DNA of 40,162 bases, taken from the IMG/VR virus record IMGVR_UViG_3300034280_000679, positions 1 through 40,162 of that record, one strand, 5' to 3'. This stretch comes from a virus. Of this stretch, positions 1-40,162 are shown piece after piece (position 1 is the stretch's first letter; each line of letters starts with the position of its first letter). The position numbers and the translations under genes were made by a program. The notes beneath the pieces were generated by a model that did not search any database, was not told the origin of the DNA, and worked only from the letters and a program-made list of their open reading frames with translations.

Positions 1-30
1 GTAGCGGTGCCGTCGGTAGATAATGGGTGC
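1..30 (+). ncRNA. Truncated 3' half of a folded repeat
   Basis: The first bases read TAGCG, g, TGCC, GT and then a run starting CGGTAGATAA. The same order (TAGCG, a, TGCC, GT, closing-stem strand) forms the 3' half of the complete stem-loop at 6838-6936. The 5' half would lie left of the window, so pairing cannot be checked. The assignment rests on this short match only. Confidence 0.35.
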
Positions 31-75
31 GGAGCCACTAGTGGTGTTTTGCGAGTCTACACAGGACTAGCGAGT

Positions 76-110
76 CATATATTGCAGCAAGGCACTTGTT
101 GCAATATATG
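76..110 (+). ncRNA. 16-bp hairpin, copy 1 of a covarying pair
   Basis: Bases 76-91 pair with 95-110 over 16 positions around a GCA triloop, with one G-U pair. A second copy lies at 1983-2017 with the same flanks (GGACTAGCGA before, GAGCGGGGCTAAGA after). Each stem position that differs between the copies still pairs when read as plus-strand RNA. No open reading frame of note covers it, and no T-run follows, so it is not a standard terminator. Confidence 0.6.
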
Positions 111-179
111 CGAGCGGGGCTAAGACCCTAGAGAGATTACATATTAGACAGCTGCTTCAAATGATGAAGCGTCAGCTTT

Positions 180-404
180 CTAGTAGAGACCGAACGCCTG
201 ACCTTCTTTGTCTAATCCAAACAACGCACCTGCGTCGTTTCCTTCTGTGTCCATTGAGGGATACAAAATTGTTCCGCTTGACAAAACTAAACAACTTGGG
301 ATTTCGTTTTTACGCCAACCCTCGTTGTCCATTTCCTCTTTTGTCATCGGACGTATAGCAACGATTGTTGCGCCAACAATGCCTGCGTCTATTGCATTGC
401 TCAT
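180..404 (-). CDS. Small conserved phage-type protein, unknown function
   Basis: 74 residues. It starts MSNAIDAGIVGATIVAIRPM, has an EEMDNEGW segment and ends in an acidic, glycine-rich tail (GTILYPSMDTEGNDAGALFG). This pattern (hydrophobic strand, 'MTKEE...GW', 'DGT.LYPS.D.EGN..GALFG') resembles small uncharacterised proteins I associate with phages; that is recollection, not a search. There is no signal peptide or membrane segment. Its ATG overlaps the stop of the upstream membrane-peptide gene (ATGA), so the two are probably co-translated. No function can be assigned. Confidence 0.75.
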   Translation of the reverse strand: MSNAIDAGIVGATIVAIRPMTKEEMDNEGWRKNEIPSCLVLSSGTILYPSMDTEGNDAGALFGLDKEGQAFGLY

Positions 405-544
405 GTTGTCTCCTTGCCGTCGTATGGCTCGTTGAATTCGTCTGCAAGTGGCTTATTGAATTCGTCTGCAAAGATACACGCGTAAACGAGCGCACCCCCG
501 ATATATACAAATGCGCATACAAGCGCAATAACGCTATGATTCAC
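401..544 (-). CDS. Small single-span membrane protein with duplicated tail
   Basis: 47 residues from a GTG start at 544. I chose this start because GAGGAGG sits 5 nt upstream; the longer frame to 589 would place that site inside the gene. Residues ~4-22 (SVIALVCAFVYIGGALVYAC) are a single transmembrane helix. The tail carries two in-frame copies of ADEFN[KE]P, produced by an exact 16-bp direct repeat at 432-447 and 456-471 (24-nt period). It overlaps the next gene by ATGA. Function unknown; a short membrane peptide near accessory phage genes could be an accessory lysis or inner-membrane factor, but nothing shows this. Confidence 0.65.
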   Translation of the reverse strand: MNHSVIALVCAFVYIGGALVYACIFADEFNKPLADEFNEPYDGKETT

Positions 545-601
545 GACATCCTCCTCAAGCCGCCAAGATAATTCCGATAAGAATTGCAAAAAGTACAGTG
601 A

Positions 602-1117
602 TCACCAGATCTGAAACCCTCCGCTATGGCGCAAAAAGAGCGCAAATTCCTGGACGTTCTCAACCGAGAACGGGTAGCTGGATTCAAGCGAATCAACGAC
701 GCCTTCGCCATGGCAACCATTGCAAAAACCATGCGTGCGCCCAACTACCAAGGCAGTTGTCTCGTCAAGTTCACGATCAGGAAAGCCATGTTCAAGACCA
801 ACAGCGTCAGTGCGAATACCAGTTCCACCGCAATATGTACAGTCCTTGCGAGGAATGTTTGCAATGCGCTCACGGTACCCCTCTTCGTATGACTTGGTAA
901 TACCAAGTTCAATCTCACGCAAGAGGATGTCAGCAAGTTGGCTTGCACCTTCAGCGTTGAGTCCATCTCCGTCATTGAAGTGACCGTCCACGTCAGAACA
1001 GAGTTCTGGAGCTGCCGTTTCGCAGTAGTCCCACAACGGGCGCCACCACCAAACATTGTTCCTGAAGTATTCACCACACTTTTCCGTGGGCTTCCTTCCG
1101 ATTACATCCATACCCAT
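602..1117 (-). CDS. Zinc-motif phage protein (two CxxC-G pairs)
   Basis: 171 residues. It begins MGMDVIGRKPTEKCGEYFRN followed by a tryptophan-rich patch (VWWWRPLWDYC). Central residues ~97-145 carry CTYCGGTG and CNGCHGEG, the CxxCxGxG repeats of the DnaJ-type zinc finger, about 40 residues apart, so one zinc site is likely. There are no J-domain residues, so it is not a DnaJ. Similar 'MGMDV.G..P....G.YFRNN.W.W.PLW.Y' proteins are known to me from phage and metagenomic genomes as hypothetical proteins. AAGGAGG lies 4 nt before the ATG. It has its own promoter at 1145-1173. Role unknown. Confidence 0.85.
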   Translation of the reverse strand: MGMDVIGRKPTEKCGEYFRNNVWWWRPLWDYCETAAPELCSDVDGHFNDGDGLNAEGASQLADILLREIELGITKSYEEGYRERIANIPRKDCTYCGGTGIRTDAVGLEHGFPDRELDETTALVVGRTHGFCNGCHGEGVVDSLESSYPFSVENVQEFALFLRHSGGFQIW

Positions 1118-1144
1118 AATGCCTCCTTTGTTTGGATGATGAAC

Positions 1145-1173
1145 ATCATAAAAGGTTGTAATAAAAAAAGCAA
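1145..1173 (-). promoter_or_regulatory. Sigma-70-type promoter for the 602-1117 gene
   Basis: Read on the minus strand: TTGCTT, 17-nt spacer, TATGAT. The predicted start of transcription is about 20 nt before the ATG at 1117, leaving room for the AAGGAGG site. Confidence 0.55.
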
Positions 1174-1192
1174 CTCAAAAAAGAATTGAAAA

Positions 1193-1618
1193 CTACGCGA
1201 CTGGCCAAAAGTATGGGAGATCATCCTCCACCAACCAATCCCACTGGCCGTAGAAAACGCGATCCTTACGAAGAAGATTACTTTGGTGGCTCAGATGTAC
1301 TCGCGAATCTCCCCACCAGACCGGCAAATCATCAAAGTCCGGGCTTGAGACGGCAAGCAGCTTTTCTTTACATGTGTCTTTGTAGCCCCGCCCAATCCAT
1401 TCATCGCAGATTGCAACTCCGTACGCGATCAGGCCGTCGAGATTGTTTTGCCACATCTTTGTAGCTGGGTGGTTTCGCCATCCATGATTTCTTCTTCCGG
1501 TGACCGGGACAAGCGCTTGAACAATTTGAAGCGTTTCAACTCTTTGTTTTCCGAGGCGCTGGCGATCTAAAACTCGAGCGCACTGGGCAAAGTGCTCATA
1601 AGGTACGAATGTCTGCAT
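1193..1618 (-). CDS. Pyrimidine-dimer DNA glycosylase-like protein (Pyr_excise family)
   Basis: 141 residues from the ATG at 1618, chosen because GGAGG lies 8 nt upstream; the frame stays open to 1690 but that part has no start signal. It opens MQTFVPYEHFAQCARVLDRQ and continues RLGKQRVETLQI, GWRNHPATKMW, CDEWIGRGYKDTC and LSHQSNLLRKD. This series matches the actinobacterial MSMEG_6728-type relatives of T4 endonuclease V, which in the T4 enzyme removes UV-induced pyrimidine dimers. The glycosylase activity is inferred from the family; the actinobacterial branch is not well characterised. It is transcribed from its own promoter at 1638-1666. Confidence 0.8.
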   Translation of the reverse strand: MQTFVPYEHFAQCARVLDRQRLGKQRVETLQIVQALVPVTGRRNHGWRNHPATKMWQNNLDGLIAYGVAICDEWIGRGYKDTCKEKLLAVSSPDFDDLPVWWGDSRVHLSHQSNLLRKDRVFYGQWDWLVEDDLPYFWPVA

Positions 1619-1637
1619 TAGTAAATCCTCCGCAGCT

Positions 1638-1666
1638 ATCATCCACCACCGTAACAATAATGTCAA
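1638..1666 (-). promoter_or_regulatory. Promoter for the glycosylase-like gene
   Basis: On the minus strand: a perfect TTGACA, 17-nt spacer, GATGAT. It lies about 20 nt before the ATG at 1618, with GGAGG between. Confidence 0.6.
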
Positions 1667-1982
1667 CTTGTTACGGGGCTCTTGACCCAAGATACCCAGA
1701 TCAGATCAAGCTACCTGCAGCTGTGAAAAAAGTTCCGCCGGGCCCTGGCAGCTGGAAAAAAGAGTTTTATTCCCTCGAGCAGCTCCGATCTGGCTCTCGA
1801 AGGAGAAGTTTTTAACTTCGCACGTGCGCGACCCAGGTAAAGCCAATAACACCAAGCCGGGATGGCCTCCTCGGCATCGTTAGCCCCGTCTTCAGCTACT
1901 ACGAAGCATTAGCGATTACCAGGTAGCTACATCACGTACTGAGCCGGAACTATCCATAAATGCCCATACGGGACTAGCGAAT

Positions 1983-2017
1983 CATATATTGCAGCGAGGT
2001 ACTTGCTGCGATATATG
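1983..2017 (+). ncRNA. 16-bp hairpin, copy 2 of the covarying pair
   Basis: Bases 1983-1998 pair with 2002-2017 around a GTA triloop. Relative to copy 1 (76-110) the stem has one A-U to G-U change, one U-A to U-G change and one G-U to G-C change. All keep pairing on the plus strand. The surrounding bases (GGACTAGCGA and GAGCGGGGCTAAGA) are almost identical in both copies. Confidence 0.6.
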
Positions 2018-2047
2018 TGAGCGGGGCTAAGATCTTACCTGTGTTGC

Positions 2048-2150
2048 GGGTTTAGTTCATATCTTTGTTACCAGAGGTCAGAAGCGTTTTTGTGTAGCGC
2101 AGCGTAACGAATTAGCGTTTGACCGTTGGTAATAAAGAATGACTAAGCCT
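2048..2150 (+). ncRNA. Long stem-loop, copy of a covarying RNA family
   Basis: Inner helix: 2062-2073 (TCTTTGTTACCA) pairs with 2127-2138 (TGGTAATAAAGA), 12 bp with one G-U. Then an internal loop GA/GT, then GGTCA (2076-2080) with TGACC (2120-2124). The apical loop contains AAGCG and two TAGCG. An outer helix adds about eight pairs (2052-2060 with 2139-2146) with small bulges, and possibly four more to 2048/2150. The same architecture with different helix sequences recurs at 6656-6725 and 6838-6936. Function unknown. Confidence 0.7.
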
Positions 2151-2255
2151 TCTTGAGTTGTCTAGTGAATCATTACGGGACTCATGACCTTTAAATAGTT
2201 AAACCACATGTCAAACCAGCCCGAATATTGCTATTCAGAAAAACATTTAAAAAAG

Positions 2256-2284
2256 TTGACAACAGGAGCCGGTGCAAGTATATT
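2256..2284 (+). promoter_or_regulatory. Strong sigma-70-type promoter upstream of WhiB
   Basis: TTGACA at 2256-2261, 17-nt spacer, TATATT at 2279-2284. The WhiB gene starts 30 nt downstream, with AAGGAG 7 nt before its ATG. It would also drive the coupled genes to 2995 and probably the SNF2 gene. Confidence 0.75.
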
Positions 2285-2313
2285 GATTAAACCTACTAAC
2301 TAAGGAGCTATAT

Positions 2314-2571
2314 ATGACCTGGCGTCTCGACCGCAACTGCGAAGACAAAGATGTTTCATTTTTCTTTCCATCCAACCGAGGAGGAGTAAAGCGCGCAATC
2401 AAAGTTTGCAGTGAGTGTAACGTAAGGGCTGAATGTCTTGAGTTTGCAATCTGCAATCAAATCACCGACGGTATTTGGGGCGGCACCACGGAAACGTCTC
2501 GCATCAAGCTGATTCGTGATCGCTTTGGTCGCCTCGGTAATGTTGATTTCAATTACATGGCGGTTAAGTGA
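2314..2571 (+). CDS. whiB: WhiB-family transcriptional regulator
   Basis: 85 residues. Four conserved cysteines that hold a [4Fe-4S] cluster are present: C9, C32, C35 and C41 (CSECNVRAEC), followed by the G-I-W-G-G turn at 53-57 and a basic tail (RIKLIRDRFGRLG). WhiB proteins bind the principal sigma factor of Actinobacteria and tune promoter choice; phage copies can act as dominant regulators of host WhiB genes (known for mycobacteriophage TM4). AAGGAG precedes the ATG and a textbook promoter lies upstream. Its stop overlaps the next ATG (TGATG). A second, different WhiB is at 11312-11614. Confidence 0.95.
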   Translation: MTWRLDRNCEDKDVSFFFPSNRGGVKRAIKVCSECNVRAECLEFAICNQITDGIWGGTTETSRIKLIRDRFGRLGNVDFNYMAVK

Positions 2572-2630
2572 TGAGCATGATTAGTTTTGTTTTTATTGTA
2601 GTACTCGGTGCATTTTTTGGAGCGCGATAA
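2571..2630 (+). CDS. 19-residue hydrophobic peptide, translationally coupled
   Basis: Encodes MSMISFVFIVVLGAFFGAR. Residues 3-17 form one very hydrophobic stretch. Its ATG overlaps the WhiB stop (ATGA) and its TAA overlaps the ATG of the following gene (TAATG), so it exactly fills the gap with stop-start overlaps on both sides. That is a good sign of real translation, either as a functional membrane peptide or as a coupling leader for the downstream gene. Too short for family assignment. Confidence 0.5.
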   Translation: MSMISFVFIVVLGAFFGAR

Positions 2631-2995
2631 TGTTTGTGACTGGTCTTTATATTGACGGTAACCGCATCACTCGCGTACAAGTAGATACAAATAGCGACTC
2701 ATCAATCTCAAGCATGATTGACGGAACCATTGACGCTGTTACAAGGAAAACTCAAGATGGACAAATGTTTTCAGTCTTCGTTAATGACACTAGTATTTTT
2801 AGCAGTTTTGAAATGAACCCAATTGCTTCAATCGTTGCTGGGAGTTATCTTGTTGGGCCAGCCGTGATCACTGGAACTGCGCCGAACGGAGAAACAATTC
2901 CAGTACCCCTTTCGGTTATTGTGCACGCAACATCAATTCTTGAGACCATGGCTCTTCATCAGGCCTTCGGTTCGTCAGATCAGCTGCCCGTATGA
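2630..2995 (+). CDS. Hypothetical protein
   Basis: 121 residues, predominantly beta-strand-like alternation, with the segments MFVTGLYIDGNRITRVQVD, FSVFVNDTSIFSSFEMNPI and TIPVPLSVIVHATSILETMA. There is no transmembrane helix, cysteine or known catalytic motif. It starts at an ATG that overlaps the stop of the coupled peptide gene and is followed after 16 nt by the SNF2 gene. I do not recognise the family. Its position suggests co-expression with WhiB. Confidence 0.75.
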   Translation: MFVTGLYIDGNRITRVQVDTNSDSSISSMIDGTIDAVTRKTQDGQMFSVFVNDTSIFSSFEMNPIASIVAGSYLVGPAVITGTAPNGETIPVPLSVIVHATSILETMALHQAFGSSDQLPV

Positions 2996-3011
2996 ACCGT
3001 TATAACCATCA

Positions 3012-5024
3012 GTGATGAGGTACGACACATCTGCAGGAAGTTTATTCTTCCTCAAAGACATGCTTGTTTTTGAGTTTGAATACAACGCTGAGCTCGTAGA
3101 CGAAGTTCGCCGCATACCTGGAGCAAAGTACGATAATAAGTTTAAAGTTTGGCGAGTTCCAGCTACACAGATAGATGCTTGTAGAAGAATTGCGCAAAGA
3201 CACAACCTCTTCATGGAGCCAAGCGTCGCTAAATTTGAAGTACCACGTACACAGAGTGAGTTTATCGGATTGAAGAGGGACGGGGAATGGGTTTACCTCG
3301 GCTTTCTTTACGACCAAGTTAAGGTCAGAAAAGTAAAACAACTTCCTGGCGTTACGTGGCATTCAAAGTCCAAGGCGTGGAGGGTTCCAGTGACCGCCAT
3401 CGCAGAAGCTGTTGCATGGGCTGACAATTTTGATGTACCCGTTGACGATGATGTGCGTGCCGAGGCCGAGGAATTCATCCAGAATAGGCGCAAAAAAAGC
3501 GAAGCATCACGATCCGTAGACGCCGATGTGAATATACCAAACATGGTTGGAGACCTTTTACCGTACCAGCGGGCTGGGGTTGCATACGCAGTTGATGCAC
3601 GCAGGTGTTTTATCGCTGACGATATGGGTCTCGGCAAAACTGTACAGGCTCTCGCTGCTTTAGAATTTGCTTCCCAGACAAGCGCAGTATTTCCAGCAGT
3701 TGTAATTTGCCCACCAAGCCTGGTGCTTAACTGGAAAAAAGAGATCAACAGATGGTTTCCGCACCGAAGTGTAGAGGTTGTTACTAACCGACGCAATTTC
3801 CCTGGCTCATCCGCCGCCGTCAATTCTAGTGCTAAGAATTACGGGGCTTCTGACTACTTGGTTGTTGGTTACTCAAACATTTCCCACTGGGAACAGCTGC
3901 TGCTCGGTTTTAACGCGTACGTGTTTGACGAATCGCATTACGTAAAGACCCCAACAGCACAGAGAACAAAGTCGGCAATCAAACTTGCTAAGTCATGTCC
4001 GAAAACTGGAATGGTTCTGTGCCTGACCGGAACTCCAATCACAAACCGTCCTGCAGAGTATGCATCACAACTGGAAATCATTGGTCGGCTCAACTCGCTC
4101 GGTGGAAAGTGGGGCTTCTACAGGCGCTACTGCGGTGCTTATCAAGACAAGTGGAAAGTGTGGCACACTGACGGCGCCACGAATCTTGACGAACTCAACG
4201 ACACTCTTCGCTCGGTCTGCTATATCCGCCGGACAAAGACACAAGTACTCGACGAGCTCCCAGATGTCAGACATGCTCCTATTGTTGTTGACGGGACTGC
4301 CAAGATCATGCGTGAATACAAGGAAGCTCAAGACGACATTATTGACTACCTGGTCAAGCGCGCTGCAGAGATTGCTCGCGAGCTCGGAAAATCACCTGGA
4401 TCCGCAGCTGTTCGCGCCAGGATGAAAGCGGAAGCAAACCAACACCTGGTAAGACTTGCGGTACTTCGCCGGATTGCCGCCCGTGCAAAAATGGACGCGG
4501 TCACCGAATGGGTTGAATCGCGGATCGCCGGCGGGCAAAAGGTTGTTATTGCAGCTCACCACCGGGAAATTGTTGATGAACTTGCGAACAAGTTCGGTGG
4601 CCTGAAGATCCAAGGTGGGATGGACGTCTCGGATGTTGAGGAGAACAAGCGCCTTTTCCAGGAAGGTGATGTCACCGAAGCCCCGTGCATCGTTCTTTCC
4701 ATCCAAGCAGCCAAGACTGGACACACGCTCACGGCAGCACAGGAAGTTTTGTTCGTTGAGTTACCCTGGACACCAGCTGATGTGGATCAAACATACAGTA
4801 GATGCCATAGATTAGGACAAAAGGGTTCAGTAACTGCAACGTACATGATTACCGAAGGTACCGTTGACGAAGAGATCTATGAGTTGATCCAAGCGAAGCG
4901 CTCAATCATTGACGCAGCTACCGAAGGAACCGAACTTGACGAAGAAGCATCTGGGTCACAGATCGTGATGCGACTGCTTGAGGCGGGACTTCAGTCCAAG
5001 GCTGTCCGCACCTCTAGCAAATAG
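3012..5024 (+). CDS. SNF2-family DNA-dependent ATPase with two HARP-like repeats
   Basis: 670 residues from GTG 3012; ATG 3015 is equally possible and no clear ribosome site decides. The N-terminus has two similar modules, each ending in a pattern like 'PG.......KVWRVP' (about residues 15-75 and 85-145). This resembles the HARP repeats of SMARCAL1-type annealing helicases. The SNF2 motor follows: Walker A DDMGLGKT 203-210, DESH 306-309, LTGTP 338-342, and the second lobe ending 'QTYSRCHRLGQKG' near 593-605. Such enzymes rewind or remodel branched DNA; here a role in replication-fork handling or recombination is likely (inference). Its 3' end overlaps the convergent gene 4991-5221. Confidence 0.93.
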   Translation: MMRYDTSAGSLFFLKDMLVFEFEYNAELVDEVRRIPGAKYDNKFKVWRVPATQIDACRRIAQRHNLFMEPSVAKFEVPRTQSEFIGLKRDGEWVYLGFLYDQVKVRKVKQLPGVTWHSKSKAWRVPVTAIAEAVAWADNFDVPVDDDVRAEAEEFIQNRRKKSEASRSVDADVNIPNMVGDLLPYQRAGVAYAVDARRCFIADDMGLGKTVQALAALEFASQTSAVFPAVVICPPSLVLNWKKEINRWFPHRSVEVVTNRRNFPGSSAAVNSSAKNYGASDYLVVGYSNISHWEQLLLGFNAYVFDESHYVKTPTAQRTKSAIKLAKSCPKTGMVLCLTGTPITNRPAEYASQLEIIGRLNSLGGKWGFYRRYCGAYQDKWKVWHTDGATNLDELNDTLRSVCYIRRTKTQVLDELPDVRHAPIVVDGTAKIMREYKEAQDDIIDYLVKRAAEIARELGKSPGSAAVRARMKAEANQHLVRLAVLRRIAARAKMDAVTEWVESRIAGGQKVVIAAHHREIVDELANKFGGLKIQGGMDVSDVEENKRLFQEGDVTEAPCIVLSIQAAKTGHTLTAAQEVLFVELPWTPADVDQTYSRCHRLGQKGSVTATYMITEGTVDEEIYELIQAKRSIIDAATEGTELDEEASGSQIVMRLLEAGLQSKAVRTSSK

Positions 5025-5221
5025 GTTCCGTTGTCTTTCACCTCAAGCACAGCTGCACCCAGTTCTTCGAGTATCGCATCCGCAACATCTGCCATCTGCC
5101 GCTGGAGTTCGCGCAGTTCGTCTCCGGATGCGGATCCAGCATCAGCCAGGTCGAGCAATATGTCCGTAATGGTATTAACCAGCTCTACCCTGGCTTCGTA
5201 AATATTTGGCGTTTGGGGCAT
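4991..5221 (-). CDS. Small helical hypothetical protein
   Basis: 76 residues, largely alpha-helical: MPQTPNIYEARVELVNTITD, then DELRELQRQMADVADAILEE, then a short strand-like end (VLEVKDNGTYLLEVRTALD). The middle could form a coiled coil. No cysteines or membrane segment. It converges on, and overlaps by 34 bp, the end of the SNF2 gene. There is no clear ribosome binding site before the ATG. Its start faces away from the SSB promoter. Function unknown. Confidence 0.65.
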   Translation of the reverse strand: MPQTPNIYEARVELVNTITDILLDLADAGSASGDELRELQRQMADVADAILEELGAAVLEVKDNGTYLLEVRTALD

Positions 5222-5239
5222 GACGTGTACATTAGCAGG

Positions 5240-5268
5240 TGCTATATTGCTTGACGCGGGAGTCCCGC
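5240..5268 (+). promoter_or_regulatory. Extended -10 promoter and small inverted repeat before SSB
   Basis: TG-C-TATATT at 5240-5248 is an extended -10 element; any -35 (TGACGT, 5221-5226) is weak. Just downstream, GCGGGA-g-TCCCGC at 5256-5268 is a 6-bp inverted repeat over the expected transcription start, a plausible operator or 5' mRNA hairpin. Confidence 0.45.
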
Positions 5269-5290
5269 AATCACGAAACGAGGTACGAAA

Positions 5291-5743
5291 ATGAGCAAGC
5301 CAGTTGCTACGGTAACCGGGAATCTTACGGCAGATCCCGAGATCCGCTTTTTTGATGGTGGAAGTGCGAAGGCATCTTTCAGTATCGCCGTAAACAGTCA
5401 GTGGAAAGATGCGTCAGGGCAAATGCAAGAGCGCACTTCCTACTTTGATGTCGTGGCATGGAAAGCCTTGGCGGAGGACATCGTGCGTGTCGCCACCAAG
5501 GGTGCGCGTGTCACCGTCACCGGAACGCTGGAACAGCGTTCATGGGACGACAAAGCCAGTGGTCAAAAGCGCACCAAGGTTGAAATCGTTGCCGAAGAGG
5601 TGGCGGTTTCCGTGCGGAGCATTGAAGAGTTCACACGCAAACAGCGTGTGGAAGGTTCTGATGGAGCCACAAAGAAGCCCGTAAGGGGCCGTGGCCCAGC
5701 GGTGAATCGTCAGGATATCCCCGAGGACGAAGAGCCGTTTTAA
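5291..5743 (+). CDS. ssb: Single-stranded DNA-binding protein
   Basis: 150 residues. An OB fold spans residues 1-105: MSKPVATVTGNLTADPEIRF, SFSIAVNSQW, TSYFDVVAWKALAEDIVR, GARVTVTGTLEQRSW and KRTKVEIVAEEV. A flexible linker and the acidic C-terminal tip DEEPF follow. In cellular SSBs this tip recruits replication and repair proteins, and here it is nearly canonical (usually DDDIPF). GAGG precedes the ATG by 8 nt. The gene is closed by the strong terminator at 5772-5812, giving a single-gene unit with its own promoter. It coats single strands during phage replication. Confidence 0.96.
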   Translation: MSKPVATVTGNLTADPEIRFFDGGSAKASFSIAVNSQWKDASGQMQERTSYFDVVAWKALAEDIVRVATKGARVTVTGTLEQRSWDDKASGQKRTKVEIVAEEVAVSVRSIEEFTRKQRVEGSDGATKKPVRGRGPAVNRQDIPEDEEPF

Positions 5744-5771
5744 TTCTTCCTTGGGCAGGGAGAAAAAAGAA

Positions 5772-5812
5772 GACCCCACCGTGGAGGGCTACGGTGGGGT
5801 CTTTCTTATTTG
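5772..5812 (+). terminator. Intrinsic terminator after ssb
   Basis: GACCCCACCGT pairs perfectly with ACGGTGGGGTC (11 bp, 8-nt loop), followed by TTTCTTATTT. It ends transcription 29 nt past the ssb stop. Confidence 0.9.
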
Positions 5813-5856
5813 CTATGCAAGCAAGTAGGCAACAAGTAAAAGTAAACCGAGCGTCA

Positions 5857-6153
5857 TCACTTCTCGGTCGCCCAGTCCCACGAACCGTCCATGGAGAGAA
5901 CCATGATGGGGTCAAGGTTGCGACAGTTGTTCGGGTCGGTGTCGTCATGCACCAAGCGAAATGCACTCACATCCCAAGTGAAGTCCTTGTTGATGACGAG
6001 GTCACATTCGGGCTTGGAGTTCTCTGCCAACAGGGGAGAGTTCTGAAGCACCAAGTAGGTAGCAAGAGCCACCGAGGCACTCACGCCGAGCCAAAAGGCG
6101 AGACGGACGGTAGAGCGAATAAGATAGTAAGCAGGGCTGTGATAGTAGGTCAT
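5857..6153 (-). CDS. Membrane-anchored hypothetical protein
   Basis: 98 residues from the ATG at 6153; a TTG at 6189 would add 12 residues. It starts MTYYHSPAYYLIRSTVRLAF. Residues ~12-36 (IRSTVRLAFWLGVSASVALA...) are one transmembrane helix preceded by positive charge. The remaining ~60 residues (with cysteines in KPECDLVINKDF and PNNCRNLDPIM) would face outward and might form one disulphide. No ribosome binding site is visible at either start. It is transcribed divergently from the 6198 gene. Function unknown. Confidence 0.6.
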   Translation of the reverse strand: MTYYHSPAYYLIRSTVRLAFWLGVSASVALATYLVLQNSPLLAENSKPECDLVINKDFTWDVSAFRLVHDDTDPNNCRNLDPIMVLSMDGSWDWATEK

Positions 6154-6197
6154 GCAAAGTACGCTAATGAAAGGGTGTGACAAAGTCAAGTATCGTT

Positions 6198-6623
6198 ATG
6201 GAACCAGTGAACCGCAAGAAAGCACCCCAGCAAGAGATAGTTGAGATTAATAGGGTCGGCTCATGGGGGCGAGTTACCTACCAGCACAAACTCTCCTGCG
6301 GCCACGTAGAGATCCGGAAGCGGCCCTCATCAGCCCCGAGAATCGCTTGTACGTGGTGTGTTCAGGCTGAACGCAAAGACGAGGAACTTAGGGCATTGGC
6401 GATCCGCGAACCAGAGTCGCTTGAGATCCCAGATGATGACATCAGGCCAGCGGGACTGGAGACAGCCGAAGGAGAGGCCGTGGCCATTAAAGCTGCAATC
6501 GTCCGGGCCTTGGGATGCGGAGCTGAGGCAGTTGACGTAGTTCTTGAAGACAACGATGGAACTCTCGAGGTGTCTGGAGCTATCGTTTTCCTGGACGCAA
6601 TCCAGGCACGTAGCTATCTTTAG
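6198..6623 (+). CDS. Hypothetical protein with paired cysteines
   Basis: 141 residues from the ATG at 6198; a GTG at 6177 would add seven. It has a basic N-terminus (MEPVNRKKAPQQ), then SCGHVEIRKRPSSAPRIACTWC, which may bind zinc (C-G-H and C-x-x-C). The C-terminal half is acidic and helical and ends DNDGTLEVSGAIVFLDAIQA. No known catalytic motif. A non-coding block with folded repeats starts directly after its stop. Function unknown; nucleic-acid binding is possible from the zinc-like motif. Confidence 0.7.
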   Translation: MEPVNRKKAPQQEIVEINRVGSWGRVTYQHKLSCGHVEIRKRPSSAPRIACTWCVQAERKDEELRALAIREPESLEIPDDDIRPAGLETAEGEAVAIKAAIVRALGCGAEAVDVVLEDNDGTLEVSGAIVFLDAIQARSYL

Positions 6624-6655
6624 CTACGGGACTTGCTACCCGAGTAGCGAGTGGT

Positions 6656-6725
6656 CTTTCTGCGGTGCCAGAGTCTAAGCGTAAGTAGCAGCGCGTATGT
6701 AGCGAGACGTTGGCAGAGCATAAAG
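6656..6725 (+). ncRNA. Stem-loop of the covarying family
   Basis: CTTTCTGCGGTGCCA (6656-6670) pairs with TGGCAGAGCATAAAG (6711-6725) except at three internal positions. Then GA/GT, then GTCT (6673-6676) with AGAC (6705-6708). The loop reads AAGCGTAAGTAGC...ATGTAGCG. Compared with 2048-2150 and 6838-6936, both helices differ in sequence but the GA/GT internal loop and the loop motifs do not. Confidence 0.65.
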
Positions 6726-6837
6726 GCACGAGCGTTAGTAACATTCTTGAGGAGTTGCGAGTTATCACATTGATGGCGCCGGCATCAATAGGGATGCGAG
6801 CGACGATGTCTACACGGGACTGCTGAGCACTAGAGAA

Positions 6838-6936
6838 GCATTGTTGTCTTGTTCGGATAAGAGGCAAAGCGTAAGTAGCGAAGCGCATTTAGCGAAGCGG
6901 ATGTAGCGATGCCGTTTATCTGAACAAGGAACATGC
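6838..6936 (+). ncRNA. Best-formed stem-loop of the covarying family
   Basis: CTTGTTCGGATAA (6848-6860) pairs with TTATCTGAACAAG (6916-6928), 13 bp with one G-U. Then GA/GT, then GGCA (6863-6866) with TGCC (6910-6913). Outside, TGTT/AACA and GCA/TGC extend the helix. The 43-nt apical loop contains three tandem 14-nt units built on TAGCGAAGCG (starts 6876, 6890, 6904). The copy at 6656-6725 has one such unit fewer. Confidence 0.75.
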
Positions 6937-6973
6937 GTACCAAATTATGTGTATAGGACTCATTCATCTGTAC

Positions 6974-7013
6974 CACAAGCCTCTTGTGGGACTTGATGAT
7001 GAGTACGAAGTCC
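6974..7013 (+). ncRNA. Two abutting hairpins
   Basis: CACAAG-CCT-CTTGTG (6974-6988) is a perfect 6-bp hairpin. It directly abuts GGACTT...AAGTCC (6989-7013), another perfect 6-bp stem with a 13-nt loop. Neither is followed by a T-run. Confidence 0.45.
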
Positions 7014-7076
7014 GCACGGGACTAATGAGCCATAGACCACCCAAAAAAGACGAAACTACAGAAAAATTTCAGAAAG

Positions 7077-7139
7077 TTATCCACAGCTCAAACCTTTGAA
7101 ATATAAGCATATCAACAAAAAACGACAGCGTTATCCACA
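7077..7139 (+). other. Two perfect DnaA boxes, possible replication origin
   Basis: TTATCCACA occurs at 7077-7085 and 7131-7139, same strand, 54 bp apart. Both match the DnaA-box consensus TTATNCACA exactly. The DNA between is AT-rich (AAATATAAGC, ATCAACAAAAAA). A near match TCATGCACA lies at 7179-7187. This resembles an origin where host DnaA could bind and open DNA; the phage encodes no DnaA that I can see in this window. Confidence 0.5.
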
Positions 7140-7148
7140 GAGTTCTAC

Positions 7149-7176
7149 TTGATTTTTTGGTTCATAGGGTTAAAAT
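7149..7176 (+). promoter_or_regulatory. Promoter for the lysozyme-like gene
   Basis: TTGATT (7149-7154), 16-nt spacer, TAAAAT (7171-7176). It lies directly after the DnaA boxes and about 80 nt before the proposed TTG start. Confidence 0.5.
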
Positions 7177-7257
7177 AGTCATGCACAGTTACTACATATG
7201 GCGAGCGCCTATACCTTCCAGCTCGTCGGCCCCATCCATCTCGAGAAGGAGAACCCT

Positions 7258-8022
7258 TTGATTAAGAGACTTATTTTGTCATTGACCGTATTAACTAGCG
7301 TCGTGAGCCTCGAAGCGACATCAAGCCATCCAGCTAAAGGCCTCACGGCCAGCGAGGCATCCCTGCCCAGAGATGTAGTTTTGCAAGTCCTTAAGCCTCT
7401 CCAGGCGAAGTCAGCTGTTGTTAATAAGAAAACAGAAGTAGAGCGACTGATACTTACTGGCTCCTATAAGTTTGGAGAGAAAAGCGAAGCAGTCAAAAAC
7501 CTTCAGCGCATCGTAGGAGCTTACGCAGACGGCTTCTACGGATGGAAGACTTACAGCCTCCACAAGAAGAAGCTTGCCGACATGGGACTTTCTTTGACAA
7601 CACTGCCTTCCGTGTCTGTAGCAAAAAAGACATCAACAAAGCCACGTTACCCATCCGACAAGAAGCTGCGTTGTCCAAAGTTTGAAGCTAAGTTCAAAGA
7701 GTACGGTCTTCCAGTTGACGTCTTTAGTTACATTGCGTACCGAGAGTCGCGCTGCAATCCGAAATCAGTAAACGCCACTTGGGACAAGAATGGCAAAATC
7801 AAGTGGACGCTCAACAAGGACGGTTCATTTGATAGTGGGTTACTCCAGATCAACAGTTCTTGGATTCGTACAGTCAGACAGGTGTGCAAGGTTGATACAG
7901 GCAGCTGGGCAAAAGACCTCAAGGTTCTTCTCAACTTGGACTGCAATCTGAAAATGGCTAGCTGGATCATGGAAAACACTTCCGGAAAGCTCAAGAACTG
8001 GCGCATTTACGGTGGGGATTAA
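7258..8022 (+). CDS. Secreted lytic transglycosylase-like protein
   Basis: 254 residues from a TTG start at 7258. I chose it because AAGGAG lies 6 nt upstream and the protein then begins with a clean signal peptide (MIKRLILSLTVLTSVVSLEA); the frame also has an ATG at 7198 with no such features. Residues ~70-115 (KFGEKSEAVKNLQRIVGAYA, then DGFYGWKT) resemble a peptidoglycan-binding repeat. The C-terminus is lysozyme-like: catalytic-type E163 in YRESRC, then DSGLLQIN. Several cysteines could form disulphides. It probably cuts the host cell wall, at entry or lysis. No holin is adjacent. Confidence 0.8.
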   Translation: MIKRLILSLTVLTSVVSLEATSSHPAKGLTASEASLPRDVVLQVLKPLQAKSAVVNKKTEVERLILTGSYKFGEKSEAVKNLQRIVGAYADGFYGWKTYSLHKKKLADMGLSLTTLPSVSVAKKTSTKPRYPSDKKLRCPKFEAKFKEYGLPVDVFSYIAYRESRCNPKSVNATWDKNGKIKWTLNKDGSFDSGLLQINSSWIRTVRQVCKVDTGSWAKDLKVLLNLDCNLKMASWIMENTSGKLKNWRIYGGD

Positions 8023-8152
8023 GAGACGTCCTTGGAGTAAAGACGATAGGCAAGCATTTGCTGATGGCCAGCGTCTTCGCGCTCAGACCGTTCCAGACAG
8101 AAGAAAGCTACTGAGCAAGATCGCCTGCCGGCGCAGCTCAAAGTGGCAGTAA
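8012..8152 (+). CDS. 46-residue basic protein
   Basis: Starts at a GTG inside the end of the lysozyme-like gene (11-nt overlap) and reads MGIKRRPWSKDDRQAFADGQ, then RLRAQTVPDRRKLLSKIACR and a short tail. It is strongly basic with an amphipathic helical centre. The 'WSKDDRQAF..G..LRAQTVP' stretch looks like real coding sequence rather than chance. There is no ribosome binding site, consistent with coupling to the upstream gene. Function unknown; nucleic-acid binding is a guess from charge. Confidence 0.5.
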   Translation: MGIKRRPWSKDDRQAFADGQRLRAQTVPDRRKLLSKIACRRSSKWQ

Positions 8153-8213
8153 ACGCAATAATAAAGGTGAGCAGTTTTACGACTTACTCAGGTCGTTTTG
8201 AGCCCGAAGGGGA

Positions 8214-9140
8214 TTAGAGCTCAAACTCAATGGCTGTGCTTGATGGCGCAGCAACCGTAGGCCATTCTGATTTGCGAGTCCATGCGCGGACCACACGAAC
8301 GTCACGGCCCTCAACGAAAGCGTTAAACGCCTTGATATATGTTGCGGTGTTCTCAATCGTAGCTGAGCGCCTCTCGCTGGACGCACGTGTAAGCCAGTTA
8401 CGCAAGGCAAGGCAGACATTACCGTCGTTCAGTCCTACGCCAGCACGAACGCTTTCAGCGAATGCTTCAACTTCGGAACGGTCACGAACCTTTTCCGCCA
8501 AGAGCGCGAACAGGATCCATGATGAGCGAATGCCTCCAACTTGCTTATCTACCGACCGGCCGAGTGTTTGTGCCCACTCAACAGAGTCAAGATTATCCTC
8601 AACATACTTGAGTACATCATCTGGCGTCACGCACTGAAGCAGCTCGCTGTTCATGATGTTGTTGTCTGCCTCAAGAGTTAAGATAAGGCGAATCGCTGGA
8701 GCAACGTGCTTGAAGTTGCCGACACCAGCAATGTGCATAACATCATGTACTGTACGTGTCTTGCCACGGTCAATGACGCTGAAAACATCGTTATCAAGCT
8801 CGTCAACAAGAACAGTCGGGAATGGAACTCCAGACTCGATGCATGCCTGAAGGCGGTGCTGCCCGTCAATGAGACGCTTTTTGCCAGTTTGTGGATCCGT
8901 TGCACGCTTGATGGACTCGCCAGACAGCTTCCACTGTCCACGCTTCATTGCATCAGTGTAGATGCGAACACGAGCCCGGTTCAGCGGGCGATTGCTGACA
9001 TTTTCACTCATCAGAGCTGTAGCAATTTCGGGTGTGATTTCAATAATGCGGACGCTGGGGCCGTTTTGGATTGCGGAGACCATTACAGGCTTCGCTTTCA
9101 CATAGGACCCAATGACCTCTGGGTGGTTTTTGTTTTTCAT
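8214..9140 (-). CDS. ParB-like nuclease-fold protein
   Basis: 308 residues from the ATG at 9140, 7 nt after a -10 box, so the mRNA is probably leaderless. Residues ~30-120 hold a ParB-like core: ITPEIATALMSENVSNRPLN, SGESIKR, LIDGQHRLQACIESG and PTVLVDELD. The DGQHRL motif is the ParB/Srx-fold GxxRxxA counterpart; ParB relatives bind CTP or act as nucleases. The remaining helical domain (~190 residues) is seen in related phage and plasmid proteins. It could control DNA partition, transcription or nicking; which one cannot be told here. Confidence 0.8.
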   Translation of the reverse strand: MKNKNHPEVIGSYVKAKPVMVSAIQNGPSVRIIEITPEIATALMSENVSNRPLNRARVRIYTDAMKRGQWKLSGESIKRATDPQTGKKRLIDGQHRLQACIESGVPFPTVLVDELDNDVFSVIDRGKTRTVHDVMHIAGVGNFKHVAPAIRLILTLEADNNIMNSELLQCVTPDDVLKYVEDNLDSVEWAQTLGRSVDKQVGGIRSSWILFALLAEKVRDRSEVEAFAESVRAGVGLNDGNVCLALRNWLTRASSERRSATIENTATYIKAFNAFVEGRDVRVVRAWTRKSEWPTVAAPSSTAIEFEL

Positions 9141-9147
9141 ACCTAAG

Positions 9148-9176
9148 AAACTACGTCGCAATAATGAAGTTGTCAA
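9148..9176 (-). promoter_or_regulatory. Promoter giving a leaderless ParB-like mRNA
   Basis: Minus strand: TTGACA, 17-nt spacer, TAGTTT, then 7 nt to the ATG. The expected transcription start coincides with the start codon. Confidence 0.7.
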
Positions 9177-9178
9177 CC

Positions 9179-9712
9179 TTATTTGTTAAAATCTTGCAGA
9201 TAGCGATAAAAAGAATCCAGAATGAAAGCAACAGCACCACCTTGAGGGCCCTCGACAAGCATTGGTTGGCTAAACACTGGCATTCCATCATCTCCGTAGC
9301 TGTATTCAACCAATCCCCCAGCATGCGACCCATCCCCAAAGACCGCAGAGGCAACAAGGATCTCTTTAACTGGCGCAGATGGGTCAGACTTGTGTTGCTG
9401 CTCAAGTGTCTGGGTTGAATCATTGATGGTCTTGATCATGTCGTCTTCGTTGTCAAACTCCATGCCAAAAGCATCCCCAACGAACCCAACCTCAATGAAT
9501 GGTCCATTCTGGTTGTAGGCCTCCGTAAGTGCATTCAGAAGCCACACATTGGGATCTGAATTTTCAAGCATCGGAATCACGGTATGACCATGTCCGTTTG
9601 AGTAATACAGGCATGACGGAATATCTGTTGGCCCATTGTTATCAAAGCATTCGGACAATTTAACAATGACACTACTATCGAGCATTTTTTCAATAAAAGC
9701 TGTTTTTGACAT
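9179..9712 (-). CDS. Hypothetical acidic protein
   Basis: 177 residues, acidic and soluble: MSKTAFIEKMLDSSVIVKLS at the start, DPNVWLLNALTEAYNQNGPF and GFVGDAFGMEFDNEDDMIKT in the middle, and a GGAVAFILDSFYRYLQDFNK tail. No known motif is visible. A consensus promoter lies 6 nt before the ATG, so the mRNA is probably leaderless. It ends 2 nt from the ParB-like promoter. Divergent from the DUF932 gene. Function unknown. Confidence 0.75.
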   Translation of the reverse strand: MSKTAFIEKMLDSSVIVKLSECFDNNGPTDIPSCLYYSNGHGHTVIPMLENSDPNVWLLNALTEAYNQNGPFIEVGFVGDAFGMEFDNEDDMIKTINDSTQTLEQQHKSDPSAPVKEILVASAVFGDGSHAGGLVEYSYGDDGMPVFSQPMLVEGPQGGAVAFILDSFYRYLQDFNK

Positions 9713-9718
9713 GCCACA

Positions 9719-9747
9719 AAGATACTTGCACCAAGTAGGTTAGTCAA
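9719..9747 (-). promoter_or_regulatory. Promoter giving a leaderless mRNA for 9179-9712
   Basis: Minus strand: TTGACT, 17-nt spacer, TATCTT, then exactly 6 nt to the ATG at 9712. Confidence 0.7.
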
Positions 9748-9788
9748 CCTGTCAGGATATGGAATAAATTAATCCAGAATGAGGGATC

Positions 9789-10814
9789 ATGAGTCACGAT
9801 ATTGAGATCAACAAGAACGGAACGGCAAGGTTCGCCTACTCAAGTCATGAAGTGCCTTGGCATAGGCTTGGCACTCCTATGAAGGGTCTTCAGGGCATGG
9901 AGGCAATGCTTCAGGCATCCAATAGCGACTACGACGTGCTCATAACGAAAGTAGCTGCGATAGACGATGACGGCAATTTGATACGTAACCCAGACGGATC
10001 AATAGTGCCGATTAGTGACTCAAGGGCGACTGTACGCCAGAATACAGATGGGTCTTTTGATGCTCTTGCTACCGTCGGAACAAGATACGAAGTACGCCAA
10101 AACAGGCAGGTTTTGGAAAGAGCTCTTGCGGTTGTTGGGGCTTCTGGAGGAGATGCCGTAATAGACACATGTGGAACGCTCAAAGGAGGGGCTCGCTTCT
10201 TTGCCACCATTGACCTTGGTGCCCTTGTCATTGATCCCACTGGAATTGGGGACAAGATTGGCCGATACCTTGTGGTGTCGTCTGGCCATGACGGAATCTG
10301 GCCAGTTCGGTATGCAAATACTGACATTAGAGCCGTATGTCGCAACACAGTGATCATGGGCCTAGAACAGGCACAACGCGTCTTCACTGCGCGCCACACT
10401 AGGAACATGGACGAGGCCTTGGAAGATGCAAGAACAGTTCTCCATATCAGCACTCAATGGTCTTTAGAGTTTGAGAAGATGGCAGAACGCATGCTGCGGA
10501 TACATGTTGATCCACGATCCGGCGCAATAGACAAAGTGCTCAACAGGGTCTTTCCAGCCAAGCCTCACGAAACAGAACGACAGAGGAAGCATAGAGAGCA
10601 TATCTTTGCCACAATTTTTGCTCTTTATGAAAACTCGCGCAATGCTGGCCGTGTAGGTAGTAATGGGTGGGCTTTGTTTAACTCCGTCGTTGAGTATCTT
10701 GACCACTACAGAGAAACAACGCCAGACGAGCGGGCAGCTGCATCAATGGACGACAACTCAGTTGTTACAAGGAAGAAGATTGAAACGCAAGGTCTTGTGT
10801 TAGCATTGGCTTGA
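9789..10814 (+). CDS. DUF932 / phage-plasmid-like protein
   Basis: 341 residues. It begins MSHDIEINKNGTARFAYSSH, then VPWHRLGTPMKG, the hallmark N-terminus of the DUF932 (TIGR03299) family. Further family features include TVGTRYEVRQNRQVLERA, GGARFFATIDLG, DIRAVCRNTVIMG, FTARHTRNMDEALEDARTVL and a conserved end (NGWALFNSVVEYLDHY). The family is widespread in phages and plasmids; its biochemical role is unsettled. GAGG lies 6 nt before the ATG. Its stop overlaps the ATG of the next gene (TGATG), so the two form an operon. Confidence 0.9.
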   Translation: MSHDIEINKNGTARFAYSSHEVPWHRLGTPMKGLQGMEAMLQASNSDYDVLITKVAAIDDDGNLIRNPDGSIVPISDSRATVRQNTDGSFDALATVGTRYEVRQNRQVLERALAVVGASGGDAVIDTCGTLKGGARFFATIDLGALVIDPTGIGDKIGRYLVVSSGHDGIWPVRYANTDIRAVCRNTVIMGLEQAQRVFTARHTRNMDEALEDARTVLHISTQWSLEFEKMAERMLRIHVDPRSGAIDKVLNRVFPAKPHETERQRKHREHIFATIFALYENSRNAGRVGSNGWALFNSVVEYLDHYRETTPDERAAASMDDNSVVTRKKIETQGLVLALA

Positions 10815-11287
10815 TGGATCAGCCTGAATGGGAAGACGACGAGTTTCTTTCATCACCAAACGTTGATGAGAGCTTCTACGATCAAGACACAGATTATCGC
10901 CATGTCCGAGCCCAGGACGTAGAAGACTTTCGAGCATTCCGAAGCAGAATTGCATTTGCACGCGAGGTAGTTGAAGACGCATCGGACGTATGGGGAGATG
11001 CAGGAATACTGTCTCTAGTCCACGCTATTGAAAGACACACTGGTTGGGCGCTTGAGATAATTGCAGAAAAATCAGACATTGACAATATTCTTTTCGAGCG
11101 ATATGGCGTTTACGACGATGATGCATGGTTGAAACTAAAGAGTTCAGATGCGTGGATTGCTTTATCTACAGACATATTTGAGTTAACAACGAAGCGCCTG
11201 CATATAGCTGCATCGCAAATTGCGAATGGAAATATAGCACCAGAGCCACAAAAAAAATCATTGTGGAACAGGTTGACCAAACGCTGA
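10814..11287 (+). CDS. Hypothetical protein coupled to DUF932
   Basis: 157 residues from the ATG that overlaps the DUF932 stop. The first ~30 residues are acidic and disordered (MDQPEWEDDEFLSSPNVDES). A helical body follows (DFRAFRSRIAFAREVVEDAS, LVHAIERHTGWALEIIAEKS). The end is basic (KKSLWNRLTKR). No enzymatic motif is visible. The promoter for the second WhiB lies inside its last codons. Function unknown. Confidence 0.7.
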   Translation: MDQPEWEDDEFLSSPNVDESFYDQDTDYRHVRAQDVEDFRAFRSRIAFAREVVEDASDVWGDAGILSLVHAIERHTGWALEIIAEKSDIDNILFERYGVYDDDAWLKLKSSDAWIALSTDIFELTTKRLHIAASQIANGNIAPEPQKKSLWNRLTKR

Positions 11288-11301
11288 TTGCTCTGTATGG
11301 T
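11273..11301 (+). promoter_or_regulatory. Promoter for the second WhiB gene
   Basis: TTGACC (11273-11278), 17-nt spacer, TATGGT (11296-11301). The ATG follows after 10 nt, so the leader would be only 3-4 nt. The promoter overlaps the end of the upstream coding region. Confidence 0.6.
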
Positions 11302-11311
11302 TTAGATCCAT

Positions 11312-11614
11312 ATGGATGAGGCAGACAAAGTAGAAGCACCACGCAATGGAGCTTGTATTGGTAAGCCAGTTGATTGGTTCTACCCATCTGCGCCACGAAC
11401 ACGTCGGTCAATTATCAACAACCGAGCTGCTATCAAGCTTTGTAATGAATGTGACGTCAGTAATGATTGTTTAAACTATGCGCTTAAATTTGAGCTGCAT
11501 GGCATTTGGGGTGCAACCATGCCGAAAGAGCGTGAAGAGATTAGACGCACACGCGGAATCGCTTTACTTCACAGGGTGTACGATGCGTCCACAGGCGAAG
11601 TGACCATCAGATAG
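11312..11614 (+). CDS. whiB: Second WhiB-family regulator
   Basis: 100 residues. Cluster cysteines C15, C44, C47 and C53 (CNECDVSNDC) and G-I-W-G at 64-67 are all present. The C-terminal part (KEREEIRRTRGI) is basic. It shares little sequence with the WhiB at 2314 beyond the family signature, so the two probably have different targets. It has its own near-leaderless promoter and is followed after 14 nt by the primase-helicase gene, which may place replication under the same promoter. Confidence 0.95.
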   Translation: MDEADKVEAPRNGACIGKPVDWFYPSAPRTRRSIINNRAAIKLCNECDVSNDCLNYALKFELHGIWGATMPKEREEIRRTRGIALLHRVYDASTGEVTIR

Positions 11615-11628
11615 TGTTGAGATAGATC

Positions 11629-13332
11629 ATGCCCGAATCAATTAGCACTGAAGTAGACAACTTCCTTTTACGTCTTAACGGAGTGAGGCGCAATGGCGCC
11701 AACTGGTCAGCCCGATGCCCTTGCAGGAATGACGACGAAAATCCATCTTTGTCAATCGGACAAGGCGATGACGGGCGTGTTCTTGTGACATGCCACAGGG
11801 GTGCAGGGTGTGACGTCAGTGAAATATGCACATCCATGGGTATTACGGTCAATGAACTTTATCCTCCCAATAAGGAAGTCAAACAAAAGAAACAGCTCGT
11901 CAAGGCGTATAAATACATTGACGAACATGGTGAACTTGTATACGAAAAGCTCAGGTACATTGACGAGCAAGGCCGTAAGAGTTTTGGCCAGCGCCGTCCT
12001 GATCCTAATCGCCCTCGCGAATATTTGTACAACCTGGATGGTGTCACGAAACTTCTTTACAATTTACCTTCGGTCGTGAAAGCTGTCGCTAACGGTGATC
12101 CTGTTTGGCTGGTTGAAGGCGAGAAAGATGCGGACACTCTCATCGCTAGGGGAATTGTTGCAACCACACCCCCAAATGGAGCTGGAAAGTGGGAGGGACG
12201 GTTTACAAACGTCCTTGCTGGTGCGCACATTGAGATCATTGCCGACAACGACGAAGTCGGGATTGCGCATGCTTGGGACGTCTTAGAAAAGCTCACAGCA
12301 GCTGGATCTGTATGTCGTGTTTGGAAGTCGCCAAAGTTCAAAGACATTAGCGACCACCTTGGTGCAGGTCTCGAATTTGATGACCTTGATTTGATGGATA
12401 CACGACCAATCCAAGTCAAGTTTGAAGAAACTGAAATGGGTGTGCTTCTTGATCAGATTACTCATATTCTCAGGAATGAAACACTTGACGATGAGCAGAG
12501 GCTCAATCGCGTCAGTCTTGCAATCAACTCCACCACATCAGAGAAGCCTGTAGACACAGGACGACTTGTTGTATGGGAAGAATTCCTGAAAGAAGCTGAA
12601 AAAGACACCTACGAGTGGGTCATTCCAGACATGCTTGAAGTTGGGGAGAGGGTAATTGTAGTTGCTTCTGAGGGTGTCGGAAAGACAATGCTTGCACGCC
12701 AAGTTGCTCTTTGTTCTGCGGCGGGCATCCACCCATTCACATATCAGAGAATGCCACAGATTCGTACCCTTACTATTGACTTAGAGAACCCAGAACGCAT
12801 TATTAGGCGTACATCTCGCAACATCGTGAATGCAGCCATGTCTCGTGGTTACGCGAAGAACGTTGATGCTCATCTTCTTATTAAGCCGTCTGGTATGGAC
12901 TTAACAAAAGCTGCAGATAGAGCGCTTATTGAACAGACTATTGAGCGGGTCAAGCCACAGCTGATTTGCCTTGGCCCGTTGTATAAAGCCTTTGAAGACA
13001 ACGGAACACGAACCAGCGAAGCTTTGGCTGTTGAAGTTGCTAAGTACCTTGACATGATTAGAGATGTTTACAAATGCGCACTTTGGCTTGAGCATCATGC
13101 TCCACTTGGCTCAACCGGACACACACGTGAGTTGCGTCCATTTGGTAGCGCCGTATGGTCTAGGTGGCCAGAATTCGGTCTGGCGTTACAACCAGACCCA
13201 ACAGCAACTGAGGGCTATGTTTACGAAGTCAGACATTTCCGTGGAGCCCGCGATAAAAGGCCGTGGCCACTTAGGATGAAGCGCGGCAAGATGTTCCCGT
13301 TTGAAGTGATTGAGTTCGCTAAAGTGGACTAA
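11629..13332 (+). CDS. Primase-helicase (Toprim plus RecA-like ATPase)
   Basis: 567 residues. The N-terminal zinc site is C30-x-C32, C55-H56 and C61, typical of DNA-primase zinc fingers. A Toprim domain follows (E163 in LVEGEKDADTL; D206 and D208 in IIADNDEVG). The C-terminal half is a RecA-like ATPase: Walker A ASEGVGKT at 346-353, Walker B with D384 (TLTIDLEN), and later H-H in LEHHAPLG. This layout is that of phage T7 gp4-type or RepA-type fusions that prime and unwind DNA. AG-rich bases precede the ATG but no strong site. Its stop overlaps the next ATG (TAATG). Central replication gene of the phage. Confidence 0.9.
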   Translation: MPESISTEVDNFLLRLNGVRRNGANWSARCPCRNDDENPSLSIGQGDDGRVLVTCHRGAGCDVSEICTSMGITVNELYPPNKEVKQKKQLVKAYKYIDEHGELVYEKLRYIDEQGRKSFGQRRPDPNRPREYLYNLDGVTKLLYNLPSVVKAVANGDPVWLVEGEKDADTLIARGIVATTPPNGAGKWEGRFTNVLAGAHIEIIADNDEVGIAHAWDVLEKLTAAGSVCRVWKSPKFKDISDHLGAGLEFDDLDLMDTRPIQVKFEETEMGVLLDQITHILRNETLDDEQRLNRVSLAINSTTSEKPVDTGRLVVWEEFLKEAEKDTYEWVIPDMLEVGERVIVVASEGVGKTMLARQVALCSAAGIHPFTYQRMPQIRTLTIDLENPERIIRRTSRNIVNAAMSRGYAKNVDAHLLIKPSGMDLTKAADRALIEQTIERVKPQLICLGPLYKAFEDNGTRTSEALAVEVAKYLDMIRDVYKCALWLEHHAPLGSTGHTRELRPFGSAVWSRWPEFGLALQPDPTATEGYVYEVRHFRGARDKRPWPLRMKRGKMFPFEVIEFAKVD

Positions 13333-13964
13333 TGACGAGCAGTAAAGGCCTAACAAGAGAGTTCTTGGCTGAGCGTGATATGCGCATATTCAAGATGCGT
13401 CAAGCTGGTGTATCGCAACAGGAAATTGCTAGAAGATTCAACATGACGCTAGCTGCCGTCAACGCAGCGATAGTCAGACAGCTACAGAAATTGAACCGCG
13501 AGGCCTTGATGGCCTATCCAGAAGTTCTACGTCTTGAGCTTGAACGCTTGGATTCTTTGCAACAATCAATCTGGCCATTGACCCAACACAGGAAGCTGCA
13601 GATGGATGACGGCACCGAAGTTATGGTTGAGCCAGATATGAAAGCAATACAGCAAGTGTTGTCAATCATGGATCGTAGGTCAAAGCTTCTAGGAATGGAG
13701 CAGACAAATGTTAGTGTTCAGATGGATGTGACAAGCAGTCAAGAACCAATTCGCGCATCTCTTGCGGGAACCGATGCTCAAAAACATGCGTTGAGTACAT
13801 TCTCTCCAGAGACAGAAGCAAGGAAACTCTTGGAAATTATGGGACGATCTGGTGTGTTGCCAGCAGATGTCGTGGATCAGCTTTTGGGCGCAAAGGATGA
13901 AAACATAATTGATGCAGAAATAGTGGAAGATGTCCAACAAGATAAGGTTGAAAACAATGAATGA
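13332..13964 (+). CDS. Helix-turn-helix protein, possibly terminase small subunit-like
   Basis: 210 residues. Residues ~10-55 (ERDMRIFKMRQAGVSQQEIA, then RRFNMTLAAVNAAI) form a clear helix-turn-helix. Long helices follow (ALMAYPEVLRLELERLDSLQ; KAIQQVLSIMDRRSKLLGME). The HTH plus 'LD.......I..RRSKLLG' helix is a pattern shared with phage terminase small subunits, but a regulatory role is equally possible: no large terminase lies next to it, and the neighbours are replication genes. The start overlaps the primase-helicase stop and the end overlaps the next gene, so it is part of one operon. Confidence 0.75.
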   Translation: MTSSKGLTREFLAERDMRIFKMRQAGVSQQEIARRFNMTLAAVNAAIVRQLQKLNREALMAYPEVLRLELERLDSLQQSIWPLTQHRKLQMDDGTEVMVEPDMKAIQQVLSIMDRRSKLLGMEQTNVSVQMDVTSSQEPIRASLAGTDAQKHALSTFSPETEARKLLEIMGRSGVLPADVVDQLLGAKDENIIDAEIVEDVQQDKVENNE

Positions 13965-14268
13965 TCAAGACAATATTGATGCAGCGATGGACAAGGTAGC
14001 AGAGACGCTCGATATGTCAATCAATCGCAACCTTGAAGACGATGGCGAGCCGTCTCAGAAGCAGGTTTTATTTCGTGCATCAGATCGCGAACATCGCAGA
14101 TGGAAGGAAGCAGCAGTAAAGAATAAAATGTCAATGGCTGAGTTCATCCGTGAAACGATGAATAAAGCAGCTGAACTAACTCTTGACTGCAACCATCCGA
14201 TTAGTGCACGCAAAATGTACCCATGGGCAAACATATGCACGTTATGCAAGGCTCGCTTGCCGTTGTAG
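13957..14268 (+). CDS. Ribbon-helix-helix protein with C-terminal zinc-ribbon
   Basis: 103 residues from the ATG at 13957, with AAGG about 9 nt upstream; the reading frame is open 27 nt further but has no start signal there. Residues ~38-75 (QVLFRASDREHRRWKEAAVK then NKMSMAEFIRETMNKA) match a ribbon-helix-helix DNA-binding fold. The last 25 residues (DCNH...NICTLCKARL) place C, H and C-x-x-C for zinc. It overlaps the previous gene by 8 nt. Likely a transcriptional regulator of the replication operon or of early genes (inference). Confidence 0.75.
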   Translation: MNDQDNIDAAMDKVAETLDMSINRNLEDDGEPSQKQVLFRASDREHRRWKEAAVKNKMSMAEFIRETMNKAAELTLDCNHPISARKMYPWANICTLCKARLPL

Positions 14269-14622
14269 TTACTGCTTGCGCTTACCTATGTAGCTCTGCA
14301 CAACGCCATCTGGAATGATGGCAAATCTACACTTGCCCCCAGGTTCAACTTGGTTAAGCAAAATCTTGCATTCCGAACCACCCTCGTACAGAACACAGTT
14401 TGCGCACTTCACACCAATTTTGGCAACATCATTATCTTCTGGTCTGTCATATCCAGCCCAGACTCCCTTGTAGTCTTCATTGAATTTGCCGTGGCGCTTC
14501 GTGATGCGAATTAAAGCGTATGCGAGCTCATTCTCATCCTCACTCAAGCTGTAGTCGCTGTTTTTAGCTATGTGAACATGCCCACCATTTAAGAGCATTT
14601 CTATTAATTTCATTTTGTCCAT
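14269..14622 (-). CDS. Cysteine-rich phage protein (CANC...C...C)
   Basis: 117 residues. The core reads KFNEDYKGVWAGYDRPEDND followed by KIGVKCANCVLYEGGSECKI and GGKCRFAIIPDG. Four cysteines (C-x-x-C, C, C) could hold iron-sulfur or zinc. I know similar 'GVKC.NC..YEGG..C.I...........CRFA.IPDG' proteins from phage genomes, uncharacterised. AGGA lies 5-8 nt upstream of the ATG, and the gene follows the thermonuclease by 5 nt, so they share an operon. Function unknown. Confidence 0.8.
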   Translation of the reverse strand: MDKMKLIEMLLNGGHVHIAKNSDYSLSEDENELAYALIRITKRHGKFNEDYKGVWAGYDRPEDNDVAKIGVKCANCVLYEGGSECKILLNQVEPGGKCRFAIIPDGVVQSYIGKRKQ

Positions 14623-14627
14623 GATTC

Positions 14628-15041
14628 CTACTTTGCTTTGAATTCAGCCCAGGTCTTGTCGCCTACGCCATAGTACTCACGTGCGTAGCCAGATTGGACT
14701 ATGTCCTTATTGAGACATGCCGTTGTTTGCGCATCAACTTTTTCCGAGGAGTAAATACGCGCAAGTATGCGACCGTACTTGTCATTTTTGTCCGGGATCG
14801 TGTTGACATATACCCACTTGTGGCCCGTAAACCAATCCTCAGTGAATTTCTTTGCCTTTAGGCCCATCTCTTTTTCAACCAAGTCCTTAGTGCGTGACTC
14901 TGGGGTGTTGATACCGTAGAGGCGTACTCGAATCTTGTGATGGATGTTAAACCCAAGGTCAATCATCAGGTCAACAGTGTCTCCGTCAATGACCTTTAAA
15001 ACAGTTGCTCCGTACCAAAAACGTTCGCTCATAAGATCCAT
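14628..15041 (-). CDS. Thermonuclease (SNase-like)
   Basis: 137 residues. The SNase pattern is clear: VLKVIDGDTVDLMIDLGFN, RVRLYGINTPESR, AKKFTEDWFTGHKWVYV and YGRILARIY. The D-G-D-T and R-x-x-G-I-x-(T/A)-P-E motifs supply the calcium-binding acids and catalytic arginine; the second arginine lies in YGRILAR. Such enzymes degrade DNA and RNA. Unlike secreted staphylococcal nuclease it lacks a signal peptide, so it acts in the host cytoplasm, perhaps on host DNA or in repair. ATG 15032 (MSERFW) is an alternative start. Confidence 0.88.
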   Translation of the reverse strand: MDLMSERFWYGATVLKVIDGDTVDLMIDLGFNIHHKIRVRLYGINTPESRTKDLVEKEMGLKAKKFTEDWFTGHKWVYVNTIPDKNDKYGRILARIYSSEKVDAQTTACLNKDIVQSGYAREYYGVGDKTWAEFKAK

Positions 15042-15054
15042 TTTCCCATAGTGG

Positions 15055-15083
15055 TTGGCAATTCAGGACACAAAGGATAGATT
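15055..15083 (+). promoter_or_regulatory. Promoter giving a leaderless mRNA for 15090-15368
   Basis: TTGGCA (15055-15060), 17-nt spacer, TAGATT (15078-15083), 6 nt, ATG. The start codon sits at the expected transcription start. Confidence 0.7.
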
Positions 15084-15089
15084 GCCGTC

Positions 15090-15368
15090 ATGCAAGCCCT
15101 TAAGTACATCAAATATGGATCTGCCAAGAAAACAGCCCTCTACTACCTGAAGATGAAGGAATGTCCAGTCACCTTTATGTGCATCTACGCTTTTGTCAAG
15201 CATTATCAGCAAAGGCCATTTCGTGTTAGGGAAGGCCTCGTTGCCATGCAGAGAGATGGCTTTGTAGAAAAAGTTGGTAAAGACAGCTGGCAGATCACAT
15301 CACTTGGCGTGAAAGCGGTATACGAACTTGGTAAGCGCGATAGAGATCGTGAAAAATCACGATACTAG
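15090..15368 (+). CDS. Small winged-helix-like protein
   Basis: 92 residues: MQALKYIKYGSAKKTALYYL, then FRVREGLVAMQRDGFVEKVG and SWQITSLGVKAVYELGKR. The helix-helix-'wing' order (KDSWQITSLG resembling a wing followed by a helix) fits small winged helix-turn-helix proteins. A consensus promoter lies exactly 6 nt before the ATG. Divergent from the thermonuclease gene. May act as a local regulator (inference). Confidence 0.65.
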   Translation: MQALKYIKYGSAKKTALYYLKMKECPVTFMCIYAFVKHYQQRPFRVREGLVAMQRDGFVEKVGKDSWQITSLGVKAVYELGKRDRDREKSRY

Positions 15369-15374
15369 TTACGA

Positions 15375-15734
15375 TTAGCGCTTAAACCACGCAATCATTC
15401 GCTGACGTAGTGTCTTTTGTGTAATGTCCTGAACGCGTACCACAGTTGAGTCAACAGCATTCAACACAGACTCAGTAATTTGGTATGCGGTCTGGTTTGC
15501 GGTTGTAGTTATGTTGACCGGTGAGGGCGTGTAAGCAAATGTTACTTCTAGCTCTGCCGTAATATCTGTGCTCGTCTTTGGTTTCGCAGAAGACTTTTTA
15601 GATGCCTGATTCTTTGGTTGAGCCTTCTTGACCGCCGCCTTCTTTGCAGGCTGTGTCTCTGCAGTCTTTGCAGGCTGCTTCTTGGCTGGTTGCTTTTTAG
15701 CTGGTTGTTTCTTTGACGGTTTCTTGTTTGCCAT
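15375..15734 (-). CDS. Lysine/alanine/proline-rich tail protein with amphipathic end
   Basis: 119 residues. The first ~50 residues are repeats of KKQPA and related units (MANKKPSKKQPAKKQPAKKQ), like histone H1 or actinobacterial HU tails. The rest (ITAELEVTFAYTPSPVNITT, ... SVLNAVDSTVVRVQDITQKT, LRQRMIAWFKR) is mixed, with a basic helical end. A nucleoid-type DNA-binding role is plausible. TATTGT lies 7 nt before the ATG, so it may be leaderless. No family assigned. Confidence 0.65.
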   Translation of the reverse strand: MANKKPSKKQPAKKQPAKKQPAKTAETQPAKKAAVKKAQPKNQASKKSSAKPKTSTDITAELEVTFAYTPSPVNITTTANQTAYQITESVLNAVDSTVVRVQDITQKTLRQRMIAWFKR

Positions 15735-15794
15735 GCTTTACACAATAATCCAGCAGTTACAACCGTGGCGTAAGTGCTGATGTAATTTGTAGGC

Positions 15795-16427
15795 ATGGAT
15801 ACATACCCAACAACTCTTGACAAGCTTGCGTTAGTAGTGAATGCCAGCACAATAGCTAAAGAGCAGTCAGTAAAGGACTTTGGCGTTGGCGAGGATCTCC
15901 CATTTAATGTTTACGGTTGGAGAAACCATAGGCTTGCAATAATGTGCCAAATTGATGTAGGACTAATGAATATTGACCCCATGGAACGATTTTCAAAGCT
16001 CACCAATGCAGCCTGCGTTATGCGAAAAGGTTTCTGTGTAGACGGCTTCACGTTAATCGCAGAAGGATTTGTGAGTACTGACCCAGAAAGTACCAAAGAC
16101 AAGAAGTTGGCCGAGGCATACCTAGAGAAGGACTCGCCAGTTAAAGAGTGCTTAACATTTACACATGTTGACAACGGTCGCGTAACCTTCGTAACAAAGC
16201 CGTACACGTATACCGTTCCAAGAGGAGTTGAGTGGGATGAAGAGATGCACTTCCCTGGTGGAACAATGTTTCGTTCAAAAGACGGAGCTATACCGATCAT
16301 GTTTGACAAAGTTCTTGCCCTTGAAACACAAGAAGAACCAGATGATGAAGAAGAGTACGAGGAGTATCACAAAGCTCTCGGCCAAGGCTTACTTGCCGAA
16401 GGCTTCTATGCGCAATGGTTTGTGTAG
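15795..16427 (+). CDS. Hypothetical protein
   Basis: 210 residues. Notable segments: DLPFNVYGWRNHRLAIMCQI, MNIDPMERFSKLTNAACVMR, DGFTLIAEGFVSTDPES and a very acidic end (EEPDDEEEYEEYHKALGQGL). This looks like a soluble mixed alpha/beta protein; no catalytic signature. TAATTT lies 6 nt before the ATG, so it may be leaderless like its neighbours. A folded RNA candidate (16437-16550) and tRNA-Leu follow. Function unknown. Confidence 0.75.
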   Translation: MDTYPTTLDKLALVVNASTIAKEQSVKDFGVGEDLPFNVYGWRNHRLAIMCQIDVGLMNIDPMERFSKLTNAACVMRKGFCVDGFTLIAEGFVSTDPESTKDKKLAEAYLEKDSPVKECLTFTHVDNGRVTFVTKPYTYTVPRGVEWDEEMHFPGGTMFRSKDGAIPIMFDKVLALETQEEPDDEEEYEEYHKALGQGLLAEGFYAQWFV

Positions 16428-16436
16428 TATTGTCAA

Positions 16437-16550
16437 GACTGACTAGCCCTATCCTTTCAGGGTGATGGGTGGCCTGCGCCTCAACAGTTTTAGTGGTTTC
16501 TGTTGCGCCGTTATCGAGGTAGTTGTTTCCTTAAAGGCCACCCGTCAGTC
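16437..16550 (+). ncRNA. Likely structured RNA with a closing helix and two branches
   Basis: All pairs listed are Watson-Crick. P1: GACTGAC (16437-16443) with GTCAGTC (16544-16550). P2: CCCT (16447-16450) with AGGG (16459-16462). P3: GGGTGGCCT (16467-16475) with AGGCCACCC (16535-16543), directly stacked on P1. P4 inside P3: GCG-cct-CAACAG (16476-16487) with CTGTTG-CGC (16500-16508). There is no T-run for a terminator and no gene in the segment. It lies between a coding gene and tRNA-Leu on the same strand. Class unknown. Confidence 0.65.
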
Positions 16551-16602
16551 ACCCATGCCACCCTTTGGTGAATGCAGTAAAGCTGCTAACGTATAACCAC
16601 AA

Positions 16603-16683
16603 GGGCGAGTGGCGAAATTTGGCATACGCGCTAGGTTTAGGTCCTAGTTCCTCGGAGTGTGGGTTCGAGTCCCACCTCGCCCA
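16603..16683 (+). tRNA. tRNA-Leu (anticodon UAG)
   Basis: Seven-pair acceptor GGGCGAG/CTCGCCC, anticodon arm CTAGG-TTTAGGT-CCTAG with anticodon TAG, a variable arm (TTCCTCGGAGT) and T arm GTGGG-TTCGAGT-CCCAC. 81 nt; no CCA is encoded. The next ATG follows after 5 nt. Confidence 0.93.
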
Positions 16684-16688
16684 CTTAT

Positions 16689-16928
16689 ATGACATGGTTT
16701 GACACAAACATAGAAAATACACACCGTGAACTCGGTATCTTGATTGAGGAACTTGTTGACGACCGCAACAGACTCAGACGGATAATCATTGACTTTTACA
16801 ATGCGGAGCGCAATTATTTGGATGCAGTAAATGATGCAGAGCTTGGTGATGCAGTTCTTATAACCGATGAATGGCGAATTGCCTGGGATGCACTAAAGAA
16901 GGAAGCAACAGATCATGGCCGAGTATGA
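16689..16928 (+). CDS. Small helical protein directly after a tRNA
   Basis: 79 residues from the ATG at 16689, 5 nt past tRNA-Leu, with no ribosome binding site: MTWFDTNIENTHRELGILIE, then LVDDRNRLRRIIIDFYNAER and a helical end. Acidic, probably all-helical; no motif. A leaderless transcript would arise if the tRNA is cut off by RNase Z. It overlaps the following gene by 14 nt. Function unknown. Confidence 0.7.
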   Translation: MTWFDTNIENTHRELGILIEELVDDRNRLRRIIIDFYNAERNYLDAVNDAELGDAVLITDEWRIAWDALKKEATDHGRV

Positions 16929-17118
16929 GTTCGGATCAACTGGAATACAAATCAAAGGTGGCGACTCATATCATGTTGTAAAGGTTCATGAACAAGATGA
17001 ATGGCTTCTATTGCGTAAGCGCAGTGGCTCGTATTATCAAGCTGCCGTGTTCTCTTCTGCCGACGAGGCTAGAGCATTCATCAACTCCTGCGATCTCACG
17101 CTGTCAAAACTGAAGTGA
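16915..17118 (+). CDS. Small hypothetical protein
   Basis: 67 residues: MAEYEFGSTGIQIKGGDSYH, then HEQDEWLLLRKRSGSYYQAA and VFSSADEARAFINSCDLTLS. It looks like a compact strand-rich domain with a final helix. The start lies within the end of the previous gene (14-nt overlap). No motif and no membrane segment. Function unknown. Confidence 0.7.
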   Translation: MAEYEFGSTGIQIKGGDSYHVVKVHEQDEWLLLRKRSGSYYQAAVFSSADEARAFINSCDLTLSKLK

Positions 17119-17131
17119 CTCCGGCTTTAAG

Positions 17132-17563
17132 ATGGTGCCTAGAGAATGTAGATCTTGCACAAAGTGCTGTGAAGGGTGGCTATCGGGAGTTGTTGACGGC
17201 GAATACTTCTATCCCGGAAAAGAATGCAAGTTCTGCATAGCTGGGAACGGGTGTAGCAGTTATGAGTCTAGACCGATTGATCCATGTCAAACATTTACAT
17301 GCGCTTGGATATTGGATGAGAGCATCGAGGAAGATAGAAAGCCTGAACTCAACGATGCAATTATCTCGGTGAACAATGTAAACAACATAAAGTTTGCAGA
17401 GTTGACTCCAGCAGGTGAGCGTTTTGACGTTGACACTCTGTCTTGGTTCATATTATGGGGACTAAATAGGTACGGGAATGTTGCTTGGCAAGATAAGCAA
17501 GGAGTCGTATTCCATCTAGGCTCGCCTGAGTTCTCGAGACTCATGAGCGCAGCTAGTAAATAA
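17132..17563 (+). CDS. YkgJ-like cysteine-rich protein
   Basis: 143 residues. The N-terminus is MVPRECRSCTKCCEGWLSGV, followed by PGKECKFCIAGNGCSSYESR and PCQTFTCAWIL. The C-x-x-C-x-x-C-C cluster followed by C-x-x-C and C-x(4)-C resembles the YkgJ / UPF0153 family, thought to chelate zinc or iron. The C-terminal half (WFILWGLNRYGNVAWQDKQG) is ordinary globular. Eleven cysteines in the first ~60 residues is unusual for a phage protein. Metal binding is very likely; role unknown. Confidence 0.75.
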   Translation: MVPRECRSCTKCCEGWLSGVVDGEYFYPGKECKFCIAGNGCSSYESRPIDPCQTFTCAWILDESIEEDRKPELNDAIISVNNVNNIKFAELTPAGERFDVDTLSWFILWGLNRYGNVAWQDKQGVVFHLGSPEFSRLMSAASK

Positions 17564-17587
17564 CTAAGTATTTATTTCTTCCCACGC

Positions 17588-17671
17588 GGGGGATTGGCGG
17601 AACAGGCAGACGCTGGGGGCTTAAACCCCCTTGGTAGAAATACCGTGAGGGTTCAAGTCCCTCATTCCCCA
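17588..17671 (+). tRNA. tRNA-Leu (anticodon UAA)
   Basis: Acceptor GGGGGAT with ATTCCCC (one G-U), D arm beginning GGCGGAACAGGCAGACGC, anticodon arm GGGGG-CTTAAAC-CCCC with anticodon TAA, variable arm TTGGTAGAAATACC, and T arm GAGGG-TTCAAGT-CCCTC. 84 nt; no encoded CCA. Confidence 0.93.
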
Positions 17672-17680
17672 CTCAGAGCA

Positions 17681-17709
17681 TTGCGCTTTTTGTTTGTGGC
17701 ACATATGAT
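17681..17709 (+). promoter_or_regulatory. Promoter giving a leaderless mRNA for 17716-17901
   Basis: TTGCGC (17681-17686), 17-nt spacer, TATGAT (17704-17709), 6 nt, ATG at 17716. Confidence 0.65.
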
Positions 17710-17715
17710 GTCGGC

Positions 17716-17901
17716 ATGGCTGAAGAGTACTCAAAAGAAGACCTCCAAAAAGACCTTGACTTCCTTTTTAGTAAGGGGCTTATTGAAGTTGGTGGCATTA
17801 CCGAAGACGGGCAATGGCTCTACCGCGCAACCCACAAGACAATTAACATGACAAAAGAAGAGCGTGAGGCCTTCGTCATTTCAGAACTTGAAGACGAATA
17901 G
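17716..17901 (+). CDS. Small acidic hypothetical protein
   Basis: 61 residues: MAEEYSKEDLQKDLDFLFSK, then GLIEVGGITEDGQWLYRATH and a helical acidic end. The 'L..L...GLIEVGGITEDGQWLYRAT' stretch resembles a mini winged-helix wing, but this is weak. The promoter lies exactly 6 nt before the ATG. The next gene starts 3 nt after its stop. Function unknown. Confidence 0.7.
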   Translation: MAEEYSKEDLQKDLDFLFSKGLIEVGGITEDGQWLYRATHKTINMTKEEREAFVISELEDE

Positions 17902-17904
17902 CGT

Positions 17905-18072
17905 ATGGGTAAAACATTTTTCAGCAAAGACGGCAGCTACGGCGACGCTGCGGGTTTAATCGTCATTGACACCACAAATTGGACAATAGAGGATTGGAAT
18001 TACGTTAATGATGGGATCAATGACATCTACGGCAATGCTCTCAGATGGTTGGACAAGAAAGACAAGGCTTAA
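17905..18072 (+). CDS. 55-residue hypothetical protein
   Basis: Begins MGKTFFSKDGSYGDAAGLIV, continues IDTTNWTIEDWNYVNDGIND and ends in a helical basic tail (LRWLDKKDKA). Strand-then-helix order suggests a small folded domain. Starts 3 nt after the previous stop, so it is probably co-translated. Downstream GCCC-TTACTT...AAGTAA-tca-GGGC (about 18086-18113) could separate it from the convergent gene, but lacks a T-run. Function unknown. Confidence 0.6.
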   Translation: MGKTFFSKDGSYGDAAGLIVIDTTNWTIEDWNYVNDGINDIYGNALRWLDKKDKA

Positions 18073-18107
18073 CAAGCTGCGAAAGCGCCCTTACTTCATC
18101 CAAGTAA

Positions 18108-18533
18108 TCAGGGCTTCATCGGCACATTGGGATCTTTAAGTTTCAGCGTAAGGTCACTAACAAGTTGACTGCATGGAATCCAACGCGAGTAGTCGTAACA
18201 TTGAAGACTCTCAGGAAAGAATGGCGACGAGAAGTCTTCCGGACATACCGTAAGGTCTTCTTTTGACAACGACTCAATAGCAACTCCAAACACTACGCAT
18301 TGTTTAAATTCGTCAAAAGATGGAATGCTGTACTTCTTATCTGTCGTTGTTACGACCTCATCCATACCCTTCCACCTCTTGCCACCCGTAAGAGCTATGA
18401 ATCCTGCTGAGTGAAATGGATTAGAAGTCAAGTGAATGAGGCCTTGCTCGTTCGGCGCAATACCCTCTTTCCTTATACGCTCTGCGTAATCAGGAAAAGT
18501 TGCGTGATACAGAATCTCAATGGTCTTTCGCAT
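18108..18533 (-). CDS. Possible ADP-ribosyltransferase-fold (Tpt1/KptA-like) protein
   Basis: 141 residues. It opens MRKTIEILYHATFPDYAERI, then RKEGIAPNEQGLIHLTSNPF, HSAGFIALTG, and later CVVFGVAIESLSKEDLTV. The order 'LYH.T......I...GI......IHLT....A' resembles ADP-ribosyltransferase-fold proteins such as RNA 2'-phosphotransferase KptA, where H, the I-H-L-(T/S) strand and nearby residues bind NAD+. Length and the rest are divergent, so this is a fold-level guess. TAGTAT lies 6 nt before the ATG (leaderless). Alternatives: an unrelated phage protein. Confidence 0.65.
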   Translation of the reverse strand: MRKTIEILYHATFPDYAERIRKEGIAPNEQGLIHLTSNPFHSAGFIALTGGKRWKGMDEVVTTTDKKYSIPSFDEFKQCVVFGVAIESLSKEDLTVCPEDFSSPFFPESLQCYDYSRWIPCSQLVSDLTLKLKDPNVPMKP

Positions 18534-18603
18534 CCCTGAATACTAAACCTTTCGTAGTCGTTTGGCTAGGTGCAACCGCAAGCCCTACCGCAAGAACAGA
18601 AAA

Positions 18604-18631
18604 GCCCCCCACCCTTTTGGGCAGGGGGCTC
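18604..18631 (-). terminator. Intrinsic terminator after 18645-18833
   Basis: On the minus strand AGCCCCCTGCCC...GGGTGGGGGGCT forms a GC-rich hairpin with an AAAA loop and one mismatch, followed by TTTTCTG. It lies 14 nt past the gene's stop. Confidence 0.75.
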
Positions 18632-18644
18632 GTTCTTAGCGAAC

Positions 18645-18833
18645 TCAGTAGTCAAGTCCCCACACTTCACGATGGCGCTTGGCAATGAACTCTGCTTGCT
18701 CGTTGTCACGACACACGAGTTCAAAGATTTGACTGTCACTGCTGTCGCCTGTAGGGCTTGCGAACCAAAGGCTCACAATGTTTCCTGAAATTGTAGTTCC
18801 TACGAAATCACCCTTTGTGTTTAACTTGTTCAT
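18645..18833 (-). CDS. Small hypothetical protein
   Basis: 62 residues from the ATG at 18833, chosen because AAAGGG lies 7-8 nt upstream: MNKLNTKGDFVGTTISGNIV, then SLWFASPTGDSSDSQIFELV and a helical end AEFIAKRHREVWGLDY. Strand-rich N-terminus followed by a helix. It is a complete single-gene unit: consensus promoter (18877-18905) and terminator (18604-18631). Function unknown, but the strong promoter suggests abundant expression. Confidence 0.75.
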   Translation of the reverse strand: MNKLNTKGDFVGTTISGNIVSLWFASPTGDSSDSQIFELVCRDNEQAEFIAKRHREVWGLDY

Positions 18834-18876
18834 TTCATTCCCTTTCTGTTTGGGGCTTTCTGCCCTTGTGAAATAC

Positions 18877-18905
18877 ATAGTAGTCAAATAAAAAGTAGTT
18901 GTCAA
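18877..18905 (-). promoter_or_regulatory. Consensus promoter for the 18645-18833 gene
   Basis: Minus strand: TTGACA, 17-nt spacer, TACTAT. It lies about 43 nt before the ATG and leaves a leader with a ribosome binding site. Confidence 0.75.
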
Positions 18906-19229
18906 CCTTTGCACGAAACTTTTTTATATTTTTGTGTTAGTGCTTTCGCTAACACTTTCGCAAACCTGCCTCACTACATGAGGGCTTGAGGGTGGCGTAA
19001 GGTTGGGGAGGTGGCACTTACTTGTCGTAGCATCGCTGAGTAGGCGATAAGTCTGTGACTAGGTGCAATTCTTTGCGTAAGTTACTGCGCTTACATCTGT
19101 AAGAGTTGTAATGCATGCAGCTAGGCGTGGATTAACAAGCGCTTACGGGGCTCTGGAGGCGTCTTTCAGGGGGCGTGGGGGAGCACATGGTGGCCATAAT
19201 GGGCCCATTTAGAATAGATTTATCTGACC
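18906..19229. other. Non-coding region, GC-rich, with possible folds
   Basis: No credible gene. A perfect 7-bp inverted repeat GTGTTAG/CTAACAC lies at 18934-18955. GCGTAAGTTACTGCGCTTAC (19074-19093) recalls the AAGCGTAAGTAGC loops of the folded repeats at 6656 and 6838. TTACGGGGCTCT near 19143 is identical to a stretch near 1669. A GATAGATTTATCT-type palindrome lies at 19213-19226. I could not build a stem-loop with the GA/GT signature here. Confidence 0.4.
19213..19226. repeat. Operator-like palindrome, copy 1
   Basis: AATAGATTTATCTG, matching the TAGAT-TT-ATCTA palindrome of the copies at 19714 and 19980 except at one arm end. It lies just past the stop of the 19230-19658 gene. Confidence 0.45.
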
Positions 19230-19658
19230 CTATTGCTCACGGAAGCGACCCTCAACCCAATGGGTGATGGCACTGCGCAGGCCCTCTGGATCGCGACTGC
19301 CTTCAAGATATTCTTGAAGCGTGTCGGAATCGTTTTTGATGGACTCAGGAAGTGAAAGGATCACGTGCTTGCTGTTGTCAATGATCTCTTTGAGTATAGC
19401 TGCAACCTGGTTGGCAATCCGGAAATTATCCCAGAGCTCTTCCTTTTGGTGCCCGCTCATATTTGGCTTAGCTTGCTCATACTCCATCAGAAGGCTCTGA
19501 GCGCTGAAATCAGCCTCTATAAACATCTTGATGAGGTATGAGGCCACAAGAGCTGTATCGAGCTTGTAGACGAGAGGAGTGAGGCCTCCTTCGCTGTTGA
19601 TTGCTACAAGATCGGGGTACAGCTCTACAGCTTTACTTACTGATTCGTCTGGGGACAT
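19230..19658 (-). CDS. Hypothetical helical protein
   Basis: 142 residues, mostly helical: MSPDESVSKAVELYPDLVAI, LVYKLDTALVASYLIKMFIE, ELWDNFRIANQVAAILKEII, SITHW-type end SAITHWVEGRFREQ. No known motif or membrane span. AAGGAG lies 7 nt before the ATG. TAATAT (19688-19693) is a likely -10 box, and an operator-like palindrome (19714-19728) covers the -35 position, so the gene is probably repressible. Function unknown. Confidence 0.75.
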   Translation of the reverse strand: MSPDESVSKAVELYPDLVAINSEGGLTPLVYKLDTALVASYLIKMFIEADFSAQSLLMEYEQAKPNMSGHQKEELWDNFRIANQVAAILKEIIDNSKHVILSLPESIKNDSDTLQEYLEGSRDPEGLRSAITHWVEGRFREQ

Positions 19659-19713
19659 TTTGACTCTCCTTGGTTACTTGGCAGGGAATATTACAGAACG
19701 CGTTAGTGTTTTG

Positions 19714-19728
19714 GATAGATTTATCTAG
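19714..19728. repeat. Operator-like palindrome, copy 2
   Basis: GATAGATTTATCTAG: arms TAGAT and ATCTA around TT. It lies at the -35 position of the promoter for the 19230-19658 gene (TAATAT at 19688-19693). The identical 15-mer occurs at 19980-19994. Confidence 0.6.
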
Positions 19729-19777
19729 AAAACGAAGAACATATCACTATTCATGTGTTAATGCTAAAAAAGGACAA

Positions 19778-19963
19778 TTAGAACTTTTTAAAACCTTTTC
19801 GGCGCTTAATTTTATAGCCGGCATTGTGCAGCTCCTCGATGATGTGTTCGGGAATACCGCTCCATATAGTCACGCCTTTGTGGATCAGGGCGCGAGCAAT
19901 GGTTGCACGCTTTGCCCCCAGGTCAGTGATGTCCTGATGGAGGTGTTCTACATTTTCACTCAT
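19778..19963 (-). CDS. Small basic protein under operator control
   Basis: 61 residues: MSENVEHLHQDITDLGAKRA, then TIARALIHKGVTIWSGIPEH and IIEELHNAGYKIKRRKGFKK plus F. Helical with a basic tail; no named motif. The ATG lies exactly 6 nt after TACCCT, so the transcript is leaderless. The GATAGATTTATCTAG palindrome occupies its promoter spacer, so a bound repressor would block RNA polymerase. Function unknown; a small autoregulator is one possibility. Confidence 0.65.
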   Translation of the reverse strand: MSENVEHLHQDITDLGAKRATIARALIHKGVTIWSGIPEHIIEELHNAGYKIKRRKGFKKF

Positions 19964-19969
19964 AGGACG

Positions 19970-19998
19970 AGGGTATCTGGATAGATTTATCTAGTCAA
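19970..19998 (-). promoter_or_regulatory. Promoter with palindromic operator in its spacer
   Basis: Minus strand: TTGACT (19993-19998), 17-nt spacer, TACCCT (19970-19975), 6 nt, ATG. The palindrome 19980-19994 fills the spacer. Confidence 0.65.
19980..19994. repeat. Operator-like palindrome, copy 3
   Basis: GATAGATTTATCTAG, identical to 19714-19728. It lies between the -35 and -10 boxes of the 19778-19963 gene. Confidence 0.65.
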
Positions 19999-20105
19999 GG
20001 GTATTGGCGTTGAAATCGCACCAGTAGTTTTGGAGATGCACGGCGACGGCCAGATTACGCAAAAGAGGAATAGCCGATTATTGTGTTTTGTGAAATTATT
20101 TATTT

Positions 20106-20336
20106 TTAGGTGCGTTTTATCCACTTGATCATATTGCGCCAGTGAACCCACTGCCACAAAAACCACATTGCAAGGAAGCCAGGTTTATCAAATATAATTG
20201 CGTAGGCAAACCACGGAAAAGAATGCAAAGCAATAACCAAGTGTCCGTACCATTTTTTATTACCTACTAAATAACTTCCAGATACTCCTATGAGCTCCAT
20301 GGCAAACAATAGCCATGTCCACGTTGACTCGCTCAT
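20106..20336 (-). CDS. Small multi-span membrane protein (PnuC-like fragment)
   Basis: 76 residues, largely hydrophobic: WTWLLFAMELIGVSGSYLVG, HLVIALHSFPWFAYAIIFDK and FLAMWFLWQWVHWRNMIKW give about three membrane helices with a basic end. Small phage proteins with 'G..G.YL.G.K...G......HS.W..YA' resemble a short segment of PnuC-type nicotinamide riboside transporters, but at 76 residues it cannot be a full transporter. A holin-like role is also possible. Its ATG overlaps the stop of the upstream 51-residue frame (ATGA). Confidence 0.75.
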   Translation of the reverse strand: MSESTWTWLLFAMELIGVSGSYLVGNKKWYGHLVIALHSFPWFAYAIIFDKPGFLAMWFLWQWVHWRNMIKWIKRT

Positions 20337-20488
20337 CGGCTGCTGCTTTGTTTTTTATATAGATAGATGGTGGTGATGAGGTTGATTATGCCGATTGACC
20401 ACCCGATGTAATATTTCATCAAAACTCTATTCCATATCGTAAAAATATTTATTATTAATTGGTTTAACATTATCTTACTGGTACTCAT
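20333..20488 (-). CDS. Short membrane peptide upstream of the PnuC-like gene
   Basis: 51 residues from ATG 20488, or 28 residues from ATG 20419. It contains KYYIGWSIGIINLITTIYLY, one membrane helix with a basic end. Its stop overlaps the ATG of the next membrane gene (ATGA), suggesting coupled translation. There is no clear ribosome binding site for either start. Function unknown. Confidence 0.45.
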   Translation of the reverse strand: MSTSKIMLNQLIINIFTIWNRVLMKYYIGWSIGIINLITTIYLYKKQSSSR

Positions 20489-20554
20489 TACAGGGCTTAA
20501 GCTTGCTGTGCGCGGATTAAAATTCCGTTTCCCTACGAGTTATGGAGTGCTTTG

Positions 20555-20627
20555 CGCCTCGGGTAGGACTCGAACCTACAACCTACGGATTAGAAGTCCG
20601 GTGCTCTATCCATTGAGCTACCGAGGC
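20555..20627 (-). tRNA. tRNA-Arg (anticodon UCU)
   Basis: Minus strand: acceptor GCCTCGG/CCGAGGC, D arm GCTC-AATGGAT-AGAGC, anticodon arm CCGGA-CTTCTAA-TCCG with anticodon TCT, T arm GTAGG-TTCGAGT-CCTAC. 73 nt; full CCA not encoded. Confidence 0.95.
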
Positions 20628-20635
20628 AATAATTG

Positions 20636-20664
20636 TTGACACAATATACACACCAGAGTATTGT
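20636..20664 (+). promoter_or_regulatory. Consensus promoter giving a leaderless mRNA
   Basis: TTGACA (20636-20641), 17-nt spacer, TATTGT (20659-20664), 6 nt, ATG at 20671. It lies 8 nt from the start of the divergent tRNA-Arg. Confidence 0.8.
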
Positions 20665-20670
20665 GGTGCA

Positions 20671-21015
20671 ATGAGCTTGATTGAAGAAATTCGCGCCGAG
20701 GCGCATAATGAAAGTGGCCGTGGCGAGCTTAATGGTGTTCACAAGACATTGATGCTCGTAGCTGCTCATGAAATCGAGAGACTCTCGGAGCTTGTTTTGG
20801 ATCTGAAAGCCATAATACTTCAGTGGACAAGTGATATTCCAGAAATCTTTGACAGCTTGGATTGCGGTCTCAATTACGCACTTCCAGATGAGGACAAGCG
20901 TGACTGCGGTCTTCATGATGCCGAAAAGGCATATAGCGAACTTTTCAAGGGGGCGGATGATGTACTTAGCCGATGCACCAACCACAACATCTCAATCGGT
21001 TTAAGGAGAGCATAA
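20671..21015 (+). CDS. Hypothetical protein
   Basis: 114 residues: MSLIEEIRAEAHNESGRGEL, HKTLMLVAAHEIERLSELVL, WTSDIPEIFDSLDCGLNYAL and a helical tail. Mostly helical with four cysteines spread late. The promoter 6 nt upstream is nearly perfect, so the mRNA is probably leaderless and strong. Followed after 2 nt by the next gene. It starts a five-gene plus-strand run with dCMP deaminase and the SpeD-like gene. Function unknown. Confidence 0.75.
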   Translation: MSLIEEIRAEAHNESGRGELNGVHKTLMLVAAHEIERLSELVLDLKAIILQWTSDIPEIFDSLDCGLNYALPDEDKRDCGLHDAEKAYSELFKGADDVLSRCTNHNISIGLRRA

Positions 21016-21017
21016 TT

Positions 21018-21317
21018 ATGAGCGACAAAGAGACTGATATTTGGGAGTACTACGCCGACCCCCCACCTAAATTCTTACTTCCAGAAACCGACCCTGTACC
21101 TAGATTCTTGCTTCCAGAAACCGAGCAGTTGCCACTTGTTGACAGGCTGAAGAATACGGGTCCAGCTAGGGACGAGAACAACATTTGGACTGGGCGCTTT
21201 CCTAGTTGGCAAGATGCTCACGAAGCAGCGATCCTCATTGAGCGTCTTGAGCAAGCAATCCAAGAGCGCGAGGAAACTATTCGCTACCTCACGAATGAAC
21301 TTAGTAAGACTCTGTGA
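21018..21317 (+). CDS. Hypothetical protein with internal FLLPET repeat
   Basis: 99 residues from ATG 21018 (AAGGAGAG 8 nt upstream decides the start). After MSDKETDIWEYYADPPP it has two copies of [KR]FLLPETxxxP (about residues 18-38), then DENNIWTGRFPSWQDAHEAA and a helical, glutamate-rich end (LEQAIQEREETIRYLTNELS) that could form a coiled coil. No known domain. Its stop overlaps the GTG of the dCMP deaminase (GTGA). Function unknown. Confidence 0.75.
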   Translation: MSDKETDIWEYYADPPPKFLLPETDPVPRFLLPETEQLPLVDRLKNTGPARDENNIWTGRFPSWQDAHEAAILIERLEQAIQEREETIRYLTNELSKTL

Positions 21318-21793
21318 ATTCTATTGATAGAAACGAGCTTCAATGGTTAAGTAGCCTTGAGGTTCTTGCCGCAAACTTTTCAACATGCGCCAAACGCCAG
21401 TATGCAGCTGTCGTTTTGGCTCCAAATAAACGCGTTGTAGGTTTTGGGTATAACGGATCACCTCCAGGTATGGCTCATTGCGTTGATGGAGCATGCCCTC
21501 GTCTGTACGAGAATTCAGCAAATGGGTCCGTCTATGACACATGCATTTCTCAGCACGCTGAAGCTGGCGCCTTGCTTTGGTCTGATGCTTCACTCAGGAT
21601 TAGTGGAACTCTTATTGTTAACGGCCCACCATGCATGGGGTGCGCAAAATTAATAGCTAGCTCCGGAATAAAACGCTTAGTCTTCAAACAGGATTTATCA
21701 TATAAAAACTGGCCCGATGTTGAGTCGTTTTTAAGAGCCGCTGGTATAGTCGCAATCGGTGTGAACGTGGCGCTTGCGACCGAGGAGAGTTGA
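21314..21793 (+). CDS. Deoxycytidylate (dCMP) deaminase
   Basis: 159 residues from a GTG that overlaps the previous stop. The zinc site is H81-A-E83 (SQHAEAGAL) with C107-x-x-C110 (PPCMGCAKLI); E83 is the proton shuttle. GFGYNGSPPGMAHC is the substrate-binding loop of ComEB-type enzymes. The enzyme turns dCMP into dUMP, the substrate of ThyX (27344-28024), feeding thymidylate synthesis. Length is standard. Phage copies allow supply when the host lacks the pathway. Confidence 0.93.
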   Translation: MNSIDRNELQWLSSLEVLAANFSTCAKRQYAAVVLAPNKRVVGFGYNGSPPGMAHCVDGACPRLYENSANGSVYDTCISQHAEAGALLWSDASLRISGTLIVNGPPCMGCAKLIASSGIKRLVFKQDLSYKNWPDVESFLRAAGIVAIGVNVALATEES

Positions 21794-21795
21794 AA

Positions 21796-22206
21796 ATGGA
21801 AGATACTTGCGTAAAGAAACCGATGCATAAACACATTCTGGTGAGAGCGATGGTCAAAAACCCGCCACAGGACGAACCTTCGGTTATTTTATGGCTTGCA
21901 GGACTTGTTGAATTTCTCGGAATGAAAGTCGTTAAAGGGCCGTTTGCATCCTACATTGATGTGCGCGGAAATAGAGGAATGACAGCAGCAGTGATGATTG
22001 AAACATCACATATTGCATTCCATGTCTGGGATGAGCAGGATCCATCTCTTTTGCAGTTTGATATATACACATGCGGAAGTCTGGACACAGAAGGTGTTCT
22101 TAAACAAATTAACAAATTCTTTGAATGCGAATCGTATGAGTACATCGTTTACGACAGGGAGTATTTATTTAAAAAGGTTGATTCAGGAAAGCGCGTAATC
22201 AACTAA
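21796..22206 (+). CDS. S-adenosylmethionine decarboxylase-like protein (SpeD family)
   Basis: 136 residues from ATG 21796 (GAGGAG 8 nt upstream; TTG 21790 would add two residues). It matches the bacterial SpeD pattern: S71 in ETSHIAFHVWDE (pyruvoyl-forming serine), H76 five residues on, and C93 in FDIYTCG. In the Thermotoga enzyme the serine is preceded by E; here it is T70, and the H-to-C gap is 17 instead of 15. Some SpeD relatives in bacteria and viruses act on arginine or ornithine instead, so the substrate is open. It would make a polyamine precursor. tRNA-Ser follows after 3 nt. Confidence 0.8.
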   Translation: MEDTCVKKPMHKHILVRAMVKNPPQDEPSVILWLAGLVEFLGMKVVKGPFASYIDVRGNRGMTAAVMIETSHIAFHVWDEQDPSLLQFDIYTCGSLDTEGVLKQINKFFECESYEYIVYDREYLFKKVDSGKRVIN

Positions 22207-22209
22207 ATG

Positions 22210-22297
22210 GGAAGGGTGGCAGAGCGGACGAATGCACCTGTCTTGAAAACAGGCGTGGGGTTGTGCCTCACCGGGGGTTCAAATCCCTCCCCTTCCG
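22210..22297 (+). tRNA. tRNA-Ser (anticodon UGA)
   Basis: Acceptor GGAAGGG/CCCTTCC, anticodon arm CCTGT-CTTGAAA-ACAGG with anticodon TGA, long variable arm (GTGGGGTTGTGCCTCAC) typical of serine, T arm GGGGG-TTCAAAT-CCCTC. 88 nt; no encoded CCA. Confidence 0.93.
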
Positions 22298-22304
22298 CAA
22301 GACT

Positions 22305-22841
22305 ATGAACGACTCAAACTACTATTTTAATGACAAAGAAAAAGGGACAGCATTCTTTGTGTCTCAACTTTCGCAAGGCCATAAGTGGGCGCGCTATGTG
22401 GCAAAGCGTCTCAATGACCTTGATATCGCATGTCACGTAGATGATATGGAAGTCGCTGAAACTGTTAAAGAAAGACAGAAGTTTCATAATGAAAAAGATG
22501 TTATTTTTACCAGTATGTCTGGATGCCTTGAAGTCAAGTCTCAAAGCTGCGAGTTTACGGATGATCCAAGCAGCTGGCCATATCGTCGCTCAATAGTTGA
22601 TACGGCACTTGGTTGGTCGCGCAAAACTCCAAAGCCATTAGCAACGGTTCTTGTGTGTATCCATAATGGAAGCATGCTCGTCATTCCGTCAAGCACGCAG
22701 GATCAATGGCGTATTGAAGAAAAGTATGACAGGTATAGGCAGATCACTGATAATTTTTTAACAATTGACGCTCGCCTTCTTCGGCCATTTGATGAACTCG
22801 CAGACTGGCTTCGTGTAAGACAATCAAAGGCATCAGCTTGA
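22305..22841 (+). CDS. Possible PD-(D/E)XK nuclease-like protein
   Basis: 178 residues from ATG 22305, 7 nt after tRNA-Ser, no ribosome binding site. Starts MNDSNYYFNDKEKGTAFFVS. A KDVIFTSMSGCLEVKSQSCE segment (about 65-85) gives a D, then E-V-K on a strand: the D...ExK arrangement of restriction-type nucleases. Later LGWSRKTPKPLATVLVCIHN. The gene directly precedes, and overlaps by 4 nt, a C5 cytosine methyltransferase, which suits a nuclease partner or a repair enzyme. A fold-level inference only. Confidence 0.6.
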   Translation: MNDSNYYFNDKEKGTAFFVSQLSQGHKWARYVAKRLNDLDIACHVDDMEVAETVKERQKFHNEKDVIFTSMSGCLEVKSQSCEFTDDPSSWPYRRSIVDTALGWSRKTPKPLATVLVCIHNGSMLVIPSSTQDQWRIEEKYDRYRQITDNFLTIDARLLRPFDELADWLRVRQSKASA

Positions 22842-24262
22842 CTATGGGTACAGAAGCGCGTATCATTCCAAACGTGTCAAAAAAATTTGGAAGCTTGTTT
22901 GCCGGCGTTGGTGGTTTTGATATTGGCCTTGAATCAGCTGGATGGGAATGTGGTTGGCAAGCTGAGTGGGATCAAAATTGCCAGCAGGTTCTTTCATACC
23001 ACTGGCCAGAATGCCCAAAGTGGCTTGATGTTTGTGACGTCAATGGCGCAGAGCTGCCACCTGTAGATGTAATTACGTTCGGTAGCCCGTGTCAAGACCT
23101 TTCAGTCGCCGGCAAGAGAGCTGGTCTTGATGGTGGACGATCTGGTCTGTTTTTTGAAGCAACGAGAATTATTAGGGAGATGAGAAATGCAACAGGAAAT
23201 GCTTTTCCAAGATGGGCAATTTGGGAAAATGTCGTCGGAGCTTTATCAAGTAGAGGTGGTGACGACTTTGAGGCAGTCCTCAGGGAAATGGCTGACCTCG
23301 GGAGCGATCACATTGAATGGGCAGTCTTGGACGCACAGTTCTTCGGAGTCCCCCAACGGCGTAGACGCGTGTTCGTCATCGCTCGCCTTAATTCTCCAGA
23401 ACCCTTCAGAGGTGGGCCAAAAATACTCACTATCGGGGAAGGCCGCGCAAGGAATTCTGCGAAGGGCAAAAAACAAAGGGAAGAATCTTCCGGAGAAATT
23501 AGTCTCAGCTTTGGAGATGGTCGCAGCTCGGTCAACACAAAACAAGTAGCTGATTTTGTTGATTCGTTCACCCCATCCAGCCATGCCTCCTATGCTCCCG
23601 GTGTTGGAACAGTTAGAGCAAATGGTGGAGACATTGGCGGTGGAAGTGAAACTCTTGTAGTTTCTGCGATTGCGCCAACTCTTAGAAGTGGTGGCGACGG
23701 CGGTGTTCCATCCAGCAGAGGAGAGCATCTTGTTATCGTTGCCGAGAATAGAGAAGAAATACTACTCATTGATGGTCGCAGAAACGATGATGTGCGAATT
23801 ACAACGGAGCCAGTCAGAACGCTTGAAGCACGAATGGGTACTGGTGGGGGTAATGTTCCAGTTCTTGCAATACCAATTCAAGACGGCCGCGAAATTGAGA
23901 AAAAACAAAATGGCCTCGGCGTTGGTTCAGATGGAGACCCATCGTACACGCTTGATCAAACTGGTTCTCAGTCAGTAGCGGTAGAAGCATATGATGAATT
24001 TAATTACTCGCTTGGTGGCGACATTCATCATGCCCTTAGGGCCGGTACACGCCAATCAACTGGGTTGCTTACTCCATCAATGAGCGTTAGGCGCCTCACT
24101 CCGATTGAATGCGAGCGTTTGATGGGCTGGCCAGACAATCACACTCTTTATCGCGCAGATGGAAAACTGAATAGCGATACGGTTCGCTATAAGATGTGTG
24201 GAAACGGTGTGGCATCTCCAGTTGCAAAATGGATTGCGGAACAAATCAATCTTTGCGAGTAG
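22838..24262 (+). CDS. DNA (cytosine-5) methyltransferase
   Basis: 474 residues from TTG 22838 (AAAGG 7 nt upstream; ATG 22844 is the alternative). Motif I GSLFAGVGGFDIGL (18-31), catalytic C85 in SPCQDLSVAGKRAGL, E130-N131-V132, VPQRRRRVFVIA (about 171-182), and motif X GNGVASPVAKW near the C-terminus. The middle (about 215-390) is glycine-rich with several 'APTLRSG'- and 'RTLEAR'-like segments, as in phage enzymes of this class; target site unknown. It would add 5-methyl to cytosine, to protect phage DNA from host restriction or as part of an own system. Confidence 0.95.
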   Translation: MTMGTEARIIPNVSKKFGSLFAGVGGFDIGLESAGWECGWQAEWDQNCQQVLSYHWPECPKWLDVCDVNGAELPPVDVITFGSPCQDLSVAGKRAGLDGGRSGLFFEATRIIREMRNATGNAFPRWAIWENVVGALSSRGGDDFEAVLREMADLGSDHIEWAVLDAQFFGVPQRRRRVFVIARLNSPEPFRGGPKILTIGEGRARNSAKGKKQREESSGEISLSFGDGRSSVNTKQVADFVDSFTPSSHASYAPGVGTVRANGGDIGGGSETLVVSAIAPTLRSGGDGGVPSSRGEHLVIVAENREEILLIDGRRNDDVRITTEPVRTLEARMGTGGGNVPVLAIPIQDGREIEKKQNGLGVGSDGDPSYTLDQTGSQSVAVEAYDEFNYSLGGDIHHALRAGTRQSTGLLTPSMSVRRLTPIECERLMGWPDNHTLYRADGKLNSDTVRYKMCGNGVASPVAKWIAEQINLCE

Positions 24263-24278
24263 GTCGCAAACACACTGT

Positions 24279-26204
24279 CTAGCGAACTGGACAGGCGCCT
24301 GTTGCACACCCATCAATGTCAAGAAGATCTGTGACTACAGAATGAAGTGGCACAGAGAAGTCAATCTTTGAGAACAGTTTTGTGTACTGGTCTTTTGTGA
24401 TCTCTTCGTATGGTGGCAACGGGAAGTTGTGATCAGCGTGAAGCAGGAACGAAACTGACTTAACACTGCTGTCATAGTTTGATGCAAGCCACTCCTTGAT
24501 CGTTGGCAGCTCTTCCTTGCGGTAATAAACGGTAACCGAAACTGCATTGTCTGCCCATTCGGTTTGCATCTTTTTCACCCATTCAAGCTGTTCAACAGCA
24601 GTCATCTCGGAAGCAAGAATAGATCCTTCCGGCGACTCGCATGGAAACTCAACCACATAGCGAGTGTGATCCTCGCGGCCGTCCAGCCCAATATCCCACT
24701 GAACCTTATACCCGCGCTTGCGACAAGCGTCAACGAGTGGATCAGAAGCTCCAAAACGCACACGCCTAATGTAGTAGCGAGCAAATGCTGGGTGGATACC
24801 TGGTGTTACTCCAGGCAGAAGCGACAGTGTTCCAGATGGCTGAACAGTTGTGAGACGAACAGACTCTGGCCACCCATTCTTCTTTGAGTAATCAGCGTCA
24901 AGGCCACGGAGGTACTCGTATGCTGGTGAGAGCCAAGAGAGTTGATCATCAGAACACTGAAGGATGCCCGTAACGCTCTGTCCGAGTCTGGCGTTTTTGC
25001 GAACAATTTCAGTTGTCTTTTCGTATGGGTAGTTCATACGTGTGATCTGCTTCTGAACCATATACAGAAGTTTTGAAATTTCCTTCAACTGCTCAAGTGA
25101 CTGAACATTTGGAAGGAAAATAGTTGAGAGATTACATGACTCACCATCTGCAAGACCAATCTCTGCACATGGGTTGAATCCATCAATTGAGTTATCTACG
25201 CGCACTTCTCCAAGGCGTCCAAAGCGTCGGGTAAGGCGCCGATTGAGGAGACCATATGGCTCACCAGAGCCGTCGTAACCCTTCCAGAGCTCAGACATGA
25301 TTTCTTCATAGTGATCTGCATAAATGCTGTTGTTGGAGTTTGCGCGCCATGCTGGCACATTTCCAGATGACCAGTTCTTGGCTCGCAAGAACAGGATGTC
25401 ATCAGGGTCACCAATTGCAATCTGAGCAGAACGACGTGACGATCCAGAAACAACAATGCGCCCGATGATGTTGCAAATATCAAGAACATCAATTGAGCGA
25501 AGCTTCTTACCCTCTCGGTTTTTCATGACCTTACAAATGTCCTCAACGCCGTCAATAAGAGCTCCCGGACCACTGGCCGTACCACCAAATGTCTTGAGCG
25601 GTGCACCAAATTCACGAACAAGAATTGTTGAATAGGTAAAAGACTTTCCTGTCTCAAAGTAAGACTTGAGAACGCTGTGAAGCAAACGCTTCCACCCCGT
25701 ACGACTGTCGGGAACGATAATGTCTGCGTCATTACTACGATCGTGCGTAATTGAAACTCCAGACTTGATTTTTGGAAGATCATGGATCTTTGAACGCTCA
25801 ACAGAAAACCCAACTCCACCACCAAGCATCAAGTACTCAAAGAGGAGTTCAAAATCTTCAATTTTTTCAATATTCGTGAAGTAGCAGTTGTTGAGCGATG
25901 TTGCATTGAACTTCTTCACAAGCGGAGTTCCAAGTTGCCACAATGCGCGGCCAGAGAAAGAGCAACGCAAATTGAACATGTGATCAAATAGTGCTTCAGC
26001 TTCTTTTGTTGTATAAGGAACGCCAATTTCACCAGCGCCTTCAATTACGCGTGAAAGAGTTTCAGTCCATGTCTCAGAACGTTCCTCGTTTTCAACAGCA
26101 CGGCTATATGTACGGAGAAAAACAACCTCGCCCATGCCGCCAAATCCCCAAGGGGGGAGTTTTTGAGAATACGAAGCTAAGAATTCTGGAGACAAAAGAT
26201 CCAT
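24279..26204 (-). CDS. nrdJ: Class II (adenosylcobalamin) ribonucleotide reductase, monomeric type
   Basis: 641 residues from ATG 26204 (AGGGG close upstream; GTG 26210 would add two). Class II features: LNNCYFTNIEKIEDF with an active-site cysteine near residue 104, FNPCAEIGLADGESCNLSTI with the thiyl-radical cysteine and glutamate near 344, PSGTLSLLPGVTPGIHP, and a C-terminal redox pair C633-A-T-G-A-C638. These match the Lactobacillus-type monomeric enzyme (usual length ~740; this one is shorter). It makes deoxynucleotides using vitamin B12, without oxygen or a metal-radical subunit. Convergent with the methyltransferase (16-nt gap). Confidence 0.93.
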   Translation of the reverse strand: MDLLSPEFLASYSQKLPPWGFGGMGEVVFLRTYSRAVENEERSETWTETLSRVIEGAGEIGVPYTTKEAEALFDHMFNLRCSFSGRALWQLGTPLVKKFNATSLNNCYFTNIEKIEDFELLFEYLMLGGGVGFSVERSKIHDLPKIKSGVSITHDRSNDADIIVPDSRTGWKRLLHSVLKSYFETGKSFTYSTILVREFGAPLKTFGGTASGPGALIDGVEDICKVMKNREGKKLRSIDVLDICNIIGRIVVSGSSRRSAQIAIGDPDDILFLRAKNWSSGNVPAWRANSNNSIYADHYEEIMSELWKGYDGSGEPYGLLNRRLTRRFGRLGEVRVDNSIDGFNPCAEIGLADGESCNLSTIFLPNVQSLEQLKEISKLLYMVQKQITRMNYPYEKTTEIVRKNARLGQSVTGILQCSDDQLSWLSPAYEYLRGLDADYSKKNGWPESVRLTTVQPSGTLSLLPGVTPGIHPAFARYYIRRVRFGASDPLVDACRKRGYKVQWDIGLDGREDHTRYVVEFPCESPEGSILASEMTAVEQLEWVKKMQTEWADNAVSVTVYYRKEELPTIKEWLASNYDSSVKSVSFLLHADHNFPLPPYEEITKDQYTKLFSKIDFSVPLHSVVTDLLDIDGCATGACPVR

Positions 26205-26265
26205 TACCACCCCTGTGATTTATTTATGATTGACGAGTTTACTACGATATGACTTTGCTTAGGTG

Positions 26266-26556
26266 TTAAGAGATGCCAAGCTCTTTTGCTTTTTCAAGCG
26301 TCACATATGTGCCTTTGGCCGCAAGTACGACTTTAGCAGTTGTGAATGGAGAGATTTGCCTTGTGCCGTAAATTGTTTCCTCGACAAGAACTAATTGAGA
26401 CTGCTTTATTGTCTCTATAACCGAATCAGCACCAAACACATGATGTGGCTCGGCTCCAACGTCGGAGCAATCCCCAGTTGGATGTCCACATACTATGCAC
26501 GGTTCGCGAGTAGCCCTAGTTAACTCTATGTCGCCAAAGATATACTCTTTATCCAC
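26266..26556 (-). CDS. Small protein with CxxC zinc-type motif
   Basis: 96 residues from a GTG at 26556, chosen because GGGG lies 8-11 nt upstream; ATG 26586 (MPWPRSGD) is the alternative. Starts MDKEYIFGDIELTRATREPC and continues IVCGHPTGDC, so C-x-x-C-(x)-C with a histidine could bind zinc. The rest (VIETIKQSQLVLVEETIYG, ... TYVTLEKAKELGIS) is a compact domain. It overlaps the end of the methyltransferase-like gene by 8 nt. Function unknown; co-transcribed with it. Confidence 0.65.
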   Translation of the reverse strand: MDKEYIFGDIELTRATREPCIVCGHPTGDCSDVGAEPHHVFGADSVIETIKQSQLVLVEETIYGTRQISPFTTAKVVLAAKGTYVTLEKAKELGIS

Positions 26557-27145
26557 AGGCGAATCCCCACTGCGCGGCCATGGCATCAGCAATTCCCTGA
26601 AATGTCTTGCTTCGTATTTTCCACCTGTCTTCAGACGGTGGTAGATATAACAGCCTATGACGCTCAGCTTTGTTTGAGGATAAGTCAACAATGCTTGTCG
26701 GTGAAAGCTTCGGCAGGCCGCGAAGCCAAAAACATGTCGCTTTTGTCTCGGGATGACCAAACATCCATGGCTGAACTATTTGGTCTGGCTTTCTAAATGT
26801 TGACGACATGATCCCAATAGGGTTCTCAACAGCAACATAGTCAGCATTAGCGTTGTAACAAGCCATAAAAAATTTTATCGCTTCTTCGCGCTGCCTAGGT
26901 CTATCCGGAAATCTATCCCTGTACTCAGGTTTCATCCATTTATTTCCAGAGACCGTCAAATATGTACATGGAGGATGGGCGACGACTAGATCCCACCGTT
27001 TAAGCATTACTTCGGTCACGTCGCCTTGTATGTGGGGCCCTGGTTTATCGCTTGGAAGGAGGTCGCAAGATATTGCATCATGACCAGCCCTGATGAAAGC
27101 ATCACGGACAGTTCCGGAGAATTCGCAAGCCACCAAGACACGCAT
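26549..27145 (-). CDS. Short C5-methyltransferase-like protein
   Basis: 198 residues from ATG 27145, 1 nt after the previous stop. Motifs: MRVLVACEFSGTVRDAFIRA (AdoMet loop), HPPCTYLTVSGN (PC motif) and VENPIGIMSS (ENP motif). Unlike the 474-residue enzyme it lacks a recognisable target-recognition region. Related short phage proteins with 'GHPETKAT.FWLRGLP.L' are annotated as DNA cytosine methyltransferases; whether they methylate DNA is not settled. Part of the minus-strand nucleotide-metabolism run with ThyX. Confidence 0.8.
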   Translation of the reverse strand: MRVLVACEFSGTVRDAFIRAGHDAISCDLLPSDKPGPHIQGDVTEVMLKRWDLVVAHPPCTYLTVSGNKWMKPEYRDRFPDRPRQREEAIKFFMACYNANADYVAVENPIGIMSSTFRKPDQIVQPWMFGHPETKATCFWLRGLPKLSPTSIVDLSSNKAERHRLLYLPPSEDRWKIRSKTFQGIADAMAAQWGFACG

Positions 27146-27146
27146 T

Positions 27147-27347
27147 TCAGTTAGCTTTCTGCTCGAGCATGTATATACGATAGCGAAGTGTTCTATTATC
27201 CGAACGAAGTCTCTTAATCTCTTCAACTGCACGCTCTAATGCGCTCATTGACCTAGGAACGCCTTCAAAGGCTTTGTAACGGAGCTTTGATGTCATCTCA
27301 AGCTCGTCCACAATGTCTGTTTTGCTTTGTTTATTTTCGGAAATCAT
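27147..27347 (-). CDS. Small coiled-coil-like hypothetical protein
   Basis: 66 residues: MISENKQSKTDIVDELEMTS, then KLRYKAFEGVPRSMSALERA and VEEIKRLRSDNRTLRYRIYM ending LEQKAN. The second half is a heptad-like coiled coil. Its ATG overlaps the ThyX stop (ATGA), so translation is coupled. No membrane part. Function unknown. Confidence 0.7.
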   Translation of the reverse strand: MISENKQSKTDIVDELEMTSKLRYKAFEGVPRSMSALERAVEEIKRLRSDNRTLRYRIYMLEQKAN

Positions 27348-28024
27348 GGCGTGACCCTACCATAATCAACCCATGCTGCATAGGTCTGTGGCATAACTTG
27401 ACTGAAAAAAGACTCAACAGCTTCTGCATAAACGCGTATCTCATACTGAGCTGCATCATCATTGCGGAGACTGAGAAAGTTCATCAATGCGCGAGCATTC
27501 ACAGTCCAGTAAAACTCCGTGTATGAACCGAGTGGAAGAATCATCCGAGCAACTTCCTTAGCTACTCCGCGCTCAACAAGTGATTCATAAAGTAAGAAAG
27601 CTTCTTTACTGCATTCATTCATAAGCGACGCAGCCTCTGTCGCCACGGCTTCTTCAATCGGCTCAAATGTATAGCTGCCTGGTTTTCCAACTTGCGTTCT
27701 CATGTTCGTTGGATCTGGAACGTAGTACTCAGTTGGCATAACTGCATACCTACCAGAGTATTCGTTAAATGATCCAATGCGATGTCTAAACCATTCACGG
27801 GCAACAAAAATTGGTGCTTTTACATGGAACCGAAATGAGTTGTGCTCAAACGGCGTACCGTGGCGCGAGCGCATGAGAAAACGGATGAGCCCAAAATCTG
27901 CATCACCGATTGTTTCCGTTCTTTTCCCAAACGAAACACGCGCTGAGTTGACTACAGAAATGTCATCGGCCATATACGCATCGAGGCGCACAAATCCATT
28001 ATTAAATACAGAGATTCCGTCCAT
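27344..28024 (-). CDS. thyX: Flavin-dependent thymidylate synthase ThyX
   Basis: 226 residues. The ThyX signature R-H-R-x(7)-S is exact: R80-H81-R82...S90 in RHRIGSFNEYSGRY. HGTPFEHNSFRFHVKAPIFV (about 55-74) is the substrate loop. The enzyme uses FAD and folate to turn dUMP into dTMP; dUMP would come from the dCMP deaminase at 21314. TAGTAT lies 6 nt before the ATG, overlapping the end of the upstream gene region, so a leaderless transcript is possible. Confidence 0.96.
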   Translation of the reverse strand: MDGISVFNNGFVRLDAYMADDISVVNSARVSFGKRTETIGDADFGLIRFLMRSRHGTPFEHNSFRFHVKAPIFVAREWFRHRIGSFNEYSGRYAVMPTEYYVPDPTNMRTQVGKPGSYTFEPIEEAVATEAASLMNECSKEAFLLYESLVERGVAKEVARMILPLGSYTEFYWTVNARALMNFLSLRNDDAAQYEIRVYAEAVESFFSQVMPQTYAAWVDYGRVTP

Positions 28025-28033
28025 CCTGCGATA

Positions 28034-28279
28034 CTACATCGTCTCCGTTTTTTTTGGCGACTTGGATTCTGCGTTAAGCAAGATGTGAGAAAGTTCTATG
28101 CAATTAGTTCTATGCGTATGAAGAATGTCTGCAATTTTGCCAGACTCTATCCAGTTGCGTGACGCCAGCGCCTCAAAGTAGTCATACTCTAGTTCGCACA
28201 GTAGTAGCCATTCGTGTATGGCCACCCTATAGGCGTCATTCTCCGTTGTAGTATGAGACTTCTTCTTGAACCACGCCAC
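28034..28279 (-). CDS. Small hypothetical helical protein
   Basis: 81 residues from a GTG at 28279; GGGGAGG 6 nt upstream decides this start. Begins MAWFKKKSHTTTENDAYRVA, then IHEWLLLCELEYDYFEALAS and IADILHTHRTNCIELSHILL. Mostly helical, with a basic end (SKSPKKTETM). It overlaps the upstream gene by 44 nt and sits 9 nt before ThyX. Function unknown. Confidence 0.7.
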   Translation of the reverse strand: MAWFKKKSHTTTENDAYRVAIHEWLLLCELEYDYFEALASRNWIESGKIADILHTHRTNCIELSHILLNAESKSPKKTETM

Positions 28280-28454
28280 TGTTGTCCTCCCCGATGTATC
28301 GCTGAACCATCTCCTCAACTCTTGCGAGAGTTGATGCTGTTTGATCGTCTAAATAAAGAAACTTGAGGTCTTCTTGACAACGAATAGAGGTTGTTAATTG
28401 CTTCACAGTTTCAGCAAATTGAAAAAGTTCATTAATGCTCAGCGCTATATACAT
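28236..28454 (-). CDS. Small hypothetical protein
   Basis: 72 residues from ATG 28454, with GGAG 9 nt upstream; the frame is open to 28511. Begins MYIALSINELFQFAETVKQL, then CQEDLKFLYLDDQTASTLAR and VEEMVQRYIGED. Helical, acidic. It overlaps its neighbours on both sides (22 and 44 nt), a compressed operon. Function unknown. Confidence 0.65.
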   Translation of the reverse strand: MYIALSINELFQFAETVKQLTTSIRCQEDLKFLYLDDQTASTLARVEEMVQRYIGEDNSGVVQEEVSYYNGE

Positions 28455-28695
28455 CAGCAAGCTCTCCATACTCAAAGAGAGGATGGAACTTAGACATATC
28501 ACATGCTCCAAACCTCAGGTATTCAAGACCACCATCTACAAAGATGCGTGTGTGTTTTGCCGAAGGAAGAAGCTCATCCGTTTTCCAGCAAGAACAAGAT
28601 ACAAAGTCGTTCCTATGGCGTGACTCAATAGTCTCTTCACATACCAAACATTTAGCTGCGTTCCGGACGATCCTTCTTCGCGCTCCAGTAGTCAT
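28432..28695 (-). CDS. Zinc-knuckle protein (DUF7695-like)
   Basis: 87 residues from ATG 28695 (GGAGG 4-5 nt upstream; ATG 28716 would add seven and overlap more). Begins MTTGARRRIVRNAAKCLVCE, then IESRHRNDFVSCSCWKTDEL and IFVDGGLEYLRFGACDMSKF. The 'C..C...I.S....DFVSC.C....I.VDGG..YLR' pattern is one I know from small phage proteins (called DUF7695-like by recollection). Four cysteines suggest a zinc site. Function unknown. Confidence 0.75.
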   Translation of the reverse strand: MTTGARRRIVRNAAKCLVCEETIESRHRNDFVSCSCWKTDELLPSAKHTRIFVDGGLEYLRFGACDMSKFHPLFEYGELADVYSAEH

Positions 28696-28822
28696 TTTCC
28701 CTCCACGACCAGACATACATAACCTCTTTGATCAGAAGATATGCCATATAGGCAAGGCATGCAATGACCAAAACAATTAAAACAAACACAACACAAAAGG
28801 CAACCCCCACAGAAAAAGACAT
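28652..28822 (-). CDS. 56-residue membrane protein
   Basis: Begins MSFSVGVAFCVVFVLIVLVI and continues ACLAYMAYLLIKEV, one long or two short membrane helices, then a polar end (SWRENDYWSAKKDRPERS). The aromatic-rich, charged tail is not random, so I think it is real. It overlaps the zinc-knuckle gene by 44 nt in another frame. No ribosome binding site is seen. Function unknown. Confidence 0.6.
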   Translation of the reverse strand: MSFSVGVAFCVVFVLIVLVIACLAYMAYLLIKEVMYVWSWRENDYWSAKKDRPERS

Positions 28823-28834
28823 GCAGTTTAATTA

Positions 28835-28939
28835 TTACTTATCGTTAAGATAATTACTACACGAATTAAGAATTTTATGCCCCACAACATACAGGACAAA
28901 CATTGCAGATACATACAACATAAAGCCTCCAGTGATCAT
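28835..28939 (-). CDS. 34-residue membrane peptide (tentative)
   Basis: From ATG 28939: MITGGFMLYVSAMFVLYVVG, then a polar tail. ATG 28948 would add three residues. It has one membrane helix, and a promoter-like TTGACA with overlapping palindromes lies just upstream. A leader of about 5 nt is expected. Very short, so chance coding is possible. Confidence 0.35.
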   Translation of the reverse strand: MITGGFMLYVSAMFVLYVVGHKILNSCSNYLNDK

Positions 28940-28950
28940 TTTACACATAC

Positions 28951-29009
28951 TGAGTATCACAATTGTGACATATGTCAAGCTCTAAAAAGTCATAACAAAA
29001 TTCGTTATG
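28951..29009. promoter_or_regulatory. Divergent control region with overlapping palindromes
   Basis: Two perfect 12-bp palindromes overlap by three bases: TCACAATTGTGA (28957-28968) and TGACATATGTCA (28966-28977). They cover the -35 of a minus promoter (TTGACA, 28973-28978; -10 TACTCA). Nearby, CATAAC (28991-28996) pairs with GTTATG (29004-29009) in an inverted repeat. Likely binding sites for dimeric regulators. Confidence 0.5.
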
Positions 29010-29013
29010 GAGG

Positions 29014-29043
29014 TTGACTAAGTGCATTCTTTGAGCATATATT
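29014..29043 (+). promoter_or_regulatory. Promoter for the 29092-29313 gene
   Basis: TTGACT (29014-29019), 18-nt spacer, TATATT (29038-29043), leading to a ~40-nt leader with GGAG 8 nt before the ATG. Confidence 0.55.
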
Positions 29044-29091
29044 TAACAACGGCTAGAAGCCATCAAACCACTAGAACACGGAGTTACACAC

Positions 29092-29313
29092 ATGAGTGAG
29101 TATCAAAAGATTATTTCCAGCGGAAAAAGCAATAGAGGGCGCAAGCCACTTCCCGCAGACGAAAAGGCACGTCGTGCCGAAATCCAAAAGGAACAGAATC
29201 GGAAGCGCTCCGAGGCCCGTCGTCGCGCCGCGCTCGTCCTCCAACATCGTCATGCTGACGAATTTGAAGAACTCTACAAGTCGGAGTTCACGACCATGAT
29301 GAACTCTAAGTAA
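29092..29313 (+). CDS. Small basic protein with AT-hook-like motif
   Basis: 73 residues: MSEYQKIISSGKSNRGRKPL, then PADEKARRAEIQKEQNRKRS and EARRRAALVLQHRHADEFEE. The R-G-R-K-P stretch (about 16-20) resembles an AT-hook that grips the minor groove; the rest is a long basic helix with an acidic end. A DNA-binding role is likely but unproven. GGAG precedes the ATG. Own promoter, and a strong terminator 18 nt past its stop: a single-gene unit. Confidence 0.75.
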   Translation: MSEYQKIISSGKSNRGRKPLPADEKARRAEIQKEQNRKRSEARRRAALVLQHRHADEFEELYKSEFTTMMNSK

Positions 29314-29331
29314 GAGTTTAAAAAAGAAAAG

Positions 29332-29361
29332 ACCCTCAGCTCGCCGCTGGGGGTTTTTTTT
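29332..29361 (+). terminator. Intrinsic terminator
   Basis: ACCCTCAGC pairs with GCTGGGGGT (9 bp, one G-U) across a TCGCC loop, followed by seven to eight T. It directly abuts the tRNA-like element at 29362. Confidence 0.9.
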
Positions 29362-29438
29362 ACCCCTGTATCCCCTCACTCTTATAAAGTGTAGAAAGGG
29401 TAGTTGGTGACACGTGGGTTCAAGTCCCATCAGGGGTA
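29362..29438 (+). tRNA. Aberrant tRNA-like element, possible anticodon UAU
   Basis: Acceptor ACCCCTG (29362-29368) pairs perfectly with CAGGGGT (29431-29437). The T arm GTGGG-TTCAAGT-CCCAT is canonical. However, there is no normal D arm. CACT-CTTATAA-AGTG (29377-29391) makes an anticodon-like hairpin with TAT, only 8 nt after the acceptor, and a 22-nt segment separates it from the T arm. It may be a degenerate tRNA-Ile, a pseudo-tRNA, or a processing signal. Confidence 0.45.
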
Positions 29439-29440
29439 CT

Positions 29441-29659
29441 ATGAAGCATATTATTCATGTACATCAGCAAAAGATTCGCAAGGGCCTTGACGCAATAATT
29501 GATCGCACATACAAGGGATCCAAGCACTACAGAAGGCTTGATATTGTCTGTCCTTCTTGCAATTGCGTAGCAGCAACAGTTGTACAGAGCGACACTCCAG
29601 ACTCGTGCGGTGCTCGCGTTTGGATTGAGGCATCTGGGACTAATCCAACTAGTATCTGA
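29441..29659 (+). CDS. Conserved phage-type small protein after a tRNA-like element
   Basis: 72 residues from ATG 29441, only 2 nt past the tRNA-like element; AGGGG of that element could also serve as a ribosome site. Begins MKHIIHVHQQKIRKGLDAII, then VCPSCNCVAATVVQSDTPDS and CGARVWIEASGT. The 'HVHQQ.IRKGL.A.I' start and '(A)RVWI' end are features I recall from uncharacterised phage proteins. C-x-x-C-x-C may bind metal. Function unknown. Confidence 0.75.
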   Translation: MKHIIHVHQQKIRKGLDAIIDRTYKGSKHYRRLDIVCPSCNCVAATVVQSDTPDSCGARVWIEASGTNPTSI

Positions 29660-29666
29660 TTAATTC

Positions 29667-30122
<456 letters not shown>

Positions 30123-30195
30123 AGTCTGCCAACACTATATGCTGACAATCATAGCCACAACCTTAAAAACCGTATTTTTTTGGTATTATCCAATT

Positions 30196-30372
30196 ATGGG
30201 AAAGAAAAAGAAATCAGGCGGAGTTAGATCTGGGTCTAGGACAAGGATAAACCCTTTGACTGGCCAAGTTGAGACAGTAACTGGAACTAAAGCAGGTAAA
30301 AAGCGTACGCGTTTGCCTTTTGATGACAAACTAAGAACTCATGACTTGGATCAGCAGAAAAAAAAGCGCTAA
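30196..30372 (+). CDS. Small very basic protein
   Basis: 58 residues: MGKKKKSGGVRSGSRTRINP, then LTGQVETVTGTKAGKKRTRL and a KKKR end. About a third of residues are K or R; likely nucleic-acid binding. TATTAT lies exactly 6 nt before the ATG, so the mRNA is probably leaderless. Function unknown. Confidence 0.65.
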   Translation: MGKKKKSGGVRSGSRTRINPLTGQVETVTGTKAGKKRTRLPFDDKLRTHDLDQQKKKR

Positions 30373-30382
30373 CATTTATGGC

Positions 30383-30535
30383 ATGTTCAAAACACCGCAA
30401 ATGTGGAGGCCAGCGCGCCGAGGTATGGCAGGTCTAGCTATTGTGGCTATAGTTTCTTTCGCATCCTGGGTGACAGGATTTATTATGTTTTTGGCACTCG
30501 CTTTTTACAGCTACTGGAGAAGCACGAAGGACTAA
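30383..30535 (+). CDS. Small membrane protein
   Basis: 50 residues from ATG 30383; the frame is open upstream but the first 14 codons overlap the previous gene. Begins MFKTPQMWRPARRGMAGLAI, then VAIVSFASWVTGFIMFLALA and FYSYWRSTKD: two hydrophobic helices with basic ends. May be holin-like, unproven. Ends 4 bases inside the convergent coiled-coil gene. Confidence 0.6.
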   Translation: MFKTPQMWRPARRGMAGLAIVAIVSFASWVTGFIMFLALAFYSYWRSTKD

Positions 30536-30714
30536 CCGTTAACCATTTGTGACACAGAAGGGGTGCAAGAGCTAATAGTGCCACCCCTGATATGCACGAC
30601 GTCACTCACTCTGCTTGTGCTTTTAGTTTGGCTAACAAGCAGCTCTATTGATTTTTCAATATTTGATAAGCGCTGGTTGATGTGTGCGATCTGAATTTCA
30701 AGCGATTGATCCAT
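30532..30714 (-). CDS. Small coiled-coil protein
   Basis: 60 residues: MDQSLEIQIAHINQRLSNIE, then KSIELLVSQTKSTSRVSDVV and a serine-rich tail. The first 30 residues have a clean heptad (I..I...L..I..S..LL). GGAGG lies 5-6 nt before the ATG. Convergent with the membrane gene. Function unknown. Confidence 0.7.
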   Translation of the reverse strand: MDQSLEIQIAHINQRLSNIEKSIELLVSQTKSTSRVSDVVHIRGGTISSCTPSVSQMVNG

Positions 30715-30798
30715 AGTTGCCTCCGTACAAAGATTTTAACAAGTATTGCACATATTTTACCAAAAACGCAAAAAGCTTAGATACTCTCACAAAATAAG

Positions 30799-30833
30799 AA
30801 ACCCCCCGCCTTCAAAACAAGGACGGGGGGTTT
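30799..30833. terminator. Bidirectional-type terminator hairpin
   Basis: AAACCCCCCGCCTT with AAGGACGGGGGGTTT (one bulge), T-rich on the minus side (GGGTTTCTTATTTT). It ends the AspH-type gene 30878-31405. Confidence 0.75.
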
Positions 30834-30877
30834 CCTAGATTAGCCCTAAGGTAGGCATGTATTGATTATCTCACATT

Positions 30878-31405
30878 TTAAATTACATCTATGATTAGGT
30901 GAACCCTGTCTTCGTCGCCTTTGTTTTCTACGCTGTGATATCTATTGGTATTGTCTATAATCCAAATCTGTCCTGCTTTTAGATTCAGGGATTCTTCTCC
31001 TACGCTGAATATGCAAAACGGGTTTGTTATCACTGGTACGTGTATGCGGTGCGTTTTGGCCGTCAATGGGCCCCTGTCCCTGTGTCTAGGAATAACAGTT
31101 CCAGCTTTTAACCTTGTAAGCATTGCCTGCTTGACGCTTGCTTCGCCAATTTTTTCTACTGCAGACATAATAGCCTTGTCAACATACGGACTGAACTGTT
31201 GATACTTTTCATGCTGGATGCCAGAGTTGAGTCTGTGTTTGGTGTCGTAAATCAAAGGGATTGTGTTGGTGTTTGCTGCTGCTGCACCTATTTTACGGTC
31301 TTCATATTTTAACCAATCCTCGTTTTTCAAGGATAAGACATCACGAGAAAGTTCATTGAACGATGGCATATGTCCTAAAAACGTAAACGCTTTATTTTCT
31401 TTCAT
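30878..31405 (-). CDS. Aspartyl/asparaginyl beta-hydroxylase-like dioxygenase
   Basis: 175 residues from ATG 31405; the frame is open to 31435. The C-terminal half is AspH-like: IPRHRDRGPLTAKTHRIHVP (H-x-D iron ligands), VITNPFCIFSVGEESLNLKA, GQIWIIDNTNRYHSVENKGD and DRVHLIIDVI. H, D and the later H bind Fe(II), and the final arginine binds 2-oxoglutarate. The family hydroxylates protein side chains or peptides. In a phage it may modify host or virion protein. N-terminal ~60 residues are unrelated. Closed by the terminator at 30799. Confidence 0.85.
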   Translation of the reverse strand: MKENKAFTFLGHMPSFNELSRDVLSLKNEDWLKYEDRKIGAAAANTNTIPLIYDTKHRLNSGIQHEKYQQFSPYVDKAIMSAVEKIGEASVKQAMLTRLKAGTVIPRHRDRGPLTAKTHRIHVPVITNPFCIFSVGEESLNLKAGQIWIIDNTNRYHSVENKGDEDRVHLIIDVI

Positions 31406-31479
31406 GCTCAATCTTTTTTTGGAGCGTCTATGCAACTTCCCTCTGTTTCAGGCTCAGTTGCTTTACTAATCAATCTTTT

Positions 31480-31932
31480 TTAGCTACGTTTTTTATTCTG
31501 TTTACTGCTTGTGATGGGTCCACCAGTCACCCACGCTCTGCATGTTCTTTGAGCGGCACACTTGAAGTCAAATGCTTCGCAATAACCTAATTCCCCTGCG
31601 GAATCAATCGCACCCCATTCATCCGCACGCTCACCACTAGTTATGCCAGTCTTGATGCACGACTTCATTTCAGGAGTAACAATAAACATGACGCAGTTGC
31701 CACATCTTTGCTTCTTTGCGGATGCAATATCTACATCCCATTCTTTTGCAATGTCTTTCCAGTAATCACTGTTTGATTCTGCTGGATTGAGCGGACCATA
31801 CATCGCTGTTTTTATTGCGTTACCTCTATTTTTGAGGTTTACAGCAATATCCTTAGTCGCTTTTGGACAAGAGTCTGCTGCTTTAATATCAAAAGACACT
31901 TGTTGATTAATGATTAGTTCAGTGAATTTCAT
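31480..31932 (-). CDS. Cysteine-rich conserved phage protein
   Basis: 150 residues. Core: ATKDIAVNLKNRGNAIKTAM, YGPLNPAESNSDYW, KKQRCGNCVMFIVTPEMKSC, ELGYCEAFDFKCAAQRTCRA then WVTGGP. Six cysteines in an ordered array (C-x-x-C, C, C, C, C) could hold iron-sulfur or zinc. I know this 'YGPLNP...W...A..W......KKQRCGNC' protein from phage genomes as uncharacterised. TACTGT lies 5 nt before the ATG, so it may be leaderless. It follows the capsid terminator, so it is a separate unit. Confidence 0.85.
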   Translation of the reverse strand: MKFTELIINQQVSFDIKAADSCPKATKDIAVNLKNRGNAIKTAMYGPLNPAESNSDYWKDIAKEWDVDIASAKKQRCGNCVMFIVTPEMKSCIKTGITSGERADEWGAIDSAGELGYCEAFDFKCAAQRTCRAWVTGGPITSSKQNKKRS

Positions 31933-31958
31933 ATCTAACAGTATCTCATAAATGCAAA

Positions 31959-31992
31959 AACCCCGCCCACCCCCGAAGGTGTGAGCGGGGTT
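31959..31992 (-). terminator. Terminator after the major capsid gene
   Basis: On the minus strand AACCCCGC...GCGGGGTT closes a hairpin with an inner CACC/GGTG part and a mismatch, followed by TTTTTGC. It lies 15 nt past the capsid stop. Confidence 0.75.
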
Positions 31993-32006
31993 CCGCTTCG
32001 TTGTTA

Positions 32007-33317
32007 CTAGGCTTCTGGAGCGCTGTCAAATGTAACGCTGACAAATGCTTCTGGGCGCTTGACTGCGAGAGCCAGTCTCTGCTCCGCAAGGATAACGATA
32101 GCGTTGCGGACGAAGAAGTCTGCATGCTGTTCGCTCACACGGATTGAGGCTTGCTCGCGGTCATACAGCTGAGCACCGGTGCCGAAGGCGCCGACGAGAG
32201 CTGTGCCCTCTGGCATTGCTGGGGTGTCAATGACTGGGATTCTCCACAGCTTCGGCTCGCCACCCATGGCAACCGAAACAGCGATGAGGTACTGGCCGTT
32301 GAGATCCTTGGTGAGCTCGATGTCTTCCCAGTCGTTCGGGTTAAGAACGATACCGGTTGGCTCGTAGTAAGCGAGCAACGACAGCGTAGCTGCACGACGG
32401 AGTGCATCTGCCTTTGTGTCTGGCACTGGAGTTGATGCGCCATCTGACCAATCGTAGGTCTGGATGCCAGATGTTTGGAGCACACCAAGCAAGTTTTCAC
32501 CTACGCCGTCACCATTGAGGATTTGATCATCCTCCTGAAGGCGCAGGCCGTACATGAGCTCATTGTCAATGATTGAGCGGAGCTGTGGCTCGTCAGCAAG
32601 GACGTTGCGGTGAGCAGCTTCCCAGTGAGCGAGTGTACGTACAGGAGCCTGCTCACCAACGAAGGTGAACGATGACTGCGGTTTGGCTTGGAATGATCCG
32701 TTACCTGCGGCACGCTCTGCAACTGCAGCTGCGTTGTTGGAGAACCCCGTCATACGGAAGTACTCAATAACTGCAGCTGTCGTGGTACGAGCTGGGAACA
32801 GGTCACGCACACGACGTGTACGCATCGGTGGGATGACAATCGGATCACGCTGAATGGTGCCGAATGAGCCAGGTGTGCCGGATGGAAGCGCCGAGTAAAT
32901 ATCTTTAACTCCGTAAGAGGTGATATTTGAAGCGTTCAAAACGAACGGTGCTGGCATGTTTGCGCCATTCTTGCCACCATTGAGTGATTTAAACTCTGGT
33001 GAATCTACGAATGCTTGACCGACAGACTGTCTTTGAACTGGTGCAAAAGACTGACTAGCAGCAAAAGAGGCAGCTGCTGAATCGCCAGCAGGCTGCGAGC
33101 CCCACTCGTCAACCTTCTTCATTTGCTCAAGACCCTCGATGAGGCTCTTGATTTCGCGGATGTCTGACATGTTGTGGTCAAATGCTGACTTCTGATCAGC
33201 ATTAACGATAACGGTGCCATCTTCTACGCGGAATGAATCGGCAATTTGCTTATTCTCCGCCATTTTTGAACGAAGTGCGCCTTGAAGCTCACTTAGTCTT
33301 GATTCGTCAAAAGACAT
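32007..33317 (-). CDS. Major capsid protein (HK97 fold)
   Basis: 436 residues from ATG 33317 (GGGAG 6 nt upstream); the frame is open to 33407. The first ~100 residues are helical and charged (MSFDESRLSELQGALRSKMA) like a scaffold-type delta domain. The body has HK97 hallmarks: IVIPPMRTRRVRDLFPARTT, then FVGEQAPVRTLAHWEAAHRN, IIDNELMYGLRLQEDDQILN, GDGVGENLLGVLQ and a C-terminal DFFVRNAIVILAEQRLALAV. It builds the capsid shell. It is the last gene of a minus-strand structural run and ends at a terminator. No protease gene is adjacent. Confidence 0.93.
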   Translation of the reverse strand: MSFDESRLSELQGALRSKMAENKQIADSFRVEDGTVIVNADQKSAFDHNMSDIREIKSLIEGLEQMKKVDEWGSQPAGDSAAASFAASQSFAPVQRQSVGQAFVDSPEFKSLNGGKNGANMPAPFVLNASNITSYGVKDIYSALPSGTPGSFGTIQRDPIVIPPMRTRRVRDLFPARTTTAAVIEYFRMTGFSNNAAAVAERAAGNGSFQAKPQSSFTFVGEQAPVRTLAHWEAAHRNVLADEPQLRSIIDNELMYGLRLQEDDQILNGDGVGENLLGVLQTSGIQTYDWSDGASTPVPDTKADALRRAATLSLLAYYEPTGIVLNPNDWEDIELTKDLNGQYLIAVSVAMGGEPKLWRIPVIDTPAMPEGTALVGAFGTGAQLYDREQASIRVSEQHADFFVRNAIVILAEQRLALAVKRPEAFVSVTFDSAPEA

Positions 33318-33450
33318 TTCTTTCTCCCTTGAGAAAAATTCTTGGATAGGTATTTTGAACAACACAGGCGGCTTAGGTAAGCACCCAGCCCTTACGTCAA
33401 ATAACAATCTAACAGACTTTATATAGTCCGTAGTGAAAGGTAATAGATAT

Positions 33451-33639
33451 TTATGATGGGAATTCTATAATTTGACCAGATTTTTCTGCTTCGTCAATCA
33501 AAATCAATGCTTCTTTGAGTATTTGACGATTTTTAGGAGTATCTGGTACTTCAACTTCTTCAAGCGTGTCATCAAACATTGCAGCCATCAATATTTGCTG
33601 GTAGGTGTTGAAATCAACTTCTGATTTTTGATCTTTCAT
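33451..33639 (-). CDS. Small acidic protein between structural genes
   Basis: 62 residues: MKDQKSEVDFNTYQQILMAA, then MFDDTLEEVEVPDTPKNRQI and a helical, acidic end LIDEAEKSGQIIEF. Its ATG overlaps the stop of the 1200-residue gene (ATGA) with GAGGAACC before it, so it is coupled to that gene. No motif. A structural accessory or scaffold is possible. Confidence 0.7.
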   Translation of the reverse strand: MKDQKSEVDFNTYQQILMAAMFDDTLEEVEVPDTPKNRQILKEALILIDEAEKSGQIIEFPS

Positions 33640-36600
33640 GGTTCCTCACCTATGCGCATTGTGGTGTTTAGGTTACTAGTGCTTAGGTACTGTTTTGCAC
33701 GATCATCAAAGATTTCCACAACCCAATTGCCATTCGGGCTCATGGCCTTGCGTGCTAGCAGAACTGGGTCACCGTCTGAATCATTAGCCCATAGGCTGAA
33801 CTCATTAAAGTTACTCATTTCCATAGGCATAATAGTTCGGAGATTTGCTTGAATTATGTCTACGTACTCCTCTGGTACCGACCTTCCAGTTTCTTGCTTT
33901 CTGTTTCGTATACGCGATAGCAAAACATCCCTATCACCAACAAAATAGTGCGCTTCAATTTTATATCCAGCACGACTCAGCTTGCCTAAAGTGTCCGGAT
34001 CGTTATTGAATTGACCACTTGAGTCAAAGACAATATCAAGCTCTTTTCTAATGGCTTCCGAGATGGTTGCGAATGCAATGTTTTGAGATTCCGTATGCGT
34101 TGCACCAGCAGCTGATGAGCTTCCTCTTGATATATACCCGTTGTACTCAGGTATTAATTGCTTCATTTCGTCAATGTCAACATGAGCTGCTTCACGACGA
34201 GAAGGAATTCTCCCATCAAAGCCATTAAGGCGTTGGGTTGTTTTTCCAGAACCAGGGGCACCGCCAATGATAATCGCACGCTTTCTTAGCGTTGTCGGGT
34301 CGGTGCTATCTCTTCTCTTTGTTACATAGTCAGTTATGCCACGCATAATTTTACGCCATACATTGTCGTAGCGCGAATCAGTAACTTTTCTTCCTCCAGC
34401 GCTATACTTTCCCATAGTGTGCTGACCACTCTGGTAGTCGCGCTCACCGAAGGTGCTAGGCATTCTCTTTGGAATGTCAAGCATGTCATTGAGTTTGTAA
34501 GACGGCTGTGCTTGCATAGATCCAGATGGCCGACGTCCAGATGGTGTGACTATTGAACCCTTTGGAACAGAACCACCGATTTTATCTAGGTACGCTAGTG
34601 CGTTAATTTCTACAGGTGTAATTGACGATGTGCGCGTTTTTGCAGTTGATGCCATTGGCTTGCTTGAGTAGTTACGCGTAGACATTGCACCAGATATAAA
34701 TCTGCGATACATGGGGTTATTAAGAAGTGCTTGATCTTGTGCTTTTCTAGCCTGAATAGCTTTTCTGTATTCAGTTGGCGACAGTGCCCTAACCGCACCA
34801 TCTGCTCGTTCCTCTGCGCGCTTGCGCATCTCCTCAAGCTTTGTCTTTTCGTCCCTTAGCCTGTCAACTTTGGTATCTAGGCCATGGAACAAACCCCTTG
34901 TGCCACTACCAACTTCCGCATACTCATCAAGTTGCTGAATTAACTTCATAAATGTCGGGTTAGTGTCTACTGCCCACTGATACATCCTGAAAGCAAAATC
35001 TTCTGACGACTCCTCATCTCTACGGACTGGTTTTGTATCGTAGAGCCAAGATCCAAGAACCATTGCTCGCGTGTATGCACGACGCGAAGCTTGATATTCA
35101 GCAGATGCTTGATTGCGAGCATTTTTTACCCGATCAAGCTTCCTATTTAAGCGACGGATCTTTTCATCAATTGCCTTGATTGAGCGAGGAACGGTTGCTC
35201 CTAGAGCGTCAATCTCGGCATCAATCTCGGCATTTGCCTTGTTCGCCTCATATGCATCACGGCGCTTGATCCATGAACGCTCAGCTGCATTTATTGCACG
35301 TTCAACGTCATCCTCGTCCATTCCGGACTCTTGTCCAGCTTTCAGCAAGGCACTGCGCAGGATGCTACGTGGTGTTGAGTACTCATCAGCAAGCTCTTGT
35401 AACCAAACATCTTCAGATGTAAATTGATTCCACAGTTCTGCTCGCTTTTGTTGTGATTCCTTTGACTTTCCGTACCACGTACTTCTTAGCTGCTTACGCT
35501 TTTCTTGGCTTGTAGCAATATCGTCTGAGATGTCGTCCCATGTTCGGTTATCATCGTCAAGATCGCTATCAATGGCTGCCAACATTTTGTCCCAGTCAAT
35601 TGAATCTGGATCTTTTAATTCCGGTGGCTCTGGTGCGTATCTGCTTGGCTGATCCTCTATCCACTCACTCTCAACCCATGTTGGGTTGGCAAATGGTGAG
35701 TCTTTCCAAATATCATATGAATTAATTGCGTCATCAAAGAATGATTCATCGTCTTTGGCGGCTTGCTCGACTGAGTCAATTAGCTCTTCATAAGCACGCT
35801 CGTACTCATCCTCAACCAAGCGATCCAAGGCATCGTCCCACGGATCTTGATCAGGGCTTGGTGGAGGCGTCACCGACATTGCTCCAGCTATGCGACGCTT
35901 GGACATTGAGCCACTGATATTTTTGTTTTTTCGTGGTTCGCGCAAGTCTTCGTCTTCGTACCGAGCTGCAACTTCATCACCAAATGATTGAGCAACAATG
36001 GAGCGCAATGCGTTCTTGTCTTCGTCGCTGAGGTCATATATTGCTGCAAGTTTTGAAAAGCTATCAAAGTCTTCAGGAAGATTTAGTTGACCAGTTTGTG
36101 GATCAAGGAATCCAGAACGTAACTCGTTTATTATTCCATAAAGCTTTGAGGTTTGTGCTTTTTGTTGCTCTGGAGTTAACGCATCTGCACCATCAGGATT
36201 ATCAATCCTTCTGAGACTTGCTCGCATTTCTTCAGGCGTAGCGCTCAATATTTCTTTGGGTGATCTAAAACCAAATACTGCCTCCAACCTAGAAGCAGGA
36301 AGACTTTCAAGTTTTTCAGACGACACAAGACCAATAGCTTCAAATTGGCTTTCTATGTTTTTGAGTTTTCTATTGTCGCCTGGTTTGCCGCTAAAAATTG
36401 ACGGCTCATCAATATATGGAGAATGCATCCATATCTCACCCTTTTGTGATTGAGTAATTGTAAAGCCTTGATCAAGTGCTTCACTTACCCATTTGCGAAG
36501 CTTTGGATCTTGAACACGTTTCATTGCTTGGGCGGATGTTTCTGGCTGTGGAGTCGTTCGTGTTCCACGGCGCAGCTGTGCAATATCTTCAACCGTCAAA

Positions 36601-37241
36601 GAACCAGAGACACGGCGAGGCCGTATCGCTGATGGTATTACTCTTGGTGTTGATGGGCGCTCAAATGCTGTTCCCTCTTGTACTAGACCATCTAAGTCAC
36701 CATCAATAGGATTTGGGTTATACGGTTCAGTATTTCTAGATATCCGACGAAGCTTTCTACCTAGTGCCTTAATATCCTGTATTTGATCAGACTTTGAAGA
36801 CCTTTTCTTCCATGGGTGGCCTTCAGGTAGCAAGTCTGAGTCTCCAACGTAACGAAGGTTTGTCGGTTTACCCTTATCAAGCATTTTAAGGAATGCGTTT
36901 ACACGTCCATATGCCCACTGGTTACGAGACATGCCTGGTCTGTGCGAGCCCGAATAAGCACCAGCGCCGCGCCTAAACACCGCCTTTAATGTACCAACGC
37001 TTGCCATGGCGTGTCTTGGCCGGTTAAGCTCAGACATCTTCTTGTTGTGAATACGGACTTTTACCTGCAGTGCTCGGACTATGTCTTGCGATAGATCTAT
37101 ATCTTTTGCGCTTGATACAGAGGACGCTGAACCTCTTTGGTTTTTAGAGGATCCAACGATTCGTTCCGATGGTTTTGATGGGGTTGCGGCTAGGCGATCT
37201 GTTCTAGCTTTGCGCATTTTTTTGTTATTTTTACTCATCAT
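33636..37241 (-). CDS. Large modular virion-region protein with C-terminal zeta-toxin-like kinase
   Basis: 1201 residues from ATG 37241 (ATG 37238 equally good); it overlaps the previous stop. Order: basic N-terminus; RPGMSRNQWAYGRVNAFLKM (about 100-120); a DGDLDGLVQEGTAFERP module (~177-193); acidic helical region (about 460-700) with coiled-coil stretches; C-terminal P-loop kinase at ~985-1190: IIIGGAPGSGKTT, DIDEMKQLIPEYNGYIS, THTESQNIAFATISEAI, DIVFDSSGQF. The last part matches zeta toxins that phosphorylate UDP-sugars. S-G-[AS]-[LM] motifs occur near 210, 440, 452, 845 and 903. A virion or injected role is inferred from context. Confidence 0.8.
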   Translation of the reverse strand: MMSKNNKKMRKARTDRLAATPSKPSERIVGSSKNQRGSASSVSSAKDIDLSQDIVRALQVKVRIHNKKMSELNRPRHAMASVGTLKAVFRRGAGAYSGSHRPGMSRNQWAYGRVNAFLKMLDKGKPTNLRYVGDSDLLPEGHPWKKRSSKSDQIQDIKALGRKLRRISRNTEPYNPNPIDGDLDGLVQEGTAFERPSTPRVIPSAIRPRRVSGSLTVEDIAQLRRGTRTTPQPETSAQAMKRVQDPKLRKWVSEALDQGFTITQSQKGEIWMHSPYIDEPSIFSGKPGDNRKLKNIESQFEAIGLVSSEKLESLPASRLEAVFGFRSPKEILSATPEEMRASLRRIDNPDGADALTPEQQKAQTSKLYGIINELRSGFLDPQTGQLNLPEDFDSFSKLAAIYDLSDEDKNALRSIVAQSFGDEVAARYEDEDLREPRKNKNISGSMSKRRIAGAMSVTPPPSPDQDPWDDALDRLVEDEYERAYEELIDSVEQAAKDDESFFDDAINSYDIWKDSPFANPTWVESEWIEDQPSRYAPEPPELKDPDSIDWDKMLAAIDSDLDDDNRTWDDISDDIATSQEKRKQLRSTWYGKSKESQQKRAELWNQFTSEDVWLQELADEYSTPRSILRSALLKAGQESGMDEDDVERAINAAERSWIKRRDAYEANKANAEIDAEIDALGATVPRSIKAIDEKIRRLNRKLDRVKNARNQASAEYQASRRAYTRAMVLGSWLYDTKPVRRDEESSEDFAFRMYQWAVDTNPTFMKLIQQLDEYAEVGSGTRGLFHGLDTKVDRLRDEKTKLEEMRKRAEERADGAVRALSPTEYRKAIQARKAQDQALLNNPMYRRFISGAMSTRNYSSKPMASTAKTRTSSITPVEINALAYLDKIGGSVPKGSIVTPSGRRPSGSMQAQPSYKLNDMLDIPKRMPSTFGERDYQSGQHTMGKYSAGGRKVTDSRYDNVWRKIMRGITDYVTKRRDSTDPTTLRKRAIIIGGAPGSGKTTQRLNGFDGRIPSRREAAHVDIDEMKQLIPEYNGYISRGSSSAAGATHTESQNIAFATISEAIRKELDIVFDSSGQFNNDPDTLGKLSRAGYKIEAHYFVGDRDVLLSRIRNRKQETGRSVPEEYVDIIQANLRTIMPMEMSNFNEFSLWANDSDGDPVLLARKAMSPNGNWVVEIFDDRAKQYLSTSNLNTTMRIGEEP

Positions 37242-38256
37242 TCAGAACCATTCCAATACTGGTAGAAACAAAGCGCCTACCATCAAGCATCCTTGACTGA
37301 ACCTCAATAAATTGAATTACAGAATTGTTTCTTTGAGACTTTTCTAATATAGCAATACCAGCAGACTTGCCACGCATCATTCTTGTAACTCGCCTAGCAA
37401 TTCTCTCTTCCGTGGCTCTTTCTCTTCGGCTGCGATCCCTCTGTGCTTGAGGCCCGATTCCTCGCCTACGACGATAATCGGATTCATTTGTGCACGGCAT
37501 CCAAGCAACACCACCACTTGTAGTTGAATACCTGCGAATACCAATACACCCGAGATCACGCGACCTTTTCAAGGCCGAGGTCTGGTTATCAAACACATCT
37601 GGATCCCCAGGACGTATTACCATGGGAACGCCAAGGGAGTCCTTAACGTTAACAACCGTGCGAATCGGCCATGCTGATTTCTGTGAACCCTTAGAACGCC
37701 TATTTGGGAGATTATCCCTCATTGCATCAATATGTCGGATACCTTCAACATCCTGTTCCTTCAGCACCCTAAGCACTGTTCTCAATCTTCTTATACCTTC
37801 TTCGGTGAAGTTCATTGAGAGAGTTTCGTCATTCTTTTTTACTGCGCTAGCTTGCTTGATTGCTGCGATTGCGCGCATTAGGGAGCGTCGGCGTTCTCGA
37901 GACTGGGTTTTGGAGTCTCCATACTCAAACTTCGGATCGGTTAGAGCATCTTGCAGATACGCCATCATGTCCGTAGAGAACTCATTCCACTCTTGCATTG
38001 ATATTCCAGACACATTAAACATTTCTGGTTTTTCCAGCGAGCGTGAATACGATTCATCGTCGGGTTCACTATCTAGTTCTAAATCTGCTGGAGTATTACT
38101 CAACTGAGGCCTTGGCGGATTAAATCTGCCCCATGACATTGCCCCAGAAACTCTTGGTTTAGCGGGTCTTTGAAAAGGAGTCGCATCCTGAACTAGGCCG
38201 TCACTGTCGCCATCGAGGGCGTTTGGATCATATCTTTGAAAAATGCGACGTTTCAT
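37231..38256 (-). CDS. Structural-type protein with DGDxDGLVQ module
   Basis: 341 residues. The start (MKRRIFQRYDPNALDGDSDG, then LVQDATPFQRP) carries the same module as its two neighbours, followed by RVSGAMSW. A helical middle (ERRRSLMRAIAAIKQASAVK) and KGSQKSAWPIRTVVNVKDSL follow. The C-terminal half has CIGIRRYSTTSGGVAWMPCT then NESDYRRRRG, a pattern I associate with capsid-region proteins but cannot assign. Its ATG and stop overlap neighbours, so it belongs to one operon. Confidence 0.8.
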   Translation of the reverse strand: MKRRIFQRYDPNALDGDSDGLVQDATPFQRPAKPRVSGAMSWGRFNPPRPQLSNTPADLELDSEPDDESYSRSLEKPEMFNVSGISMQEWNEFSTDMMAYLQDALTDPKFEYGDSKTQSRERRRSLMRAIAAIKQASAVKKNDETLSMNFTEEGIRRLRTVLRVLKEQDVEGIRHIDAMRDNLPNRRSKGSQKSAWPIRTVVNVKDSLGVPMVIRPGDPDVFDNQTSALKRSRDLGCIGIRRYSTTSGGVAWMPCTNESDYRRRRGIGPQAQRDRSRRERATEERIARRVTRMMRGKSAGIAILEKSQRNNSVIQFIEVQSRMLDGRRFVSTSIGMVLNDE

Positions 38257-38540
38257 TGTTTTTTAGCACCGTTTTGTTTGCCCTTATTGGTCTCTGGTTT
38301 TTTAAGTACACCAGCAGCAATAAGAGTGTCAATATAAAGCTTTCCGACTCCAGCAGGCAATGTTGAAGCAACTTGCTGTACATTCATTATACGCATTTGC
38401 TCCGATTGCGTGTGGTTTGAGTGACGCAAGCCAGATTCTGGCCAGTTATTTATTTCATCACATTCTGCAATATTTTGGAAAAATAGTTCACGTTTTTGTG
38501 GGTCAAACGAGTTAACTATTTTCATAATTTCTGGGTTCAT
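38253..38540 (-). CDS. Small structural-region protein
   Basis: 95 residues from ATG 38540, which overlaps the previous stop (ATGA). Begins MNPEIMKIVNSFDPQKRELF, then FQNIAECDEINNWPESGLRH and TLPAGVGKLYIDTLIAAGVL, with a basic tail. Likely all-helical. It overlaps the next gene by ATGA as well. Function unknown; probably virion-related from context. Confidence 0.75.
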   Translation of the reverse strand: MNPEIMKIVNSFDPQKRELFFQNIAECDEINNWPESGLRHSNHTQSEQMRIMNVQQVASTLPAGVGKLYIDTLIAAGVLKKPETNKGKQNGAKKQ

Positions 38541-40162
38541 TTGTACCACCTAAACATTTCTGGAGTCGTTCTTATGTATTGGAGTATTTCTTCTCTATCA
38601 AAAAAGAGCGATAGGCTTGCGTCTTTTAGGCCGTTCGTTCCTGATTGAGCAGAATAAATGAAGTTAATCTGCTGGCGGGCTGCCTCAAATCCAAGCAACT
38701 GCGCAGCTGCTGCTCCGTTTCTCCACTCGCCATCTCGGTCAAAACCTAAACCAAAGACAAAATGATTGAGGTCGTGTATGTGCTCAAATGGAGCTGCGCC
38801 ACCAGATGAAAGCAACTTAAACTCTGGATCACGCATCCAGTCAAGAGCAATATCTAGATATGTTCCATTATTGGATATGCCAAACCTGTCTGAAGTTTCC
38901 GGCAAGCCAAGACGTTCTCTAATTGCTTTAATTATTGGGTTGTAATGTTGAGCAATCTCGTCAAGCTTGTCAGAATAGGTAACTATTGAGTCAACCTGTT
39001 CCTTAGCAAACCTTCCTGCTTCGGTATCGGCAAATTCAATATCAAGATTACGTACCAACCCTCTCGGGGTTGTGTCATGTGTTGGATTCTTAGCTACATG
39101 TTGCTCATGTTGCTGTTTATCGTAAATTGGTGAAAGTGGCGTTAGGTATTTCGTTAAGAATGTAAGACCCATCCCCAACCTGTTGGATTGTGGGGCGTTG
39201 TTTATCGTGTAAACATCTTGACCATCTCTAGTGCGTGCCATTAGCTTCTTGCCGTCTGCACTTCTTTCCGAGACCCAGAATTCCCCAAGATCTAGATCTT
39301 TGCTTACTTGGTCACTTATGGCCTCGGCTATAGCGATAACTTCATCGTCGTCAGGCTGAAAAACATTGGTTTTTATTTTTTCTCGGTCCTCGCCAAACTT
39401 GTCAGCAAGTCCTGGTATTTCTGGCAGGGTCATGATTACAGATCCAGAAGGGCCCTCAGCCAGCTCAACTTCTGAAATACGTTGTTCAGGTTTTTCAAAT
39501 ACTGGAAAAGCTTTCTCAAAAGCATCTTTTTGCTCGTCGTTCAGTCTTGAGAATGCAGACATTGATGCAGTTACAGCTATCGGTCTTTCAAATGCTGTTG
39601 AGTCTTGAACCAATCCGTCACCGTCGCCATCCTCAGCATCTTGATCAAAGCGATCTGTTAGTGATTTTTTCTGAAGAGGCATTTTCCTATCATCTGGACA
39701 CGGTCCGGGATTGTCCCAGTAATCCAAATGACCGACATAATGCTTCGTGTGAGCCCTGTAGCTTTCAATCATGAACCGCACGGAATTGAACTCTTTACAA
39801 AGACCAAGAACCTGAAGAGATCTTGCCATTTTCCATATACGCGTTCCGTAAACTGAGCTTGGTGACTGACCGTTGGCAAAGTCTGGATTATCAATCCACT
39901 CTTCCTTGTATAAATCCCAAGCCAAGGCCGATGTATAGAGTCTTGCAGCTTCAGCTACAGAATCCGTAAACTCTTTGTTTTTGCGGAGTTTCTTAATGTT
40001 GGTTTTCGCTAGGTTGTAGCGTTCCCCGTACGCTATTGATCCACGATCAATTGGAAATGTCCACCAGTCATAATGCTCTGAGTGAAATTTTTTCCAGTTT
40101 GAATTACTTGCATATTCTTTGAATTTGGCAACTTGTGCTTTTTGATCTTCTGCCACTGATTT
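38537..40162 (-). CDS. Large virion-region protein with HDxxH-x11-E motif (5' end beyond window)
   Basis: At least 540 residues; the frame is open to the window edge and a GTG at 40156 has no visible ribosome site, so the start probably lies outside. N-terminal helical domain (WKKFHSEHYDWWTFPIDRGS, then SVAEAARLYTSALAWDLYKE). A DGDGDGLVQDSTAFERP module near 180-196 followed by TASMS. The C-terminal part has HDLNHFVFGLGFDRDGE (about 463-480), which is H-D-x-x-H-x(11)-E, the zinc motif of COQ4-type proteins. Ends ILQYIRTTPEMFRWYK. First gene of the coupled structural run. Confidence 0.75.
   Translation of the reverse strand, partial: KSVAEDQKAQVAKFKEYASNSNWKKFHSEHYDWWTFPIDRGSIAYGERYNLAKTNIKKLRKNKEFTDSVAEAARLYTSALAWDLYKEEWIDNPDFANGQSPSSVYGTRIWKMARSLQVLGLCKEFNSVRFMIESYRAHTKHYVGHLDYWDNPGPCPDDRKMPLQKKSLTDRFDQDAEDGDGDGLVQDSTAFERPIAVTASMSAFSRLNDEQKDAFEKAFPVFEKPEQRISEVELAEGPSGSVIMTLPEIPGLADKFGEDREKIKTNVFQPDDDEVIAIAEAISDQVSKDLDLGEFWVSERSADGKKLMARTRDGQDVYTINNAPQSNRLGMGLTFLTKYLTPLSPIYDKQQHEQHVAKNPTHDTTPRGLVRNLDIEFADTEAGRFAKEQVDSIVTYSDKLDEIAQHYNPIIKAIRERLGLPETSDRFGISNNGTYLDIALDWMRDPEFKLLSSGGAAPFEHIHDLNHFVFGLGFDRDGEWRNGAAAAQLLGFEAARQQINFIYSAQSGTNGLKDASLSLFFDREEILQYIRTTPEMFRWYK

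Follow-up and report, generated by a model that had tools for sequence, protein, structure and literature searches.

Sponge RNAs such as CsrB and CsrC are made up of many hairpins that present one short motif, GGA, in their apical loops, and the HK022 put-type element controls an operon from a position immediately downstream of its promoter. Among phage elements, GOLLD and ROOL are large ornate RNAs (PMC12286853), TIGR arrays, which go together with Tas proteins, are phage-borne tandem arrays of which a stem-loop variant with variable palindromes exists (PMC12045711), and cluster A mycobacteriophages as well as Rhodococcus phage WC1 possess highly expressed noncoding RNAs (PMC10986025).

Here, we analysed a whole IMG/VR virus record of 40,162 bases (the window), which, like all sequences used in this study, is a metagenome contig. 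The best-supported statement on this locus and its relatives is that actinobacteria phages carry a so far undescribed noncoding array, which occupies one strand and is conserved in structure. The window encodes two WhiB proteins (2314-2571 and 11312-11614), and WhiB serves as a marker for actinobacteria phages (PMC6802176). It also encodes an SNF2 helicase, SSB (5291-5743, plus strand; Pfam SSB), whose gene neighbours the arrays in relatives, a primase/helicase, a ribonucleotide reductase, ThyX, a C5 methylase and a major capsid protein, with the closest capsid relatives found in Brevibacterium and Gordonia phages at 46-48% identity. A weak tRNA-like match at 29362-29438 (plus strand), barely over the Rfam threshold and uncalled by ARAGORN, lies near a tRNA-Met gene.

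Rfam families, TIGR, CsrB, put, terminators and REP elements do not account for the array, since each differs from it in at least one of the defining features that were tested. Like GOLLD and ROOL, the array would be a large structured noncoding RNA of phages or prophages, of unknown function and kept by covariation. However, GOLLD and ROOL each form one compact fold of about 600-850 nt, whereas here hairpin domains between heptamers are arranged linearly over up to 5.7 kb, and the covariance models of these families gave no match. Rfam 15 at gathering score returned only tRNAs for the window and the arrays, and at E ≤ 10 nothing relevant for window positions 1-7300; a preceding reading of the window from its letters only (the sequence-only reading) had likewise known no RNA class with such a plan. 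TIGR dual-repeat units measure 36 nt, compared to about 135-390 nt here, and the Pfam Nop domain PF01798 had no match in eight contigs (fragments), although a divergent Tas Nop may escape this model. The working principle of CsrB and CsrC is the one that we propose for the arrays, but the motif that would be repeated here is an AGCG opposed to another AGCG inside stems and not an apical GGA, and there is no homology between the two. The mycobacteriophage and WC1 RNAs, noncoding RNAs without an assigned function from phages of actinobacteria, are likened to the array by description only and are not known to be related to it in sequence or array plan. Named phages gave no nucleotide match when searched with clusters II and III or with a portion of a 28-motif array, and nothing matching was found in the literature on phage noncoding arrays.

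GA/GT hairpins in the window and its close relatives

The sequence-only reading had proposed a family of plus-strand stem-loops with changing outer and inner helices around a constant GA/GT internal loop. Three complete copies and a truncated one were indeed present where it had placed them: the hairpin of cluster II at 2048-2150 (core 2067-2133) and hairpins IIIb at 6656-6725 (core 6664-6717) and IIIc at 6838-6936 (core 6854-6922) of cluster III, each backed by copy alignment, covariation and the covariance model R1, as well as the 3' half of a cluster I hairpin at 1-23, which is cut by the window start. The inner helices read exactly as described (GGTCA/TGACC, GTCT/AGAC and GGCA/TGCC), and the outer helices are distinct in each copy and unrelated between copies. 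The same hairpins occur in the same places in the related contigs G001 (locus L006; IMGVR_UViG_3300020159_003530), G002 (L007), G003 (L008) and the shorter G004 and G005. Altogether, 15 copies were found in four related phage contigs, all on the plus strand in window orientation, and the hairpin set as a whole represents four distinct genomes and one distant example.

Across the 15 aligned copies, the GA/GT internal loop is invariant and the first inner pair is always G-C, while outer positions 1-5 pair in all cells but one despite differing letters. Covariation was quantified for 14 distinct sequences and 11 inspected pairs in a gap-free alignment with the loops cut short. In this alignment, 93.5% of the cells paired, compared to 61.5 ± 2.9% in shuffles; with the partner strand slid, the value was 27-47%. 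Of the 11 pairs, 10 had changed on both sides. The covariation score reached 0.853, as opposed to 0.224 in shuffles and at most 0.166 with slid partners, and the observed pairing was never attained in 10,000 trials in which whole 3' strands were swapped among copies. Selection on structure, as previously claimed, is borne out by these values. The folding z-scores of the hairpins ranged from about −3 to −7 relative to dinucleotide shuffles. Some 13-15 bp away from the GA/GT loop, the outer helix of most copies contains a U.G pair with a bulged purine next to it.

The upper helix of copy IIIc differs between the window and G001 or G002 at 7 and 11 of 20 positions, respectively, with pairing kept, compared to 14 of 331 and 22 of 330 positions in the rest of cluster III and none of 24 in the IIIc lower helix. 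These rates indicate that the upper helix has changed about eightfold faster than the sequence around it, with both sides rewritten in step.

Model R1 was built from six short-loop copies and recovered the remaining ones, always on the plus strand and including the truncated copy at 1-23 (20.3 bits, E = 0.0008, 5' truncated), the complete orthologue of which lies at L006:2937-2991. The covariance search that the sequence-only reading had called for thus found homologues in related contigs and in a single orientation, with three to four clear copies in each contig of good coverage and no hit to the opposite strand. A further G003 copy (L008:195-246) scored weakly because its inner part differs. 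Across 74 more distant loci, the best R1 hit had an unconvincing E of 0.5. A direct structural scan yielded one good distant GA/GT hairpin (L111:2797), which is located between SSB and WhiB, possesses a 15-bp outer helix of unrelated sequence and has a delimiter 98 nt upstream. Matches to the loop pattern in GTDB genomes (38) gave no GA/GT hairpin on folding and were read as chance.

Delimited units and long arrays

The hairpins had been taken for a stand-alone family, but they belong as modules to arrays, which in relatives have as many as 28 delimiters. They alternate with a 15-nt motif, which reads ACGGGACTNNYGASC in the window clade and is contained in the extended form WCGGGACTNNNRANY obtained from the arrays. 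The same delimiter occurs across all lineages examined, and it is mostly unpaired in predicted unit folds.

In the window, all elements of the three clusters lie on the plus strand. Cluster I contains the delimiter variant ACAGGACTAGCGAGT (61-75), assigned by sequence and alignment with the other delimiters, directly followed by a P hairpin with a 16-bp stem (76-110). Cluster II has the motif matches ACGGGGCTCTTGACC (1673-1687), ACGGGACTAGCGAAT (1968-1982; also aligned) and, at its end, ACGGGACTCATGACC (2175-2189), and holds a second P hairpin with a 16-bp stem (1983-2017); both P hairpins are inverted repeats backed by folding and arm alignment. In cluster III, the delimiters, again identified as motif matches, are ACGGGACTTGCTACC (6626-6640), ACGGGACTGCTGAGC (6814-6828) and, closing the cluster, ACGGGACTAATGAGC (7016-7030); successive delimiters are 188 and 202 nt apart in the window, compared to 193 and 190 nt in G003. 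Besides the P hairpin, the units are filled by an additional, fold-predicted hairpin at 6959-7003, the inner stem of which covaries between contigs. A pyrimidine dimer DNA glycosylase gene (1193-1690, minus strand) adjoins cluster II. The ORF at the SLT gene is called from an ATG at 7198; positions 7198-7260 may be a short conserved leader, and the SLT gene may in truth begin at a TTG near position 7261, a start that would have a good ribosome-binding site and give a signal-like N-terminus. In G001, L006:2224-2869 (minus strand) contains minus-strand delimiters divergent from cluster I along with T-rich hairpins, none of the GA/GT type.

A profile of the SNF2 helicase led to about 75 further viral contigs with 55-60% identity, several of which harbour one-strand arrays of 17-28 CGGGACT motifs over 3-5.7 kb. 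These include G010 (L149:7444-13179; IMGVR_UViG_3300002835_010611) with 28 motifs over 5.7 kb, G011 (L151; 3300008110_008245) with 22 over 4.8 kb and G012 (L153) with 18 over 3.5 kb, and L113, L114, L116 and L118 have at least 17 each within the stretch read. Each array holds a single orientation. CGGGACT occurred 521 times, compared to 14-134 occurrences, never in such clusters, of six control 7-mers of similar or identical composition. The delimiters are mostly spaced by 135-390 nt, and single-sequence folds predict that each unit forms one long hairpin domain. The unit order of G010 is kept in G011 with apparent gains or losses of units, and double compensations between the two made up 125 of 763 changed pairs, as opposed to 64 of 1898 for shifted control pairs. 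The ORFs tested inside the arrays gave no convincing Pfam match. Thirteen loci of the G009-G011 group (L107, L113-L119, L121-L123, L126 and L136; some near-identical and thus few independent lineages) as well as L148 have their first motif about 290 bp away from the SSB start and in the opposite orientation; in the window clade, cluster III is located about 0.9 kb downstream of SSB.

A motif scan of viral contigs returned 12 stretches, two of them in the known relative G003 and the other ten with isolated or unordered motifs, which were read as chance. In L125, L135, L140 and L141, CGGGACT recurs about every 350 nt, and these series were set aside; that of L125 lies partly inside the helicase gene. 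Antisense pairing of the delimiter to 16S rRNA or the tRNA T-arm was rejected after comparison by eye, as AGTCCCG fits both and the longer RNTYNNNAGTCCCGW neither. A second dispersed element, GACGG[TC]GGCGGATGA, usually follows CGGG[AG]CT or AGCCCCG by about 20-40 nt. It occurs at 3807-3821 (minus strand) in the window, at L006:2826 and 2216 (minus strand), at L149:13223 (plus strand) and at L151:7802, 10381 and 10999 (plus strand). With at most one mismatch, it was counted seven times in each of G001 and G002; G011 has five sites, and the element closes the arrays of G010 and G011.

The array strand shows a strong enrichment of AAGCG, GAGCG and AGCGA; in G010, AAGCG occurs 46 times on this strand and twice on the opposite one. 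The enriched repeated element is RAGCGA, which faces itself inside stems. In predicted folds, AGCG stands opposite AGCG in 33-40% of the blocks, compared to 2-8% with randomly placed blocks, and the opposed blocks form A.G, G-C, C-G and G.A. The sequence-only reading had noticed AAGCG and TAGCG repeats and assigned them to an apical loop. The repeats are there, but in the predicted folds this stretch is not an open loop and consists largely of opposed AGCG blocks, and by these folds the loop repeats of the window are the same module as the AGCG of the arrays. Primosome (AAGCGG) sites offered nothing beyond a shared hexamer, and no useful literature support was found for them.

Strand and RNA nature

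Transcription of the plus strand had been argued from the G-U pairs. This argument is suggestive, but it is weaker than claimed, since only 3 of 150 core cells are G-U. Under neutral scoring, the stems contain 32 G.T versus 7 A.C, and for changes between orthologues in the larger arrays the ratios were 77:43 and 62:48. The folding energy is lower on the plus strand. Shuffled units reproduced about 60-86% of this difference, which is thus mostly base composition, although it was larger than in the respective shuffles for 50 of the 64 units and for 11 of the 12 hairpins. One orientation per cluster, the excess of G.T over A.C and the lower plus-strand energy together make plus-strand RNA likely. 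It is no more than likely, and single-stranded DNA may apply instead, because composition explains most of the energy difference and orthologues show just a modest excess of G.T. Inside the G010 array, promoter-like sites occur at expectation and terminator-like sites below it (3 in 6.7 kb around the array, 6.6 expected), which suggests that the units are not separately transcribed.

Candidate functions

All readings start from the array as observed, with its motifs, its single orientation, its conserved structure and its adjacency to SSB. Judged from sequence, the hairpins probably represent a new class of structured phage RNA. We read them as modules of a noncoding array in plus-strand RNA, for which we infer one long transcript. 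Covariation, the common delimiter, AGCG facing AGCG, the single orientation, the G.T excess, the numbers of promoter- and terminator-like sites in the G010 array and the lack of convincing Pfam matches in the tested ORFs all count for this reading. A unit consists of a short linker with WCGGGACUNNNRANY and a subsequent long hairpin domain, inside which AGCG blocks are predicted to oppose each other; the subfamily noticed by the sequence-only reading also has the GA/GU internal loop. As the helices tolerate any pairing sequence, they may act as struts that position the modules, and repeated identical modules on such letter-free struts look, at a guess, like a multivalent protein binder. The long phage RNA might then present many copies of one site to a phage or host RNA-binding protein and serve as a sponge or scaffold during infection. 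We put forward such a plus-strand noncoding RNA array as a multivalent protein-binding sponge or scaffold tentatively, with somewhat less than an even chance of being correct.

Alternatively, the long transcript might be a precursor that is cut at the single-stranded CGGGACU linkers into stable hairpins of about 140-390 nt, each with a role of its own. The recurrence of a mostly unpaired delimiter between hairpins would suit such processing, as would the apparent gain or loss of units between G010 and G011 in an otherwise kept order. However, neighbouring units have common motifs but no evident targets, and we know of no nuclease that recognises the CGGGACU delimiter, so that small-RNA production appears rather doubtful. 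A different role would be that of single-stranded DNA hairpins, which might act on one strand as recognition or priming structures at or near a replication origin. Two perfect DnaA-box-like TTATCCACA sites (7077-7085 and 7131-7139, plus strand) mark a possible origin adjoining cluster III, and their 54-bp spacing is kept in every related contig that covers them; moreover, SSB directly adjoins the arrays, the cumulative GC-skew minimum lies near 2 kb, and the core helices are nearly all Watson-Crick. Yet no DnaA boxes turned up next to the long arrays, known origin structures need far less than an array of as many as 28 hairpins over 5.7 kb, and G.T exceeds A.C, which leaves a function in replication unlikely.

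Intergenic phage hairpins with conserved bulges and internal loops, clustered near the divergent region of the genome, might also be cis-acting transcription elements, either put-like antitermination sites or clusters of hairpin terminators. We regard this as very unlikely, since clusters II and III lie upstream and not, like the HK022 element, downstream of the promoter-like sites (consensus matches only) of whiB (2256-2284) and the SLT gene (7149-7176), opposite-strand genes come after cluster I, and 28 units would be excessive. The depletion of terminator-like sites in the G010 array likewise speaks against intrinsic terminators, i.e., a stem followed by a T run. There is hardly any case for a REP- or MITE-like mobile hairpin repeat that has spread within these phages: each genome does have several copies, which lie in spacers and share a short constant motif at the hairpin foot, but REP and MITE copies are alike in sequence, whereas here the helices are wholly different between copies with the structure kept. 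In addition, the copy positions are conserved between genomes, and no transposase was found among the scanned window genes.

The preferred array-RNA reading would, in its full form, amount to a new modular class of phage RNA of several kb, with up to about 28 hairpin domains between CGGGACU linkers, an AGCG/AGCG core and one upper helix that is rewritten fast and in step, and might serve as a multivalent decoy or scaffold while actinobacteria are being infected; this, too, is a tentative proposal that we rate somewhat below even. As the motifs are clear and a covariance model as well as a genomic address next to SSB are at hand, RNA-seq, pull-down and structural work can begin directly. Tailed phages can rarely afford kilobases of noncoding DNA. 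A one-strand hairpin array of 3-5.7 kb that has no Rfam entry and whose structure is under selection in several lineages of phages would rank as a major phage RNA awaiting study.
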